A DNA stretch of 64,000 nucleotides from Henricia sp. BOLD:AAB3569. Its lineage: Eukaryota; Echinodermata; Asteroidea; Spinulosida; Echinasteridae. Under the pieces are notes generated by a model. That model searched no databases and was not told the DNA's origin. It saw only the letters and a list, made by a program, of their open reading frames with translations. The stretch's first letter is position 1. Every line of letters begins with the position of its first letter. The position numbers and the translations under genes are program-made. Positions 1 through 64,000 of the stretch are shown one piece after another. The DNA is taken from the NCBI GenBank assembly GCA_037783545.1, contig JBBELK010000635.1, forward strand, positions 310,001 through 374,000, read 5' to 3'.

Positions 1-239
1 TGAATCATTTAAGACACGTGAATGATGACACAGTGGTTAATCACCTTAAGATCGCCAAATGTTTTATCGCTTTACTGGTTCCAATAGCATGGCGCTGCAA
101 AATGGTTTTAAAATATACACGTAGTGAACTCATTTGGTATTTGAAACGTGCTTAAGCATGGGGCGCTTAAAGACAGATGTCATTTCCTTAAGTAGGCCCC
201 TTAACGGGGCAGGAGAGCTTGTCACCTTACTGGTACAGG

Positions 240-835
240 AACAGCGGTGGTGGCGGCGACGGCGGCGGCAGTGGCGGCGCAAAGAGCAGCTACAGCAGCG
301 GCAAGAGCAGCTACAGCAGAAGTAACAGCGGCAAGAACAGTGGCAGCAGCGACCGCAGCAGGAGCAGGAGCAGGTACGGCAGCGGCAAGTGCAACGAAAG
401 CAGCAGCGGCAAGAACAGTGGCAGCAGCGACGGCGGCAGCGACCGCAGCAGCAGCAGCAAGATCAGGTACGACAGCGGCAAGAGCAGCGAAAGCAGCGGC
501 AAGAGCAGCTACAGCAGAAGCAGCAGCGGCAAGAACAGTGGCAGCAGCGACGGCGGCAGCGACTGCAGCAGCAGCAGCAAGAGCAGGTACGGCAGCGGCA
601 AGAGCAGCGAAAGCAGCGGCAAGAGTAGCGACAGCGGCAGCGACAGAAGTGGCAAGAGCATCATCAGCAACAGCAACTACAGCAGCAACATCAGCAACAG
701 CAACATAAGCAGCAACTACAGCAGTAGCAGCAACTACAGCAGTAGCAGCAGCAGCAGCTGCATCGACAGCGGCAGAACCAAACGCAGATGAATAAAAAAA
801 ACAGCAGGCATCAGCAGAATAATTATCAGCAGCAG
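240..835. repeat. compound CAG/GGC-type trinucleotide repeat
   Basis: About 600 bases of interrupted AGC/GGC/AAC triplets, ending near a polyA-like run. Within it a higher-order unit recurs: the word aagaacagtggcagcagcga starts at 411 and at 531 (120 bases apart), with a related copy near 331. Because the period is a multiple of three, all + frames stay open; one gives Ser/Gly-rich, another Ala-rich and another Gln/Arg-rich translation, and the minus strand is Leu-rich. No splice border, signal peptide or domain favours a frame. A low-complexity exon is possible but not shown. Confidence 0.85.
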
Positions 836-840
836 TAAAT

Positions 841-1640
841 GTAAAATCACCAAATAGCCCAGTTAATAGCCCCGTTTAATTACGATGAGAAAAATGTTTA
901 GGAAAAAAAGTTTAGGTTTTGTTGTAGCTAGTTGCCCTATGCTTCTCCAGATTTGACAAGATAATTTTACATTACAGCGTCGCAAGTTTCACGGGACAGA
1001 CGGTGGTGCGCGGCAACAAATCAGACGGAAAACACCTATTACTTAAGCTAACACATATATTGCTGCTGAGAGGCCAACCATTTTGTTGTTTGCACTTGCC
1101 TCACATATGCGGAAGTTGTCTCAGTACGTCCTAGTAATGTTGGCCGACTTCCAACTAATAAGTGCAAATTATACCGTAGGCTAAACAGCCTATACGTAGC
1201 CAAAGGTACATAATTATTATAAAGACGGTGTTCTCATTCTGTGAGGTCTTGTGTATTATAGAGGTACCTTCGATTTTGTATAAAAGAAAAGATTTTACTC
1301 CAGTCACGCGACAAATCGCGAGGGAAACGAGTCGTGAATGATGGATGACGGAAAAGACCTGACTATCGATTTAAAAAATGGAGACGGGAAACAAAAACAA
1401 ATCACGATTGCATGTTTACGTAAACTTGCAATAAGCGTACGGTTGGTGTGTTAGTGGCAAAGAGTGACACCTTTGTTATATGTGCAGGTCCGAGTCCGAG
1501 TTAATGTATATTTCATGGTGATATTTAGTTTCTTTGAATGTGGCCAACTGTGGGGATAAGGCATAGATACTTCTACATGTAGAACAAATCTGGCATCTTG
1601 AAAACAAAGGCATGATTAATTGCCTTTCTTGTGATTAATG
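841..1640. other. stretch without a recognised gene
   Basis: AT-rich unique-looking sequence between the trinucleotide repeat and the promoter-like stretch. I see no long ATG-initiated frame, no splice-bounded exon and no clear repeat. Confidence 0.5.
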
Positions 1641-1669
1641 AATAGAGATGTTTATCTTACTTAAGTTCC

Positions 1670-1850
1670 TTCTCACGTGGACCACCCTAGCTTCCCTCGT
1701 TTGCCTCAATTTACACGTCCAGCATGCTAGTCACGTGAATGATTCTGCGCTTGCGCACACGGAAAATGAAGTGGGCGTCGCTATTGGTTATAAGTCCTCG
1801 CTCGCCTGTTGTCACGTCAGTATTTATGCGTAATTCGCGGACTCGTGTCA
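1670..1850 (+). promoter_or_regulatory. promoter-like cluster with E-boxes, NRF1-like, CCAAT and CRE-like sites
   Basis: Within 160 bases there are two CACGTG E-boxes (1674-1679, 1732-1737), an NRF1-like word tgcgcttgcgca (1746-1757), an inverted CCAAT box (attgg, 1783-1787), a CRE-like gtcacgtcag (1811-1820) and a TATA-like tatttatg (1821-1828). The following 230 bases are CpG-richer than the surroundings and end in a strong splice donor. Together these look like a polymerase II promoter reading rightward. The words are seen directly; binding and transcription are inferred. Confidence 0.5.
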
Positions 1851-2077
1851 GAAGCCGTGACGAGCTGCGTTCTCTCTTGTGAAGTAAAAAGGGGAAAAAG
1901 AAAGAGCGAACGGAGTTTGGTCGCAGCGTGAGCCTTTAGCAAACTGTCGTGGGTGAGCGGACAATCAACAACGGTCGTGCTGCTTGCAAGATTTCCAGTG
2001 AAAACTCCAGACTTCTGTCTCAAGTCCAGTCCCAGCATTAGCGGTGTTTTCAAGCGGGCAAAGGGAGAACATTCAAG
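1850..2077 (+). other. candidate non-coding first exon (5' UTR)
   Basis: This is a GC-richer block starting about 25 bases after the TATA-like word and ending at 2077 in CAAG|GTAAGT, a near-perfect donor. It contains no ATG on the + strand, as expected of an untranslated first exon. The start coordinate is only an estimate from the TATA spacing. No coding exon was found close by. The next convincing acceptor with an ATG is at 20909 (peptide gene A), so a 19-kb intron linking them is possible, but the target could also lie beyond anything recognised here. Confidence 0.4.
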
Positions 2078-2940
2078 GTAAGTGGCGCAGCGTGTCAGGA
2101 ACTGTTTTGTCAACAGCCCACTTCAATTTGTCTCGATCGAGCAACCCGACACAATTGCCGCGCGGTTGAAACCGAAGATGTTTGGAATATTGACCGATTT
2201 ATCTTTACGAGACCTGTTGAAATTCAAACTTTGCACGTCCCTTGAAGCAAAACACAAGGTGCTTGCCTTGCAAAAATGCTTATACAAATGCTGGCGATTA
2301 GAAAATAATCAAACTTTCACAATGGCAAAATAATATCTTTAATCCTTTTAACATTCACTTAAGCTTTGAGTGCGTCATGTGACTTACGAAGGACTTTTGG
2401 AAGTAACACTAACCCTCTCGAATGGCTTGTGCAAAATTCAAACTAAGGTGCAATTTTATGATCTTCAGTGTTAAATACAACGTTTGGCGATGCACATACT
2501 ACATGTATAGGAGAAAATATAGCCATAAAACGAAACAATCTATTTTCACATTTATAATATTTGGTATGCGAGTGTGAAGGTAGAAACCGTGGATTTATGG
2601 GGAAAATTATTCTGCTACCATCTATATTACGACTAAGGTTTTTGGTAGTATAGGATTCTGCAGGGTCTCAGCAAATCATACATAATGCAAGTCTTGATTT
2701 CAATGGGACAATAAAGACAAACTTGTCTATAGTGGTCATCCGAGGACGGCCACTATATAGTGTACTTACTACAGTATTGTACAAAATAAACATACCCACT
2801 CAGCACTTCCCCACCGTGAACAAAAGCTGATAATTAATACACGTAAAAGCATTAAACAAAAATGGCCACATGTACTGGGCTCAGTCGATTCAGTTGGGAC
2901 ATTAATAATTATCTTGTTACCCCGAGTGAAATTTTCCTGT

Positions 2941-3227
2941 AATTGTGTCCGGAATGAGTCTACCAGGGCATATTGTAATATTTTACCAGCTTTACTTAAA
3001 TATTTATTAAATATCCAGACAGAAGTTTCCCTCAAGGCTATAATCACAGCGCTGATTACGTGATTTACAGGATAGTGGATGAGTAATTTTCATGCAATTG
3101 TGTCCGGAATGAGTCTACCAGGGCATATTGTAATAATTTACCAGCTTTACTTAAATATTTATTAAATATCCACACAGAGGTTTCCCTCAAGGCTATAATC
3201 ACAGCGCTGATTACGTGATTTACAGGA
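2941..3227. repeat. tandem duplication, about 132-bp unit
   Basis: Two near-identical copies start with aattgtgtccggaatgagtc at 2941 and 3096 (155 bases apart) and end in acgtgatttacagga. They differ at a few positions. Copy 2 runs into different sequence at about 3227. No coding potential is evident. The stretch 2078-2940 upstream shows no gene. Confidence 0.85.
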
Positions 3228-3792
3228 AATAAATAGTGAATTAATATTTGTTTTAATATTTCAGTAGTCAAATACAACGAGGTATTGCTTGTCACATCGC
3301 AAAACCTCGGGCAAGGCTCAGGTTTGTGTACTTTTTCTTCATTTCTGACGGACAGTATAAAAGTGAGCTCGAGATATCGATTGATCTTTCTGTTTGCTAA
3401 TGTAATAAACCCATTTTTTGTCACTCGCGTTTCTCTTCAGTCACGAAAATGACTCGCGGCAACAACTCCTGTCGTAAAAGCGTGCATTTTTTGTAATGCT
3501 CATTTATCGTTTGAGAAAAAGTAATGGGAGACTGATCGAATAAGAATCAGCTTCAAATTGCCAACAGAAATAACGTTTCAGTCACGATGAAAATGCTACA
3601 AACAGCGTTGCACATTTTATGCTGCGGTCCTTTGCTTAAAAAAAAATCCCAATTCGGTTGAAATACATTATGTGTCCTATTTTGGTGGGTTTGCAGTGCA
3701 TTCGACAAAAGGAAACAAGATGTTCATCATGGTAATCTTCTGTTGTCTTGCAGAGTGGTCAACGGCGGGCGACGGTGTAAACAGTATTTCAC
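3228..3792. other. stretch without a recognised gene
   Basis: AT-rich sequence following the duplication. No exon or repeat border was identified. Confidence 0.4.
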
Positions 3793-4024
3793 ATTGAAGG
3801 TATACGTATGATAGGATTGACAATTTGAGATGAATTTTAGAAACATGAGAACATTGCAGTGACCCGACTGGGATTCGAACCCAGGTCCTTGGAATACAAG
3901 GCCAACTGCTCTACCAAATGAGCTATCTGGGCATCCCGCCGGAGCCTCACAACAATCTTGTGCTTGCCACTCGTGTTTCTAAAATTCATCTCCAATTGTT
4001 AATCATATCATATATACCTTCAAT
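3793..4024 (-). mobile_element. tRNA-derived element enclosed by long terminal inverted repeats
   Basis: On the minus strand this holds a tRNA-like body (about 3862-3936) with an A-box-like tagctcatttgg (complement of 3914-3925) and a B-box ggttcgaatcc (complement of 3871-3881). Unlike an ordinary SINE it is bounded by matching inverted ends. The left end from 3793 (attgaaggtat) through gagatgaattttagaaac pairs with the right end through gtttctaaaattcatctc up to 4024 (accttcaat), about 50-57 bases each. The tRNA-like part is unlikely to be functional: the body is repeated in the next feature and diverges at several positions. Confidence 0.7.
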
Positions 4025-4129
4025 ATAATAATAATGACCTCACCTATAGTGAATGAGTTGGCATGGGTTTTTCCCCTATGGACGTAAGACCTCTCTTTAC
4101 GATAGGCCATTAGTGTATAGCGAAATTGG

Positions 4130-4306
4130 TTGGCATGAATTTGCCCCACTGCATTGTTGGAAAAAGAGTGGCAAGCACGAGATTGTTGTGATGCTCCAGC
4201 GGGATGCCCAGTTGGTAGAGCAGTTGGCCATGTATGCCAAGGACCTAGGTTCGAATTCCAGTCGGGGCACTGCAATTTTCTCGTTTGTCTAAAATTCATC
4301 TCCAGT
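4130..4306 (+). mobile_element. second, inverted copy of the tRNA-derived element
   Basis: On the + strand this repeats the core of the element at 3793-4024. It shares gagtggcaagcac, a tRNA-like body with B-box ggttcgaattcc (4248-4259), and the right-end words ctcgtttg and ctaaaattcatctcca. Its left inverted end is not preserved. The two copies lie head-to-head about 150 bases apart, so the locus could form a long hairpin. Confidence 0.65.
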
Positions 4307-4556
4307 ATTAGACATGTATTTTCAACGTTTATTCAACATTTTTAAACTTTCGCAAACGAAGTTACTGTGCAAATGATCATTTGGCGTATGCAAAATTATA
4401 GTTTAGAAAATGCGCCAATTGTAATTTTGGAGGAAATGAAGACGACACCTAAAAAACTAACAGAGCTGTTTTGTGACAAAGCGAACGGCATTTTTCCCAG
4501 CTTTGGACACCGAAATTGTATACTATATCTGTATTATTTTATCAGTCCCCAAGCCG

Positions 4557-4870
4557 TGTCCGCATTGGACTTGTTTTTTCGGGAGGTTTTACCGAAACGA
4601 TGGTAAAATGAAAATTTGCTAAAATTTTATTGCTGTCCGCATTCGGACTTTTTTGACACGGTAAATTTTACCAAGACCGTGTCTTTTCGCAGTATGAATT
4701 TTTCGCATTGGACTTATAGTCACGAGAAAATTATCCTGGTCAATTTTCCTCGGTAGCAGTTGACCAGGAAAAGTAACCGCTGGACTCAGGAAAAGTTACT
4801 GTCAGGAAAACGTCCTAGGCTGTCCGCATTGGACTTAAAATGGGAAAAGTACCCATCGTCTCGGTAAATT
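4557..4870. repeat. cluster of small hairpins separated by a repeated 15-mer
   Basis: The word gtccgcattggactt, or a close variant, occurs near 4558, 4635, 4704 and 4822. Between the copies lie short palindromes: gacacggt..accgtgtc around 4655-4683, cctggtca..tgaccagg around 4736-4769, and gtaac..gttac around 4781-4800. This is a modular non-coding repeat of unknown nature. Confidence 0.6.
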
Positions 4871-4872
4871 TC

Positions 4873-5300
4873 CCCCCAAAAAAGGAGACAGGCCTAAATT
4901 CACATACTTGTAATAAATGTTAATTGTACAACGCCTTTCCAGAATCAAATTGCACGGAACCGCATATTAACTGCGATCATACACGAATAGAACTTTGATT
5001 AGTTTTTGAACTGCTGCATGAAACAAATCTTCTCGGATCGCTCGATAAAATGATTGATTCCTACTGACATTCTGTCGCAAGACTGTGCGCAATTTTCCAC
5101 CCATAATGCTTTCCTGGACCATTGAGCCCGATATAAATTACACCTTCAGATGAAATGACCGTCGCTTGGACGGATATTTCCCATCAATTATTTTACGGCA
5201 GTCTCGCGCCATTGCACGCGCTCTTAATGCGGCAATTATAATATGTGATCGCTTGGGCGCACAGCTATATGATTGAGCTCATCATGCTCAAACGAAAACA
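4873..5300. other. stretch without a recognised gene
   Basis: AT-rich sequence with no exon-like signal. Confidence 0.4.
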
Positions 5301-5307
5301 AAGTGGG

Positions 5308-5560
5308 TCAGCTTAAACTGATATTCCACAAGTGTAAAGATTGCCAAAACACATCTATCTTCGAGAAGTGAAGGTCTCCGCTTCGCACACAGAGCCGCTG
5401 GCGAGTCTTTTGGTATATCAGCACCAGCGTAGGCCGAATGAAATGTCTCGAAGGGCTCTCCTGACGAGACTCGCGTTTTGCAACAGAGACCGTCGGTTTC
5501 CGCAGATGAAACACACAGGCTGTAGGCAGATTCTTGAAACAAATCACAACAAAATCGTCT
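5308..5560 (-). other. GC-richer block, possible exon or element fragment on the minus strand
   Basis: The block stands out in base composition from the flanking AT-rich sequence. On the minus strand a reading frame opens at an ATG (5698) and runs 136 codons to 5288, while a second minus frame is also open here. On the minus strand the block is preceded by an AG that could act as acceptor (at about 5517). The translation is Cys- and Ser-rich near its middle, but I recognise no domain. It could be a remnant of a mobile element as easily as an exon. Confidence 0.2.
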
Positions 5561-5699
5561 ATAGTTGATATAAAAAAAGTCTAGTTGATATCCTGCAAAT
5601 GATAGTTGCATATAATCTTTACACAAATAGCTTTTCCGAAAGCCAATAAAAGAATACAATCTCATTTTCAAAACAATACTCAGATAACGTGTTTTCATT

Positions 5700-6890
5700 C
5701 TTTTTTAAATCGCTGTATTTCAAACACAAAATATATTATATCTGTTTTTATACGTAAAGGAATAAACAGACGTAATAGATGGCATTTTAAAAAATCTGGA
5801 ATAAAAGTAATGAATAATTTTGCCAGTAGTGACAATGTTTATGTTTAACTGACACCTATATAACCTCCTTTCTGTAAAAAAGAAAAGAAAAAGAGAAGCT
5901 AACTGATGTTCCTGTGAACATTGCACCAAAACCGTTGATGAATTAGACGACAGAAATGTTATAATGTATCATGGCTTGCGGGCTGCTATTATGAAACAGA
6001 AAACCTCTACGTTAAACAACGCCATGGGCTAGTAATTTTTGTGTTGGGGATTGAATCGTTTCCCAGATAACGAGTGGGAGTGAATGGTGCTACATGTCAC
6101 TGTTTTTCAGATGAGGCTACGCATTCCAGTTTCAAATAATAAACAAGTTTCAAATATATATTAAAAAAACGGGTTATTTAGAAAAAAGAAAAGGGGGACA
6201 TTTGCAAACTTTGTTTCACAATTCATTTTGTATTTTAATTTCATTATTTCTGAATGGTGGATTTTGTTAAAGTTGCACTGTCCGATTTTAGGCCGATTTG
6301 AGCGTCAGAATTTTTTTTACAAATAAATTGCTAATTTTCTAGAAAAGAAAACAGTTATCAGCTTTCATTTGGTACCAAGAACGTAACATTCCGTCAAGGA
6401 TTAATGCCAGTCGATTAAAAGCAAGAAATAATAAAAGACAGGCCGTCTTTTATTCGACAGGGTTATGACGTAAGTGTATGTATATGAGCGTACGCGCACA
6501 TGTACAACATGTGAAGCCTGTTTCAAGAAAGAGGCTATAGTATTTCCAATTCCCGACGTCGGAAATTTAAGTTTTTTTAATATTTTTCGTTACAAAGACA
6601 CGTAAGCTTTCTAAATTCGTTCGCTTGTGTGAATTATGTTTTTAATCCTTTCACCCAAACACGGACAGTGCAACTTTAACCGATATCTTCGTATAAAATT
6701 GATAACCGTCCACAAAGTAGGGAAATTATGCACATTTTCCTAAATTTTATTTCAATAAAATAAAATATAAATTATTTCTGTAATGAGGTTATCAGTATCA
6801 TAATTTGACAAAAAGGCGATAACGTCTACTGCAGCGTTACCGAGTTTAAAGAGAGACATTATTGTTTGGGCTGTGATGATAACAATTATA
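5700..6890. other. stretch without a recognised gene
   Basis: Very AT-rich sequence with many short homopolymers. No exon, SINE or paired inverted ends were identified. Confidence 0.45.
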
Positions 6891-6894
6891 ATAA

Positions 6895-7170
6895 TTACCG
6901 AGAATGGGGCATTTGGGAGACATTTTCGGGAAGCATTTCATGAGTTGCCACTGAGTTACCGGTAACAATTCCACACAAATGGTCCAAAAAAATGGTTCTC
7001 GACCAAGACAAAAATGCTTCTCGACCTAAAAAGAATGGTTTCGACCTAATAAATATGGTTCTTAACATTCTTGAAAAGAGGGAGGCATGGCCATGTCTCC
7101 CTATTTGTCGATGTATCCCTAATACCCCGATAATAACCCTCTCGTGTCTCCCAAGTAACCTATTAAGAAA
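6895..7170. mobile_element. dispersed repeat with GACCTAATAAAAATGGTT words, copy 1
   Basis: This is one of four copies (others near 14035, 26720 and 44740) with a common plan. A left end contains gggagacatt, a middle has reiterated aaaatggtt(c)tcgacctaa words (6977-7065), and a right end contains atgtctcccta. The left and right ends are partly complementary. No protein is encoded. It is probably a non-autonomous DNA element; the superfamily is unknown. Confidence 0.5.
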
Positions 7171-7740
7171 AATACATTTGTGTTTAAACCTGCTTAATTC
7201 CTTGCACACGAATCTGGTTTACAGGTATCACGCTTGGGACATTTAGTAAAATGAAAATTGTCCGTAGGCCTATACTGCCATTACCTGGCTCATAATGGAG
7301 GTTTAGGTTAAACCAAATTTAAGCCGCTATTGACAGGTGTAATTGATCGGATTTGCCATGTGACAATTGATCGGATTTGCCATGTGACAGCGTCGATATT
7401 CCTCGGTACCATGAAATCGATTCCGTCTATACGTGGTTTACTAAACATCCTGCGTTTTTCCATATACCCGGCAGTTATACGTAGATCGAGTATTCGGGAT
7501 AAAGTGGCTGGCGGTTTGATAGATGACTCAGACCTATTGGCATCTCATTTTGATTACCGTGTGATTAGATAAGGAGGTTTGGTTTTTAAAGCTGTATCAT
7601 CCACAAAATGCTTTCGAATAGTTGCTAACATTTTAATGTTAGAAAATGCGAACCACTTTTTGTTTGCAAACCAACTGTGAAACAGCTAAAGGGACTGAAG
7701 TCACCCGGTGACGGACTAGACCACCCTTGTCAAAATCCTG
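7171..7740. other. stretch without a recognised gene
   Basis: It holds a short direct repeat ttgatcggatttgccatgtg near 7342 and 7366 and otherwise nothing recognisable. Confidence 0.45.
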
Positions 7741-7779
7741 GAATCTCAGCAACCTGCTGTTTACTACAGGGCCATTTCT

Positions 7780-8328
7780 TTTCACAGTCCGTGCGTTTTG
7801 GGTGTGGCACCTCGAAAATATATATAGTTTTTTTAAATTGATAATTTTCTAGAAACATAAAAGTTACTCGCTTTCAAATGAGACATCAACGAAAAAATCG
7901 ACCAACGTTTACTGTCAATATTTCAAATTATTGGCGGTCCGCCAATAATTCAAGGCGTAGACTTGCCCAAGTTTGACCTCCCGCTCGGTATGCAATGCGC
8001 AGCGCACAGTGCGCCCTCCGGACCTGTCCAATCTGTTTTCTTCTGTTTCCTCTGTCTCAGAAAGTCTTCGAGACAGAAAAAAAGAGAACTGACAGGCCAC
8101 CAGTCCAGTGGACGCGTTGCACGCACCACACCACAGACCAAACACGGGAAGTCAGACCTGGGCAAGTCTAGGCAAGGCGCAAAAACGGCCGAAAAAACGG
8201 CGTTTTTCACAGGATTGCCGATGTCTAAAATACAAAGTATGATGTTTTGTCGTTAAAGTAAATGTTTTAGAAATTCGTTCGGAGATAAAAATCAAATTTG
8301 CTGAGAACCACGGACTGTATATCTTTAA
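7780..8328. mobile_element. TTAA-type inverted-repeat element, copy 1 (left end degraded)
   Basis: The right end reads ccacggactgtatatcttta and closes with TTAA at 8325-8328. The interior is an imperfect palindrome: gacttgcccaagtttgacct near 7960 pairs with agacctgggcaagtct near 8151, and a tctgttt/agacag core lies at 8030-8075. A full-length relative in opposite orientation lies at 21498-22070. Frames open on both strands here are by-products of the palindrome. It is non-autonomous and possibly piggyBac-like, judged by TTAA only. Confidence 0.7.
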
Positions 8329-8329
8329 G

Positions 8330-10480
8330 TTAAACAGACCTCCGTTTAAAACATGTACGATGAATGAAAGCATATAGTGTGTCTTGCAAAAGAACTCGGG
8401 GCCGGATTTTTTGTTTTTAAATATTCGTGTGTCCAGCAATGTCCCGAGTTGCTAAGAGCGCTTTTTAGACTTTGTTTATCTTGGGATATAGATTACCGGT
8501 ACACGGGTCAATCGTGTCTTGAATGGTGTACCGTTATCACTAAGATTCATGGATATCCACTTTTCCCCTATGGTGTTCTTATACGCTTCACGCACTAGTG
8601 CATCCTAAGTGCCAATAAGGCTCACACCTAAAGCACAGCGTAGGTGGAATGTTTGAACAAAATGGTGTAACAGATGATGCAGACGGAAACTGGATCCCTA
8701 TAATAAGACGTGAGACTAACATGTAGAATGTTCAATGCAGAATGTTCAATGTGAAATATTCAAGTTCATGTAATAGTACCATCAGTAATTATTAGCCATT
8801 CGCGATTTCCTTCGCTAATTGGCCAAAACGCACTCGTTTGGTTACGGTCAACATGTTACGGTTCATTTGAGGGTCACAAGGATGAAATCACGCTGTCATA
8901 TATAATTTATGGACTCTATAATATAGAAAAACCTCATAACATTTTAATCACTTTGGCGAGTGTATATATACCACGTCCTAATGGCGTCATTTTTCAACTC
9001 AAAGAAACCGACCGTGCAACGTAAATATAGTATAACTCCAGAGGTATAACAAGTTATTTAGTTTAGGCCAAAGAAAAAAACTATGTTTAGCGTTAGCGCG
9101 CGCGTCACTTTCAACCCTGCATGTCAAAGCTTAATTTTTTTTTCAAAAACAAACAAACACACACACACACACACTCATCTGTGTACACAGGGGTTTATGG
9201 GGTACTTGCATTGTTGTCCTATTTTCCCTTTTCTTTAGAATTCCTCTGTGGGGTACCACTGTTCCTTTTGAATTTCTTTATGGGGTACCATTGTTCCATT
9301 GTGTTAGGTACCCCACAAGTGTGTCCGTGTTAGACCACCAAGTCGCGCATTACGTACGCACTGTGGACGTTTCTTTGTATTCGTGCACTTAAGAGAATTG
9401 GTCGAAAAATCGTTGTTTTCTCCAAATTCTTCCCTCATCCACCCCAATTGTTTTCCTAATCCATGTTTCTCAACTTTACTCCTGAACCCTAACTTATTTT
9501 TTAACCCTCCACCCCCACCCTAACCCCTTTTCCCAAGTTTGGTCAACCTGACTGTGGACTTGAGCGAACGAGTGCAAGTCCACAATCCGTCACTTTTCCC
9601 CGCAAATTGTGGACTTGAATGGGTTTCGAGTCCACACTACGTACGCAAGGTGCGTACACAAAACATATCGTTAGCGCGTGTCACTTTCAACCCTGCGCGT
9701 CAAAGGTTTTTTTTTAAAGTGTTTTGATTCAAAACATGGCTGTTGGCTTCATGTCAACTTGACTTTATTGCTTGGAATCCACTTACCAAAGAGAAAGTAA
9801 AAAAAGCGAAAAAAAAAACAAAAGCGGCGTCATCACCGCGTCATTTTGGGAGACTCCAACTTACCCTAAACCCTAAATAGTTGTATTGACTGAACAGAGT
9901 ACTTTATTGGTTGTTAAAGGAATATAATACAATATATAATAAAACAAACATATTGATAAACTTGGTTTTACAAGTTAACGAAATCGAATTTTCATTTTAA
10001 GTCCACCTTATGTCAAGCGAAAAAAAACATTATACAAGTTAAGCACTATATAGCACAAAAACATGTTTTTAATTAATTATGTTTCTCCATACGCCTGACA
10101 TTTCGAACAAGTTTTATATTCTAATTTGATGTGGAATCATCTTTTGATCGGACAATAAATCATTAAAGAATCTGACAATGTATTATAGGGGATATTAAAG
10201 TTTGCCTGGATCCTTTCCAAGACGTGGGTTTCTTGTGTGGGCAGCAAAGATTTGCCTTACACTGACATTTCCCGCGTATAGTATTATGGCAGATTTATTT
10301 TCCTGCCACAGGCGCTATGTGCCAAATGAGCGTGTACAGTATTAGAGCTGATGAAGCTTCTAAAGATACAACAAAATAAGGTGCATGTGCCAAATTACCT
10401 GGGACGAGACGTTTCACAAATGAATCACAATATTCCTTGTAGTTCCTGTTGCAACTTGCCGTTGAAGATGTTGACATGAA
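8330..10480. other. gene-free stretch with simple repeats
   Basis: It contains an AC microsatellite (about 9156-9173), repeated ggggtacca/ggggtacc words between 9190 and 9320, a duplicated gcgcgtgtcactttcaaccctgc motif in variant forms (about 9095 and 9673), and aagtccac words around 9545-9630. No exon-like frame was recognised. Confidence 0.5.
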
Positions 10481-10484
10481 AGCA

Positions 10485-11430
10485 TTAATTCTTGTTTATG
10501 CATTGCATGCACCGGAAGCGTAGACCTTTTGGCAAGCGCCATGTTTACATCTATGCTGACGATGTACAGTTATTCTTGACTTTCAATCCTACACTGCCAG
10601 GCGATGCAGTCTGTGCTCTATTTCGACATTCGCAGTGTGTCAAAGATCTTTAAGCCTGGATGGTCTCTAACAAACTAATGATGAACTTGGACAAGACATC
10701 ATTTGTCATTGCCTCTTCTCATCTCCTGCTCATTTCAAGTCTCTCCGTCATCTCACTTTCCACCTCAACGATATTGAAATACTTCCGTCTCCCACTGTGA
10801 GAAATTTAGGCGCTGTTTTTGACCATAATATGAACATGTCTGGTTATGTTACTCAACTCTATCATTCCCTAAATTGGCACATTCGCAACCTCAGACGATT
10901 TCTTGATTTCCATGTAGACTATTGCAGTTGCCTACTCAATAACATTTCCAAGACTGAAATATCCCGCCTGCAAAAACTTCAAAACAGATGTGCCAGGCTT
11001 ATCTTCCAAAAATCTACACACACAAATACATCTCCTCTGCTTAGAGAACTTCACTGGCTTCCAGTCGACCGACGTATTTTATTAGTCCACACCTTTAGAT
11101 CACTTAATAACTCAGCACCAGACTATCTCTCTTTTCTTCTGAACATCCAGACTCATTCATATTCCCTCCGCTCTTCTGATGCTGCTACACTGGTTGTCCC
11201 TCAGCCACGTAAAAAGGCTGAGGACAGGGCTTTTTCTGTTGCTGCTTCCGCCTCTGGAGTCATCTACCCCATTACATCAGGAACTCAGACAGGCTTTCAT
11301 CATTCAAATCTGCTCTAATTAGAAAAAAATATTCCCTCATCTTCTTTTCTTTTTCTTTATGTAAACGCCTTGCATACTCATTTTCAGACGCTATATAAGT
11401 ACAGTTATTATTATTATTATTATTAGGCTA
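10485..11430 (+). pseudogene. decayed non-LTR retrotransposon (LINE) reverse transcriptase fragment
   Basis: The + strand encodes the end of a LINE reverse transcriptase: a catalytic YADD-type motif (VYIYADDVQLFL) near 10540, the SNKLMMNLDKT segment near 10670, then RNLGAVFDHNMNM from 10800, SRLQKLQNRCARLIF near 10960, and the LLRELHWLPVDRRI..NNSAPDYL block typical of CR1/L2-type elements. It is broken: a stop follows SQCVKDL, the frame shifts near 10730, the usual stretch before DYC..LL is shortened near 10910, and the frame shifts again near 11250. The 3' end has an (ATT)n tail at about 11408-11427, as in L2/CR1-like families. It has no function now. Confidence 0.9.
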
Positions 11431-13960
11431 TATACTCTCCCAAAAAAGAAACGCAATTTTCTTAAAACATGTGAATTCTTGATCAGAACAGAAGTTGCTG
11501 AATACAGTGAACTTGAATAAAAAGGCACTGATCGAACAATCATCACCTAAAGAATGTTGTTTCAGCCGCTTCGGTAATTTCGTCCAGGTTTAATTCACCA
11601 ATGATGAGCCTTAGTATAGCGCGTTATTTTACGCGTGCTATGGACACGCACACGCACATTGCTTTCACAATGACGCGGCATTATTTGGACTTCCAAAATA
11701 ACGTCATTGGAAAGGGTCAATAAGTTGGAGTGACTTCTGTAAAGTTATGCATATCAGCGGCGCAGCCGTTTGGGGTAAACAATGTAGACTAATTGCACTT
11801 GATAAGTTGGATGAAGAACGTTAAGAACTGATACGACAACAGCTTTATTAAAAATAAGAGCACAACCCACACCTTGGAAGCTAATTCCAGTAATTTCTTT
11901 TTATCAACATTAGTTTGTTATTGCAACTGTATCTTCGCGTTCTTCCTGCTATTGCATTGCCTTTAGACAAGTCGGCGACCTATAGTCGAAAGGTTCCTCA
12001 TTGTATGGTGGTCTATTCGTCTCACAAAACCCAGAATAAATAAAAGAAGCTAACCGAAATTATTCCACGAGCTACAAGTCCTATAATGCTCACATAGGTC
12101 GAGGTTGAAGCAGGGGCTAACGTCGTATTCAACTTGTCTGCTTCGTTTAACCAAAGGGAATTATTATTACCCGACGCAATATATTAACAATCAGTGAAAC
12201 CGTATACCTTCGAGGAAAGGATTCTCTGCATCGGCTTGCGAGTGGGCGTGATACAGTGACGAGAAAATGCCCTCGGGCGAGGTTTATAGCCACCTGCTAC
12301 ATCTTCGGACACAGACTCAAAGGGTGACTTTGTGTTAGTTCCCCGAGGATCGGTTTCACACTTATTCAAGAATCATCCCTGGGAATTCCAAGTGAGATTC
12401 ATTTTGCAAAGGGTAAAATACACTCCTGGTAAGGACTTCCACATAAACGGATTAAAAGCGTTTCGGCGTAAGATGCTAGCTTTTTGCAAAAGTTGATACT
12501 GCAAAACATCACCAAATGATCGACGCATAAAACAATTAGGAGCGACTTGGTTCACCAGGAGTCGAAAGATCGACTGTTCCAGTCTGTCAGAACGACTAAA
12601 GAGCGACTTGGTTTTATACATTGATCTTTAGGCGAGCCGAACCTAATGTAAATGCATGCACATTAATATAAATGTATGCAAATCAGTGCAGTCACCTTTG
12701 AAACCCACTATCTCTGCGTCGAAACCTCACATTCATGCGGTTTTGGCATTCTGTCTGTCCAACACCATCAGTGTATTATAGACGTGCACGGCGGTACGTG
12801 ACTCTGTGATTGTACAGTTCCTTTTTTCCCCACCTTTCTTTGCAAAATATCTGTTGTAACTAAATCCAAGTTCGGGCAGTTAAATTGTGGTGTTCAATTG
12901 TGGTGTCGACCTAAAGTGGCTCCAAATACAATTTAGTTCGGCTTGACTCTGTATGAAACAGGTGTAAGTAAACTAAAATGATTGGACATCGTTAAAGTAC
13001 AGTATGTAACTACATTTGTTATATGATTTGTTGACTGATAATTTCCCAGTGTCCAGTAGCAGCAATAAAGGTCCTACGTAAATCAACTCGCCAAAACACC
13101 TGCTGACAAATTCCAAAATCGATTGACTTCTGGCGCGGAATCATTTTTGTAGTATTGCGCGTTCGCTTGGCATTCCGCGAAATGTCTAAGTTAATTACAA
13201 CTCTATATACGGATAGAAAGAATTTTTTTTATAGTTTTCTATATTAAACAGTAGTTTTGACTCGCCAAATGGAATTTCAAATCTTCATTTATTTTTTTCT
13301 TTCATATTACAGTTTTTCCAACCGCTTACACAAAAGCCACAATATTCGAATGCAAACACACGCCGTTCACAAACGTTCATCCTATGCGCAAAACTTAAAG
13401 TACATTCTGGTTGTTTCAAAAAGTGAAAGCTTGTACCAGTTGAAATAGTTCTTACCTTACACAAATATATCCAAACAACACACGAAGTCGATCAGTTATC
13501 ACGCACGAGCGAAAACACAACATTACTGAATTATATTTTGAGATGAAAATGTATATTATATAAGAAGGCCTTACAGGATCTGAATGACATCCAGAAAAGA
13601 AAGGTAAAGAGGAGGGAAGGAAGAAACTAAAATGAATTTGTTTTTCCTTTCAAAAGACCCGTCACCCTAATTGATACAAAGACCGGCACGGTCATAATTT
13701 TTGATTCAGGAAAACAACGCTGCCCAGTATGTTCTAAACAATGACAAGTTTTCATACACATCTCAATCAGCTTCAAATCACCAGTGTGTCTCAAATACGA
13801 TATGTCAATTATCTTACGCAAGTTATCGACCATTGTGCAATTGGTTTCACAATTTTATTTGTGTTTTTTTCACTAGGGGGGTGGGGGGAGTGGTACCACA
13901 ACATTCTTCAGGCTGAGAACTTTGTCATTACTGAAGCAGTGTACATGTATATCCGCTAAC
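11431..13960. other. stretch without a recognised gene
   Basis: Minus-strand frames between 12184 and 12621 are moderately open but show no domain, signal peptide or convincing splice border. The rest is AT-rich with no recognised repeat. Confidence 0.4.
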
Positions 13961-14034
13961 TTGAGACTGTCGCTTGAGACTTACCATACCTATCATGTCA
14001 AGATACAGAAGCATTACTAATTGTAAGAACTCTG

Positions 14035-14295
14035 GATGCCGCAATAGGGCGACATTTCGGGTAGAATCTTCCCCGGAGACCACCGAAATTTCGGCAAGAG
14101 TCACTCAAAATGACACCTTATTTTTTACCCAAAGCTTCCAAAAATGGTTCCAGACCTAAGAGAATTGGTTATAGACCTAATAAAAATGGTTCTCGATTTA
14201 AAAATATATATATTAGGGTGACACAAAAATGTCGCCCTATTGAGCGTGTCGCCCTAATATAGCTTTTTACACACAAATTGTCGCCCTATCCTAGC
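14035..14295. mobile_element. dispersed repeat with GACCTAATAAAAATGGTT words, copy 2
   Basis: The left end has caatagggcgacatttcggg and the right end has tgtcgccctattg and gtgtcgccctaat. Between them lie repeated aaaatggtt..agacctaa words (14140-14205) and ttagggtgacac. The terminal word agggcgaca pairs with tgtcgccct. Compare 6895, 26720 and 44740. Confidence 0.6.
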
Positions 14296-14299
14296 ATCC

Positions 14300-17200
14300 A
14301 TAGTTTTTGCAGTTTAATAAATTCCATGTTTTTTTCTTTTCATAATCTGTGTATACACTTTTATCGGACACCGAAGAAATGCGTTACAAATGCCTAGACC
14401 TATATGGAAACACTAAACAGCACCAATCTAAAAATGGCCTGTTTCATTTATGTTTTCACGTTGAAGTGGAATATCAAACAAGATAAAGCGATCAACGTAT
14501 ATAAAACAAAACAAGCATGTCTGCTCGGAAAACTCTGAACACATTGAGGTGACTAGATATCCAGGTATTATGTTAAAACTTGATGGTAAATCATTTGATT
14601 TAGCAATCAGCAGTGACATATCATGTCTAAATAATATCCGCGCGTTTATTACATCATTCGACCCACCAATGCACTTTTTTTGTAATCATTATGTAATCAA
14701 ACGTCCACAGGAAGTTTTGTCCACGTCAGTGGGTGTACATTTTTTATTTGCCCTTTTAGCACAAGTAAATCAATTTCCGTGACTCTGTCCCTAACCTGAG
14801 GCTTAATATTTTACCTGCAATGAATGGAAAGAGGCGACAAAGTACTTTCAACAAACAAGTGATCGTGACTGCATAGTAGCTACAGATAATCCCAAAAGAA
14901 ACGGGCCCACTGCTTTGCACGGAACACTGAGAGATCTGGGAACGTGCTCGCCACGTGTCGTTCGTGAGAATTCATCTTAAGCAGACGATCGAACAGCGCT
15001 ATCTTTCCCGCAAAAAATCGGTAAATTTATCAGCCGCCCGGTCATGCAGGATATACCCACGTACCTTCTTTTGGTCGCTGGGCCCTTATAGTAACACATA
15101 TTGATTGACGTGGTCCAGAAACGAATATTTCGTCAAATTCAAGATCACATTTCTTTGCCACAAGGGATCCGGAATTTCAATGCTGATCATGTGAAATGAA
15201 TTCGGAGACGCGAACAAAATTAGGACGAATACAGAATTTGAAGTACGTTGGATCACATTAATCCAAATTTTATACTGCCAAAATAGCTATAGGCCAATGC
15301 ATACAGTTTAAATACGTTTAAAATCTTGTAAAATCACTGATTCACGTCACAAAATCAGGCACCACTCCACCCCCTCCCTAAAAAAACAATTGTTGCATAA
15401 ACTTAAAAAACATTGTTGGTAAAGTAATCTACATAAATTTCAGCAATACTTCAGAAAACCTTTAAAATCCATGTATAGCTTTCACTTTCAGTAATGATTT
15501 TGTTAAAATTAATTAATTATTTTTTACAGAAAAGTAAAATGTTGGCGACTGATGGAGGTAAATTTTCGATCATCGCAAATAATTACAATGAACCTACAAA
15601 CATTTTCATTGACGCTATAAAATTGTAGGTGTAAGCAAACGCCACAAAATCGCAAAATTACGAAGTAAAAACCCAAGCTTAGACAGGACTTTAGTTTTAA
15701 TAATGTGCATACTGCAAATCTTTTTTTCAAACGTGGGTGTTGAAATCGTGTATTACACAAACGGATTAAAGTTATTAATCTGTTGTACGTAACCCACGGG
15801 GGTTGGCATTGATAGACGTTTGTTCAAGTTCTTCTTGCAGGGCTTTGACCTCATTCTTTAAGATCAAACCATCACATATAAATCAAATAACAGCTGCCGC
15901 TTCTTCACTAAACCAGTTCTTGCAAGCATCTCCGTTTACGTAAATTTTTGTTCTCAGTAATTTGACTTTTTGGCTTTTCCGTTTTGATGGACCCTTGGGG
16001 TGTTTTTTCTTTCTCGAAATCATGATTGGTGAAATATAGATATGCGTATCCTGGGGGACTTTTGGCTGTAGATTGAAAATCAAGGAGCAGATGCTGGAAC
16101 AAGACGGATATTTCCCGGAGGAGGGGCTGTCTAAGATATTTAAGGGAATGAAGTTTGACAAAATAAGGCTTTGGAGACGTTTGAGAGTTACAGTGAGGGT
16201 TATAGTGCAATGTCCGTGACGTTTGACAAAGGAGCTAGTGGTGAAACAAACTTCCGTGTGCGCGAAACAACTATATTTAAGAAAGTGGCTCTTTAAAGTT
16301 ATATTAAACCTTTCTGCTAAACCGTGACATTGTGGGTTATTTACGTTTATAGATTTGAACTGCGTGATTATTACTGCAGTATAATTCTGCTGCTTGCAGA
16401 TAGTCGCAGACACGGCAATTATATTGTCTACACAGACTTGTGCACTCTCAGTCGATGTATCAAAAGTGAAATAAATAAAATACAAGAGGCGTACGTACCG
16501 GAATATCGTTGCTTATACTATGTGAACGCATAGCACTCAAAATCGTAATCGTTCTGAGTTTTTATTTGAAACAGAGATGCGTACATCACAACATAAAACT
16601 TTTTCGTGGTTTTATGGTGTTCCACCACGCAGTGGTATTAAATAGTGTCTATCACGTCAGAGGTTTGAGCAAAAGCTTGACGGTTCGCGTCTGGTTCACC
16701 GTCATTGGGTTAAAACTTCGAACAGCCAAAATCATTTGGCGTCTTGGTGTCCGCTTTGAAAAGGCTTCCACCCTCTTAAAATGAACCCACCACCCCCTTC
16801 CTCATTCATCGCGGCCTAAATTTCCCCTGCAAGCTATTTTCAAACACAATAGACTTTAATTCTCTGCACCGATGGAGACAGACGGTCTATCCCTTGCCCG
16901 GGGTGTGATATGAAATGGCCGATGAAAACAGTCTTTGGTCAGTCATAAAATGTGTAATTACCGACATATCCAGGATGTGTCTGTTTACTTTTCCAGCAAC
17001 GGGCCTCTAGAACACTTGATGATGGAGAAGTGATTGCGATTCTTCCTCAAGGCTCTTCAAATTAGACCCAGATTGTTGGAGAACCGCCACATTTATTGCT
17101 TTATTGGATGTTGCTAGCGGCGGCAACGTTCAACGGCACTTGTGTGATTCGCGTTGAGAGTCTAACATTTTCTCACTGAGAGAGACAAATTGTTCTTTCC

Positions 17201-20180
17201 AGATGCTGTAGTTGTGGATCCCGACGGCTGCGAAATTTGTTAGCAGATGCAAACATTGAACACGCCTCCAACCAAATTTGTCGTGGGAAGCCATTAATTT
17301 TACACGGCGCGAAAAAAAAAAAGTTGGCCAGATACACTGGAAGTTTGTTTATATAAGACCGTTTTGGAGAAAACGAACAACTTCATGAAACTAAAATCAC
17401 AATTTTTCTCAAAGGTCAAGTAGCATCTTAAACTTAAGAACCATGTCAACAACCATGATATTTTAAATCACAATATAACAAGATTTAAAAACCAAATACG
17501 GGTTGCTCTGTACACTGTAAGATATCGAGTGTATTTCCAAGAGGTCCTTATAAATTTACGAGGGGGAGCGTGCTTTGCAAACCAGAAGGATGTTCACGCC
17601 GTGTGACGCAAGCTCTTAAGATTTATCTCCATGTTGTGCCTGAAAGAAACCGCATTTCCCCGGTGACATTGCATGTCTACTTTTCCTCCCTAAGAGAGCA
17701 CGCAAGACGGTGAGCAATTACGAGCTTTGCGTGACTTCTGTTTGCTCAATTGCTTTAACCAGTTCCAATTTCGAGTCATTTCCCGGGATTAACAGCTTGG
17801 TGGGAGAAATAAAAACAGGCAGTTAATTGATTTTCTAAAAAGGTTGGCACCCGCGGGCGTCGTGACTACCGCAATTTTTTGATCATTTAAGAGTTTTCAC
17901 AACTCCCAAACGCCGGATCATATTTTGTCTCTCCAAAGTGAGTATAGGCACGTAGGTGACAGTGATGTGTAATCATTGTTTTACTGTCGTCGTGGGGTTT
18001 GTGAGAAGGATTTTGTGAAAGTGATGTTTGCTTCTGTGGAAACGGTATATGTGGCGTTGGGTAAAGATAATCTGTTCTCGGCCATTTAATCTGACACCGC
18101 ATAGCTGGAATCAATTTAGCTTAAATTTGATTGTCTAGCCTACCGTGTTGGCCTTCGTCGACAAAGTGATTATCAATCGGTTTAAAACTGCCACAGCAAG
18201 TTGTTATGATGCTGATCGCATTCGGGCTTACATGGCCAAAATGCTTGGTGCATTGAACCCAAGGACGCGTGTTTAATTTTGGCTGTTGTGTGTCCAAATC
18301 CAGGCTGCGTTCATGGTGTGTACGTGCGCCCATAGGCAAGGCACTTTGCCACAAGTTGCCATTCTTCACCTAGGAGTAAATGGGTACTTCCGAGGGTTGT
18401 GAGTTCCAAGTGTTTGTTTCAGGCTGCCAGGGCGCCCGGGAAAACGCGCCTAGGAAACACCCTGCGGGTATTATGTGCGCTGTTATAAGATGGTATTGTC
18501 ATTTCTATGGAGATAAACTGTAACTGAGAAACTTGACAATTTGTATCAAAAATGTAAGCACCAAACACTTATATATCTTCATCACATATCCAAATTGTAC
18601 GTTATTCATGTAGCTGTTAGGTATCCATGTTTCTGGGTACATTCGTGGTGAGGCAATGAGAGTTGGCTTTGTGGTTAGGCAACACTGGGGCAGGCGTTGG
18701 GAATACTACAGTTGCTTATTTTATTTAAAAAATACGGAGAATACAACATTCCAAGCTATTCTCTCGGTTCTATCATGAATCACACTAATAAATAGCAGAA
18801 GGTGAAAGCGTAACCCATCGTAAAGAAGCGTAAACCATGCATAGATTCCAGGAGATACCAAATGATCAAATACCTCATAACTATTACCCCAACATATTGA
18901 TACTGCGACACTTACGCGAAACAGCTTAAGCAATAATATCTTTAAGCATGGCTTTAAGTATCCATGGCAAAGCATATTTAAATTCTTATTGTAATTCGAT
19001 TTATTCGTGGGCTCGCGGAGGCTCATGACAAAAACATGAAGCTTTGACTTTCAGTAAACTCTGGTTTGACGCTAACAATTCTACAATAATTGCAAATTTT
19101 GGAAATCCCATGTGGAAACCCTGACCCTTAAATCAGCAGTAAAGAAAAAGCTAATTCGTTTTGTTTGACTTGGAGACTAACATCGGTAGAACGTCAAATA
19201 ATGGAAAAATCGAATTTGCGTAGAAGCATTATTAGATTGGCCAAGACGACGAATATGGTTAGATACACTAATAACGTTTGTGGTTCGTGTGCAAAGAGGT
19301 AAATTTGACTTGGGAATGTGTTCCCAAAGTGGATATTCACTCCATTAAAATATAGCATATATTACACACAATTCAACGCGCTGTTAGTGCTGTTAGTGGC
19401 ACTATACCTTTGTTATAGTGTTTAAGATATGGAGTAATTCTTGTACATGTATATACTAGGTATTTTCCCGACAGATTGTCAAACAATAGGGTTAACTTCT
19501 CTGTTTACGTAACTGCCAAAATCAAACTATTGTAATTTATATGTAGAAATAAGCCGCAAACCTCGAACGCCATTCGATTTATTTCTTGCTAAGGAAAAAG
19601 TAGTCAATTGTTTTGTTACTTTCGTCGATCCAAAATGTTTGCGAGAAACGACGTAAGGTAAAGTCAGTTCCTTATCCAAAGATAAATTGGCGTAAACCAA
19701 AAAGCTCAATCATCCACGATATTATTTCAAGAATATATATTCCTAGAAGAGCAAAGGAAAAACAACTCTAATCTTAAGCCAATCAGATCGCGTTTTACAT
19801 AGTACGTTTGTTAGACAATTAAGCAAGTTGTTGGCCAATAGCAGCACGTGTACTATGTTGTTGTTTTGATAAGTAGCGATTTGATTGGTTAGAAAGGAGG
19901 TCATAATATACTGCAATCTTAGATAACCAAAATAGTAAGTATTGTGACTTGGTTTCTTCCGGTCGATTTAGGGGTGGTACAAACAAGACTCCGTGGGTAA
20001 TAGAAGGGCCATATCGATTGCTAAGCTCAGGAAATACGAAGGATGTCATAACGACGCCAATAGCCCGCAGCCATTTCAGCCTCAACGGCTTTATTTAGCG
20101 TTCAATCGAAAGACATCAACCGTAGGTTGTCGACAGATGTCATTTCTTGCAGTACTGACTCTCCGTCCTCATACGACGCC
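14300..20180. other. long gene-free stretch
   Basis: About 5.9 kb in which I find no exon with supporting evidence. The longest frame (minus strand, 15883-16485) lacks an ATG at its 5' end and shows no domain. The sequence is AT-rich with no clear SINE or LINE. Weak promoter-like words occur, but nothing coherent. Confidence 0.45.
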
Positions 20181-20201
20181 AAAAGCCTACCTGTCAAATT
20201 T

Positions 20202-20425
20202 GCCTGTATAAAACAACAATGACCCTGATGAGTAAACCACCGACCAATTTAGCAAGGAAAATAAACTGGCGCCGGTCCAAAACGGAGAGCGATGATCGCA
20301 ATGATGAAGATAATTCACGGCAAATCAGGGAGCGAGTGGACGATCACAGTCCGTGTTTGTTTAGCCCTTTTTGGAGCCACTTAGTGCAATATTTGTACAC
20401 GCTATCCGTATATTGCGAGTCTCAT
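20202..20425 (+). other. TATA-like word followed by a 69-codon ATG frame, unsupported
   Basis: A TATA-like tgtataaaac (20202-20211) is followed at 20219 by an ATG that opens 69 codons, strongly charged in its first half (many D, E, R, K). The TATA-to-ATG distance is too short for an ordinary leader, and there is no signal peptide or donor. It could be chance, or part of the 5' region of peptide gene A, 500 bases downstream. Confidence 0.15.
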
Positions 20426-20908
20426 TAGTTCAAGTAGCTGTACATTTCAGGGATTCTATCGGAAAAAAAACACGCGTTCTACGACTCTTCATCTCGCGGC
20501 TCTGACTTTTAAACTGTCAGAGGAAAGCAACTGAAAGGAATAAATATTTGTACAATTGTTTTGTCACTTAGAGGAGAAAGCAAACAAGTTTAAAATTATT
20601 TAAAAAGTTACATTTTGATAAATCTAAATACTAAGACAAAATATTTAAATCGACACCAATAATAAATTATCACTGATAGATGTAGTATTTTCAAATTCAT
20701 ACCACGGAAGTGACCAAGCATACAATGACAGCACGGGTTGTTATTGTGTAGCTTTCCTATGGGAACATTAATGACAAAATCCACCATATAAAAACCAAAC
20801 ACCAAATTTAAGTTCCAAATATTAAGTCATACAGATCCTGCTAAGATTTAAGATTTTGGCGTCCCGGTAAAGTTTTGTTTCCTTAATCTTATGATTCTTC
20901 TTTTACAG

Positions 20909-23440
20909 GTTACACCTAGGTCCATAACACTGTGCCGAAGAAAACATGTCGACCAAAACGTTACTGCTTGTTGTATGCCTATTCTACACGATGCTCCTCG
21001 TCACGGCGTTACCACTCGACTACCCGTCAGACGCTAACAACCCCTTTCTGAGGCGTCTACGCTCCACGGATGATAACCCACGTAAGATAGCAAAAATACA
21101 CTGTTTTCGCGACCACAAAAAAAAAACATGTTACTGACGTGGTTACTGGGTCAACCAATCGTTGTCTTCGGTTGTCGACGACCAAAACTGGCCATTGGTT
21201 GTAACCGCAGTCGCGTCAGAAGCAGGTTTGTGGCTGTGATCGGGGAAAAAAACTTTCAACACATCCTGTCCCGATTTGGTCATTGCAGTTTGGTTTAACC
21301 CATAGTACAAAAGGGCAGAGGGCACGGTGTTGCTGCCCCTTTTGCACACATTGGCGGCCATGTTAGAGGACAGGTATTTCACAAAACGCCTATGCATGAC
21401 GCACGGCGAGAATGGGTTGCCTCCTTAGAGGGTACATGTCACCATATAAAAGTCTGTACTTCAGTTGAGTTTACAATCGAGTTCACTATACATGTATTTA
21501 AAGATATACAGTCCGTGGTTTTCAGTAATTTGATTTTTTTTCTCCGAAGGAATTTTTAAAGCATTTACTTTATTTTAACGACAATACTTTGTATTTTAGA
21601 CATCGGCAACCCTGTGAAAAACGTCATTTTTACACAGCCGTTTTTGCGCCTTGCCTAGACTTGCCCATGTCTGACTTCCCGTGTTTGGTCTGTGGTGCGG
21701 TGCGTGCAGCGCACCCTCTGGACTGGTGGCCTGTCAAATCTCTTTTCTCTTCTGTGACTTCCTGAGTCAGATGAAACAGAATAATACAGATTGGACAGGC
21801 CACCGGTCCGAAGGGCGCACTGAGCACTGCGCGTTGCAAACTGAGCACGAGAGATCAGACTTGGGCAAGTCCACGACTTCAATTATTGACGAACCGCCAA
21901 TGATTCGAAATATTGACAGTAACTGTTCGATAACTAAACATTGGTGGATTTTTTTTCGTTGATGTCTCATTTGAAAGCGATTAACTTATGTTTCTGGACG
22001 ATTACCAATTCAAAAAACGTTTTATTTTTCTCGGTGTCACACTCAAATAGCATGGACTGCATATCTTTAACTCTATGGCCGCGAACTAAATGGCTAGGAC
22101 TTGACATTACACACGAGCAAATGGTGCAAGCACCAGGTACCCATTAACGACTGGGTGGCCGGGGCCAGCTACACAAGCAGACGTTGGTGGCGATGTACAG
22201 CTAAGTTTTCCGGACCAATGGAAAAGCCTGCGACTGCTTCGAGGTTCGAGCTCACGACCCTCCGATTGCAAGCCCGACGCTCTACCGCTGCGTCACAGTG
22301 CTGTACAGCATAATTGCCCATAGACTCGTGTAATGGTAGCTTTCCCAGCTGATTAGTCAAAAGTGATCTACCTTGATATCCACCACAGTACGTATAAAGA
22401 TGAGGTGAGGTTAATCTAGCTATTTTGACACATTATTATCTTATTTCGTTTTGCAGTTTGCGATTACAGGGGTCTGAAATGTATCTGTAACGGACAAGAG
22501 AAACCTACAACATGTGGACTCTTCTATTACAATCCAAGGTAGGTTAATACATGTATGGACGCCATCTTGTGTCAACTTACGAAGTCATATCCTGTCCTCA
22601 ACCCCTCCAAATCTCCACCCCATCCCAACCCTTTTAACACCCAATCCTCACCTCCACCCCTTTCTTTATATTTTTTTGTTCTTTGTTTAATTGTACCAAA
22701 AAGTAAAAGTAATGTCTTCGGTTGTTTTACTTCAATCTGACAAAGAGGATACATATATTTGTCAGCATGACAGCCAGCCCCGTGCTGTCGTTTTACGCAT
22801 GTGCATTTGGGAGTAATATGCAACAAACGCAAAGTTACGAAAGTAACCGAACGGGCAAACCGAACGAGATTTTGCCGAACATGGGAAAATTTAACTTTTG
22901 CCGATCCGAATCGAACCCGAACTTGCCATCTTTGTTACAGTCTATGGCAAATGAGGCAAGAAGTTTTAATTAAGGATGCGGATTTATTGTGAAAAACGCA
23001 GGGGATAGGCCTATACCTTCGCTGCATGACAGTTTATTCTGTGTGGAGCCACTGTCAACCAAACATTTCAATTGTGACCAGGCATTTCAATTGTGTGAGC
23101 ACGTTCGATCAAGCGACTATAGTTGACTATAATCGAATAGAGTCCCTCGAACGATTGGTAATTTCCGTTGTTCGAGGGAGTCTAGTCGACTAAGTGAGCT
23201 ATAGTCGCTTGATCGAACTTGCTCATTAATGTCTCCGCCATGTTAAAATGTTTTAAATGTATTAAAATACATTCTCTTCTACTTCTTTTATTTTTTCCAG
23301 GTGGAATATTTAATGAGACTACCTTTATTTGTGGATATGGTGCAGCTTTCATTTGGCTCATGAGGGACACGCAACCACAGCAGACTGGGAATCTTCCAAA
23401 GATTTTGTGTTAAATTTTGTGTTAAATTAAAAGACTAGCC
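20909..23440 (+). CDS. secreted cysteine-rich peptide gene A (spliced, candidate)
   Basis: Exon 1 follows acceptor tcttttacag (ends 20908), with ATG at 20946 and donor C|GTAAG at 21081. It gives 45 residues: a signal peptide (TLLLVVCLFYTMLLVTA) and a propeptide containing FLRRLR, a likely processing site. Exon 2 (22457-22538, acceptor gttttgcag, donor AAG|GTAGGT) adds a short tail with cysteines at 47, 54, 56 and 65 (C-X6-C-X-C-X8-C), ending LFYYNPR. Exon 3 (from 23301, acceptor ttttttccag) adds WNI and a stop at 23311-23313, for 76 residues in all. An ATTAAA poly(A) signal sits at 23426-23431. Read-through of exon 2 would stop right after NPR. The tail spacing closely matches the exon at 34505. 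Likely role: secreted defence, signalling or venom-type peptide. No family recognised; no transcript evidence. Confidence 0.55.
21498..22070. mobile_element. TTAA-type inverted-repeat element, copy 2, in gene A intron 1
   Basis: It is bounded by TTAA at both ends (21498-21501 and 22067-22070), with matching inverted ends (aagatatacagtccgtgg and catggactgcatatctt). The interior is an imperfect palindrome (gacttgcccatgtctgac against agatcagacttgggcaagtc). It is the inverted relative of 7780-8328. No transposase is encoded. It lies wholly inside the proposed intron and does not interrupt the exons. Confidence 0.8.
22150..22320 (-). mobile_element. tRNA-derived SINE fragment in gene A intron 1
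   Basis: The minus strand carries a tRNA-like body: an A-box-like gcagcggtagagcg, the internal gggcttgcaatcgga, and a B-box-like gtgagctcgaacctc (complement of about 22240-22255). The stems are imperfect, which argues for a SINE head and not a working tRNA gene. Confidence 0.55.
23102..23219. repeat. near-perfect 118-bp hairpin in gene A intron 2
   Basis: The ends gttcgatcaagcgactatag and ctatagtcgcttgatcgaac are exact reverse complements. A second inner pair (agtccctcgaac..gttcgagggagtct) lies inside. No coding frame. It could be a fold-back element or a precursor-like hairpin in the intron transcript. Confidence 0.75.
23301..23413 (+). CDS. alternative terminal exon of gene A (exon-2-skipping form)
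   Basis: If exon 1 of gene A (phase 1 donor) is joined directly to the acceptor at 23300, a different frame of exon 3 stays open for 37 codons and ends at TAA 23411-23413, 12 bases before the ATTAAA signal. This gives an 82-residue precursor whose tail starts GIFNETTFICGYGAAF and ends in Leu-Cys. It carries only two cysteines. The phase fits, but an open run of this length could be chance, so this is a hypothesis for an alternative isoform. Confidence 0.25.
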
Positions 23441-24160
23441 TTTTCGTTCAGGGTTTAAAATGTTTACGTAGACGTTACTTAATCGCGAACTGAATATGGG
23501 GTTTACTTAAAATATGTATCCTAATTGTCAATCCTAATAGTCCGATTTTTGTAAAAACAAAAATGTAAGTTTACTTATATAAACTCCTAAAAAAAGTTCG
23601 GAAAGTCAAGTTTGACTGACGATTTCTTTCTTGTTACTAAATCATTTCCCTTGAATTTGGTATCATTGGAAAGCCCTGTTATTCCTAGTCGACCAATATT
23701 GTAATAAGGGCCATCTACATTCGCCATGAAGATTATATACCTCATGTGTAGATTCCTGTCATCTGATTGGTTAAAAGTGGGGGCATTGAATTAGCTAGAC
23801 TCTTCGCATACAGAATTTTGACTGTGCGCCGGGCGCGCATAGTCTTTGCCATGCCATTGGGCGTAGTTATTTAGCAGGTTCCGGACGCGTGCATCGCGTG
23901 TGCAGCATAGCTGTGCACCAACTGTACAGCTACGTGCCTCATGTAAACATTAATCAGGCCGGTAATGGCGGAAACGTTTTGGCGGAGTCGTTTGATAAAG
24001 TACTACACTGAACTACAGTGAAAACAGTGTCAGGTGAAATGTGCCACCAAAGTGTCAGGTGATTATGCTACCAATATTTTGCTGTAAATACCAACCAAAA
24101 TTCGCCGTAGACGATCTTTCGAAATCGAAACTCGATGGGCTATACTGTCAATGACTATGT
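23441..24160. other. stretch without a recognised gene
   Basis: AT-rich sequence downstream of gene A. A CpG-richer patch (23820-23960) has no donor or frame that I can support. Confidence 0.4.
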
Positions 24161-24169
24161 AACGTTACT

Positions 24170-24660
24170 TTTAACCGATCAGATGACAACAATCTAATAC
24201 ACATTAGGTGTATAAAACAAATATTGACTGCTGTTTATTCGGGTCACAGATTGTAGGCCCTCGGTGATCTCGAAACCATGACTATGTATACAGTTATGGC
24301 TTGGAGGTCACCTTGGGCCTACAATTTTAACCATGACCCTCATCGCAGTCAATATTTGTATACTATGTTCTAAATGGTATGTTATTTGTATCGCCGCTAT
24401 AGACTATTTCGATTACATCTAAACCATCCGTTTGAAAACTGCCTGTCGTTTTGCAAAACGTACCCTGATTGGCGTAAAGGTGGTTTGACAGATATACAGG
24501 GATACATCTGCCATAGGTGGACGTCACCCAGTGCACGAACTGTACGTTGTTTTGTTGGTAAATCAAGCAGTGCAAAATACACAACTTACTTGAAGTGATG
24601 AGAAGACCGTGCAACGGGCAAACAGCAAAACGTACAGTTCGTGCACTAGACGGCCCCTGT
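24170..24660. repeat. two adjacent fold-back repeats
   Basis: First pair: acaaatattgactg near 24217 against cagtcaatatttgt near 24346, with gattgtaggccc against gggcctacaatt inside. Second pair: gtgcacgaactgtacgttg near 24531 against aacgtacagttcgtgcac near 24630. Frames open here on both strands follow from the symmetry. Confidence 0.65.
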
Positions 24661-24733
24661 TATTATTGGTCATTACGCACACCACAAAACTTGCTGAGGG
24701 CGCTATATAGGCTACCTAATGGTACATAATGCT

Positions 24734-24962
24734 CATAGAGTTATATATAGAAAACTAGAGTGTGCATTGGCTACTCAAGTCACGTTTGTGGATCGTGCCG
24801 ATGTGGGCGGCGCCATGTTTGCTTAACGCTATATGAGTGCAAAGTGGGCAAAACGCTTTTGCCCACCGAGCACCCCATAGCGTTAAGCCAAAATGGCGGC
24901 GTCCATATCGGCACATCGTGTATTGGGAGTGCGCACTCTAGTTTTCTATATATAACTCTTTG
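24734..24962. mobile_element. fold-back MITE, copy 1
   Basis: The element is almost wholly palindromic. It starts catagagttatatatagaaa, ends tttctatatataactctttg, and has aacgctat / atagcgtt and ccgatgtgg / ccatatcgg pairs inside. The hexamer taatgc flanks both sides, perhaps a target-site duplication. A second copy lies at 40710-40912. Confidence 0.85.
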
Positions 24963-26700
24963 CTAATGCGACACTGTGTTGTGTTGAAATCAACTCAAGA
25001 ATCTTGTGTATGTCTCTAACGGGAGATAACATCATAATTGCGTATTACTAATTTGGATTCCCATATCTCCTAAATTTTCTAGTTTGTAAAAAGCAGAGCA
25101 GTCAATTGTAATAAAGTAAAATATCTGAAATCCATATCTCATTTTCCCAAATTCTTGAAGACGAAACAAACCTGCACGCAACTTTAAAATGGGAAATTAT
25201 ATTGTGTAAAGACTGTATAAAGACTACATTCTTAATTTAATGTTGTGGCTATTTTAACTTGAGATACAAAATTGCCGATATTTGAATTAGCATTCCTTCT
25301 TCATTACTTGTGAGGCCCGTTATTAGACTGCTGTGAAATTTAAATATACACAATGGACAATGCACTATATTTGTAATTGTTAAATATCGCCCTTTTGGTG
25401 CGGGGTTAACTTAAAGACTTGCAAACCTTTTTAAAATTCGGGCTCTACCATTTGTATATTCTGTGGAGCACGTGTGCTTCCAAATGGTACCTCAATTATT
25501 TTAGATAATGAACAAGCACAATGAATAAAGGGTAAAAGGTAATTAAATTTGTGGCCTCTGTATTTTGAGCTCTGCTTGCCACACGATGCAAATATGTGAA
25601 CGAGAGGCATTTCACTGGCGCCTATAGTGTTGGATTCGCCATAATATAGGTTTTCTCGTTTAGTTTTAACAAAGTACCTCTCACGTTCGTTTTAGATGCA
25701 TTAGTTTCAGCACAAATTTGAATGCAGTTTGGAATCATCCTTCAATTATTTAAAGAGCGCATTCAGTTTGGTTTTTCGAGCACGGAATCGGGAACATTCC
25801 TCGTATATCCTCACTCAAATTTAAAAATACGCACATGCAATTTTGACTACTCGTGCTCGTGCTAAATTGAATGAAGATTCAATGCTTTGTATTTGAATGA
25901 CGCAAATTCTAAATTGAATAACATGCAAATGAAGATGAACCAGAGAATTTGCGTCCTGATCAAAATCACTTGAATACATACTTCCACAAACGAAATCGAA
26001 TGCATTTCTGATGAATTCGAGCGAGAAAACCTATATTTGGAAAAATCAACAAAAATCCTGGAAAATTGTATTTAAAAATTGTATTAAAAAATCACAACGA
26101 AATAATGCTTTAAATGTACCTCAATTTACATAAGTTTAAGCAGATAACTGAAATCGGTTGCTGGAGAGCACCATTTATTTATTTATTTATTTGTTAAATT
26201 GCACTGTTGTATGCTTGTATTATGTGGATCAAATTATTTACCCTCGGCGCTATTAAAACAACAAAATAAAGTTACCCATGGAATTAAAACGGCAACTAAC
26301 CAGTACAGATTGATTGATTTATTAAAAGTATGTGTTGGTTTATAAACTACAGTCTTTAAAATGAGATTTATGCAAAACGAAAAACAAGGGAAAGCTATCA
26401 TATTAAAACGAAGGAATGTTATTTTGGGGACCATGGAGGACGTCATATACCACGTCTGAGGGCGCTCTTTGTGCATTACGTATGGTATACTACTGGGCCT
26501 TATGCCGTCTGAGCTATGAGGTACAGTGGTACACTCCCTTAGGTTTCCCTGAGAATCTAGCTGTTCTTGCATGGGGTACAACTAAAGCAAGGTAAGGACC
26601 GCATCAGTATTCGGTATGGTGCCTAATCACCAAGTTTCGGAATGAGGGAAAATCTTATGCCGGGGCCTCATCGGGACGGATGTATATAAAACTAATGTTT
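24963..26700. other. stretch without a recognised gene
   Basis: Between about 25560 and 26050 several words recur in both orientations (for example cgcaaattctaaattgaat, and cctatattt with ataggttttctcg), suggesting another large degenerate palindrome. A (TTTA)n run sits at about 26175-26192. No exon is supported. Confidence 0.4.
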
Positions 26701-26719
26701 ATTAACTATTTTTCCCGTA

Positions 26720-27015
26720 TTAGGACGACCGTTTTGGGTAGAGTGCTTACAGAGACCACTAAAACCACAAAATTGTCGGAAAGAAACTCATGAATTGACA
26801 CCCATTTTCTTGACCTAATTCTCTGAAAAAAAGTTTTGCGACCTAGACGAAAATGGTTTGTGACCTAATAAAAATGGTTAAGAACCTAATAAAAATCGTT
26901 TTTTTACCTAATAAAGATAGTTTTTGAAGCACTTGGCGTTAGGACGACCGGCTATCGGTCGCCTAATGCGGTCGGTCGTCCTAATACGCCGTTTTTACCC
27001 ATAACCGGTCGACCT
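26720..27015. mobile_element. dispersed repeat with GACCTAATAAAAATGGTT words, copy 3
   Basis: The left end has gtattaggacgaccgttttg and the right end has cggtcgtcctaatac, an exact inverted pair in the core. The middle carries at least four gacctaataaaaatggtt-like words (26840-26925). An extra ttaggacgaccg / cggtcgcctaa pair lies just inside the right end. Confidence 0.7.
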
Positions 27016-27479
27016 AAACGCGAAAGAGTAAGTTGTAAGGTTTCTCAGAGCAAAGAAATCATTGACATTGGTCATTCGGGCTCTTAGAACATGTTTCTAT
27101 CGCCCTTTGTTAGAGCTTGTTGAAGAAGCAGGCCAATAGCAGATTAGAACGTTTGTCACGTGAAGGCAGCAACCAACTGCAGTCGAGATATGCTGGAACA
27201 TGTTGGTTCGCGCGGTCGAGCACATCCATGCATGTACTGCCCAATAAGTTCCAATTTCATTGGTCCTTTAATTGTTGGCCAATAAATGTTGGCTCCTCAG
27301 TTAAACCTCAGCTCAATGGGGACTTTACACATCTAATGTGTCATTACACCGCCTAAAAAAAAGTCAGCTTAAGTAATTTTACGTTTGGGGAACAGTAACA
27401 TGTATCAAATTCCATTCCCAATGTAATGAAAACGGAGAGCGCCACCTGTGTTCGCAGTGTACTCACAACAGAGGGCGGT

Positions 27480-28260
27480 ATATGCGAAAAGCAAAGGCCA
27501 CTGATCATGTACGAGAATGGACCATCGATACACTGGATGAAGCAACGACGCCTAAAATTGAAGCCACCGTCCGCCATTGTACCCCACCAAATACAATGCC
27601 TTGCCTAGACTGGTCATACTGTCTTCACTAGTCTATATCATGGTCTATATGTGTTAAGTGGAATGCAAGCGATCGCGTGGACCGCGGAGCAGTCTAGGCT
27701 AAGCATTGTTCGTGGGGTACAATGGCAGCCAGCGCATGGCTTCAATTCTCGTAGAGCCAACTGCTATTGCATATACTTCATCAAGTGTATATACATGTAT
27801 TCGATGGAATGGACTGCATGAGCGAAGCAACCGTCCACGATCTTGTTTGAAACAAGATAATACCTTGCCATTAGGGTGGTGTTGTTGCAACGAATCATGC
27901 GATCCACCGAAACATGCAATTTTGACAAAACACAACTTTAATTAGTCAGCCTCGCACTGGTGTAAACATGTTGCAACGAATCATTCGGTCTTGAATCAAG
28001 ACTATGCTTTGTGGCTGACCAAATTGTGTTTTATCAAATTTGCATGTTTCGGTGGATTGCATGATTCGTTGCAACAGTTGTTTATACATGTATTACTTTC
28101 ACAAAGGTATACGTGTTACGTGGCCCAAACAAACGAGCCTGTGGACCGGGGACCAGTCAAAGGCGAAGCAATACTGTTTAGTGTAAGATGGCCGACGCAT
28201 TGCTTCAAATCTCGTTGCTTCAGGCTGCAACCAAGTAGATATGGCTCCCATAGGAACCAA
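27480..28260. repeat. compound fold-back region
   Basis: Two palindromes are nested side by side. Arm pair one: accccaccaaatacaatgcc..ctagactg (27580-27612) against cagtctaggctaagcattg..ggggtac (27689-27720), extending outward past attgaagcc / ggcttcaat. Arm pair two: gttgcaacgaatcatgc..atccaccgaaacatgc (27884-27920) against gcatgtttcggtggattgca..gttgcaac (28041-28075). The locus is non-coding; the small frames are side effects. Confidence 0.75.
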
Positions 28261-28269
28261 TGCTAAATG

Positions 28270-29530
28270 CCCAATTTTCGAAAATCATTTTAAAATGCAC
28301 ACAACTTTCTCAGCTTCGCAGGACAACAACCAAAATACTAATTAAAGTCTCATCTTTTCAATTCCGTTAAATTTTATGGGGGTAAGCCGTCACTTTTATT
28401 CCCTAATTTCCACTTGAAACAAAACTACCCCTGCAACAGTGAAAATTACCAAACAGACCAGCATCCATTTTGGAACAAAGGCACATACGCTAATGGGCAA
28501 AATAGGGCCACTTTTAGGAGCTACATTGTCCAAAATGTTTATAGTTGGAAGAAACAAAATACCCCACATCACGGCGATTACCATATTCTACACAAGACCA
28601 CATTCGTTCAGCTCGCAACTCTCTCTAATAAAGCAGAATTTGAGGGGGTACAAAATATTCATGATCTCGGCGCACGGATCTCTGCCTATTTACTTGGGTG
28701 CACCCTTCAATTCTTCAGCTTCCTATCCATTGTATAAGAGGTTAGTGGAACAACCGAATTATATTTTCGGTTGCGGCGGCGTGCGCCCTCTTTCAATGCA
28801 CTTTAGCCAATGAAAGCCCAGGCAAACTAGCTCCCGACCCAGCATGACGTCAAATGTCTACGTAAACAGCAATACTCATCTGCGGTGGACCGCAGGGGCT
28901 TTATCTGTAATCCAGTCTACTGGGAAAACGTGTGGACTAAGGACACGGTTTACTAGGAAACTTCACACCACGCATGATTTCTTTTAACAGACGAAAATAA
29001 TAAAACAATCTTTCGTCAGTCAGGATAACCTGACGTCATAGGCTCTGGTTTTCCTTCACTGAAAGGCGTTCTCTGTGCCCAGGAACAAATCAACCTAAAA
29101 ATCAATTTTTAATTAAATATTAATTGTCAATGAATACTTCTTTTTGTTTGTAGAAGTTTTCAGCCTTCCGATCAGTTGGAACATAATAATGGAAATTATG
29201 AAACTCTGACACCCCAAAACGTTTCAACAACTGCACTGATATTTTTTTAAATTACAAAACAGCAGGCCTAGTCACAAAAAAATTGCTTCTGAACAAGTCG
29301 GTAATTTAAAAATTAAAAATTAAAAAAAGTAAAACCAGCGGTGAATAATAACTGTATATAACTGTATAAGGCAATTTTGAAACCACTACTATTAATATGA
29401 CTAAGGTGTTTTATATTCCATAACACGATGAAATCTTCCTTGTTATGAATTAATCAGTAATTGAATACGTACAAATAGTTATTTAAACAGCTAGTATCCT
29501 CTCGTCCACATTTTTTAAGTTTTCATGTTT
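28270..29530. other. stretch without a recognised gene
   Basis: Overlapping + frames at 28414-28813 are open but show no domain or splice support. The rest is AT-rich. Confidence 0.4.
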
Positions 29531-29543
29531 ATCATGGAGGTGT

Positions 29544-30226
29544 ATGTGTCTACAACACCATCACAACTTGTTTTCCACAACAAAATCGACAGACTTTTGC
29601 TTAAAACGCAAAGCAGTTCCGACCCTCTTCATCCGAAATTCTGAAACGCTCGAGGTCACTTGGTTAGTTGATAAACAGGGTTTTGACGTCATCCTGAGAA
29701 GGACACAAAACGGCCTGTGCAGTATTGAATGGAAAATACACGAAGTGAGTGTTCATCATGCCTGTTTCGTCCTTGTAATTCAAAACACAAACGTGAAAAA
29801 CACTTCATGTAATATGACAACAATCTACTATTACCTGTAAAAAAACAGTGAAATTGTGGCTCACAATGAAGCTCTTTTGAAGTATATACTGGTGCATTGA
29901 GACGGGTGGTTTTGTCACGGTTCCTGCGGGCCGTAGTTCCCACGTGTTTGAACATCGGCCGGTACAAGTTAGAAAGAGCATGGAAAGAGCGACTCATTTT
30001 TCTCTCTCTTGGTAATAGAAAAGAAAATATTTCTGCTCTTTTTTGTTTCATGGTGTCTGGTAAAGCATACAACCACACAACTACTGGGCGCATCTCTGGT
30101 TTTTTACCATCGAACAGAGACGGTTTTCGGATTTTTTTGCGTGTAAACGTTTGGAACTGCCGACCGTGTTTATTCGTGTTTCTCAGGATTGCGTCACGGG
30201 GTCAGGCGCATATCATTAATACCTAA
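29544..30226. other. region with ATG-initiated frames on both strands, unsupported
   Basis: The + strand opens at ATG 29544 for 98 codons, and the minus strand at ATG (30093) for 134 codons down to 29689; neither shows a signal peptide, domain or known motif. The minus-strand product is basic, with several KR/RR pairs. Which strand, if either, is coding cannot be decided from sequence alone. Confidence 0.15.
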
Positions 30227-30698
30227 TGAGCGTTTTAGAAATCGCGAAAATTTCATTTTCGAAAACCGCACTTTTGCTTGCGATTTATCCACTTAAAACG
30301 GACAATTTGTAATAAACAGCGGTGTAAGTCGGCTGGAGGGATATGTCGACTATCGAAAAAGGTGCAAATGCTAGATTTTTCGTCAAGAGGGATTCTAGCT
30401 CTTTAAGGGCCAACAAAGTTTTTAAACGTTTTAATAAGTGAAAGATTTGTGTCTTTATTTTTATACGCAAACGATGACGTGCGCGATGTGGGCACGTGGT
30501 AGACTGCACTAAAACTGGGGAATCATAAAAGGGTATAAAAAAGGAAATTAGGGAATTCAACATTCAATAAATAAACAAATCAATCAATAACTAAACACCT
30601 GACTTAGGTACAGTTTGAAACAAAGACCGTAAACGACAGTGGTTGATACTCAAGTCATCAATTATATAATTATCGAATATTCATAGAAAGAACAGACA

Positions 30699-30878
30699 TA
30701 CACTGCAAAAACTGTGGTGTTAAACTAACACCAGTGGTATTGTCTTATATAGATGCCAATTAAGCCTGGTGTTAAGTTTTAATACCTAGGGTGTTAAAAA
30801 TAATACATTTATTTCAAGTGTGGAATTAAAACTAACACCTACGGTGTTAAATTGTAACACCGCCGTTTTTGCAGTGTA
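30699..30878. mobile_element. MITE with CACTGCAAAAA termini and TA duplication
   Basis: It begins cactgcaaaaactgtggtgt at 30701 and ends ccgttttt gcagtg at 30876, with TA on both sides (30699-30700 and 30877-30878). Several ggtgtta / taacacc pairs occur inside. A related end (actgcaaaaactcgggtgtta) occurs near 53247. It lies just upstream of the candidate first exon of gene B. Confidence 0.8.
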
Positions 30879-31039
30879 GGGACAAGTGGAATAGGATCAT
30901 AATATTTACAACACTGAACGGGAAAATAAAATCCAAAGTGTTCTTTTTTCCCACTGACGTAGCCTCATGAATATCAATATTCCCCTCGTGCAAACGGCCC
31001 GGGTAAATATCTGGCCAGAATTTAGGTAGCGCTAGGTGT

Positions 31040-31148
31040 AATCCCCGGCAAACACTCGGAGCTGCACACACAGACCCACGGTCTAGTGACAGGAGAACGA
31101 ATTCATACGGAGTTGGGCATAAAACCGGAAAACAAAATTCTGCAGAGT
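31040..31148 (+). other. candidate non-coding first exon of peptide gene B
   Basis: This ATG-free, GC-richer stretch ends at 31148 in AGAGT|GTAAGT, an excellent donor. The next acceptor with an open start codon is the signal-peptide exon at 31676, which gives a 527-base intron. The 5' limit is a guess; no strong TATA box is visible. Confidence 0.35.
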
Positions 31149-31675
31149 GTAAGTAAGAATGTTTTTCTCTGTGCACATATTTGATGTAGCGGAAATTTAA
31201 TAATTTAATTTAAGAACAAATGTAGACAAAGTTGTCTTGTATTATTCCTAAAATTAGGGGTCAAAAACTGTTTGGTGTCTCAGTAATATCAGACACTTTG
31301 TTCTTCAAAGGCGTTGGAAAAGTTCATTAAATTAAATCTGGACAATAGTATTCCTTTGTACAGATTTGGTGTAGTTATCAGCACAACATTTACAGAATCA
31401 AAAATTTAAAAAATGTAGACAAAGTCAATTGGTGGCCTACATCTGACACTTAAAGTTTTGAAAACGAATTGACTGGTTGCAGGAATTTTGGGGAATACTT
31501 GGTTAAAAATGATCTTGTCTCAAATAATTAACAATAATTTATTCATCAGAAACGGCAAATATACACAAATTGTGTGATATCGAATGCACTCTCTGGATTA
31601 ACTTGGTACACTGTTCTCATATACACCCTTTTAATTATTTATTTACTTTTTCTACTTTTTACATAACGTTTTCAG

Positions 31676-32493
31676 AAACCTATTCTATCGCCATGCGGTT
31701 AACAAGGACATTTGTGCTATGTACGCTACTGGCTTCAACACTCATCCATGCAATCTACTGCGAAGATATCACGGATAACATAGCAAGGAACGACAGAAGC
31801 TTAGCGGCGAGGCTTACAAGAGCTCCAGGTAAAGTGTTTAAACTTAAAGGCTACAACAAACGCTAAAATATATATAAAACCCCTGAAAGACCCCGTGGAC
31901 ACTTGTTTTCAATCACCTATATCTCAGTTATTTATGAAAAGTCATCAGGGCAAAACAAAACCCATAATTAACATTCAGTCTTCCCGACGCAAGCTAAATC
32001 AATTTCTGATTAATCGCGATCCCCGTTGCGAATGATTCGAACCATTCAACACCGGCTTGCTCGGTGGTCGAGTGGTTAAGACGTCTGCCTTGTTTGCAGC
32101 AGGTCGTGGGTTCGAGACCAATCCGAGCATGCTATGAAGTTGTTCACGGTGTCTCGGGAAAGCACCGAGTATACAGTATTAAGAATTACGTCGGGTAAGG
32201 GCAAAACAAACCCTAAGTAACATTCAGTCTCCCCAACGCAAGCTAAATCAATGTCTAAGTCATATCATGTTGCATACAGTGGAAAGCTTATTCATTGCCT
32301 TTCACAACGACACCACATTTTGTAACAGTCACTTGTTTTAGGGCTCAGCAACTCTTGTATAAATGTGGTTGGATCTCAAACAGAATGTGCCGTTACATAT
32401 GTTCAACAGAACAACAAACTTTCTGTCAGTAACAAGGAATACACAAGACATATTGGCAATTGTTTTTGTGCTGCTATCTCACAAAATGCATGA
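31676..32493 (+). CDS. secreted cysteine-rich peptide gene B (spliced, candidate)
   Basis: Exon 1 starts after a long pyrimidine tract and acceptor ttttcag (31675). ATG is at 31693 and the donor CCAG|GTAAAG follows 31828. The coding part is 136 bases, the same as gene A exon 1, with the same phase 1 end. It gives a signal peptide (MRLTR then TFVLCTLLASTLIHA) and an acidic then basic propeptide with several single-Arg sites. Exon 2 (32342-32493, acceptor acttgttttag) adds 50 residues with cysteines at 51, 61, 86 and 88 (C-X9-C-X24-C-X-C, ending NCFCAA) and stops at TGA 32491-32493. AATAAA lies at 32523-32528. The full precursor is 95 residues. The intron holds a SINE. Role unknown; secreted effector, neuropeptide or venom-type peptide are the options. 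Confidence 0.6.
31940..32265 (+). mobile_element. tRNA-derived SINE in gene B intron
   Basis: A tRNA-like head, cggtggtcgagtggttaaga, with B-box gtgggttcgagacc (about 32107-32120), sits between two direct repeats of gggcaaaacaaa..acattcagtc..gcaagctaaatca (31948-31998 and 32199-32250). The head resembles Ser/Leu-type tRNAs. Close relatives lie at 32795 and 43850. Confidence 0.7.
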
Positions 32494-32522
32494 TCATAAC
32501 AAATGGATATAATTGTAAGAGT

Positions 32523-32528
32523 AATAAA
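32523..32528 (+). terminator. AATAAA poly(A) signal of gene B
   Basis: A canonical hexamer 30 bases after the proposed stop codon; it supports exon 2 as the last exon of the 95-residue form. Confidence 0.6.
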
Positions 32529-32794
32529 CATGCTTTGTAACGGATACATTGCTAATAATATAGTAACAACAATCGACCTAACAAAGTTTTCTGAACTTTT
32601 TAAAGAGTTTAAACCGATTTTTAAAGTATGAAAGATGTACTTTCTGTGCTGCAAGGTCCGTTTTAGTTCGGAAGGTTTTCGATAAAAAATTATAGTTCTC
32701 GGTTTGCCCAAATTATTAGGTTTCGCATAAGATATTATTTCATTATTTAACAAGATATCAATCACCTGTTACATGTTTCGAGCAGGCCATTCGA

Positions 32795-32890
32795 CACCGG
32801 ATCGCTCGATGGTTGAGCGGTTAAATAGTCAGCTCTGGGAAAATCGTGGGTTCGAGTCCCACCCGAGCATGGTATTATATTGTACTCAAG
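32795..32890 (+). mobile_element. tRNA-derived SINE fragment
   Basis: It has an A-box-like gatggttgagcggttaa and B-box gtgggttcgagtccc (about 32848-32862), with the ending acccgagcatg as in the SINE at 31940. It lies downstream of gene B. Confidence 0.65.
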
Positions 32891-33372
32891 TAGTATAAAA
32901 GAAAGTAACACACGGTGTACAAAATGTTGCACAAGATTTGCATGACTCAAAAAGTGATTGTGGTTTTTAATTTTTTAAAATGTACTGTGATAAAACATAA
33001 CTTCTGTTTGCAAGGATTAGTCTAATCAGATAAAAATTAAATTTCAGCCAAGCGTTTTAAAAATAATTTATTTTCAATATATATAGTTATCTTTTCTTAC
33101 TAAATACACCAACACAGACAAATATATATTTCCCACATTGATGGATATGACAAAATATGCAGTCACATACTGTTCTGCCTAAGGCGACCTGTCGTGCACC
33201 TGTAATGCAGTCTTGTCAAATTTGAAAATAAAGCGATCCTATATTATATTATGATCTTTATTCGACGCTGCCTATCTCTTGACAGTGGTAGTAATTATAT
33301 TTGTTTTGAATGATTGTGTGATTCAAAGGATTTCACAAATGTCAATGACTAGACGTTCTGCTTCAACCATGC

Positions 33373-33740
33373 TTAAAGGTAGTATACATGATTGGTAAAC
33401 TGTTTAAAACGGCGTGATTTCCACTGGTAATTGAAAGCTTATGAGGTCGAGAAAACTACCTTTTAGAAATTTCAGTCACATAGATGCAGTAATACTCTGG
33501 AAAACCTGAAATATCCAAGCATGGTTTTAATGCATGAATGAATGGCTCCAAAAAATCGCCTACAGGCGATCTTCGGAGATTTAAATAGTTTTGTAATTTT
33601 TCTCATGAATGGGGGCACTTTAGACGAAATATTATAATTTCACAGGATGATTACCACCATTACCATCTTGTTAAGTAAGCTTTTAGATAATAAATCAGAC
33701 TTTTTGGAGGGCAATTGCCAAATATGTAGACTACCTTTAA
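33373..33740. mobile_element. TTAA element with AAAGGTAGTATACAT ends
   Basis: TTAA at 33373-33376 and 33737-33740. Left end aaggtagtatacatgattgg, right end ccaaatatgtagactacctt. It shares its ends with the elements at 48571-49096 and 45733-46216. Non-autonomous. Confidence 0.8.
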
Positions 33741-34110
33741 GTACGCTTTCTGAAAAAGATTACAACTTGCTTTATTCGTTGCAGAAAGAGGTACTCGTGT
33801 TTTGATATTGTGTGACATTCAGATTTTGGAGTGAAATAAAGTCACGGTTGCCGAATAGAAAATATGAAATTATCGAAGTTACATTTTTTGCATATTCTTT
33901 CTTTGAGTAAAAACGAAACAATATTCTTTCAATAATAATATGGTACATGTATTGATAGCTCGTGTGTTGTCTCCAACTGTTTGATTTTTAAAAAATATGT
34001 TTTTAATTTATTTTCTTATGGAATTTGGAATATACAGTTGCATAACAATGCAAAACTATGTATTGGTCATCTTCTATGTGGATATGTTTGCTATCATAAT
34101 ATTTCATATT

Positions 34111-34464
34111 TTAAAGGCCCATTGTATCATCTGCAATGACCCAATGTTTTTTTCATGAGTTGACAAGAAAAACCAAAGTGTTGATAGCAATGGTAACAAA
34201 CACCACGTGAATTTATTTCCGTCTAAAATATTTAATGCTTGAAATTGACAACCGAATGTGCTTTTCTAAAAAAAACAATACCATCTACTTGTACACAAAA
34301 TCCATATATAGATTTTCAAGGTTTTCTGAAGCATGCACTGATGCATATAAGTAGCTAAAAAAAAATTCAGGCTAGTTTACCAACATTCTTCCGTAGATAT
34401 GTTAAACTCTTTTTCCACGAATCTGTAAACAGTTTTATCCTGCAAATGAACATAGGGCCTTTAA
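34111..34464. mobile_element. TTAA element just upstream of the tail exon at 34505
   Basis: TTAA at 34111-34114 and 34461-34464, with ends aaaggccca..and..agggccttt. Internal words (agttgacaagaaaaacc, accac.tgaatttatttc) are shared with the element at 61679-62045. The element ends 40 bases before the acceptor of the exon at 34505, so the pyrimidine tract there lies outside it. Confidence 0.75.
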
Positions 34465-34504
34465 ACGTTCATATTACATTATTTGATATTGTCTTTTCTT
34501 ACAG

Positions 34505-34641
34505 ATACACTGAAAGTATGTTTCATATCCTCGAGCTTAGTTTGTTTCTGCGGCAAGCGAGCGAAACTACAGGCGTGCTACAATCCCAAGGATTTGAAAT
34601 ACGTGCACGAGAGACCGCCATTTTTCAGAGGTATTTTCTGA
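34505..34641 (+). CDS. orphan or alternative cysteine-rich tail exon (C)
   Basis: After acceptor tgtcttttcttacag (ends 34504) a phase-1 frame encodes 45 residues and stops at TGA 34639-34641. It begins TLKVCFISSSLVCFCGKR and carries a CYNPK motif. Its spacing C-X7-C-X-C-X8-C is nearly that of gene A (C-X6-C-X-C-X8-C), and the DNA word tacaatcc(c)aagg is shared at the YNP position. I find no leader exon between 32.5 and 34.5 kb. Joining to gene B exon 1 keeps frame and gives a 90-residue precursor, so it may be an alternative last exon of gene B, or a third gene that has lost its leader. No AATAAA is close downstream. Confidence 0.45.
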
Positions 34642-36425
34642 TTATTCCACGACTGCAACATTTTAAGCCAATAATTATTGGACTTTGCAAAACCAATCAA
34701 AAACAAAACAAATTATTACCAAAAAAAGAAATTGTGAAGTTCCTAAATAGTGCAGACATGTCTTGGTATATTAGTTTTGATTTTGAAAGAAAAATCGTAA
34801 TAATTGCTCAACAACGTAGGGAGACTACACTTTTTCATGTTTTTTTTAAACATTCGTGAACATAAAACTTTGTTAACGTACGTATACGTTGATTTCTAAA
34901 TGTCAAACAGTTCAAGTACTACAATCAATAATCCGAGGAATGTTTTATATGAACGCGTGTGAATATGTTTTTGTTTAAAATTAAATGTTCAAAAGCCAAT
35001 TTTCTGTTTGTCCCGAAAATTAATTTAAATATTTTAACGGCTCGATAAATGGGGCGAATACTAAGGCTATATAGGACCCTGCGACAAACGCATCATGACG
35101 CGCAAAGAAAAGGGTAATTTCACTTGACGATTTTCTCTATGTAATGTGGTTAGAACAGGTTGTTTTACACAATTTACAAAAACCTCTCTTGGAATTTGTG
35201 TCTCATGGGAGTGCGCGTAGGCCTTTCCGTGTGAAAACGCGCGCAGCCACCCGTGAAAATTATGCACGTTCGCACAGCCGAACACGAGAACCACTCGAGA
35301 AAACGCGCGAAATGTGCACGTCCGCCAAAACAAACCGGCCGGCCGTGTTGGGAATAATTTTCTCCCCTCCAAAAGCAAACTGAAATATTCTTAGGTTTCT
35401 GTTTTGTATTGACACCAGGGGAGGGGTGAGTAATTGATCTCCACAATGCGAAGTGGAACCACCCAAGTACTTCAATTCTAACATGAATGGCAAATTATAC
35501 AGTGGCCCACTCCTCATTTGTGTTTCGACCGTGTATTTTCTCGGTTACGCCACAGGTCGAGCCTGTTGACTCTTAACTGGAAAATGATCCACCCGTGTCA
35601 ACTACAGAAAGGTCGAATCGGCTGTTTGTTAATCCCCCGAGACCAAGTTCTGTTTTTTGAGCGCCCGATTAAAGTTGCGAAGAGTAAATTCATTAACGGT
35701 GGTTTCCTATTTTCTGAAATCCCCGCCTTTTTGTGATAAAGTACTTTCACTGAGACGCAAGCGCAGTAATTGCACTTTAAAGTCACGTTGTGGGTAGATG
35801 ACCGTATATCCGAGACGTGGCTATTTTTCTCACAGATAACCATTTATTATCGTTAACATTTTACCCAATTTGTGCATCTGTGCTAATTATTCAATTAACT
35901 TATCGTGCCTTCTTTGTGAACACCAATTCTGCATGACAGAGTGGCTTAAAATTGTATCAGTGATAATTATAAAGTTTATAACTCACGAGTTAATATCAGT
36001 CAAAAACTATATTTGCTATGAGATATCAACGCATATTTAGTATTTTAGTATTTATTTCATTTTCCGGGATATACACTTACACAGAACTACAGATATACAC
36101 AGAACTACAGACAGATAATGAACATAATAAATAATAAAGGAAAAACAAAACCAAACCAAAAAAATAGAAAGTCAAAAATCAAAACTGCAAATTAACATAA
36201 AAAACAAAAACAACATCCAATTAGCTCCCGCAGGATTGCCCAAAAGAAACTAGTTTCTGTCAGGGGGCTCTCCAAACTGATTGGATAATAACACAACTAT
36301 TTTAACATGGAATATAATTTATAGTTTGCAAGCGAACTCGACACTGACAACAAAATTCACAAATACGATATACAAATATTTTCTAAATATTGAATATCTT
36401 GTGTATTCATATTATCCTATCATTT
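34642..36425. other. stretch without a recognised gene
   Basis: A CpG-rich patch at 35180-35350 is open on both strands, but I recognise no domain or donor. Repeated acacagaactacagat words lie at about 36078-36110. Nothing else is supported. Confidence 0.4.
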
Positions 36426-36432
36426 TATTTAG

Positions 36433-36735
36433 GCTAGACGGCAATGCCGAGTTCAACCAGAACGCCCCAGAACCCATCCATAGATCGAGTACCAACCAAA
36501 GCCGGATACCAGCCACGAGACTTGAGCACGCAGCGCAGCATTCTGTCAAAACACCCAGAGCACACCCGGAGTAATCGCCGAACCACTTCAACTGGGAGTG
36601 GACTACTTCAAGTCAACTCCCTGTGGACCAGATTTCTCTTGCAGTAATGCTTTTAGGAATCCCGTTTCACAATCCCGTGGATAACCATAAAATTACTTGA
36701 ATAGCTGTTTCGATGCACGAAAGTGCCGCTGTAAT
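36433..36735 (+). other. GC-richer exon-like block, unsupported
   Basis: After a possible acceptor (ttttatttag, about 36432) lies a GC-richer block open in more than one frame. One frame begins MPSSTRTPQNPSIDRVPTKA and runs 67 codons from 36444; another, open only from about 36535, carries TPCGPDFSCSNAFRNP and stops near 36711. The base composition differs from the flanks, and a spliced exon or element fragment is possible. I could not match the phases to the peptide leaders with a good acceptor. Confidence 0.2.
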
Positions 36736-36739
36736 GGTC

Positions 36740-38050
36740 AGTCAATTCAGGGTCATTCTTTAAATATGTCGAGAATTTTACACTAGCAAGACATTGCAGG
36801 TGTTAATTTTGGTTTACATTTTAAAAAAACAGTTTTGTTTTTCTTTTTGAACTTTCTTTGACAGGAGAGGGCGCTGTTTATGTGATGTCACTTTTGGAGT
36901 CCACCAGTAAAATGTAAAAAAAAAACCGTACGAATCCAAACTGAAATTGTGACAATATTAACCGCTGCAGTTTCAAACCCCAGGTTTTCTTAAGAACTGG
37001 TAATGCAAGAAATGTCGACAGAGTCGCATTATCTTTCACAAAATGAAGAAAACAGAGGGGATATTCCTGTGAGTGCCTAATGTGACATCACAATTACCTT
37101 TGCTCTTGAATATAAATGCTCACATTAAAAAAACAAAAAAAGGGTAATTAGGCCTTTAAATTATTTTCAAAGTAGAGGAACATTTGTGACCGGCTCCAGC
37201 AAAACCCAACACTTGTGATGAAAATTCAAAATTTAAGTTTTGGTATCAGCTTAGTGTGCATACAAACAGGTATCTTTTAAAACATGTTTGAGGAAATTCT
37301 GATAATTTTTGGCGAAGTTATGACCAATTAAAGTATGACAGATCAGAAAAAGTGAAATGGAGCTATTGGTCTTTAAAGTTTGACAAACTAGTTGATTATT
37401 TATTTTTTTGTCAATAATATGAGGAATTTTGAGACAGTTCAAACAACAAAACAAATCTTGAATGTATCCCGATGTTCAAGTTGATTCTGCCAAATTTTCA
37501 AGTTGGTCCCAGAGGCCTTTTTTAAGGTTGTGGGCCCATATTACGTAATGGGAAATGCCGAGAAGCGTCGGGTTTTCCCAGAGTCGGTCACATTTATCTA
37601 GCATGGATTAAACTGATTTAAGAAAAATATGACAAAGACTCAGGGATGTGATTGTTTCGGTTTTTCCTGGAACTTTCTTTTGTCTCATTGGTTTGTGACA
37701 AAGATTATTCTGGGGAAAAACCGGTAACAAATCACATCCCTGCAAATAATGTGCTATGAATCCTGCAATGAACTCCCGCGTGTTTGAAACAAAGCATTTT
37801 ATAGACATGGATGGTTCTCCTATTGTAATAAAAATCACAAAAAAACGTAAGAGTAAATATTGATACAATTTTTTTAGGAATATTGTTACGAAAGAATTAA
37901 CTCAACCACACGAATACACCCAGGATTTTTTTAAAACCGACCTTCACTTCACGTGAACCCACATATTTCTTCACTGTTGTCTTCTTCTGTTATCCCAAGT
38001 TTGGTTGTTTCTGTTATCATGAAAATAAACTATTTAAAATGGAAACTTTC
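36740..38050. other. stretch without a recognised gene
   Basis: It includes a fold-back around 37640-37745 (ggatgtgattgtttcggttt against aaccggtaacaaatcacatcc). Otherwise AT-rich with no exon. Confidence 0.45.
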
Positions 38051-38077
38051 CAAAACTAAATAAATCGTTTTAGTTTC

Positions 38078-38188
38078 CCAAGACTATTGTAGTCGCGCAA
38101 AGGGCTGGTCTGTTAGTGCTGCAAGAGGGCGCACTACCGGGAATGGCCAACGCGTACACAAACCAATATCGACTACAATAGTTTTGGG
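38078..38188. repeat. fold-back repeat
   Basis: ccaagactattgtagtcg at the left pairs with cgactacaatagttttgg at the right, with a CpG-rich loop. Non-coding. Confidence 0.7.
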
Positions 38189-38189
38189 C

Positions 38190-39010
38190 CAAGAGAAGTA
38201 CCTGTAAAACAAAGAGACTGTCCTACGATGAGAAAGAGATTGAAGAGTTGAGCCCAACTCCTCATCTATCAGGTTTACAACTCTATCATCTATCAGGTTT
38301 ACTGCACCCTATCCAGCAGAGATAGATGGCTTGCAGGTGCTCCAGCCCAAATATACGGCTACAATACTGCATTAAAAAAGGGCGTATTGTTGCCTGGCTT
38401 GTAGAGATGCAAGATAGCATTAGGCGGGAGATGTTTACGATTTGTGTATAATACCAGCTGGTTGATAATTTTCAATTCACAAAACCTTTAACCATATACA
38501 CGTACTTTAATAAGCAACGAAACTTCCGTGGACGAGCCAGTTTTATACAGTACATGTCATCTCAAATGGGACATATCTTGAAAACATACAGCATGCAGAT
38601 TCCACACACACTTTAATAACAAAGGGTTGCTTCTAACGGCCACAAAGCTTGTCCGGGGCTTGTCCTACCTAGGAACTGATGCATGCAAAATGAAGTCCAA
38701 CCATAGAAATGAAATTGAAAGTAACAAGTGAATGGAAGTCATGTACAGCTTATCACTGTCTAGGCGATGTCACAAGAATAATCCATGAATTTGGACATAC
38801 GAAAACAGCCTATTCCATGCAACAAAATCACTATCACACGTAGCTAAAGAGCCCTAGCTATGGCACCCAAACTATCTACAGGCAATTGGTCAGATTAGCC
38901 AGTCATGTTCGCTCGCACTTATTAAATAATTTAGTACGGCAAAGAATTAAGACGTCGATGGATTCTAACGGTAATAATTAATTAATAACTTGGACTAAAC
39001 TCCCTGAAAA
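38190..39010. other. stretch without a recognised gene
   Basis: It has a short direct repeat (ctatcatctatcaggttta and neighbours near 38270-38300). No exon is supported. Confidence 0.4.
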
Positions 39011-39017
39011 ACTACCA

Positions 39018-39345
39018 AGGGTCGATTTCACTAAAGCCGGCCGTACACCTTGCGTTTCGTCCGTGATCCGATCACGATAGCGCATGTTGTGCAGTCGCAT
39101 CACAAGGTGTACGGGTTTTGCGATGCGTTCCGATGGCGATGTGGTCACTATTTTGTTTACGTGTCCGTCGCGACGCAATCGCAGAATTTCAAGCATGCTC
39201 GAAATTTGGCGCGTCGCAACGGAGTAGGTTTGGTGAAATCCACCGCAGTACCCATCGTAGCCACGATCTATCGCAGCCTTAGGATCCATCGCAAGTCTTA
39301 TTACGGACCTTGATTTACGAAGAGTTTAGTGAAATCAGCCCCAGG
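39018..39345. mobile_element. inverted-repeat element with GGTCGATTTCACTAAA-like end
   Basis: The left end gggtcgatttcactaaagcc and the right end agagtttagtgaaatcagcccc are inverted. The inside has several gatgcg / cgcatc-type pairs. A related left end (gggtcgatttcacaaag) starts the element at 51860. Frames on both strands here are by-products. Confidence 0.65.
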
Positions 39346-39361
39346 TTACTTTTACCACCAT

Positions 39362-39709
39362 ATGTCATTGATTTATTTAAATTGTTATCTTAAATCTTCG
39401 GGCAACGTAAAATCAGCCAATTTCCATGATCGAGACAAGTTTGTGAGAACTGTCATCCAAAAGATGTGTTTGGCCATCAAAGAAGAAAATTACACCTCAC
39501 GAGAAAAATATAAAAGAAAAATATTAGAAAAATATAAAAGAAATCAAACGTACATGTACATAAAAATGCGAGTTATTGCTTATTTATTTAAGACGAAGAC
39601 TAAAACAACAAAAGGCAATTTCAAAGTATTAAGGCCATTCCTCCAAGAGCTGATAAAACTATTTCCAAGACGTTATGCAATTTGCTTAATTCCTTGCAGA
39701 AAGAAGTAA
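39362..39709 (+). other. ATG frame for a basic 115-residue product, unsupported
   Basis: From ATG 39362 a frame runs to a stop at 39707-39709. The product is Lys/Arg/Tyr-rich (REKYKRKILEKYKRN) with no domain, signal peptide or known motif. The AT-rich composition and lack of splice signals suggest a chance frame, although its length is above average for this window. Confidence 0.2.
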
Positions 39710-40239
39710 ACAAACTTTCTTAAAAGCTGGTGCATGGTGTTTTACTGTGGGCCACTTTGCATGGCTATTGGGTGTAAAAATCGCGTTGTTTTTTTTACTG
39801 TGGTACCGGACCTACAGCGCATGCTAGATTGCAACCCAAGATGGCGAATGGTTTCTATTTTTTCCCCTGTGGTCGCCAAACGTAATTTTCGTAACATCAC
39901 CATTGCTTCGTGACTTTCGTCACGTAATATCAATGTGTAAACACCCATACGTGGGTCACGTGGTGATTTCTAACAAACACTATTAGTCACAAGCGATTGA
40001 GACCGTATTTGAAGATGAAAGCCTATACAAATAGTTTCCCCTCTTTCAAGGCCAAACCAATTCTTACAAGTTGTCTACAAAATCACGCGCGCCTTATGCC
40101 TTTGCTTCGTTTTTATCAGGAGAAATATTCAAGAAGAGATACATGTCTGTTTTAGCAATGACAATTTTTTTTTTGAATTTCTTAATTAAAAATACGACGA
40201 GAAGTTATTTTGGGTATTACGAGTATAGTAAAACAGAGC

Positions 40240-40610
40240 TATTCTTCGGTTTCACTTGGCTTGACAATGGTTGCTATATTCGCCATTACTGTGTCCATAC
40301 TATGGCACGCCAAAGCGAAAAATAATTATACACTGATAATTTAAAGTTGACGCATGTTTTCGCAAATGTTGCGCAAGAAAAAAAGTTGGCATGACTTTTA
40401 AATGTTGATTGGCTGTTTGAAACTGGCATACCGTGCTTTTGTTGGCAAGTTTTTAAAAATGTCGAAACTTCGTTTTCCAGAGTTGATGGCAAAATTATCA
40501 GTGTTGAATTATTTCGCTTTGGCGTGCCACACGCGTGACGTCAACAACTATAATATCCGCCATTACTGTGTCCATACTATGGCACGTCATCCAAACAAAT
40601 GAATACCATG
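40240..40610. repeat. direct and inverted repeats around ATTACTGTGTCCATACTATG
   Basis: The 20-mer attactgtgtccatactatg occurs near 40285 and 40563 in the same orientation. ttcgctttggcgtgcca near 40511 is the inverse of tggcacgccaaagcgaa near 40304. This gives small frames that are not genes. Confidence 0.7.
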
Positions 40611-40709
40611 TAGCGGTAAAGTGGGAGACTGTAAAACAGGACGTATGCCCTCAAGTGTCTGATTTTACAGAAATTAGGGCTTGGAATTGACACCTCAGTC
40701 TGGAGGATG

Positions 40710-40912
40710 CACAGAGTTATATATAGAAAACTAGAGTGCGTATTCCCAATACACGAGGTGCCGATATAGACGCCGCCATTTTTGCTCAACGCTATGGGTG
40801 CTCGGTGGAGAAAAGGGTTTTGCCCACTTTTCACCAATAGCGTTAAGTCCACATCGGCACAGTCCACTTGAATAGCCAGTGCACACTCTAGTTTTCTATA
40901 TATAACTCTATG
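40710..40912. mobile_element. fold-back MITE, copy 2
   Basis: It has the same ends as 24734-24962 (cacagagttatatatagaaa, tttctatatataactctatg) and the same inner pairs, in reversed orientation. Near-identical octamers flank it (ggaggatg left, agaggatg right), suggesting an 8-bp target duplication as in hAT-type elements. Confidence 0.85.
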
Positions 40913-41662
40913 AGAGGATGTAAAATAATCGAGGGTGAATGTGCGTTACCCTTGTTAAATGAAGCGATCCTAGAACGAATACCCGATGACGTCATCATGA
41001 CGTCACAGTTGTTAACATGTGCGCTTTCATTTGGCCATACAAACGGTATTGGTCACTAATGCGACTCCTACAAAAATGCGCACCTAAACACAGCATGACG
41101 TCATTATAACGTCAATTGATCTAAGGACCGTGGGTGGATTGCAATATAACCGTCTTAAGTCTGAGACACATCGTATGTCCTGACTGAATTTATGACATCT
41201 TAGCTACGACGCATTAAAAAATATCTTGTAATATCTAAAAGTTAGGACGTCTTAGCTGAGACATAATGTTTGTATGTCTTTACTTTTGTGAACGGCGTTT
41301 CAATCGCAGCCTGTTTGTCGCGCATGCGCATTTACTTGCCGGTCGTTGCTGCCGTACTGTACGCTAGTCTGGTTCCCGGACCAAAACAATCGATCACTAG
41401 ACCGATTTTAAGGTCCGGCAACCGCCAGTATACATGTTTGTCCGCCATATTGAAACAGGAGGAATTCCTCCTTTTTCCGAAGGTTCCCGAAGTTACCCGA
41501 ATGCACGTCCGGACGTTATCGTTAATCGTCGGGTACGATTCATCAGTGTTTCGCCGCGTGTTTATTTTACGATGATGCAGACAAGGTTTGAATTTGATTT
41601 TTGATGCTATAATGGGCATGTGTTTTATTGGCCAAATATGGAATAACCTTTGTCAAATTGTT

Positions 41663-41974
41663 ATATGTGACCCGCTCTGCAAAAAAGAGTCACAAGTCGC
41701 GCTGGCTAGTATTCTTTTTGCGACCATAAAAAGAAATCCGCGGCAAATCCACGCTCAATAAAATACCAAAACACAATGGAAATTCCTGGCGGTGCCCAGA
41801 TACCGCCTGGAATGTCTGTGTTCCCCCTGGAATGTCTGTGTTACGCCTGGAATTTCTTTTGTGTTTAGGTATTTTAATGAGCGTATAGAAATGCCACAGA
41901 TTTCTTTTGATGGTCGCAAAAAGAATACTAGCCAGCGGACTTGTGACCCTTTTTTGCAGAGCGGGTCACATATA
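41663..41974. repeat. 312-bp fold-back with an internal TGGAATGTCTGTGTT repeat
   Basis: Outer arms of about 70 bases: atatgtgacccgctctgcaa and ttgcagagcgggtcacatat, then aagtcgcgctggctagtatt against aatactagccagcggactt, then tttttgcgacca against tggtcgcaaaaa. The loop holds three copies of cgcctggaat/ccctggaatgtctgtgtt. Confidence 0.9.
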
Positions 41975-42268
41975 CGGTTATGCGCTCCTAAATTAAATGC
42001 ATGACGTAATGCCGAGTGCTATTTTAAACACTACAGTTGCCGGTCCTCATATTCAGTCGCTGTATGTGGAATATGTGGAGCGGGAACCAGTCTATACTGT
42101 ACGCTTGGTATATAGTGGCTACTTTGTCGAAGTCCAGGCAACCACACAACAGAGGGCGCGCTAGTACGAGAACAAACAAACGACAAAGGTCTTAGAGCCA
42201 AGACTAGGTAGTGACTTCAAAAACATTGAGAAAACTTTCGTAATTAACACAGGCCCAGCTAGTCTTCG

Positions 42269-42525
42269 TGAAAGACGTTCTAACGTTGTTTAGTTCGTGT
42301 ACCTGCCCGCGGTCGACATTGCACCGTGTGGACAGGGAACTAGTCTATGCGCCAGCTGGGTGTCGTTCGAGACGGCACCCAGCTGGCGCATAAACTAGTT
42401 CCCTGTCCACACGGTGCAATATCGACCGCGAGCACGTACGGCGCATAAACTAGTTTCCTGTCCACACGCTGCAATATCGACCTCGCGCACGTACACGAAC
42501 CAAGCAACGTTAGACCGTCTTTCAC
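42269..42525. repeat. very long, nearly perfect hairpin with a duplicated arm
   Basis: The left arm (gacattgcaccgtgtggaca, gggaactagtctatgcgcca, gctgggtg) is matched almost base for base by the right arm. Part of the right arm is then repeated in tandem (gcgcataaactagtttcctg and tccacacgctgcaatatcga). Outer arms gtgaaagacg / cgtctttcac extend it. Non-coding. Confidence 0.9.
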
Positions 42526-42989
42526 AAAGCCCAAGGCTCAGCTTGAACCGTAATCACCTTTCAATGAAAACTGATCAAAAACGAACGTTTGATCCTAGTC
42601 ACAAGGCTCTTTTTCTCGGAATTGAGCAGGAAACATAAACAAAATTTCTAACGACATAACCTACTACACATATTAGGTGTCTTAAATTGTATGCGTCCTA
42701 GGACACAAGTTTGAACACAAATTTTTATTGCAAGGCAAAATCATATATGATGTACAGTCTTAGTGATATCCTAAAGGTTAGGACGTCCTAACTTTTTTTA
42801 TTGCAATCCACCCCAAACTGTTTTGGCAAGTACTGAGAATAGCGTAAATTTTAGGAAATTGTCGTGTGCATCATACATGTGTATGGATACAGTGTTTTGG
42901 TTCACTTTTGCTTACCCTGGCCGGCTTGGACTGTTTTGTCTTAGTTCACTCCTGTCTATTTTTCTCTGCATTATTCAGTATTACATCAA

Positions 42990-43102
42990 AAATTGCGCTT
43001 TCTTATGTAACTTTTGTTTATTGTCCACAGCATGTAATTTGTGTGTGCTTGTTTGTTTTGATGTATTGGCCGAATAAATAATAATAATAATAATAATAAT
43101 AC
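42990..43102 (+). mobile_element. 3' tail of a LINE or SINE ending in (AAT)n
   Basis: An AATAAATAAT..AATAAT microsatellite (about 43072-43100) follows T-rich sequence, as at the ends of L2/CR1-like elements. No reverse transcriptase sequence is left. Confidence 0.5.
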
Positions 43103-43840
43103 GGTGAGTCAAAATGAAGAGTTGGCTGGCTCGGAGAGGGCGCTGTTTATGCTGACCGTCATCGACAGTGGTTCCTGTGAGAGGCTACCGAAGAGGGCGC
43201 TCTATGGCGACACTGCACAGTGCAATTTTGTACAGAGGGCACTGACACAGGTTACTCGGTGTAATGCTCGTGAAATGCTAAGTAATTTGTAACAGATAAA
43301 TCCTTAGAGACACATGCACCGTCAGAGACGGTAAACAAAAAACGCTGACACGAGCTAAAAAAATAAATATTTCTATGCAAATCAAAAATGTTCATACGAA
43401 ACAAAATGTAAAAGTTTCCAATGGCCGATGAAGTCTAGTTCAAGTCGGGTAAAATCAAAGACAAGACAGTGAAAAGAAGCAATGTTTGTTTAAGCGCGCC
43501 ACTCATTGCAATTTGTTCGAAAATTATTCATATCAATCAAAAAAGGAAAGCAATGACATTTTTTGTAGCTTTTGAAGTGGATTACGAATAAATTCGAAAT
43601 ATATTGCTACTCAATAATCTGATCCAAATTTCAGGCTGCGAAAAAACCCATTTCTGTGAGGGGAAGTCCTAACTAGTATGTTATGATTCCATTTGCGAAA
43701 TTTTTTTCTCCATGTTTTTCTGAGTGCAGGCGCCATATTCGATTCTGTATTTTCTGTTTCTGATTTTCGTGTCCTTAGAATACACAGACATCAGAGCACT
43801 GAGTAAAAGCCAAACAAATACATTACAAAAATAAATGGAA
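43103..43840. other. stretch without a recognised gene
   Basis: Three gagagggcgctgtttatg / agagggcgctctatg / agagggcactg words lie within 43130-43240. Otherwise no feature is supported. Confidence 0.4.
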
Positions 43841-43845
43841 AATTA

Positions 43846-43960
43846 CATAGGTCATGGGTTCGAGTCCCACCTGAGCACCCCAGTGAGTGATTTTGGGGGA
43901 AACACTCAGTATAATGCATGATGCGTCGCGTAACACCAAATGAAATTCATTTAAACATCT
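43846..43960 (+). mobile_element. SINE fragment
   Basis: A B-box part catgggttcgagtcccacct followed by gagcaccccagtgagtg; it resembles the 3' half of the tRNA head in the SINEs at 31940 and 32795. Confidence 0.5.
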
Positions 43961-44374
43961 TCTGGACCGACACAATTACTCTATTTCAAAGATAAATTTG
44001 TTATATAATTACATGTAAAAAACTGTTTTCGATTGTTGATATTTATAAACTTTAGACATTATACATAAACGCCCTAAAACATTTTGCACAGAATGAATCA
44101 GCTAATGAATGCAACTTGAATGCAACTAATGAAGTTCACCGGTTTTTTTTAATTTTTGTTATCCAAAACATTTTTGTTTTAAAGGTTACTTGGTTTTTCC
44201 GTCCATTATATTTAAAAAAAATAACAATTCCAATTTGCACACACAAATAATTTTCTTTACAACTATGACCTGTACCGATTAAGGTAACCAATAAAGAAAA
44301 AAAGAATTTGGAGAAATCATATTTCTAAAATAGATTTCTGCCTTCCGAAAAATGCTGACGTTTTGATAGTTTAT

Positions 44375-44725
44375 ACTGGCCCAGTTAGCCGAGTGGTTTG
44401 GGTCACTGACTCGGGTGAAAACTTGGGGTTGCAGGTTCGATACCTGGCTGTGGTACCTCTGCCCTTCGGCAGGGCACTTAAACACACTTGCTTCATCCTT
44501 CAGTAAGGATGTAAAGTTGTTGGTCCAGTAGCTAGGTAACGGACTTTAAAAGATCCCAGAGCATTCTTTCGTGAAGAGCAAGGGGATTCCACGGTGTTTC
44601 TGGCCGTTTCTAATTCATCGTCTTCTCCTTATGGGTTTCCTCGCGATTGCGAGCGACAGTGCAATAGGCACTTTTGAAGAATAATCTTTGGTTTCAGTAC
44701 TAGAAATAATAATAATAATAATACA
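44375..44725 (+). mobile_element. full-length tRNA-derived SINE with (AAT)n tail
   Basis: It has a tRNA-like head with A-box tagccgagtggtttgg and B-box gcaggttcgatacctgg, a body with ctgcccttcggcagggcact, and a tail tgcgagcgacagtgcaatag leading to (aat)n at about 44704-44723. The tail motif recurs inverted at 47610-47640, so the family is dispersed. Confidence 0.85.
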
Positions 44726-44739
44726 TAAACGTATACCCG

Positions 44740-44995
44740 ATAATGGGGGAGTTAGGAGACATTTACATAGAAACGTGCACAAAACTTTTATGACAGTTAT
44801 CTTTCTTTCTTTTTACCTAAATCTATCGAACTGGAATTTAAACCATTAATGGTTTGTGCCCTATAATAAGTCAGGTTTGTGCCCTAATAAGACAGGTCTG
44901 CGCCCTAACTTTTTAAATTGATTTTTGAAAATTAGGGAGACACCGAAAATGTCTCCCTAATTCTAAATGTCCCCTTAATATCCTTTTTTTGTCTT
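44740..44995. mobile_element. dispersed repeat with CCTAATAA words, copy 4
   Basis: The left end has gataatgggggagttaggag, the middle has gtgccctaataagacaggt-like words three times (44875-44910), and the right end has ttagggagacaccgaaaatg then tctccctaa. Same plan as 6895, 14035 and 26720. Confidence 0.55.
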
Positions 44996-45730
44996 AAAAC
45001 ATCAACCAAGCAAACTTGGTGTCCATACACCTTTATGGAAAACGCAAAATGGGCAGCATTGTTTTTCAAAAAAGCCTCGGTCTATATAATCGTGTATAAT
45101 TATATAAAAGTTTACCAGAAATTCATGATTCTAAAATTTACAGTCATGTCCACTTGATCATGGAGGCTATGTCAAAATGACCGTCACGTGCTTGTGACGT
45201 ACGCAAAACAAAAAAAAAAGTTTTGTCAACAAACTGCAAAATTGTAATCAATAATCATAGGAATTTCCAGATGTCCCGGTCGCGGTCCGATGGAGCGGGA
45301 CCATGGCAACAATTTAATCAAATGAATCCTGGCAGCGCTCCTTAATGATTTTCGACGAGACATGTATAGCCAGTGGCTTTTGTCTGCCGACTATATGAAA
45401 ATCCGGCTTTATGCGCAAATTGCAAAATTCGGAAAATAAAAATATGCGGGAAGATTATGCAACTAAAGAGGTGCTTTCATTTTGAAACGTTTTAAAGATT
45501 CATCGACATTCGTATCAGTATAATTTAAATTTACATACAACTACAAGTCCGGATTTTACAGAGTGTATAAAACCAGCAGATACTTTTTTACGGAGGGAAC
45601 TACATTGTAGTGAACAAAAAATTAAAAAATTAAAACAATAGAAACGTGATCCCTGAGTTTAAAATGCCTTGGTGTCCCTGTGTTACATCATCATCAACAA
45701 CTTTGTTTCGAAGATTGTCAAAACCACGAC
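44996..45730. other. stretch without a recognised gene
   Basis: AT-rich sequence with no exon or repeat border identified. Confidence 0.4.
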
Positions 45731-45732
45731 AT

Positions 45733-46216
45733 TAAAGTTAGAAAACATCATTAACTTACACAATATAAACATGATGACGGTATAGTAAACTTCCCCTGAA
45801 ATGGTTTTTTCTGAAGTGCTATTATTGTGTTTGAGAAATGAGCAAAACAATTATTTTTCGTCTCGCGAGACGTAAATTCATTTCGCCCCAAAACCACCTC
45901 GCCCTGGACCACTTCGCCCTGACCCAAAGGCCATTTCGCCCTAAAACCACTTCGTCCAAAGACTATACCTCGCCCAAATGCCACTTCGCCCCAAAGCAAC
46001 TATGTGCACAGGCCGTGGTTCAGGGCGCCTGGCGAAGTGGTTCAGGGCGAAATGGTTTTGGGACGAAGTGACTGTAGACCAGTTTTTGACTATTTTCTCA
46101 AAACTTAGACGAAGTACGGAGCTGATTTTTGCTCATGTTCGTTTTAATCATCCTTCAATCACACAGCGGGGTTAAAGTATTTGTAACGGTTTACCAATCA
46201 TGTATACTGCCTTTAA
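45733..46216. mobile_element. TTAA element carrying an array of AAGTGGTTTTGGGGCGAA-like words, copy 1
   Basis: The right end ccaatcatgtatactgcctt closes with TTAA (46213-46216); the left end is less clear (TTAA 45733). The interior (about 45880-46075) is a run of roughly 16-20-base degenerate words such as ccacttcgccctgaaccatt, inverting around a tgtgcacaggcc centre. The flanking tcgtctcgcgagacg and cttagacgaagtacggagct are shared with the copy at 48571. Confidence 0.75.
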
Positions 46217-46467
46217 GACATGCTATTTGTAAATTACAATGACTTTTAATGTAGTAAACACTGTTACGTCTACAAACAATTTTCTTGAAAATACTGACAC
46301 TAATTTTATCAATTTCTTCAAAACAAATCTTGGCAACTTGGAAAACCATGTAGTCTGATACCTCTCTACCAAGTCACCATAAACACCTTTTGATGCGTGG
46401 GTGGTGTAGTTATATAAAACGCCGTCATATGCCCCATATGCTATTAATGAATATATCCATACTGTAA

Positions 46468-46495
46468 TCTTGGGGGGTGGGGGGGGGGGGGGGGG
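46468..46495. repeat. poly-G tract
   Basis: A run of about 26 bases, nearly all G, broken by one T. Confidence 0.95.
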
Positions 46496-46530
46496 ACAAT
46501 GCATAGAAACGTACACAAATGTATCTCCAG

Positions 46531-46709
46531 ATTTTGTGAACATCATATTTAATGTTCCGTGCAAACAGAAGCCAAATACCGCGATAGGTGACGAAGTAAT
46601 TTGTACAAACGGCGGCGCTCGAATTTTGGGAAAAGAAAAATTATATTTTCTGTATGCATTGCCAAAAAAGCGTGATCGGAATAAAAAATCACGGCCCTCG
46701 TTATTTTAA
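46531..46709 (+). other. possible phase-1 terminal exon with two cysteines, unsupported
   Basis: After a possible acceptor atctccag (46530), with no good pyrimidine tract, a phase-1 frame runs 59 codons to TAA 46707-46709. It reads FVNIIFNVPCKQKPNTAIGD early and ends in a very basic KKRDRNKKSR stretch. The phase and small size recall the peptide tail exons, but there is no C-X-C motif and no leader exon nearby. Probably chance, noted because the phase fits. Confidence 0.15.
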
Positions 46710-47540
46710 AAAGGTTAGTCATCTTTTTTACAATAATTTGAACATCATTCATATTTGTTAATACTTTTGTCTGATAAGATTTCGTTGGCTTTCCTTCGTA
46801 GCTGATATTCTGTGCCCCAATTTACACATCTGAAGCTCAACCGACGTCTAATTTATATCAAGTTCAGCTTCCAAGACTCAAGAATTGGTGTCACTACTTT
46901 GTCTCTTTGGGAGAGACAAAATATAAACAAATCAATATTTCATCTTTGTTTATTCTGGTCTCGATAGCTGCGTGCAACGTTTTATCTAATTGGACGTTAT
47001 GATAATCCATAAAAAGACTAATTTATCACATTACACACCGAAATGACCCACTTTCCTGACCTTTCGGCTGAAAAAAAAGTTAGCAAAACATCGGCGTTTC
47101 TTTAATTTTAGACTTCTGGCGAAAGCCAAAGCTAGGTTTTATATATAATCAAAGCTTAAGGTTCAATCGGGCTTATGAGGTTTTGAATTCAAATCCGCAA
47201 GATCTAAGTCTCTCTAGAATATGCTTCTTGACTTTGTATGCAGTTCAATTTCTGATGGATACTGCGGCAAGCCCTGGGCTCACCAAACGAAGAACGAAAC
47301 ATACTGAACGCGGTTAGTGAATAGGTGCGACATTTAAATTCCCTTGGGAGAGAAACAAATAGTCCGACGTGATGACTGCATTCAAATTACGTGAACTCGA
47401 TCTATGTACTTGCCGCGCTGAAATTCCCCACGTTGGACCGTGAAACCCATGGCCGGTGTCGACACCTTGTAACAGGTGATTTCACACCTCGGATGGGACA
47501 GAAATTCTCTCTGGCTCTTAGAATTTATTATATTAAAGAT
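46710..47540. other. stretch without a recognised gene
   Basis: AT-rich; no exon is supported. Confidence 0.4.
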
Positions 47541-47544
47541 AACC

Positions 47545-47645
47545 AGAAACATTATTATTATTATTGTTCATTTTATAATTATTTCTTTCTGGTACCTCAA
47601 AAGTGACCATTGCACTGTCGCTCGCAAGCGTGAGGAAACCCATGA
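47545..47645 (-). mobile_element. SINE tail, inverted
   Basis: On the minus strand, gggtttcctcacgcttgcga then gcgacagtgcaatgg, followed by an (aat)n run (complement of 47551-47566). It matches the end of the SINE at 44375-44725; the tRNA head is absent. Confidence 0.7.
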
Positions 47646-47649
47646 GAGG

Positions 47650-48560
47650 ATGATGAATGCATAGTTCCGACCTGTCAATCAACCGAACAGCAACCGAACA
47701 GCGAATAGCAACCATTGTCAAGCCAAGTGTAACCCAATAATAGCTCCATGACCAAAGTGTTGGAAGTATACATTTCAGGAATTAAGGAATTGAGGCATAT
47801 ATGAAAAATGTACCTTTTACTCAATTAAATAAGCAAAATTAAAGTAAACAGAATGAGAATTTTACAAATATTTCAGACCTACAACTTCCTTAATGTTTTT
47901 TAAAAAATAATTTGCAGCGAAGAAAACAGTACATTGTCCGTATTTGATTTTGTATAAATTTGTATTTCCCAAATAGTGATTTGATTTGTGTTTAATTTCA
48001 GAGAGTGACTTGAGTTTCTCATCAACGGAAATTACAATTTGAAAGCCTTGTTAAATTAAGAAAAAAAGATGCTAAAAGTACCGACAGATGGTTACAAATA
48101 ACTAACATGTAGTGCCATTCGCTTACGTCCGAGTTTGTATGTTAATTTAGATCAAGGTCGTGACTTAATAAATTTGCCCGTCTTTCAAAAACAAATGGCC
48201 AGATATGCTTCAATTCTTTTTGTGGTCGCAGAAAACGTCATTTAACGAGCGTGATTGAAAATACTCAGAAAAAAAGACAGTTCCGGTTGAGTGGGGGCGT
48301 CTTCGAAAGACATTTTGTTTCCCACTTATCTTCCGGAGAAATGATACAGAGCTTGTGCCATGACGTCATCGTTCATTGTACTTGGCGGGCAGGTACATTG
48401 GTCAATGTCTTATTGGCCACGTTCTATTCGGTATATGACGTCAGTTGCACTATTTTCATTTTCCTCTATATTACCAACATGTTCATTACACACCCTAGCG
48501 ATCACTGACTATATATTAACTCTGCTCTGCTATTGATGTAGTTGTTGCCGTAGCGTACGA
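47650..48560. other. stretch without a recognised gene
   Basis: A + frame from 48251 (85 codons) lacks any domain or splice support. Otherwise nothing. Confidence 0.4.
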
Positions 48561-48570
48561 AAGCCCATGC

Positions 48571-49096
48571 TATAAAGATAGTATACATGATTGGTAATTT
48601 GTTACAAATAGTTTTATCCCCTTGTGTGATTGAAGATATGCATGATTAAAACCAACCTGAGCAAAAACCAGCTCCGTACTTCGTCTAACTTTTGAGAAAA
48701 CAGTCAAAAAAGGGTTTGCAGTAATTTCGCCCCAAAACCACTTCGCCCTCAACCATTTCTCCCTGAACCATGGCCTGTGCACGAAGTGGTTTTAGGGTGA
48801 AGTGGCATTTGGGCGATGTAGTGTTTGGACGAAGTAATTTAGGGCGAAATGGCACTCGGGCGAAGTGGTTTGGGGCGAAATGGCACTTGGGCGAAACGGT
48901 TTTGGGGCAAATTGAATTTTCGTCTCACGAGACGAAAACTAATTGTTTTACTCATTTCTCAAAGACTATAGCACTTCAGACAAAACCATTTCATGGGAAA
49001 TTTTCTACGGTCATCATGTTTATATTGTGCAAGTTAAGCGTAAATCTGTGAACATTTCTGATTTTCGAGATTACCAATGATGTATACTGCCTTTAA
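48571..49096. mobile_element. TTAA element carrying an array of AAGTGGTTTTGGGGCGAA-like words, copy 2
   Basis: Left end aaagatagtatacatgattgg, right end ccaatgatgtatactgccttta, with TTAA at 49093-49096. The array at about 48722-48915 has at least ten words of the gaagtggttttggggcg / ttcgccccaaaaccactt type, inverting around ggcctgtgcac. The element is in opposite orientation to 45733-46216; outside the array the two copies are clearly homologous. Confidence 0.85.
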
Positions 49097-51470
49097 GTAC
49101 TATACATTTTTCTGACTTAAAGTGAAAGGCCGGTCGGCAACTCAAACAACAGTGGAATAAAATACCATTTTCAATCAGCCAGAGCTCAATTTGAAGGTAT
49201 AGCATTCGCAACAAAATATAAAAAAATATCGAAATTTAGCGATCATTAACTGAAATTACACCACCGCATTCAGTAGCTGTAGCGGAAATGTGCAATTTTT
49301 TGCTCTGACCATGCGATAACGGCGCCGTTTTCTAGTTTTATTTCCATGATTCACGAACGCAAGTTTGGAAAGGTTAAGTTTGTATGTAATAATATTACCT
49401 AAACCACTCAGATGCACCAGCAAAAACCAATCATGCATATGCTTATATATATGTCGTACCGTTGATTTCAATGGGTCCGTATATTTAAAGTTACAGTATT
49501 TGGAGTTTTTTTATCTATCTGAGTTTTACTTATTGATTATTTTACTCTATAATGCATATATGCCTACCATACAACATTCGTCTTGGCCGATAGTAAATAG
49601 TTGAGGTTTTTAAAGGCCTAACGCCAGGGTATTTATTAGCGAAATATCTCACGAAGGGTGGTAACTTCAACAAAGCGACAAAATGTCAATTTTTAATCAA
49701 AATATATTTTTAGATCTTCCTTGAGCGCAGCCAATATACTTTCTACGCCGTCCATATTCAATGGATTTCTCCTTATGACCTTAATTATTTTAATATACTA
49801 ATCAAAACTCGGGCCTGACGTGTTAAGGACAAACGCCAAATTAGATTCCAACCTCACAAACACTGCATTCATTAATTAAACTTGTATTTTCTCCAAAGAC
49901 CTCGTAAGGTTCGCATTAAACCAAACGTAGTTTTGGTTTAATGGAAACTAGACGCAGTGCCGCACAACCTTCCACCGTGACAATTTTTGAAGGTATTAAT
50001 ACCGGGCTTATAGAAAACAATTATCCTCAGCATAAATTATGTAAACTGTATTATGGCCACGTGAATCTAAAAACGCCTACACCTGTTCAGGTTATCCAAA
50101 ACACAATTGAGAACAATTATATTAACAAGTCCGATCGTTTTCACTTCAGCAGTGCGACTGTAACTTTTTTGGAAATATTTATTGAAATTTTCCCTTAATG
50201 TTATAAACTAAGCCTACATGTTGTATTAAAGGACGAGTAAAATAGGGTTTTTATTAAATATAATAATAGTAGAGGGTGTGTTTTACACATTTCGGTCAAT
50301 TTCAGAAAATTTGATTGTTCCGTTTTGGTGAAATTGCAAGTTTTCTATTTTTATGCTCATGATAATTTCCATATTCATGAGTAAATCCGTGATGTCATCT
50401 CAGGACAACAGAGGAAATCTCCATTGACTTGTGTACAAAAGTTTTTTGTCATTTTCAGTGACTTCTTGGTGTTATGATCTGTAACAGTTTACTAAGTTTG
50501 TTTAGTATGACATTTGCAACAATCCCAACAAGTTTGTTTGGGTCAGAAATGGATCAGTGGGCTACTGTTACTGTTTGAAATGTAATGTTCTTTCTTTGTT
50601 TTTCAACTGTGCACGGGTTCCCTCCATGACTAGCAATAAACAGCGCCCTCGTCTGTCAAGAAAACTTTTAAGTAGAGAAAAGGTCACTTATTTCTGAAAT
50701 GAAAACAAATTTCAGTTTGCCCCTTTGTTTGCAACACTTTGATCTTCTGATTCGTGTATAAAACAAATGGTTGATAATGTTCACTTCACTAAACCTTTCA
50801 GTTGGTAAAACTAGAAGCTACCTTTTCCAAAAGGAGCTATAGTAAATAAAACAACAAAAATACTTGTAATTTTAATATAATTATAACTCTAGTTGTGATT
50901 GTAATTTTATATACGATACAAATGTGGACAAATGTCCACATTTCCAGATTTCCAAAACTCATCGACAGGGTCATAATCCCTGAAAATAATCACTTATTCA
51001 TAATGTCTTGTAATTTAAATGTAATTGTTGAATTTGAAAATGCTCTGGTATTCCCTTACGTCAATAAACAATACATTTTTCATGAATAGGCCTATCTATG
51101 ATATGCAATTTATGCAACCAAGACATATCTAGGCCTACAATTATTTTACATTATTTCTACACTTTTTTGAATTGGTAACTTGGAAAATCATTTTTTTAAT
51201 GCATCAAAATGTCACACTTTGGCTCCAGTTTTAAAATCACCAAAAATAGAAGTCGTCATAAAGTTACCGGTCAGTGAAAACGTATATTTGACGGCTGAAA
51301 AATCACCCAATATTAGCCTAAATAATTTCTTCGCCGCCTCCCTCTACGCTCTGCACCGCGGCGACGGTAAAAAAAAAGCTAAGATTATACCCGATCACTC
51401 GAGACGAATTCTTGGCCCACGATGCAGTATTTCCGCAACGTATGCATGAAACGAAAATACCCGTGGCTAT
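49097..51470. other. long stretch without a recognised gene
   Basis: AT-rich with several short frames. An inverted relative of 50929-51010 (tttccaaaactcatcgac, ggtcataatccctgaaaat) occurs at 56895-56985, so part of it is repeat. No exon is supported. Confidence 0.45.
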
Positions 51471-51476
51471 GCTGTG

Positions 51477-51485
51477 TATATAAAG
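51477..51485 (+). promoter_or_regulatory. TATA box
   Basis: tatataaag preceded by a CpG-richer stretch and followed at a normal distance by an ATG-free block ending in a donor. Confidence 0.45.
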
Positions 51486-51507
51486 TCTTAATTGCGACCC
51501 GCTCCGC

Positions 51508-51626
51508 AGCACATCATATTTGAACTAGCGACGTTGCAACTGACTTCTTCCACCGCCAGTACACCAACTTTGTGCGCCGTGACCAAACATCTTTGTCCAG
51601 TTGCTGACGCGAGTAAATTCTTAAAG
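51508..51626 (+). other. candidate non-coding first exon
   Basis: It starts about 30 bases after the TATA box, contains no ATG, and ends in TTAAAG|GTAAGA at 51626. No coding exon that fits is recognised in the 12 kb downstream; the transcript may continue past the window or be non-coding. Confidence 0.4.
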
Positions 51627-52020
51627 GTAAGAAACTATGTGTACTACAATGTAAATGGTAAATAAACCTACGTAAACTTGCATATTTGCGTAAACAACGT
51701 ACTTGCAGGATCAAACGCCAAAACAAAACCGTAAACAATTGCCCGTAAATTTTACGGTGGATATAGATGTGCAGCAAGTTGCCACCTATCTACCGTGATT
51801 TTAACGGTTATCCCGTAAATGTCTACGTTATTTCTACTTTGGTGCCCTAATAATTTTACCCCATCCAGGGGTCGATTTCACAAAGACGTGCGATGCGTCG
51901 TAAGTACCAAATCCATCGTAACTCGCCGAACCCTTTGTAAGTTTCCTGAGGGTTCGGGGAGTTGCAATAAATGTTGTACTTGCGACGCGTCGCAAATCTT
52001 TGTTAAATCGACCCGTGTAC
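51627..52020. repeat. inverted repeats with gtaaa/tttac words and a GGTCGATTT element
   Basis: The segment 51640-51835 carries several cgtaaa / tttacg pairs. Next to it, 51869-52014 is a fold-back with ends gggtcgatttcacaaagacg and ttgttaaatcgacccgtg and core pair gccgaaccct / agggttcggggag. Cys-rich translations here are artefacts of the repeat. Confidence 0.65.
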
Positions 52021-52144
52021 TATTAACTTCTGCTGATTCATGTAAGGTCAGTGGCTTTACACCATCAGTTAAAATTGTTCATATATACGGTTTTAGCTTT
52101 AACTATACTTTATTATGAACTTAAGATAACGAAGGAGTTGCAAT

Positions 52145-52275
52145 GTAAGAAGTGGGAGGGAAAACCCACACGGTCAAGTAGGGACTGCACACCCAATCCA
52201 CATACATGTACACGCCCCGGATTCGAACCCGGGACGCCAGAGTTGAAAGGCGAGGAAAGAACCGACCGTCTTCAG
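52145..52275 (-). mobile_element. tRNA-derived SINE
   Basis: The minus strand has a B-box-like cgggttcgaatccgg (complement of 52216-52230) downstream of a degenerate A-box. The + strand translation RPGFEPGTPELKG is typical of such tRNA remnants, not of a protein. Confidence 0.6.
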
Positions 52276-52529
52276 TTACAATTCACCAGTAGTGATTTCT
52301 ATTTATGCTCCGTGTATGCCTACATCGCATAGCCCACGGTAACACACATCTACTAAAGTTAAATTTACTATTAGTCGCTCATCTGTCGCTAGCTTAAGTT
52401 AACTTTTACGCTGTAAAATTCTGCATATTTTCCAAGCAAAAACTCAGTTACAAAATGCAAAACAACTGAAAACTGAACAAAATTAGTTTACGAAGGAAAT
52501 CTGTTCAGGTACGCGCGATCCCACAATGC

Positions 52530-52625
52530 ACTGTGAAAGGATTTTTACGGGTTCGGCCGTAAATATTTATTTACGGGCACTTCCCGTAAACATTTACGTG
52601 CTTTCTACCGTAAAAAAATACGATA
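52530..52625. repeat. cluster of cgtaaat / atttacg inverted words
   Basis: ttacgggttcggccgtaaat, atttacgggcacttcccgtaaa and ctaccgtaaa words in both orientations; related to 51640-51835. Confidence 0.5.
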
Positions 52626-54030
52626 ATTCTTCTTATGAAGGCCTCTATTGAACAATTTTGACATTCTGCATTTTTCTTTTTCACGATTGCTGTTTAAGTG
52701 AAAAGTAATCTGAAACACAAAACACCACATACTAACGAAAATCTGGTATTTGTTTTCATGCTTTTTAATTATGTTTTTTTTTTGGTGAAATTATTTTTCA
52801 GGTAGGCCTATAATTACAACTACAAATTTCGAAAGATATTTCTAAAGATATATTTATTTTCAACTGAAATATATATTTCTATTGTAAACATATCAATACA
52901 TTTTTTTTATTACGCCATTCGGAAAATATCCATCAGAATGTAAAAGAACGTTGGTAAAAGAAAAGCACTTTTACTGATTAGATGTCTTGCTGCTGCATTT
53001 GCAAAATAATGTTTTGAAAGGAATGTCAACAACAAATGCTGAAGTGCATTTATTTATTGCCATGAACGGTTTTTATCTTTTTTAGACGAACTGTTTGTAA
53101 TTGACCATAAACCTTTTATTCATGAACCTTAGAGTTAAAAAAGAAAATATATATATACATGTATAAGGCAGGATGTTCGAATAGTTTAATAAAAATCTGT
53201 ACTCAATATGGAAACAATGTTGACTATACATCTTTAGCCACAAACACTGCAAAAACTCGGGTGTTAAATTTGATTCTTTTGCACTAATCGTGTTGGAACA
53301 GTAGTGAAATGCCATTGTCCTCATCATGTTTTGAGAACACATGCGAACGCCTTTATTCGTTTTTTCTTCACATCCACCCTAAGGTGCACACTGAAAACTG
53401 GTGGGGGTTTTATTTGAGAAATTAAACTCAGGTTCCAGTGCGTTCAATGGTCAATGTTCTATGCACAAACTCTGCGACAACAAAAAATTGTGACCTGTCA
53501 CGACAATATGAGCGTGAAGTCACACTCCGCTATATTTCCTATAACGACAGTTTAAAGTCAAAAATTGAAGGTAGGTCGGTTTTAAGGTTTTGTAATATTT
53601 TTAAAGAGTAACTTTAATATTTTATTCCAAATTTTCAGCGTCATCTAACATTTAAAAACATCATTTTCAGACCAACTTTAACGACAGCTTTCTTCGTGCC
53701 TCGTAAGAAGATTTGTAAGATTTGTTTGAACACTACCACTTCTCCAAGCTGTGTTGCGTTGGGGGAATAGTTTTACCTTAAGTGTTATATACCGTTGGAA
53801 AGCTCTTTTTTTCTGCTAAAAAATACCAATATTCAATGTTTAAACAATTCCGACTTTCAGCTCATTTTGTGGTGACTATGGTCTTAAATATAGACACCGT
53901 TTGAGCTTAATATGTACATGTACACCAAAACTTAGGCATTTCTTTTAATGGAATATTTCCCATTTACTTCAAGCAATTCCATGCACAAATGCATTACATT
54001 TTTAGCAATTTACAACACTATGATTTTATC
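52626..54030. other. stretch without a recognised gene
   Basis: It contains a lone CACTGCAAAAA-type end near 53247 (compare 30699). Otherwise AT-rich without an exon. Confidence 0.45.
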
Positions 54031-54036
54031 AACATC

Positions 54037-54330
54037 ATATAGCACCCCCGCGTGATATTCGCTCCCCCCCACCCCCCCCCCCCCCCCCCCCCTCCCACAC
54101 CCCCCCCCCCCCCCCCCCGTGATATAGTACCCCTACAAGATCCATGATATAGCACACCCGCATATAGCACTCTATATATAGCACTACACATATAGCACCC
54201 TGCAAGATTCAGCACACCCACTTGATACATTACCAACATCTTCGTAGCAGCCTGGGATATAACACCCCCAAGATAAGACCCCAAGATGTAGCACCCCCAC
54301 GATGATAACACAACAACGGATATAGCACAC
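54037..54330. repeat. poly-C tracts plus degenerate ATATAGCACNCCC repeat
   Basis: Two long C runs (about 54066-54092 and 54101-54118) sit in a tandem of degenerate words such as gatatagcacaccc, atatagcac and atgtagcaccccc reaching to 54330. Confidence 0.85.
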
Positions 54331-55025
54331 TATACATGAACTCGAATTCTTGATTCCTAATCAGAAATAAATGTCAAACAAACATCACAAGCGATGTTAA
54401 ATTCACATTTCATGAGAACTATAAATCAGTCAATATCTTGACAAACATCGTTTAAGAGTGTATAAGGACACGTGTGGCTGCCTTATTTCTACGCGCCAGC
54501 GTGCATTTTAACATCCTTACAAAATCCATGTTATAAACAACCCAATGTAGTTACATAGATTATGGTTTCATTATCTATACCCTTGCCTTATCAAAAAGTG
54601 CACGTAAGCTAAAGACATAGCCATTTCATACTTCATGCACCAATTGGTAAAGTACACTAACTTCCGATATCATTTAATGAGAATATTTGCTAAGTGTGTA
54701 GGTTTCGCAGGTGTCAGATAAAAAAAGATAACTCCCACTATAATGATGGGCACAGTTATGCCACGCGACAGGCGATAGGAGAATTTAATTCCTATAAGTA
54801 CATTTACCCTCATAGGTTTTGTTTTACGTTATATGTTGGGTGTGAATTACACCACTGCTGAGATCTGGTTGGGATTTTGATAATGAACTGTATGGCTAAT
54901 TTGGTTTGACGGGAGAAATGGTGAGGATTTCTTTGAAAAGCAATATGTTGTTCCGTTGCGACCTTTGTTTGCCATTACAGCAAAAACAAACGCATGAGAC
55001 TGACTTTCTTATATTATCAGGATTA
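54331..55025. other. stretch without a recognised gene
   Basis: AT-rich sequence with no exon supported. Confidence 0.4.
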
Positions 55026-55037
55026 CAGTAGGCCTAG

Positions 55038-55135
55038 TCCATCACAAGTCCTAACAAGTCCATCACAAGTCCATCACAAGCCCATCACAAGTCCTCACAA
55101 GCCCATCACAAGTCCTCACAAGCCCATCACAAGTT
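55038..55135. repeat. short tandem repeat CATCACAAGTCC/CTCACAAGCC
   Basis: About eight copies of 10-19-base units built from catcacaagtcc and tcacaagcc. Confidence 0.9.
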
Positions 55136-55799
55136 CCTGGGTCTTAATTCAAGTCACATCCAAGGCCATTCAATCTAACAATATACATACTCAGAGAATG
55201 CCCTCAGCCAAAGGTTTCCAGGGCACAAAATACCACATTAAACCAAGTAACAATGGCACGAAAACAATTTCCGTCAAAAATTAAGAAAACCAACAAAAAT
55301 ATACGACACATTTCACAGTGGTGCGTTTTGTCAGGCAAAAGTGAACGACAAACTGCAAGAGACAAAAAAGCTACCTAAAACTAAATGCGTCGAAACTTGC
55401 ATGCTTTGTTTGAGGTCTACTTTTTTGATTATTCAGTTTTCGCTTTTGAAAAAGCGCAACCCGGTTTCAACTAATAGACCAAGCGGCAGTGGCGTAATTT
55501 TATAACTACATGTACACCGGTAGCAATTTCTACGTGCATTATTTTGCTATTTACCCGAGACATTGCTGGGGTATAATTGCCAACCTCGACCTAATTGACT
55601 ATTATTTACCGACATTTCCTGACATTAAATTTATAAATTGAAACCGGACGACTAATTGTATTTGAAATTGGCCAACAAATTAAAGGTACAATAGACTCTT
55701 TGCACCGACTGCCATGACAGGAGGCAGGTTTTCATATTTAAATGATCCACAAATTGCCTACTCTTGCATGATGCACGGTGACAATATGGCTGGCCCCTG

Positions 55800-56335
55800 T
55801 CATGGCCGTCTGTTAGTCTCGTACCCCGACCTGCTGTGGATGCTCGCACATCAGGTATGGGGAATCACGGTGAAAGCTCATCGCTGATAGGTTAAACGCC
55901 ATTACCCATTCGTGAGCCGTCGTTGATAGTACGTGCACTGCTATTGGTCAGTGTTTCAAATGCTATGCGGTACCTGTTGTGATTGAATTTAACTGGGATT
56001 GGGAGGGAAATCTTCGTGTTTTACTAAATAGGAACCTGTAATGTAATGTGGGCGAAGTAGGTACCTGTAGTGTTTCTTGTAAAGACCATTTTTGGGGGGG
56101 GGGGGGGGAGGGGGGGGAGGGGGGAGGGGGGGGTGTTAAAGTACTGATTTGTGTGCAGCCTTTTGAGCTTTACTTGCGGTACTTATGATAATGGCCAAAA
56201 TCTTCGCAGGAGTCCCGCACCGAAATTCAGTGCGGGCCTCAACCAATCAGTGATGGGCTCTCATCGTGATTCCCAGACCTGATGTGCGAGCATCCACAGC
56301 AGGTCGAGGTACCAGACTAGGCCGTCCGTGCGATG
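55800..56335. repeat. large inverted repeat with poly-G loop
   Basis: The left arm (gtaccccgacctgctgtgga, tgctcgcacatcaggt, gggaatcacggtgaaagct; 55819-55880) pairs with the right arm (gtgattcccagacctgatg, tgcgagcatccacagcaggt, cgaggtac; 56266-56312). The loop holds a poly-G tract at about 56092-56133. Arms are about 90 bases with a few mismatches. Confidence 0.85.
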
Positions 56336-56339
56336 AGTC

Positions 56340-57740
56340 TACATGTATATACTCACAACAATTAGGCGGTCAAAAGGCGTTCCCTGAATACAATTTATGA
56401 AAATCTGGCCCAAAACTAGTATGAAATAGGCCAATATTCATGACGCCTCTGTTTTCCTTTTCGGTTTTGGAACAGTGTGCTGAATGTTATTTTACTATCA
56501 AGAGCCAAGATTGTTTCCATTAACAAACCCACGCAATATGTGATGCTTCATCACCATGAAAATCAAATAATTAAATATATTAGATGAGAGAACAATTGTA
56601 AGGGTCCATATCAAAATTCCAACACGAGACCTCTGACAGTCTTGCGTATCTGCCCGGTGACTCAGAGGTCTCAGGTCTGAATCTCAATCAGGACTTTATA
56701 TGATTTTTCTCCAATCCCATAGTTAGTTATCAAACGTGGCAAACTCTATAGTCTTGTTCGTAAACTCATTGCTAATTGTATTTCTGAAAACGGCAATAAA
56801 AACGTCAGGTCTATAGAACTGAGGTTCATTAAACCCATTAAATAAAATAAAATAAATAAAATAAATAGTACCACACCTAAATCTTGCTTTGTAAAAACAA
56901 GTATGAATAAGTGATTACTTTTTTAGGGATTATGACCCAGGGATACAAATGTGAACGAATGTCCATGAGTTTGGGAAATCTGGATGCAGAGTTTGGGAAA
57001 TATGGATGCAGAGTTTGTAGAAACAAATCTAAAATTTTCCTTTCTAAAGTCTCCCATATGTCACAAATAAATTCCAAAAGAAAAATTATATACTCTACCA
57101 GGCTTGAGGGGTGAATTTGAAGTAACATGACTCGGGAGATACTACACCAATTTCACCAACCAGGCGTGGCTAAAGGCTACGGTAAAGTTGCACCACACAA
57201 ACCTTTCATAAACTGGGAAATGAAAATTGTTTACGCGCGTCAAAGCGCAATCCAAGTGTTATACTACAGCTCTCGACCACAGCGCTACCGCCGTCGGTCA
57301 TTCATATACTCGCTATTATTATTATCTTTACTTTTCCTGAAAGTATAATGACTTTGCTTTCACGGGTAGATATCACTGACATACACGTAAGTCATTCGAA
57401 GCAGGGGGCCCGGGGGAACGGGAAACACGGAGATGATATCCCGAAGAAATGTATAACACTAATAGGGGAAGGGCAGTGAAAATCTAGACCTCTGCGGACT
57501 CGAGATGATATCATCAGGAGTAGGAGCTGGTATCAACTGTTACTGGGGTTTTTTATAATTCTCCCGTCGTGGGTTGAACGAGCCTGGAGATAAAACAACC
57601 TCCAGCGTAAAACTGGTTTTTGCCGCCGTGTTGAAAAACCAGTTTTGAGTATTTATCAGCGTGCCAAAGAGAAAATATTTAGAGAAGAAATCTTAAGTTT
57701 GTGGTCAAACACGTGACAATGTGAGAGGGGCTTAAATAAA
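56340..57740. other. stretch without a recognised gene
   Basis: It includes a degenerate tRNA-like piece near 56640-56690, an (AAATA)n run near 56840-56868 and the inverted relative of 50929-51010. No exon is supported. Confidence 0.45.
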
Positions 57741-59430
57741 AAGGCACAATGCTTGTCACTTCTGATACATGACTATTTCACCATTGATAAATCAGAGAAG
57801 ACGCGTCTCTGGCTAAATATCCACGAGGAAAACGAAAACCCCAAAGAAATTAACTGTATTCTGGAGGGGAAAAATGCGAAATACAAGAGTTTTGACTTTC
57901 CCGTCAGAATAATAATGGTTATCGATTGGCGTCTTTTAGACAAATTTGTTGAAAGTGCTTCGGGTGCACAAAAATCAGCTCCGCAACAAACACTTCGAAC
58001 GCACACACAACAATTTTTTAGCGCAGGGGCATCTGCGCAAGCCCAGGGCTACAGTACGTATTCATATTTACGAATCCCGCAAAAGAAATCGCGCACTCAC
58101 GTGTAATCCACCTGGCGCGTGTAGCGCGCTTCTGATAACAGACCAATCAGCAATCAGCAGTGTGATCATGTGACATCCCACTTTTATTGTGAATTAGTTG
58201 CACTGTGATGTATTACTAGCCTACCGGGAAAGCCAAAACTGCCAGTGATATCAAATTGGATAATATACCATTATATCACTTCATTAGAGACCCTCGAAAG
58301 TGCATGTCTTTAAACTGAACTTAAGACCTATATTAAGGCTCCTTCTTAACAAATTTAAGATTTGGGTCTCCCTTGCCATATATCCTATCAGATATACACG
58401 CGCACCTCCAATGCCACGATAAAGATAGAGCACTATCAGAGTTAGATACCAAATGTCTTGGGATCCATGTGCCTGTTAACTTCGCCAACCTACGGAGCCT
58501 TTAAGGGGCAATTCGAGATGTGAAAGATCAACATTGTTTCCCTTAGGACCACATCTTTGCGCAAGTTCTCTGCCGAAGTAGGTACATGTACTCTTTTTTG
58601 TTTGCAAATTGCAATGGTTTTTAGAGACCGCACCATATTTATCGCTTCGGGGCCGTTCGGTAGGTTCGGTATAGTAAGAGGTGCAGCCATTTCCACAATA
58701 TATCCCAAAGTTCGTACATTTCGGATAGCTCGAACGCGTGTCTAAATCTTCGTCAATTCAAGTCCGGTTTGAATTCTTATCGGTGGGTTCCCGAGGTGAC
58801 GTAACACAAACAGCGTCCTCTCTTGGCAACTTTGATTTGAGTTAGCGGCTATTTTTACTCTCGGAAATGTTACTGTATATCGTAGATGTAGCGGGAATGC
58901 CAGTATATTGATTAATCATCGGGCAAAGTTCCCTAAACATCAAAGGTCGGTGTAAGTGAATACGGTGGGCTCATCGTTCGACAGAACTTTGATTTCTGCC
59001 CAGAAAATAATAAATTCGGCGGCTTTCTCTCCAAGAAAATGACAAGTAGCACTTCCGTGTATAGGAAGTAAATGCTCGTACAATTTATAGCAACATATGT
59101 TATTACGATGAAATGTCAACGGTGATGCGGATTTGATGGTCGGATCAAGTGATATTAAATGTCGTGTTACAAGGAATAGCCGCATGACTTGTTATTAATT
59201 TTTCATGACAGTGGATTCGTAATTACGTTTGTTATAAGTGTTTGTCTTTTTGTACTCAAGACGCTTTATTTCAGTGCACTGTGTTATACAACACATGGTG
59301 TACATGGAAAAAGAAAACGGCCGTACGACAGACACCATGTAACATGGTAACAAATCGACAAGTATCCGAGAAACGTGTTGCTATAATGAATTTCAATCCT
59401 CTACAAACTTGGTTTAAAATTTGGTTTAAA
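57741..59430. other. stretch without a recognised gene
   Basis: A 117-codon + frame ends at 58106 but does not begin with ATG and shows no domain. Otherwise no exon is supported. Confidence 0.4.
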
Positions 59431-59433
59431 ACT

Positions 59434-59877
59434 AGACGCAATATTTGAAAACGTTAAGTTTTTCTAACGGCAGGTGACAGACCATACATCGTTAAATATT
59501 TTACAAAAATCCAAATTTTTCTGATTTTCTTGAACTGTTACGCACTCTAGAATTGACAAATTTAAAATAGAAATGACGTCAAATTTAAAATACCAACATT
59601 TTTCGGTGATGAAATGGGGGAGTTCTACTGTTATGGTTCCTAAACGAGAAAATATAGACGCAATATTTGAAAACGTTAAGTTTTTCTAACGGCAGGTGAC
59701 AGACCGTACATCGTTAAATATTTTACAAAAATCCAAATTTTTCTGATTTTCTTGAACCGTTACGCACTCTAGAATTGACAAATTTAAAATAGAAATGACG
59801 TCAAATTTAAAATACCAACATTTTTCGGTGATGAAATGGGGGAGTTCTACTGTTATAGTTCCTAAACGAGAAAATAT
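59434..59877. repeat. perfectly phased tandem duplication, 222-bp unit
   Basis: agacgcaatatttgaaaacg begins at 59434 and again at 59656. The two 222-base copies differ at only a few positions (for example ccatac/ccgtac, aactgtt/aaccgtt, atggtt/atagtt). The near identity implies a recent duplication. Non-coding. Confidence 0.95.
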
Positions 59878-59879
59878 AT

Positions 59880-60960
59880 CTTTAAAAAAAATATGTGCAG
59901 CACTCTTTAAAAGTTAATCAGAAATGTAATAAGAAGTAGCTTGTCCATATCGCTTTCTTGAAAAATAAACATCTCTGACATTTAAAATAAATATATTGTA
60001 CATGTAGCCTCAGAGAACGACATTTATTATTAAAGAGCTATTCTTTGCCTTACGGTTACGGTATTACAAACTTTGTAAAGTAATGTCGAGGGAAATTAGA
60101 ATTAGGCACTGTGCTGAGATTTACAAAAGCATACGGTACTAACTTGATTTAATCTATGGCATGATAATAATAATAATGAGATTTTTAAAGCGCACATATC
60201 CACCCTGCAGGGTGCTCAAGGCGCTGATATTGTAACATAACATTTTTGTTCGCAGGACAAAGAGTTTAATTTGTTATTAATTTTGAGTGGCATTCCCCAG
60301 AAACCAAGCATGGAGTAGTCAGCGCGTTTTCTTCTGTCGTGTACAATCCAATTCACCAACTCTGTGTGTGTATGTCCATACATTTGTTGAGTTAAAATTA
60401 TTCTTCAAAAGTTAAAAGGAAGAAATGGTTATGATACTGCTCGTTTCCTGCCAAGATGCACGGTTTTGCCATTGTTGTCAAATGGATAATCTTAGTTGTA
60501 CATATCTGGCTAAATAAAGTTATCTAGCACTGTATAGAAAAAAATAATACCTACCCATACCAAAAGCTCATTTCTCAAAATGGACCTAAATTTTGTAATG
60601 CAAAATGTATGAGTGTTTGGTACTACAGAATCGGAAAATATAAATGTTCGGCTTGCACTCGTCAGAGCAAACCGCAGAGCACAAATAATATATTTAGCAA
60701 TAGTGTGCTTTAGCAATAGTATCATGTGTGAACAGTGACATAAAATCCCCCCCTTTTCAACTGAGTCATTACGGAAGTTATTGTAAATAAGTAAATATAG
60801 TATCGTGCAATAGTATCATGCATCTGCGCATGCTCGGGGATACGTACATTTACTTCACTGGTTCACTAAGCCCGTTCTGTGTCGTCAGAAAGAATTTGTG
60901 CACACGCTTCATGTACATGTAATCCAACTGCGCATGCACTGTAGCGTGCTCCCTGCTGCA
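59880..60960. other. stretch with repeat fragments, no gene
   Basis: A minus-strand LINE/SINE tail at about 60164-60230 (caccctgcagggtgg next to an ATT run). The block 60728-60795 recurs at 61487-61555. Confidence 0.5.
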
Positions 60961-60970
60961 GACCTTATAC

Positions 60971-61262
60971 TATAGACCTTTATCACTGTGCGTCAATTTT
61001 TGTCTTGTTCCCCACCATGCCCACTGTTACGTGTCGGGTACGATCAGTGCGTCTGCGCGTCCGTGCGATAGCGCGTGTAATCTCCCGTTGTGAATCACTG
61101 TCCACGCTGCGCGCTCTCTTGATCACGCAACGCCTGTGCCATTGTGACGCACACAATGGACAATTTCAAAACGGTACCAAACTATTTCTGCAAGCCTCGC
61201 TTTGGTTACGTTCATTTTAATAGGAGAAAAGAGAAGATGGCCGCGCCGTGATAAAGGTATAT
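60971..61262. mobile_element. inverted-end element with TATAGACCTTTATCAC termini
   Basis: Left end tatagacctttatcac (about 60970-60985) and right end gtgataaaggtata (about 61249-61262) are inverted. The interior is CpG-rich and open for 71 codons by composition only. Confidence 0.65.
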
Positions 61263-61564
61263 TGTCGAATAGCGTCATGACGCAATTCTTGCTATGAGGA
61301 GTGCAAGTCAAAAAGTGCTTTAGCATGTCTTTGTCGTTACTTAATACTTTGTCGTTTTTCAATTAATAATTATTGTTCAAATATTCACCACTATGACTGG
61401 CACTTTGCGGTTGCACAGTTTCCTTTGTTTTTTCCCCATTCAACCCGTGTAACCAGCCAAAGAAAATATTGTCCATTACTCCACATGTGTGAACAGTGAC
61501 ATAAAATCCCACACCTGTTCAACTGAATCATTACGGAAGTTATTGTAAATAAGTAAATAGGCTG

Positions 61565-61660
61565 GAGTGTCGCGGCCGAATGGTTCAGTTAACTGAAACC
61601 GCATGGTGTGGGGAAAAAAGAAAAAACAAACTAGAGTTTGCCGGTTTGAGTCGGCTGTGG
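61565..61660 (+). mobile_element. tRNA-derived SINE fragment
   Basis: A-box-like gtgtcgcggccgaatggtt and a B-box-like gccggtttgagtcggc with a long insert in the variable-arm region. Confidence 0.5.
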
Positions 61661-61678
61661 CATTCGTACTCCTTATAC

Positions 61679-62045
61679 TTAAAGGTATAGAACACATATT
61701 TGCATTGACCCCCAAATCTTTTTCACGAGTTGACAAGAAAAACCTTTCTAAAAGTGTTTATAATGGTACCAAATACCACATGATTTTATTTCAGTCCAAA
61801 ATGGTATTTTATGTGAGAAATTAACAACTGAAGGTGGTTTTATAAAAACAAAATATTTTGCAAGACTTTTTTATCATTCAACTCAACAGAAAAACCATGC
61901 ATTGATTTGTCAAGTTTTCAGAATATTACTGCACTATACGTGGCTTAAATGTCTACAGGGCAGTTTTTATCAATATGGGCTTCTTAGCACGAGTGGAAAT
62001 AACGGCTTTACGAAACAGTTTACAAAACATGTGTACTACCTTTAA
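61679..62045. mobile_element. TTAA element
   Basis: TTAA at 61679-61682 and 62042-62045, ends aaaggtatagaacacat and aaaacatgtgtactacctt. Internal words are shared with the element at 34111-34464. Confidence 0.75.
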
Positions 62046-62094
62046 TTCAAACTGTCACGATTTAATGCCATGATTTGCCACAGCGTAAAAACCC

Positions 62095-62232
62095 TTAGTG
62101 AATTATAGTCTTGCCCCAAGACTGGGATTTGTTGTCTCCCTCAGCGTGAGTGACGCCCCAATGACAGGGCGTGTAAATAATAGGCAACAACACATCTCAG
62201 TCATGGGGCAAGGCTACTATTCACTGAGTTGT
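62095..62232. repeat. fold-back repeat
   Basis: agtgaattatagtcttgccc and gggcaaggctactattcact pair at the ends, with gactggga..gttgt against acaac..cagtc inside. Confidence 0.8.
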
Positions 62233-62239
62233 TTTTAAA

Positions 62240-64000
62240 ACTAGGTATTATGCGCTTAACCTCATTTAATAAGTAGCTGATCCCAACCAGTTGGTGTACT
62301 GTTAGTCCCGACAATCTCCCAAATGAATGTATGTGGATTTCTAAAGCTTTATATGGAGTATGTGATCTAGCCGACAATGAACCACATTTCTTGTTGCTTT
62401 TTATACAATCCATTAAACAGAAACCTTTGGACACGCATGTCAAGTTAACTCCTAAATACATCCAAATATATCTATTTTTGAAAATATCGGCAAAAGTCAA
62501 GTATGTATCTGCCTTTAATGGATATCTCTACAAAAAGATGCAGACCTTCAGAGTCCTTATAAAAAGTCCACAATCTCTTCTTTTTGTTGTACGTCTGCAC
62601 TGCATTCGAGGCATAAACGCATTTACAAATAAAAAGGAAAAGTGTTAAAAATTAACAAAATTTCGGACCACTTCAAAGGACGACTCACACACGATGCAAC
62701 ACCTTATTAAGAAAGCAAGCAGATTCGTCCCTGGCCAGATCAATGGAGCGTGCACAGATTATGGCCTTTGAACCAGCCAAATTAAGAGGTGATCTGGCCT
62801 CGAATCAACTTATACTTTTGTGTTTTCTTTTAAGAAGGCATTTCAAATACGCATTTTGGGCAATTCATTTTCTCTGACACGAGTATTGTTGCCGTTTGAG
62901 TCTCCATGAGGCAATTTACCTTTTTTGTCTTTCTAAAAACAAAATTACAATGTTTTTATTTAATTAATTTTGATTTGAAATCTGATTTGAACTTAACTTC
63001 GAGATTTAAAGCTCATATAAAACATCTGGTATAACATCAAAAGCAAAACTACCGAAATAATATGAAATGCCTTATTTGACCTTACTATTTGTAATACGAA
63101 TATAAACCGTAATGTGATATCGCTGTGCCGGTGTGAGATCTGCTGTATTTTCAGATCTGCTGTAATTGCAATTTTGTATAAATTTTCAACAATGGGCTGC
63201 AGACGATCGCAAGAATTGTATTTCAAAATGGTGATTTTAATATGACATCTCTGTTTCAACTCTATAATACCGAGTGGTAACAAGTTCAACAATCGACCAA
63301 TAAAAGAATCACGACTTCAAGGTATTTTCTCACGAAATACGCAGCTCCATGCATTTGCTATGAAGCTGCGTATTTTGTGTCACGAATTTGGCCTCACGCG
63401 CGCATTGACGACCCTGTGCCTTTACCTTTGATGTACTTTGATCAAGGTACAAAACGACAGTGTATCGATCATGGCTCTTTAATTTTTTCCTCTAAAAGAA
63501 TATATTTCGTAGCTGTTATCCCACCTTCCTGGTAACGAACTGTACATAATTAAATTTCATGCCCAAAGTGCAACTGTGAGGGGATATAAGCCTGGCTAAT
63601 ACCGGGACTTTTAACACTCGAATTCCAATCGATTATTTGCAAACTGTTGAGCCTCTTTGAAATTGCTTGCCGCAGGGCTGTCGTGACTCGATTTTCTTGT
63701 CAGAAATGATTGGTCAGTCAAGCCGCAACTTAAAGTACGACACGGGTTGTGAAAACTAAAAACTATGGTTTTTAGCAAACGTGAGCTGAATAAAATGGTT
63801 TTCCTTGAAAATCCCTCGTGGAGCACAAAGTCATGTACAACGGAACTCCCCAAACAGGACACGCATATTTGTCTAAGAAACCCTGCATATTCAGTCATTT
63901 TTATCCACCAGCAACTAAATATAACTTTTTTTCTGAATGTTGAAAATTATGGAAACTGTTGAAGATTTGTAATCTGGTTTTATTATATCAATAAACACAT
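62240..64000. other. stretch without a recognised gene
   Basis: AT-rich. A short hairpin (atacgcagct..agctgcgtat, about 63339-63373) is present. An AATAAA lies near 63991, but no convincing exon precedes it; the ATG frame at 63765 (65 codons) has no signal peptide. Confidence 0.4.

Follow-up and report, generated by a model that had tools for sequence, protein, structure and literature searches.

Two same-strand genes for putative secreted four-cysteine peptides in the starfish Henricia sp.

The stretch of DNA analysed here (the window, 64,000 nucleotides of Henricia sp.) carries two genes on the plus strand, gene A and gene B+C, each of which joins a leader exon to a downstream tail exon encoding four cysteines (Table 1). 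As originally predicted, they have the organisation of secreted cysteine-rich peptide genes built from phase-1 leader and tail exons, and homologues support two such genes. Both leader exons, which start 10,747 bases apart, contain exactly 136 coding bases and finish in phase 1, at GTAAG and GTAAA donors, respectively. They follow a common plan, with an N-terminus that is hydrophobic by eye and R-x-x-R sites.

Table 1. Exons and candidate features of the two genes (window positions; P0001, P0002 and P0003 are the homologues described in the text)
Feature	Position	Strand	Evidence and remarks
Candidate acceptor of non-coding first exon, upstream of gene A ATG	20885..20908	+	TTCTTCTTTTACAG, read from sequence; predicted
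Gene A leader exon, coding part	20946..21081	+	136 bases = 45 codons + 1 base; ORF, GTAAG donor, P0001 alignment
Gene A second exon	22457..22538	+	TTTTGCAG acceptor, AG/GTAGGT donor; P0001 alignment
Gene A third exon, coding part	23301..23313	+	TTTTTTCCAG acceptor; (R)WNI then stop TAA; P0001 has same final residues
Candidate acceptor of non-coding first exon, upstream of gene B ATG	31640..31675	+	pyrimidine-rich, ends TTTTCAG; predicted
Gene B+C leader exon, coding part	31693..31828	+	136 bases = 45 codons + 1 base; P0002 and P0003 matches
Candidate alternative tail after leader B	32342..32493	+	open in phase 1; four cysteines including CFC; unsupported
Gene B+C tail exon, ending in stop codon TGA	34505..34641	+	TTCTTACAG acceptor; 33/43 aligned residues identical in P0002

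The leader of gene A encodes its hydrophobic N-terminus (by eye), a short propeptide and an R-R-L-R site, and the second exon, with cysteines spaced C-x6-C-x-C-x8-C, ends in phase 2. P0001, a homologue of 75 residues, aligned to spliced gene A from end to end across both junctions (E 6e-30, 72% identity, 100% coverage). The public contig from which it comes, at 1206 bases, could not accommodate introns of 1375 and 762 bases, so P0001 counts as evidence for the splicing of gene A. The 21081-22457 junction of the original model was thus borne out, whereas the short third coding exon had been overlooked. Identity to P0001 is 33/39 (85%) in the leader up to the cleavage site and 22/36 (61%) in the mature part, whose predicted length is 37 residues in gene A and 36 in P0001.

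In gene B+C, the hydrophobic N-terminus (by eye) of the leader is accompanied by an acidic stretch and two sites, R-N-D-R and R-L-T-R, and the predicted mature peptide has 47 or 55 residues, depending on which site is cut. The tail carries four cysteines in the arrangement C-x7-C-x-C-x8-C-YNPK. The spliced product matched P0002, the Asterias rubens 'uncharacterized protein' LOC117306380, with an E value of 2e-34, 69% identity and 98% coverage, and P0002 spans the 31828-34505 junction. Judged by this alignment, gene B+C is similar to the LOC117306380-type starfish peptide over the full length of the precursor, leader and tail. The two have the leader, an R-x-x-R site and the four-cysteine tail in common, but P0002 is 88 rather than 90 residues long, ends at -RG and is without the second site, R-L-T-R. 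Homologues with the same cysteine spacing were found for A (P0001) and for B+C (P0002); the alignments show the exon structures and the cysteine frame, and each homologue retains an R-x-x-R site. The expectation of a divergent mature peptide held for gene A, where the mature part is less conserved than the leader, but not for gene B+C, with 28/45 identical residues (62%) in the leader and 77% identity in the tail. A further homologue, P0003, is identical to leader B at 37 of 45 residues. We rejected its tail as a fourth kind: the residues past the leader (S-G-TVSSL) align with read-through of the window's donor (P-G-KVFKL), and look like unspliced sequence past the donor.

Three phase-1 tails with C-X-C had been proposed. 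All three are open and carry the motif, and homologues support those at 22457 and 34505 but not the one at 32342, for which no homologue was seen in our searches, including a wider alignment-based one in which P0001, P0002 and P0003 were the only homologues among 86 candidates. Both strands of the window hold 13 comparable phase-1 CXC tails, including 34505 and 32342; with only the supported 34505 omitted and 32342 retained (12 per 128 kb of strand), chance alone would place about 0.25 such tails in the B+C intron of 2,676 bases. Leader B could nevertheless be spliced alternatively to 32342 or 34505 and give two unrelated four-cysteine peptides from a single gene, much as the calcitonin gene yields calcitonin or CGRP. 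The candidate exon, with its open phase-1 frame and four cysteines, is followed by AATAAA at 32523, as such a scheme would have it. However, the chance expectation and the homologue searches argue against it, as does the tail of P0003, which follows the same leader, is unlike the 32342 tail (score 17, shuffle mean 21) and looks like read-through. We consider alternative splicing very unlikely and did not accept 32342 as an established exon. The broader idea, with leader B as a switchable secretion module that has terminal exons 32342 and 34505 for two unrelated four-cysteine peptides, beside a paralogue A with a third, is most improbable. As to the predicted cluster, two tandem genes were confirmed but no further copies in the window: tblastn of the exons and homologues against it gave nothing convincing among the best five matches per query, the best non-self match being that of tail C to 35624-35731 (E 0.041), with an in-frame stop.

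Common to both tails is the frame C-x6/7-C-x-C-x8-C-(x0-4)-YNP[K/R], and across four tails, the window's two and those of their homologues, the cysteines, YNP and a single Lys do not vary. Between A and C, it is the tails that are alike rather than the leaders. Tail A against tail C scored 36, reached by 11 of 2000 shuffles (mean 20.0, sd 4.2), and the homologues' tails scored 37 (13 of 2000). The leaders are hardly alike, as originally noted; their score was reached by 112 of 2000 shuffles, so that relatedness is not demonstrable from them. Their equal length looks partly coincidental, since the P0001 alignment has a one-residue gap at the leader end and leaders A and B are not clearly above shuffles. 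When the cysteines were held fixed, the tail score was reached by 269 of 5000 shuffles for the window's tails and 286 of 5000 for the homologues', and hhalign gave probabilities of 11% and 3.4% for A against C; the paralogy of A and C therefore rests mostly on cysteine spacing. The bare pattern C-x5-9-C-x-C-x6-12-C is not rare: outside a CAG-type array at 268-786 it has 4 matches in the window, the two genes included, and 20 Markov-resampled windows contained 2.05 on average.

With similar tails and leaders that are not clearly so, genes A and B+C are plausibly tandem paralogues. They might instead be unrelated secreted peptide genes, adjacent by chance, that converged on the C-X-C frame. The leader comparison, the marginal similarity of the tails beyond their cysteines and the low hhalign probabilities would all suit convergence; the common strand, leader-exon plan and cysteine frame, the YNP past the last cysteine in four tails, and a tail similarity so seldom reached by shuffles would not. 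We regard convergence as rather unlikely.

Family and structure searches placed neither gene. With an E limit of 1, none of the three spliced precursors matched a Pfam family. A six-frame Pfam scan of 14.0-44.0 kb, divided at 29.0 kb, gave only a sub-threshold POL3_N match (E 0.038), while one plus-strand frame of 1-9 kb had no match and one plus-strand frame of 9-14 kb had RVT_1 below its cut-off. Searched by sequence against the PDB, tail A gave one chance match (E 8.2), tail C none, and P0003 only cullin matches (E 0.34-0.43). The four-tail profile found no chain at E up to 10 in a copy that may be without 8V2M/8V2U, and the bare cysteine frames, probably too poor in information as queries, found none. 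The two structure models, with pLDDT values of 62 and 65, give the mature part three or four short strands but are too weak a basis for comparison with disulfide-directed beta-hairpins, in which disulfides I-III and II-IV surround the hairpin. In Foldseek they had 21 and 275 matches with an E limit of 10 and none with a limit of 0.001. A literature motif search with peptide pieces and the locus name returned nothing related, judged by title.

We give about even credence to the view that the two same-strand genes encode small peptides of starfish coelomic fluid that are secreted, cut by a convertase and closed by two disulfides, and that serve defence or injury response. The predicted signal peptide would be removed first, and a furin-type convertase would then cut, in gene A at R-[RS]-L-R and in gene B+C at R-[ND]-[DG]-R. 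The peptide would oxidise to a compact beta-hairpin with two disulfides from its four cysteines, and coelomocytes or coelomic epithelium would release it for an extracellular role in host defence or injury response. Predicted net charge is +5 or +7 for B+C, by cleavage site, and +3 for the homologue of A; the mature peptide of A is predicted to be neutral, which counts against the defence-peptide view. The cationic B+C peptide could hit microbes directly, and that of A could act on host cells. The pro-stretch of B has a net charge of -2, and that of A has two Asp yet is +1 including the cleavage Arg.

The strong conservation of the B+C tail (KYVHERPPFFRG) is unlike that of a purely membrane-acting, fast-changing peptide and also counts against the defence-peptide view, as do the lack of R-L-T-R in P0002 and the weak structure models. 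In receptor ligands the tail is usually better conserved than the leader, and both genes could encode neuropeptides or hormones with receptor action rather than defence peptides. The R-x-x-R sites would fit, and P0002 ends in -FRG, a possible amidation donor; in the window, however, IF comes after the final G, so amidation is not conserved. The precursors match no Pfam family, and in a neuropeptide survey of A. rubens the words 'four cysteine', in the 12 of 47 places listed, concern only orexin, relaxin and IGF types (PMC4772807). We regard a neuropeptide or hormone role as rather unlikely.

Starfish have remarkable powers of healing and regeneration. The exon structure, with a short third exon in A that is easily missed, and the C-x6/7-C-x-C-x8-C-YNP frame offer a handle for finding further members, and the gene models and frame can also serve proteomics of injured animals and peptide synthesis. 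Several injury-raised coelomic-fluid proteins of starfish are uncharacterised, according to excerpts of PMC11891777. Since PpCrAMP was called the only known sea-star antimicrobial peptide in the excerpted part of a 2025 review (PMC11767717), two further candidates with gene models are useful.

Among known starfish peptides, the excerpts of PMC11891777 describe CHUPA (CHU1-3) and KARTESH (KASH1-2), which respond to injury in A. rubens by a rise in the coelomic fluid and have a signal, an acidic region, convertase sites and a four-cysteine mature part; KASH2 is a two-disulfide beta-hairpin (PDB 8V2M/8V2U). Compared by description, genes A and B+C may follow this plan: they have four cysteines, R-x-x-R sites and a signal judged by eye, and the pro-stretch is net acidic in B but not in A. 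The predicted mature peptide of gene A (37) would fall within the 35-48 residues of CHUPA, as would that of B+C with cleavage at R-L-T-R (47) but not at 55 residues, whereas the 28-30 of KARTESH are not matched by A, P0001 (36) or B+C at the predicted sites. PpCrAMP, a cysteine-rich antimicrobial peptide from the coelomic epithelium of Patiria pectinifera, has a predicted beta-hairpin (excerpts of PMC11767717, PMC9656538 and PMC12466427; unnamed in that of PMC6891385). Antibacterial activity is reported for it. By description, genes A and B+C would likewise give cysteine-rich starfish peptides with a predicted beta-hairpin, and they may resemble PpCrAMP.

The original prediction had placed two leader exons and three phase-1 tails carrying C-X-C in the window, and both leaders were found at those positions. 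All three tails are open in phase 1, with four cysteines and a C-X-C in each. Outside the CAG-type array, the cysteine/C-X-C pattern has four matches in the window, two of which are genes A and B+C, whereas 20 Markov-resampled windows averaged 2.05. Taken alone, this pattern is weak evidence. The AGC-rich array yields long artefactual frames rich in cysteine or serine.

The three coding exons of gene A encode a precursor of 76 residues ending in RWNI. In a protein-collection search (2 candidates), the sole protein returned was P0001, which matched over the full length with 72% identity (E 6e-30). P0001 has 75 residues, ends in PRWNI as in gene A, and is encoded on a contig of 1206 bases; since this cannot hold introns of 1375 and 762 bases, as the exon coordinates give for the window, the contig is probably a spliced transcript. 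P0001 could be orthologous or paralogous. For spliced gene B+C, two proteins were returned from five candidates. P0002, 'uncharacterized protein LOC117306380 [Asterias rubens]', comes from a forcipulatid sea star (E 2e-34, 69% over 98%), which makes a starfish the likely source of the window. P0003 has the leader alone in common (37/45 identical), and its remaining residues align with read-through into the gene B+C intron, so that it would back leader B and its donor only. Both gene models are supported, gene A with three coding exons.

Features of the window and their coordinates
Feature	Position	Strand	Remark
Gene A, leader	20946-21081		136 coding bases (45 codons + 1 base); GT donor
Gene A, exon 2 (tail)	22457-22538		runs to donor at 22538
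Gene A, exon 3	23301-23313		acceptor ends at 23300
Gene B+C, leader B	31693-31828		136 coding bases (45 codons + 1 base); GT donor
Gene B+C, tail C	34505-34641		
Third tail	32342		in gene B+C intron
tRNA-Thr(TGT)-like sequences	32058-32130; 3859-3932	plus; minus	Rfam 46-49 bits; first in gene B+C intron
Degenerate copy	32787-32875		73% similar, downstream of 32058-32130; with it, suggests a tRNA-derived repeat
Hairpin-like repeat	21590-21880		gene A intron 1; ~290 bases, self-complementary with arms 70% alike; resembles a miniature inverted-repeat element
Second copy of hairpin-like repeat	7952-8234		inverse orientation, 83% identity
RVT_1 match	~10492-10710		E 0.00025, under its cut-off
ORF after RVT_1 match	10797-11318		by eye, resembles end of reverse transcriptase protein; 10492-11318 is a reverse transcriptase remnant
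222-base unit	59433-59878		two copies head-to-tail, 98% matches
Repeats of GGGCGAAATGG-type unit	45874-46070; 48723-48920	both orientations	short, diverged, ~3 kb apart
AGC-rich array	282-775		120-base unit repeated twice, 95% matches
CAG-type array	268-786		

The third tail found no support. On both strands together (128 kb of strand), 13 tails have a phase-1 acceptor with at least 9 pyrimidines in 15, stay open for 30-70 residues and carry a C-X-C and no fewer than four cysteines; they include the supported tail C and the third tail itself. With tail C left out, the other 12 predict ~0.25 chance tails in the 2,676-base intron. Close relatives sharing the third tail should surface, because leader B in the query should pull in same-leader proteins; two such searches, whose reach was limited to proteins sharing short exact words with the query, gave only P0002 and P0003 with that leader, and no homologue with the third tail.

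In an alignment of the tails of genes A and B+C, P0001 and P0002, only the four cysteines, a single lysine and Y-N-P do not vary. Tails A and C score 36 (shuffles: mean 20.0, sd 4.2; 11/2000 as high), and 13/2000 shuffles matched the score of the homologues' tails. When the cysteines were fixed during shuffling, 269/5000 (window tails) and 286/5000 (homologues' tails) equalled the score, and hhalign gave 11% probability (P 0.0027); hence kinship of A and C is plausible and draws mainly on cysteine spacing and gene plan. For full precursors, hhalign gave 3.4% (P 0.013), and the likeness of leaders A and B was equalled by 112/2000 shuffles of signal-like sequence. The leader length appears not to be fixed, given a one-residue gap at the leader end between gene A and P0001. 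The expected divergence of the mature peptide holds for gene A (22/36 aligned residues identical, versus 33/39 up to the cleavage site), but gene B+C shows the opposite pattern (tail 33/43 aligned, leader 28/45).

These precursors have a hydrophobic N-terminus and four cysteines in a constant frame, and each homologue retains an R-x-x-R site (RRLR/RSLR for gene A; RNDR/RDGR/RNDR for gene B and two relatives). The precursor would be secreted and cut by a convertase, and two disulfides would shape the peptide into a hairpin. The second site of gene B, RLTR, is missing from P0002, which counts against one clear cut site. Predicted mature net charges are 0 (A), +3 (P0001), +5 or +7 by cleavage site (B+C) and +5 (P0002). 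AlphaFold2 was run on P0001 by itself (pLDDT 62) and on an alignment of P0002 with P0001 and both window tails (pLDDT 65). The models show a helix at the N-terminus and, where the cysteines lie, three or four short strands; they are too weak to name a fold, and Foldseek matched them to nothing at E up to 0.001.

The precursors match no Pfam family, and a search of the available papers for the locus name LOC117306380 and five peptide motifs turned up two, neither with a related title. The A. rubens relative was already known in public databases, labelled uncharacterized. The leading reading, a role in defence or injury, has about an even chance of being right; it draws on the CHUPA and KARTESH peptides of A. 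rubens, which by their published description appear to share the plan and are both reported to rise in coelomic fluid after injury (PMC11891777). Its main rival is action on a receptor, which would account for the well-conserved tail of B+C. Synthetic KASH2, a KARTESH peptide, reportedly folds into a hairpin in which the disulfides pair I-III and II-IV, and human fibroblasts were not stimulated by it (PMC11891777). Cut at the predicted sites, the mature peptides of genes A and B+C differ in length from those of KARTESH. To judge by published descriptions, the two genes may belong with CHUPA or with PpCrAMP, an antimicrobial peptide of Patiria pectinifera. We rate both genes as belonging to the starfish four-cysteine secreted peptides.
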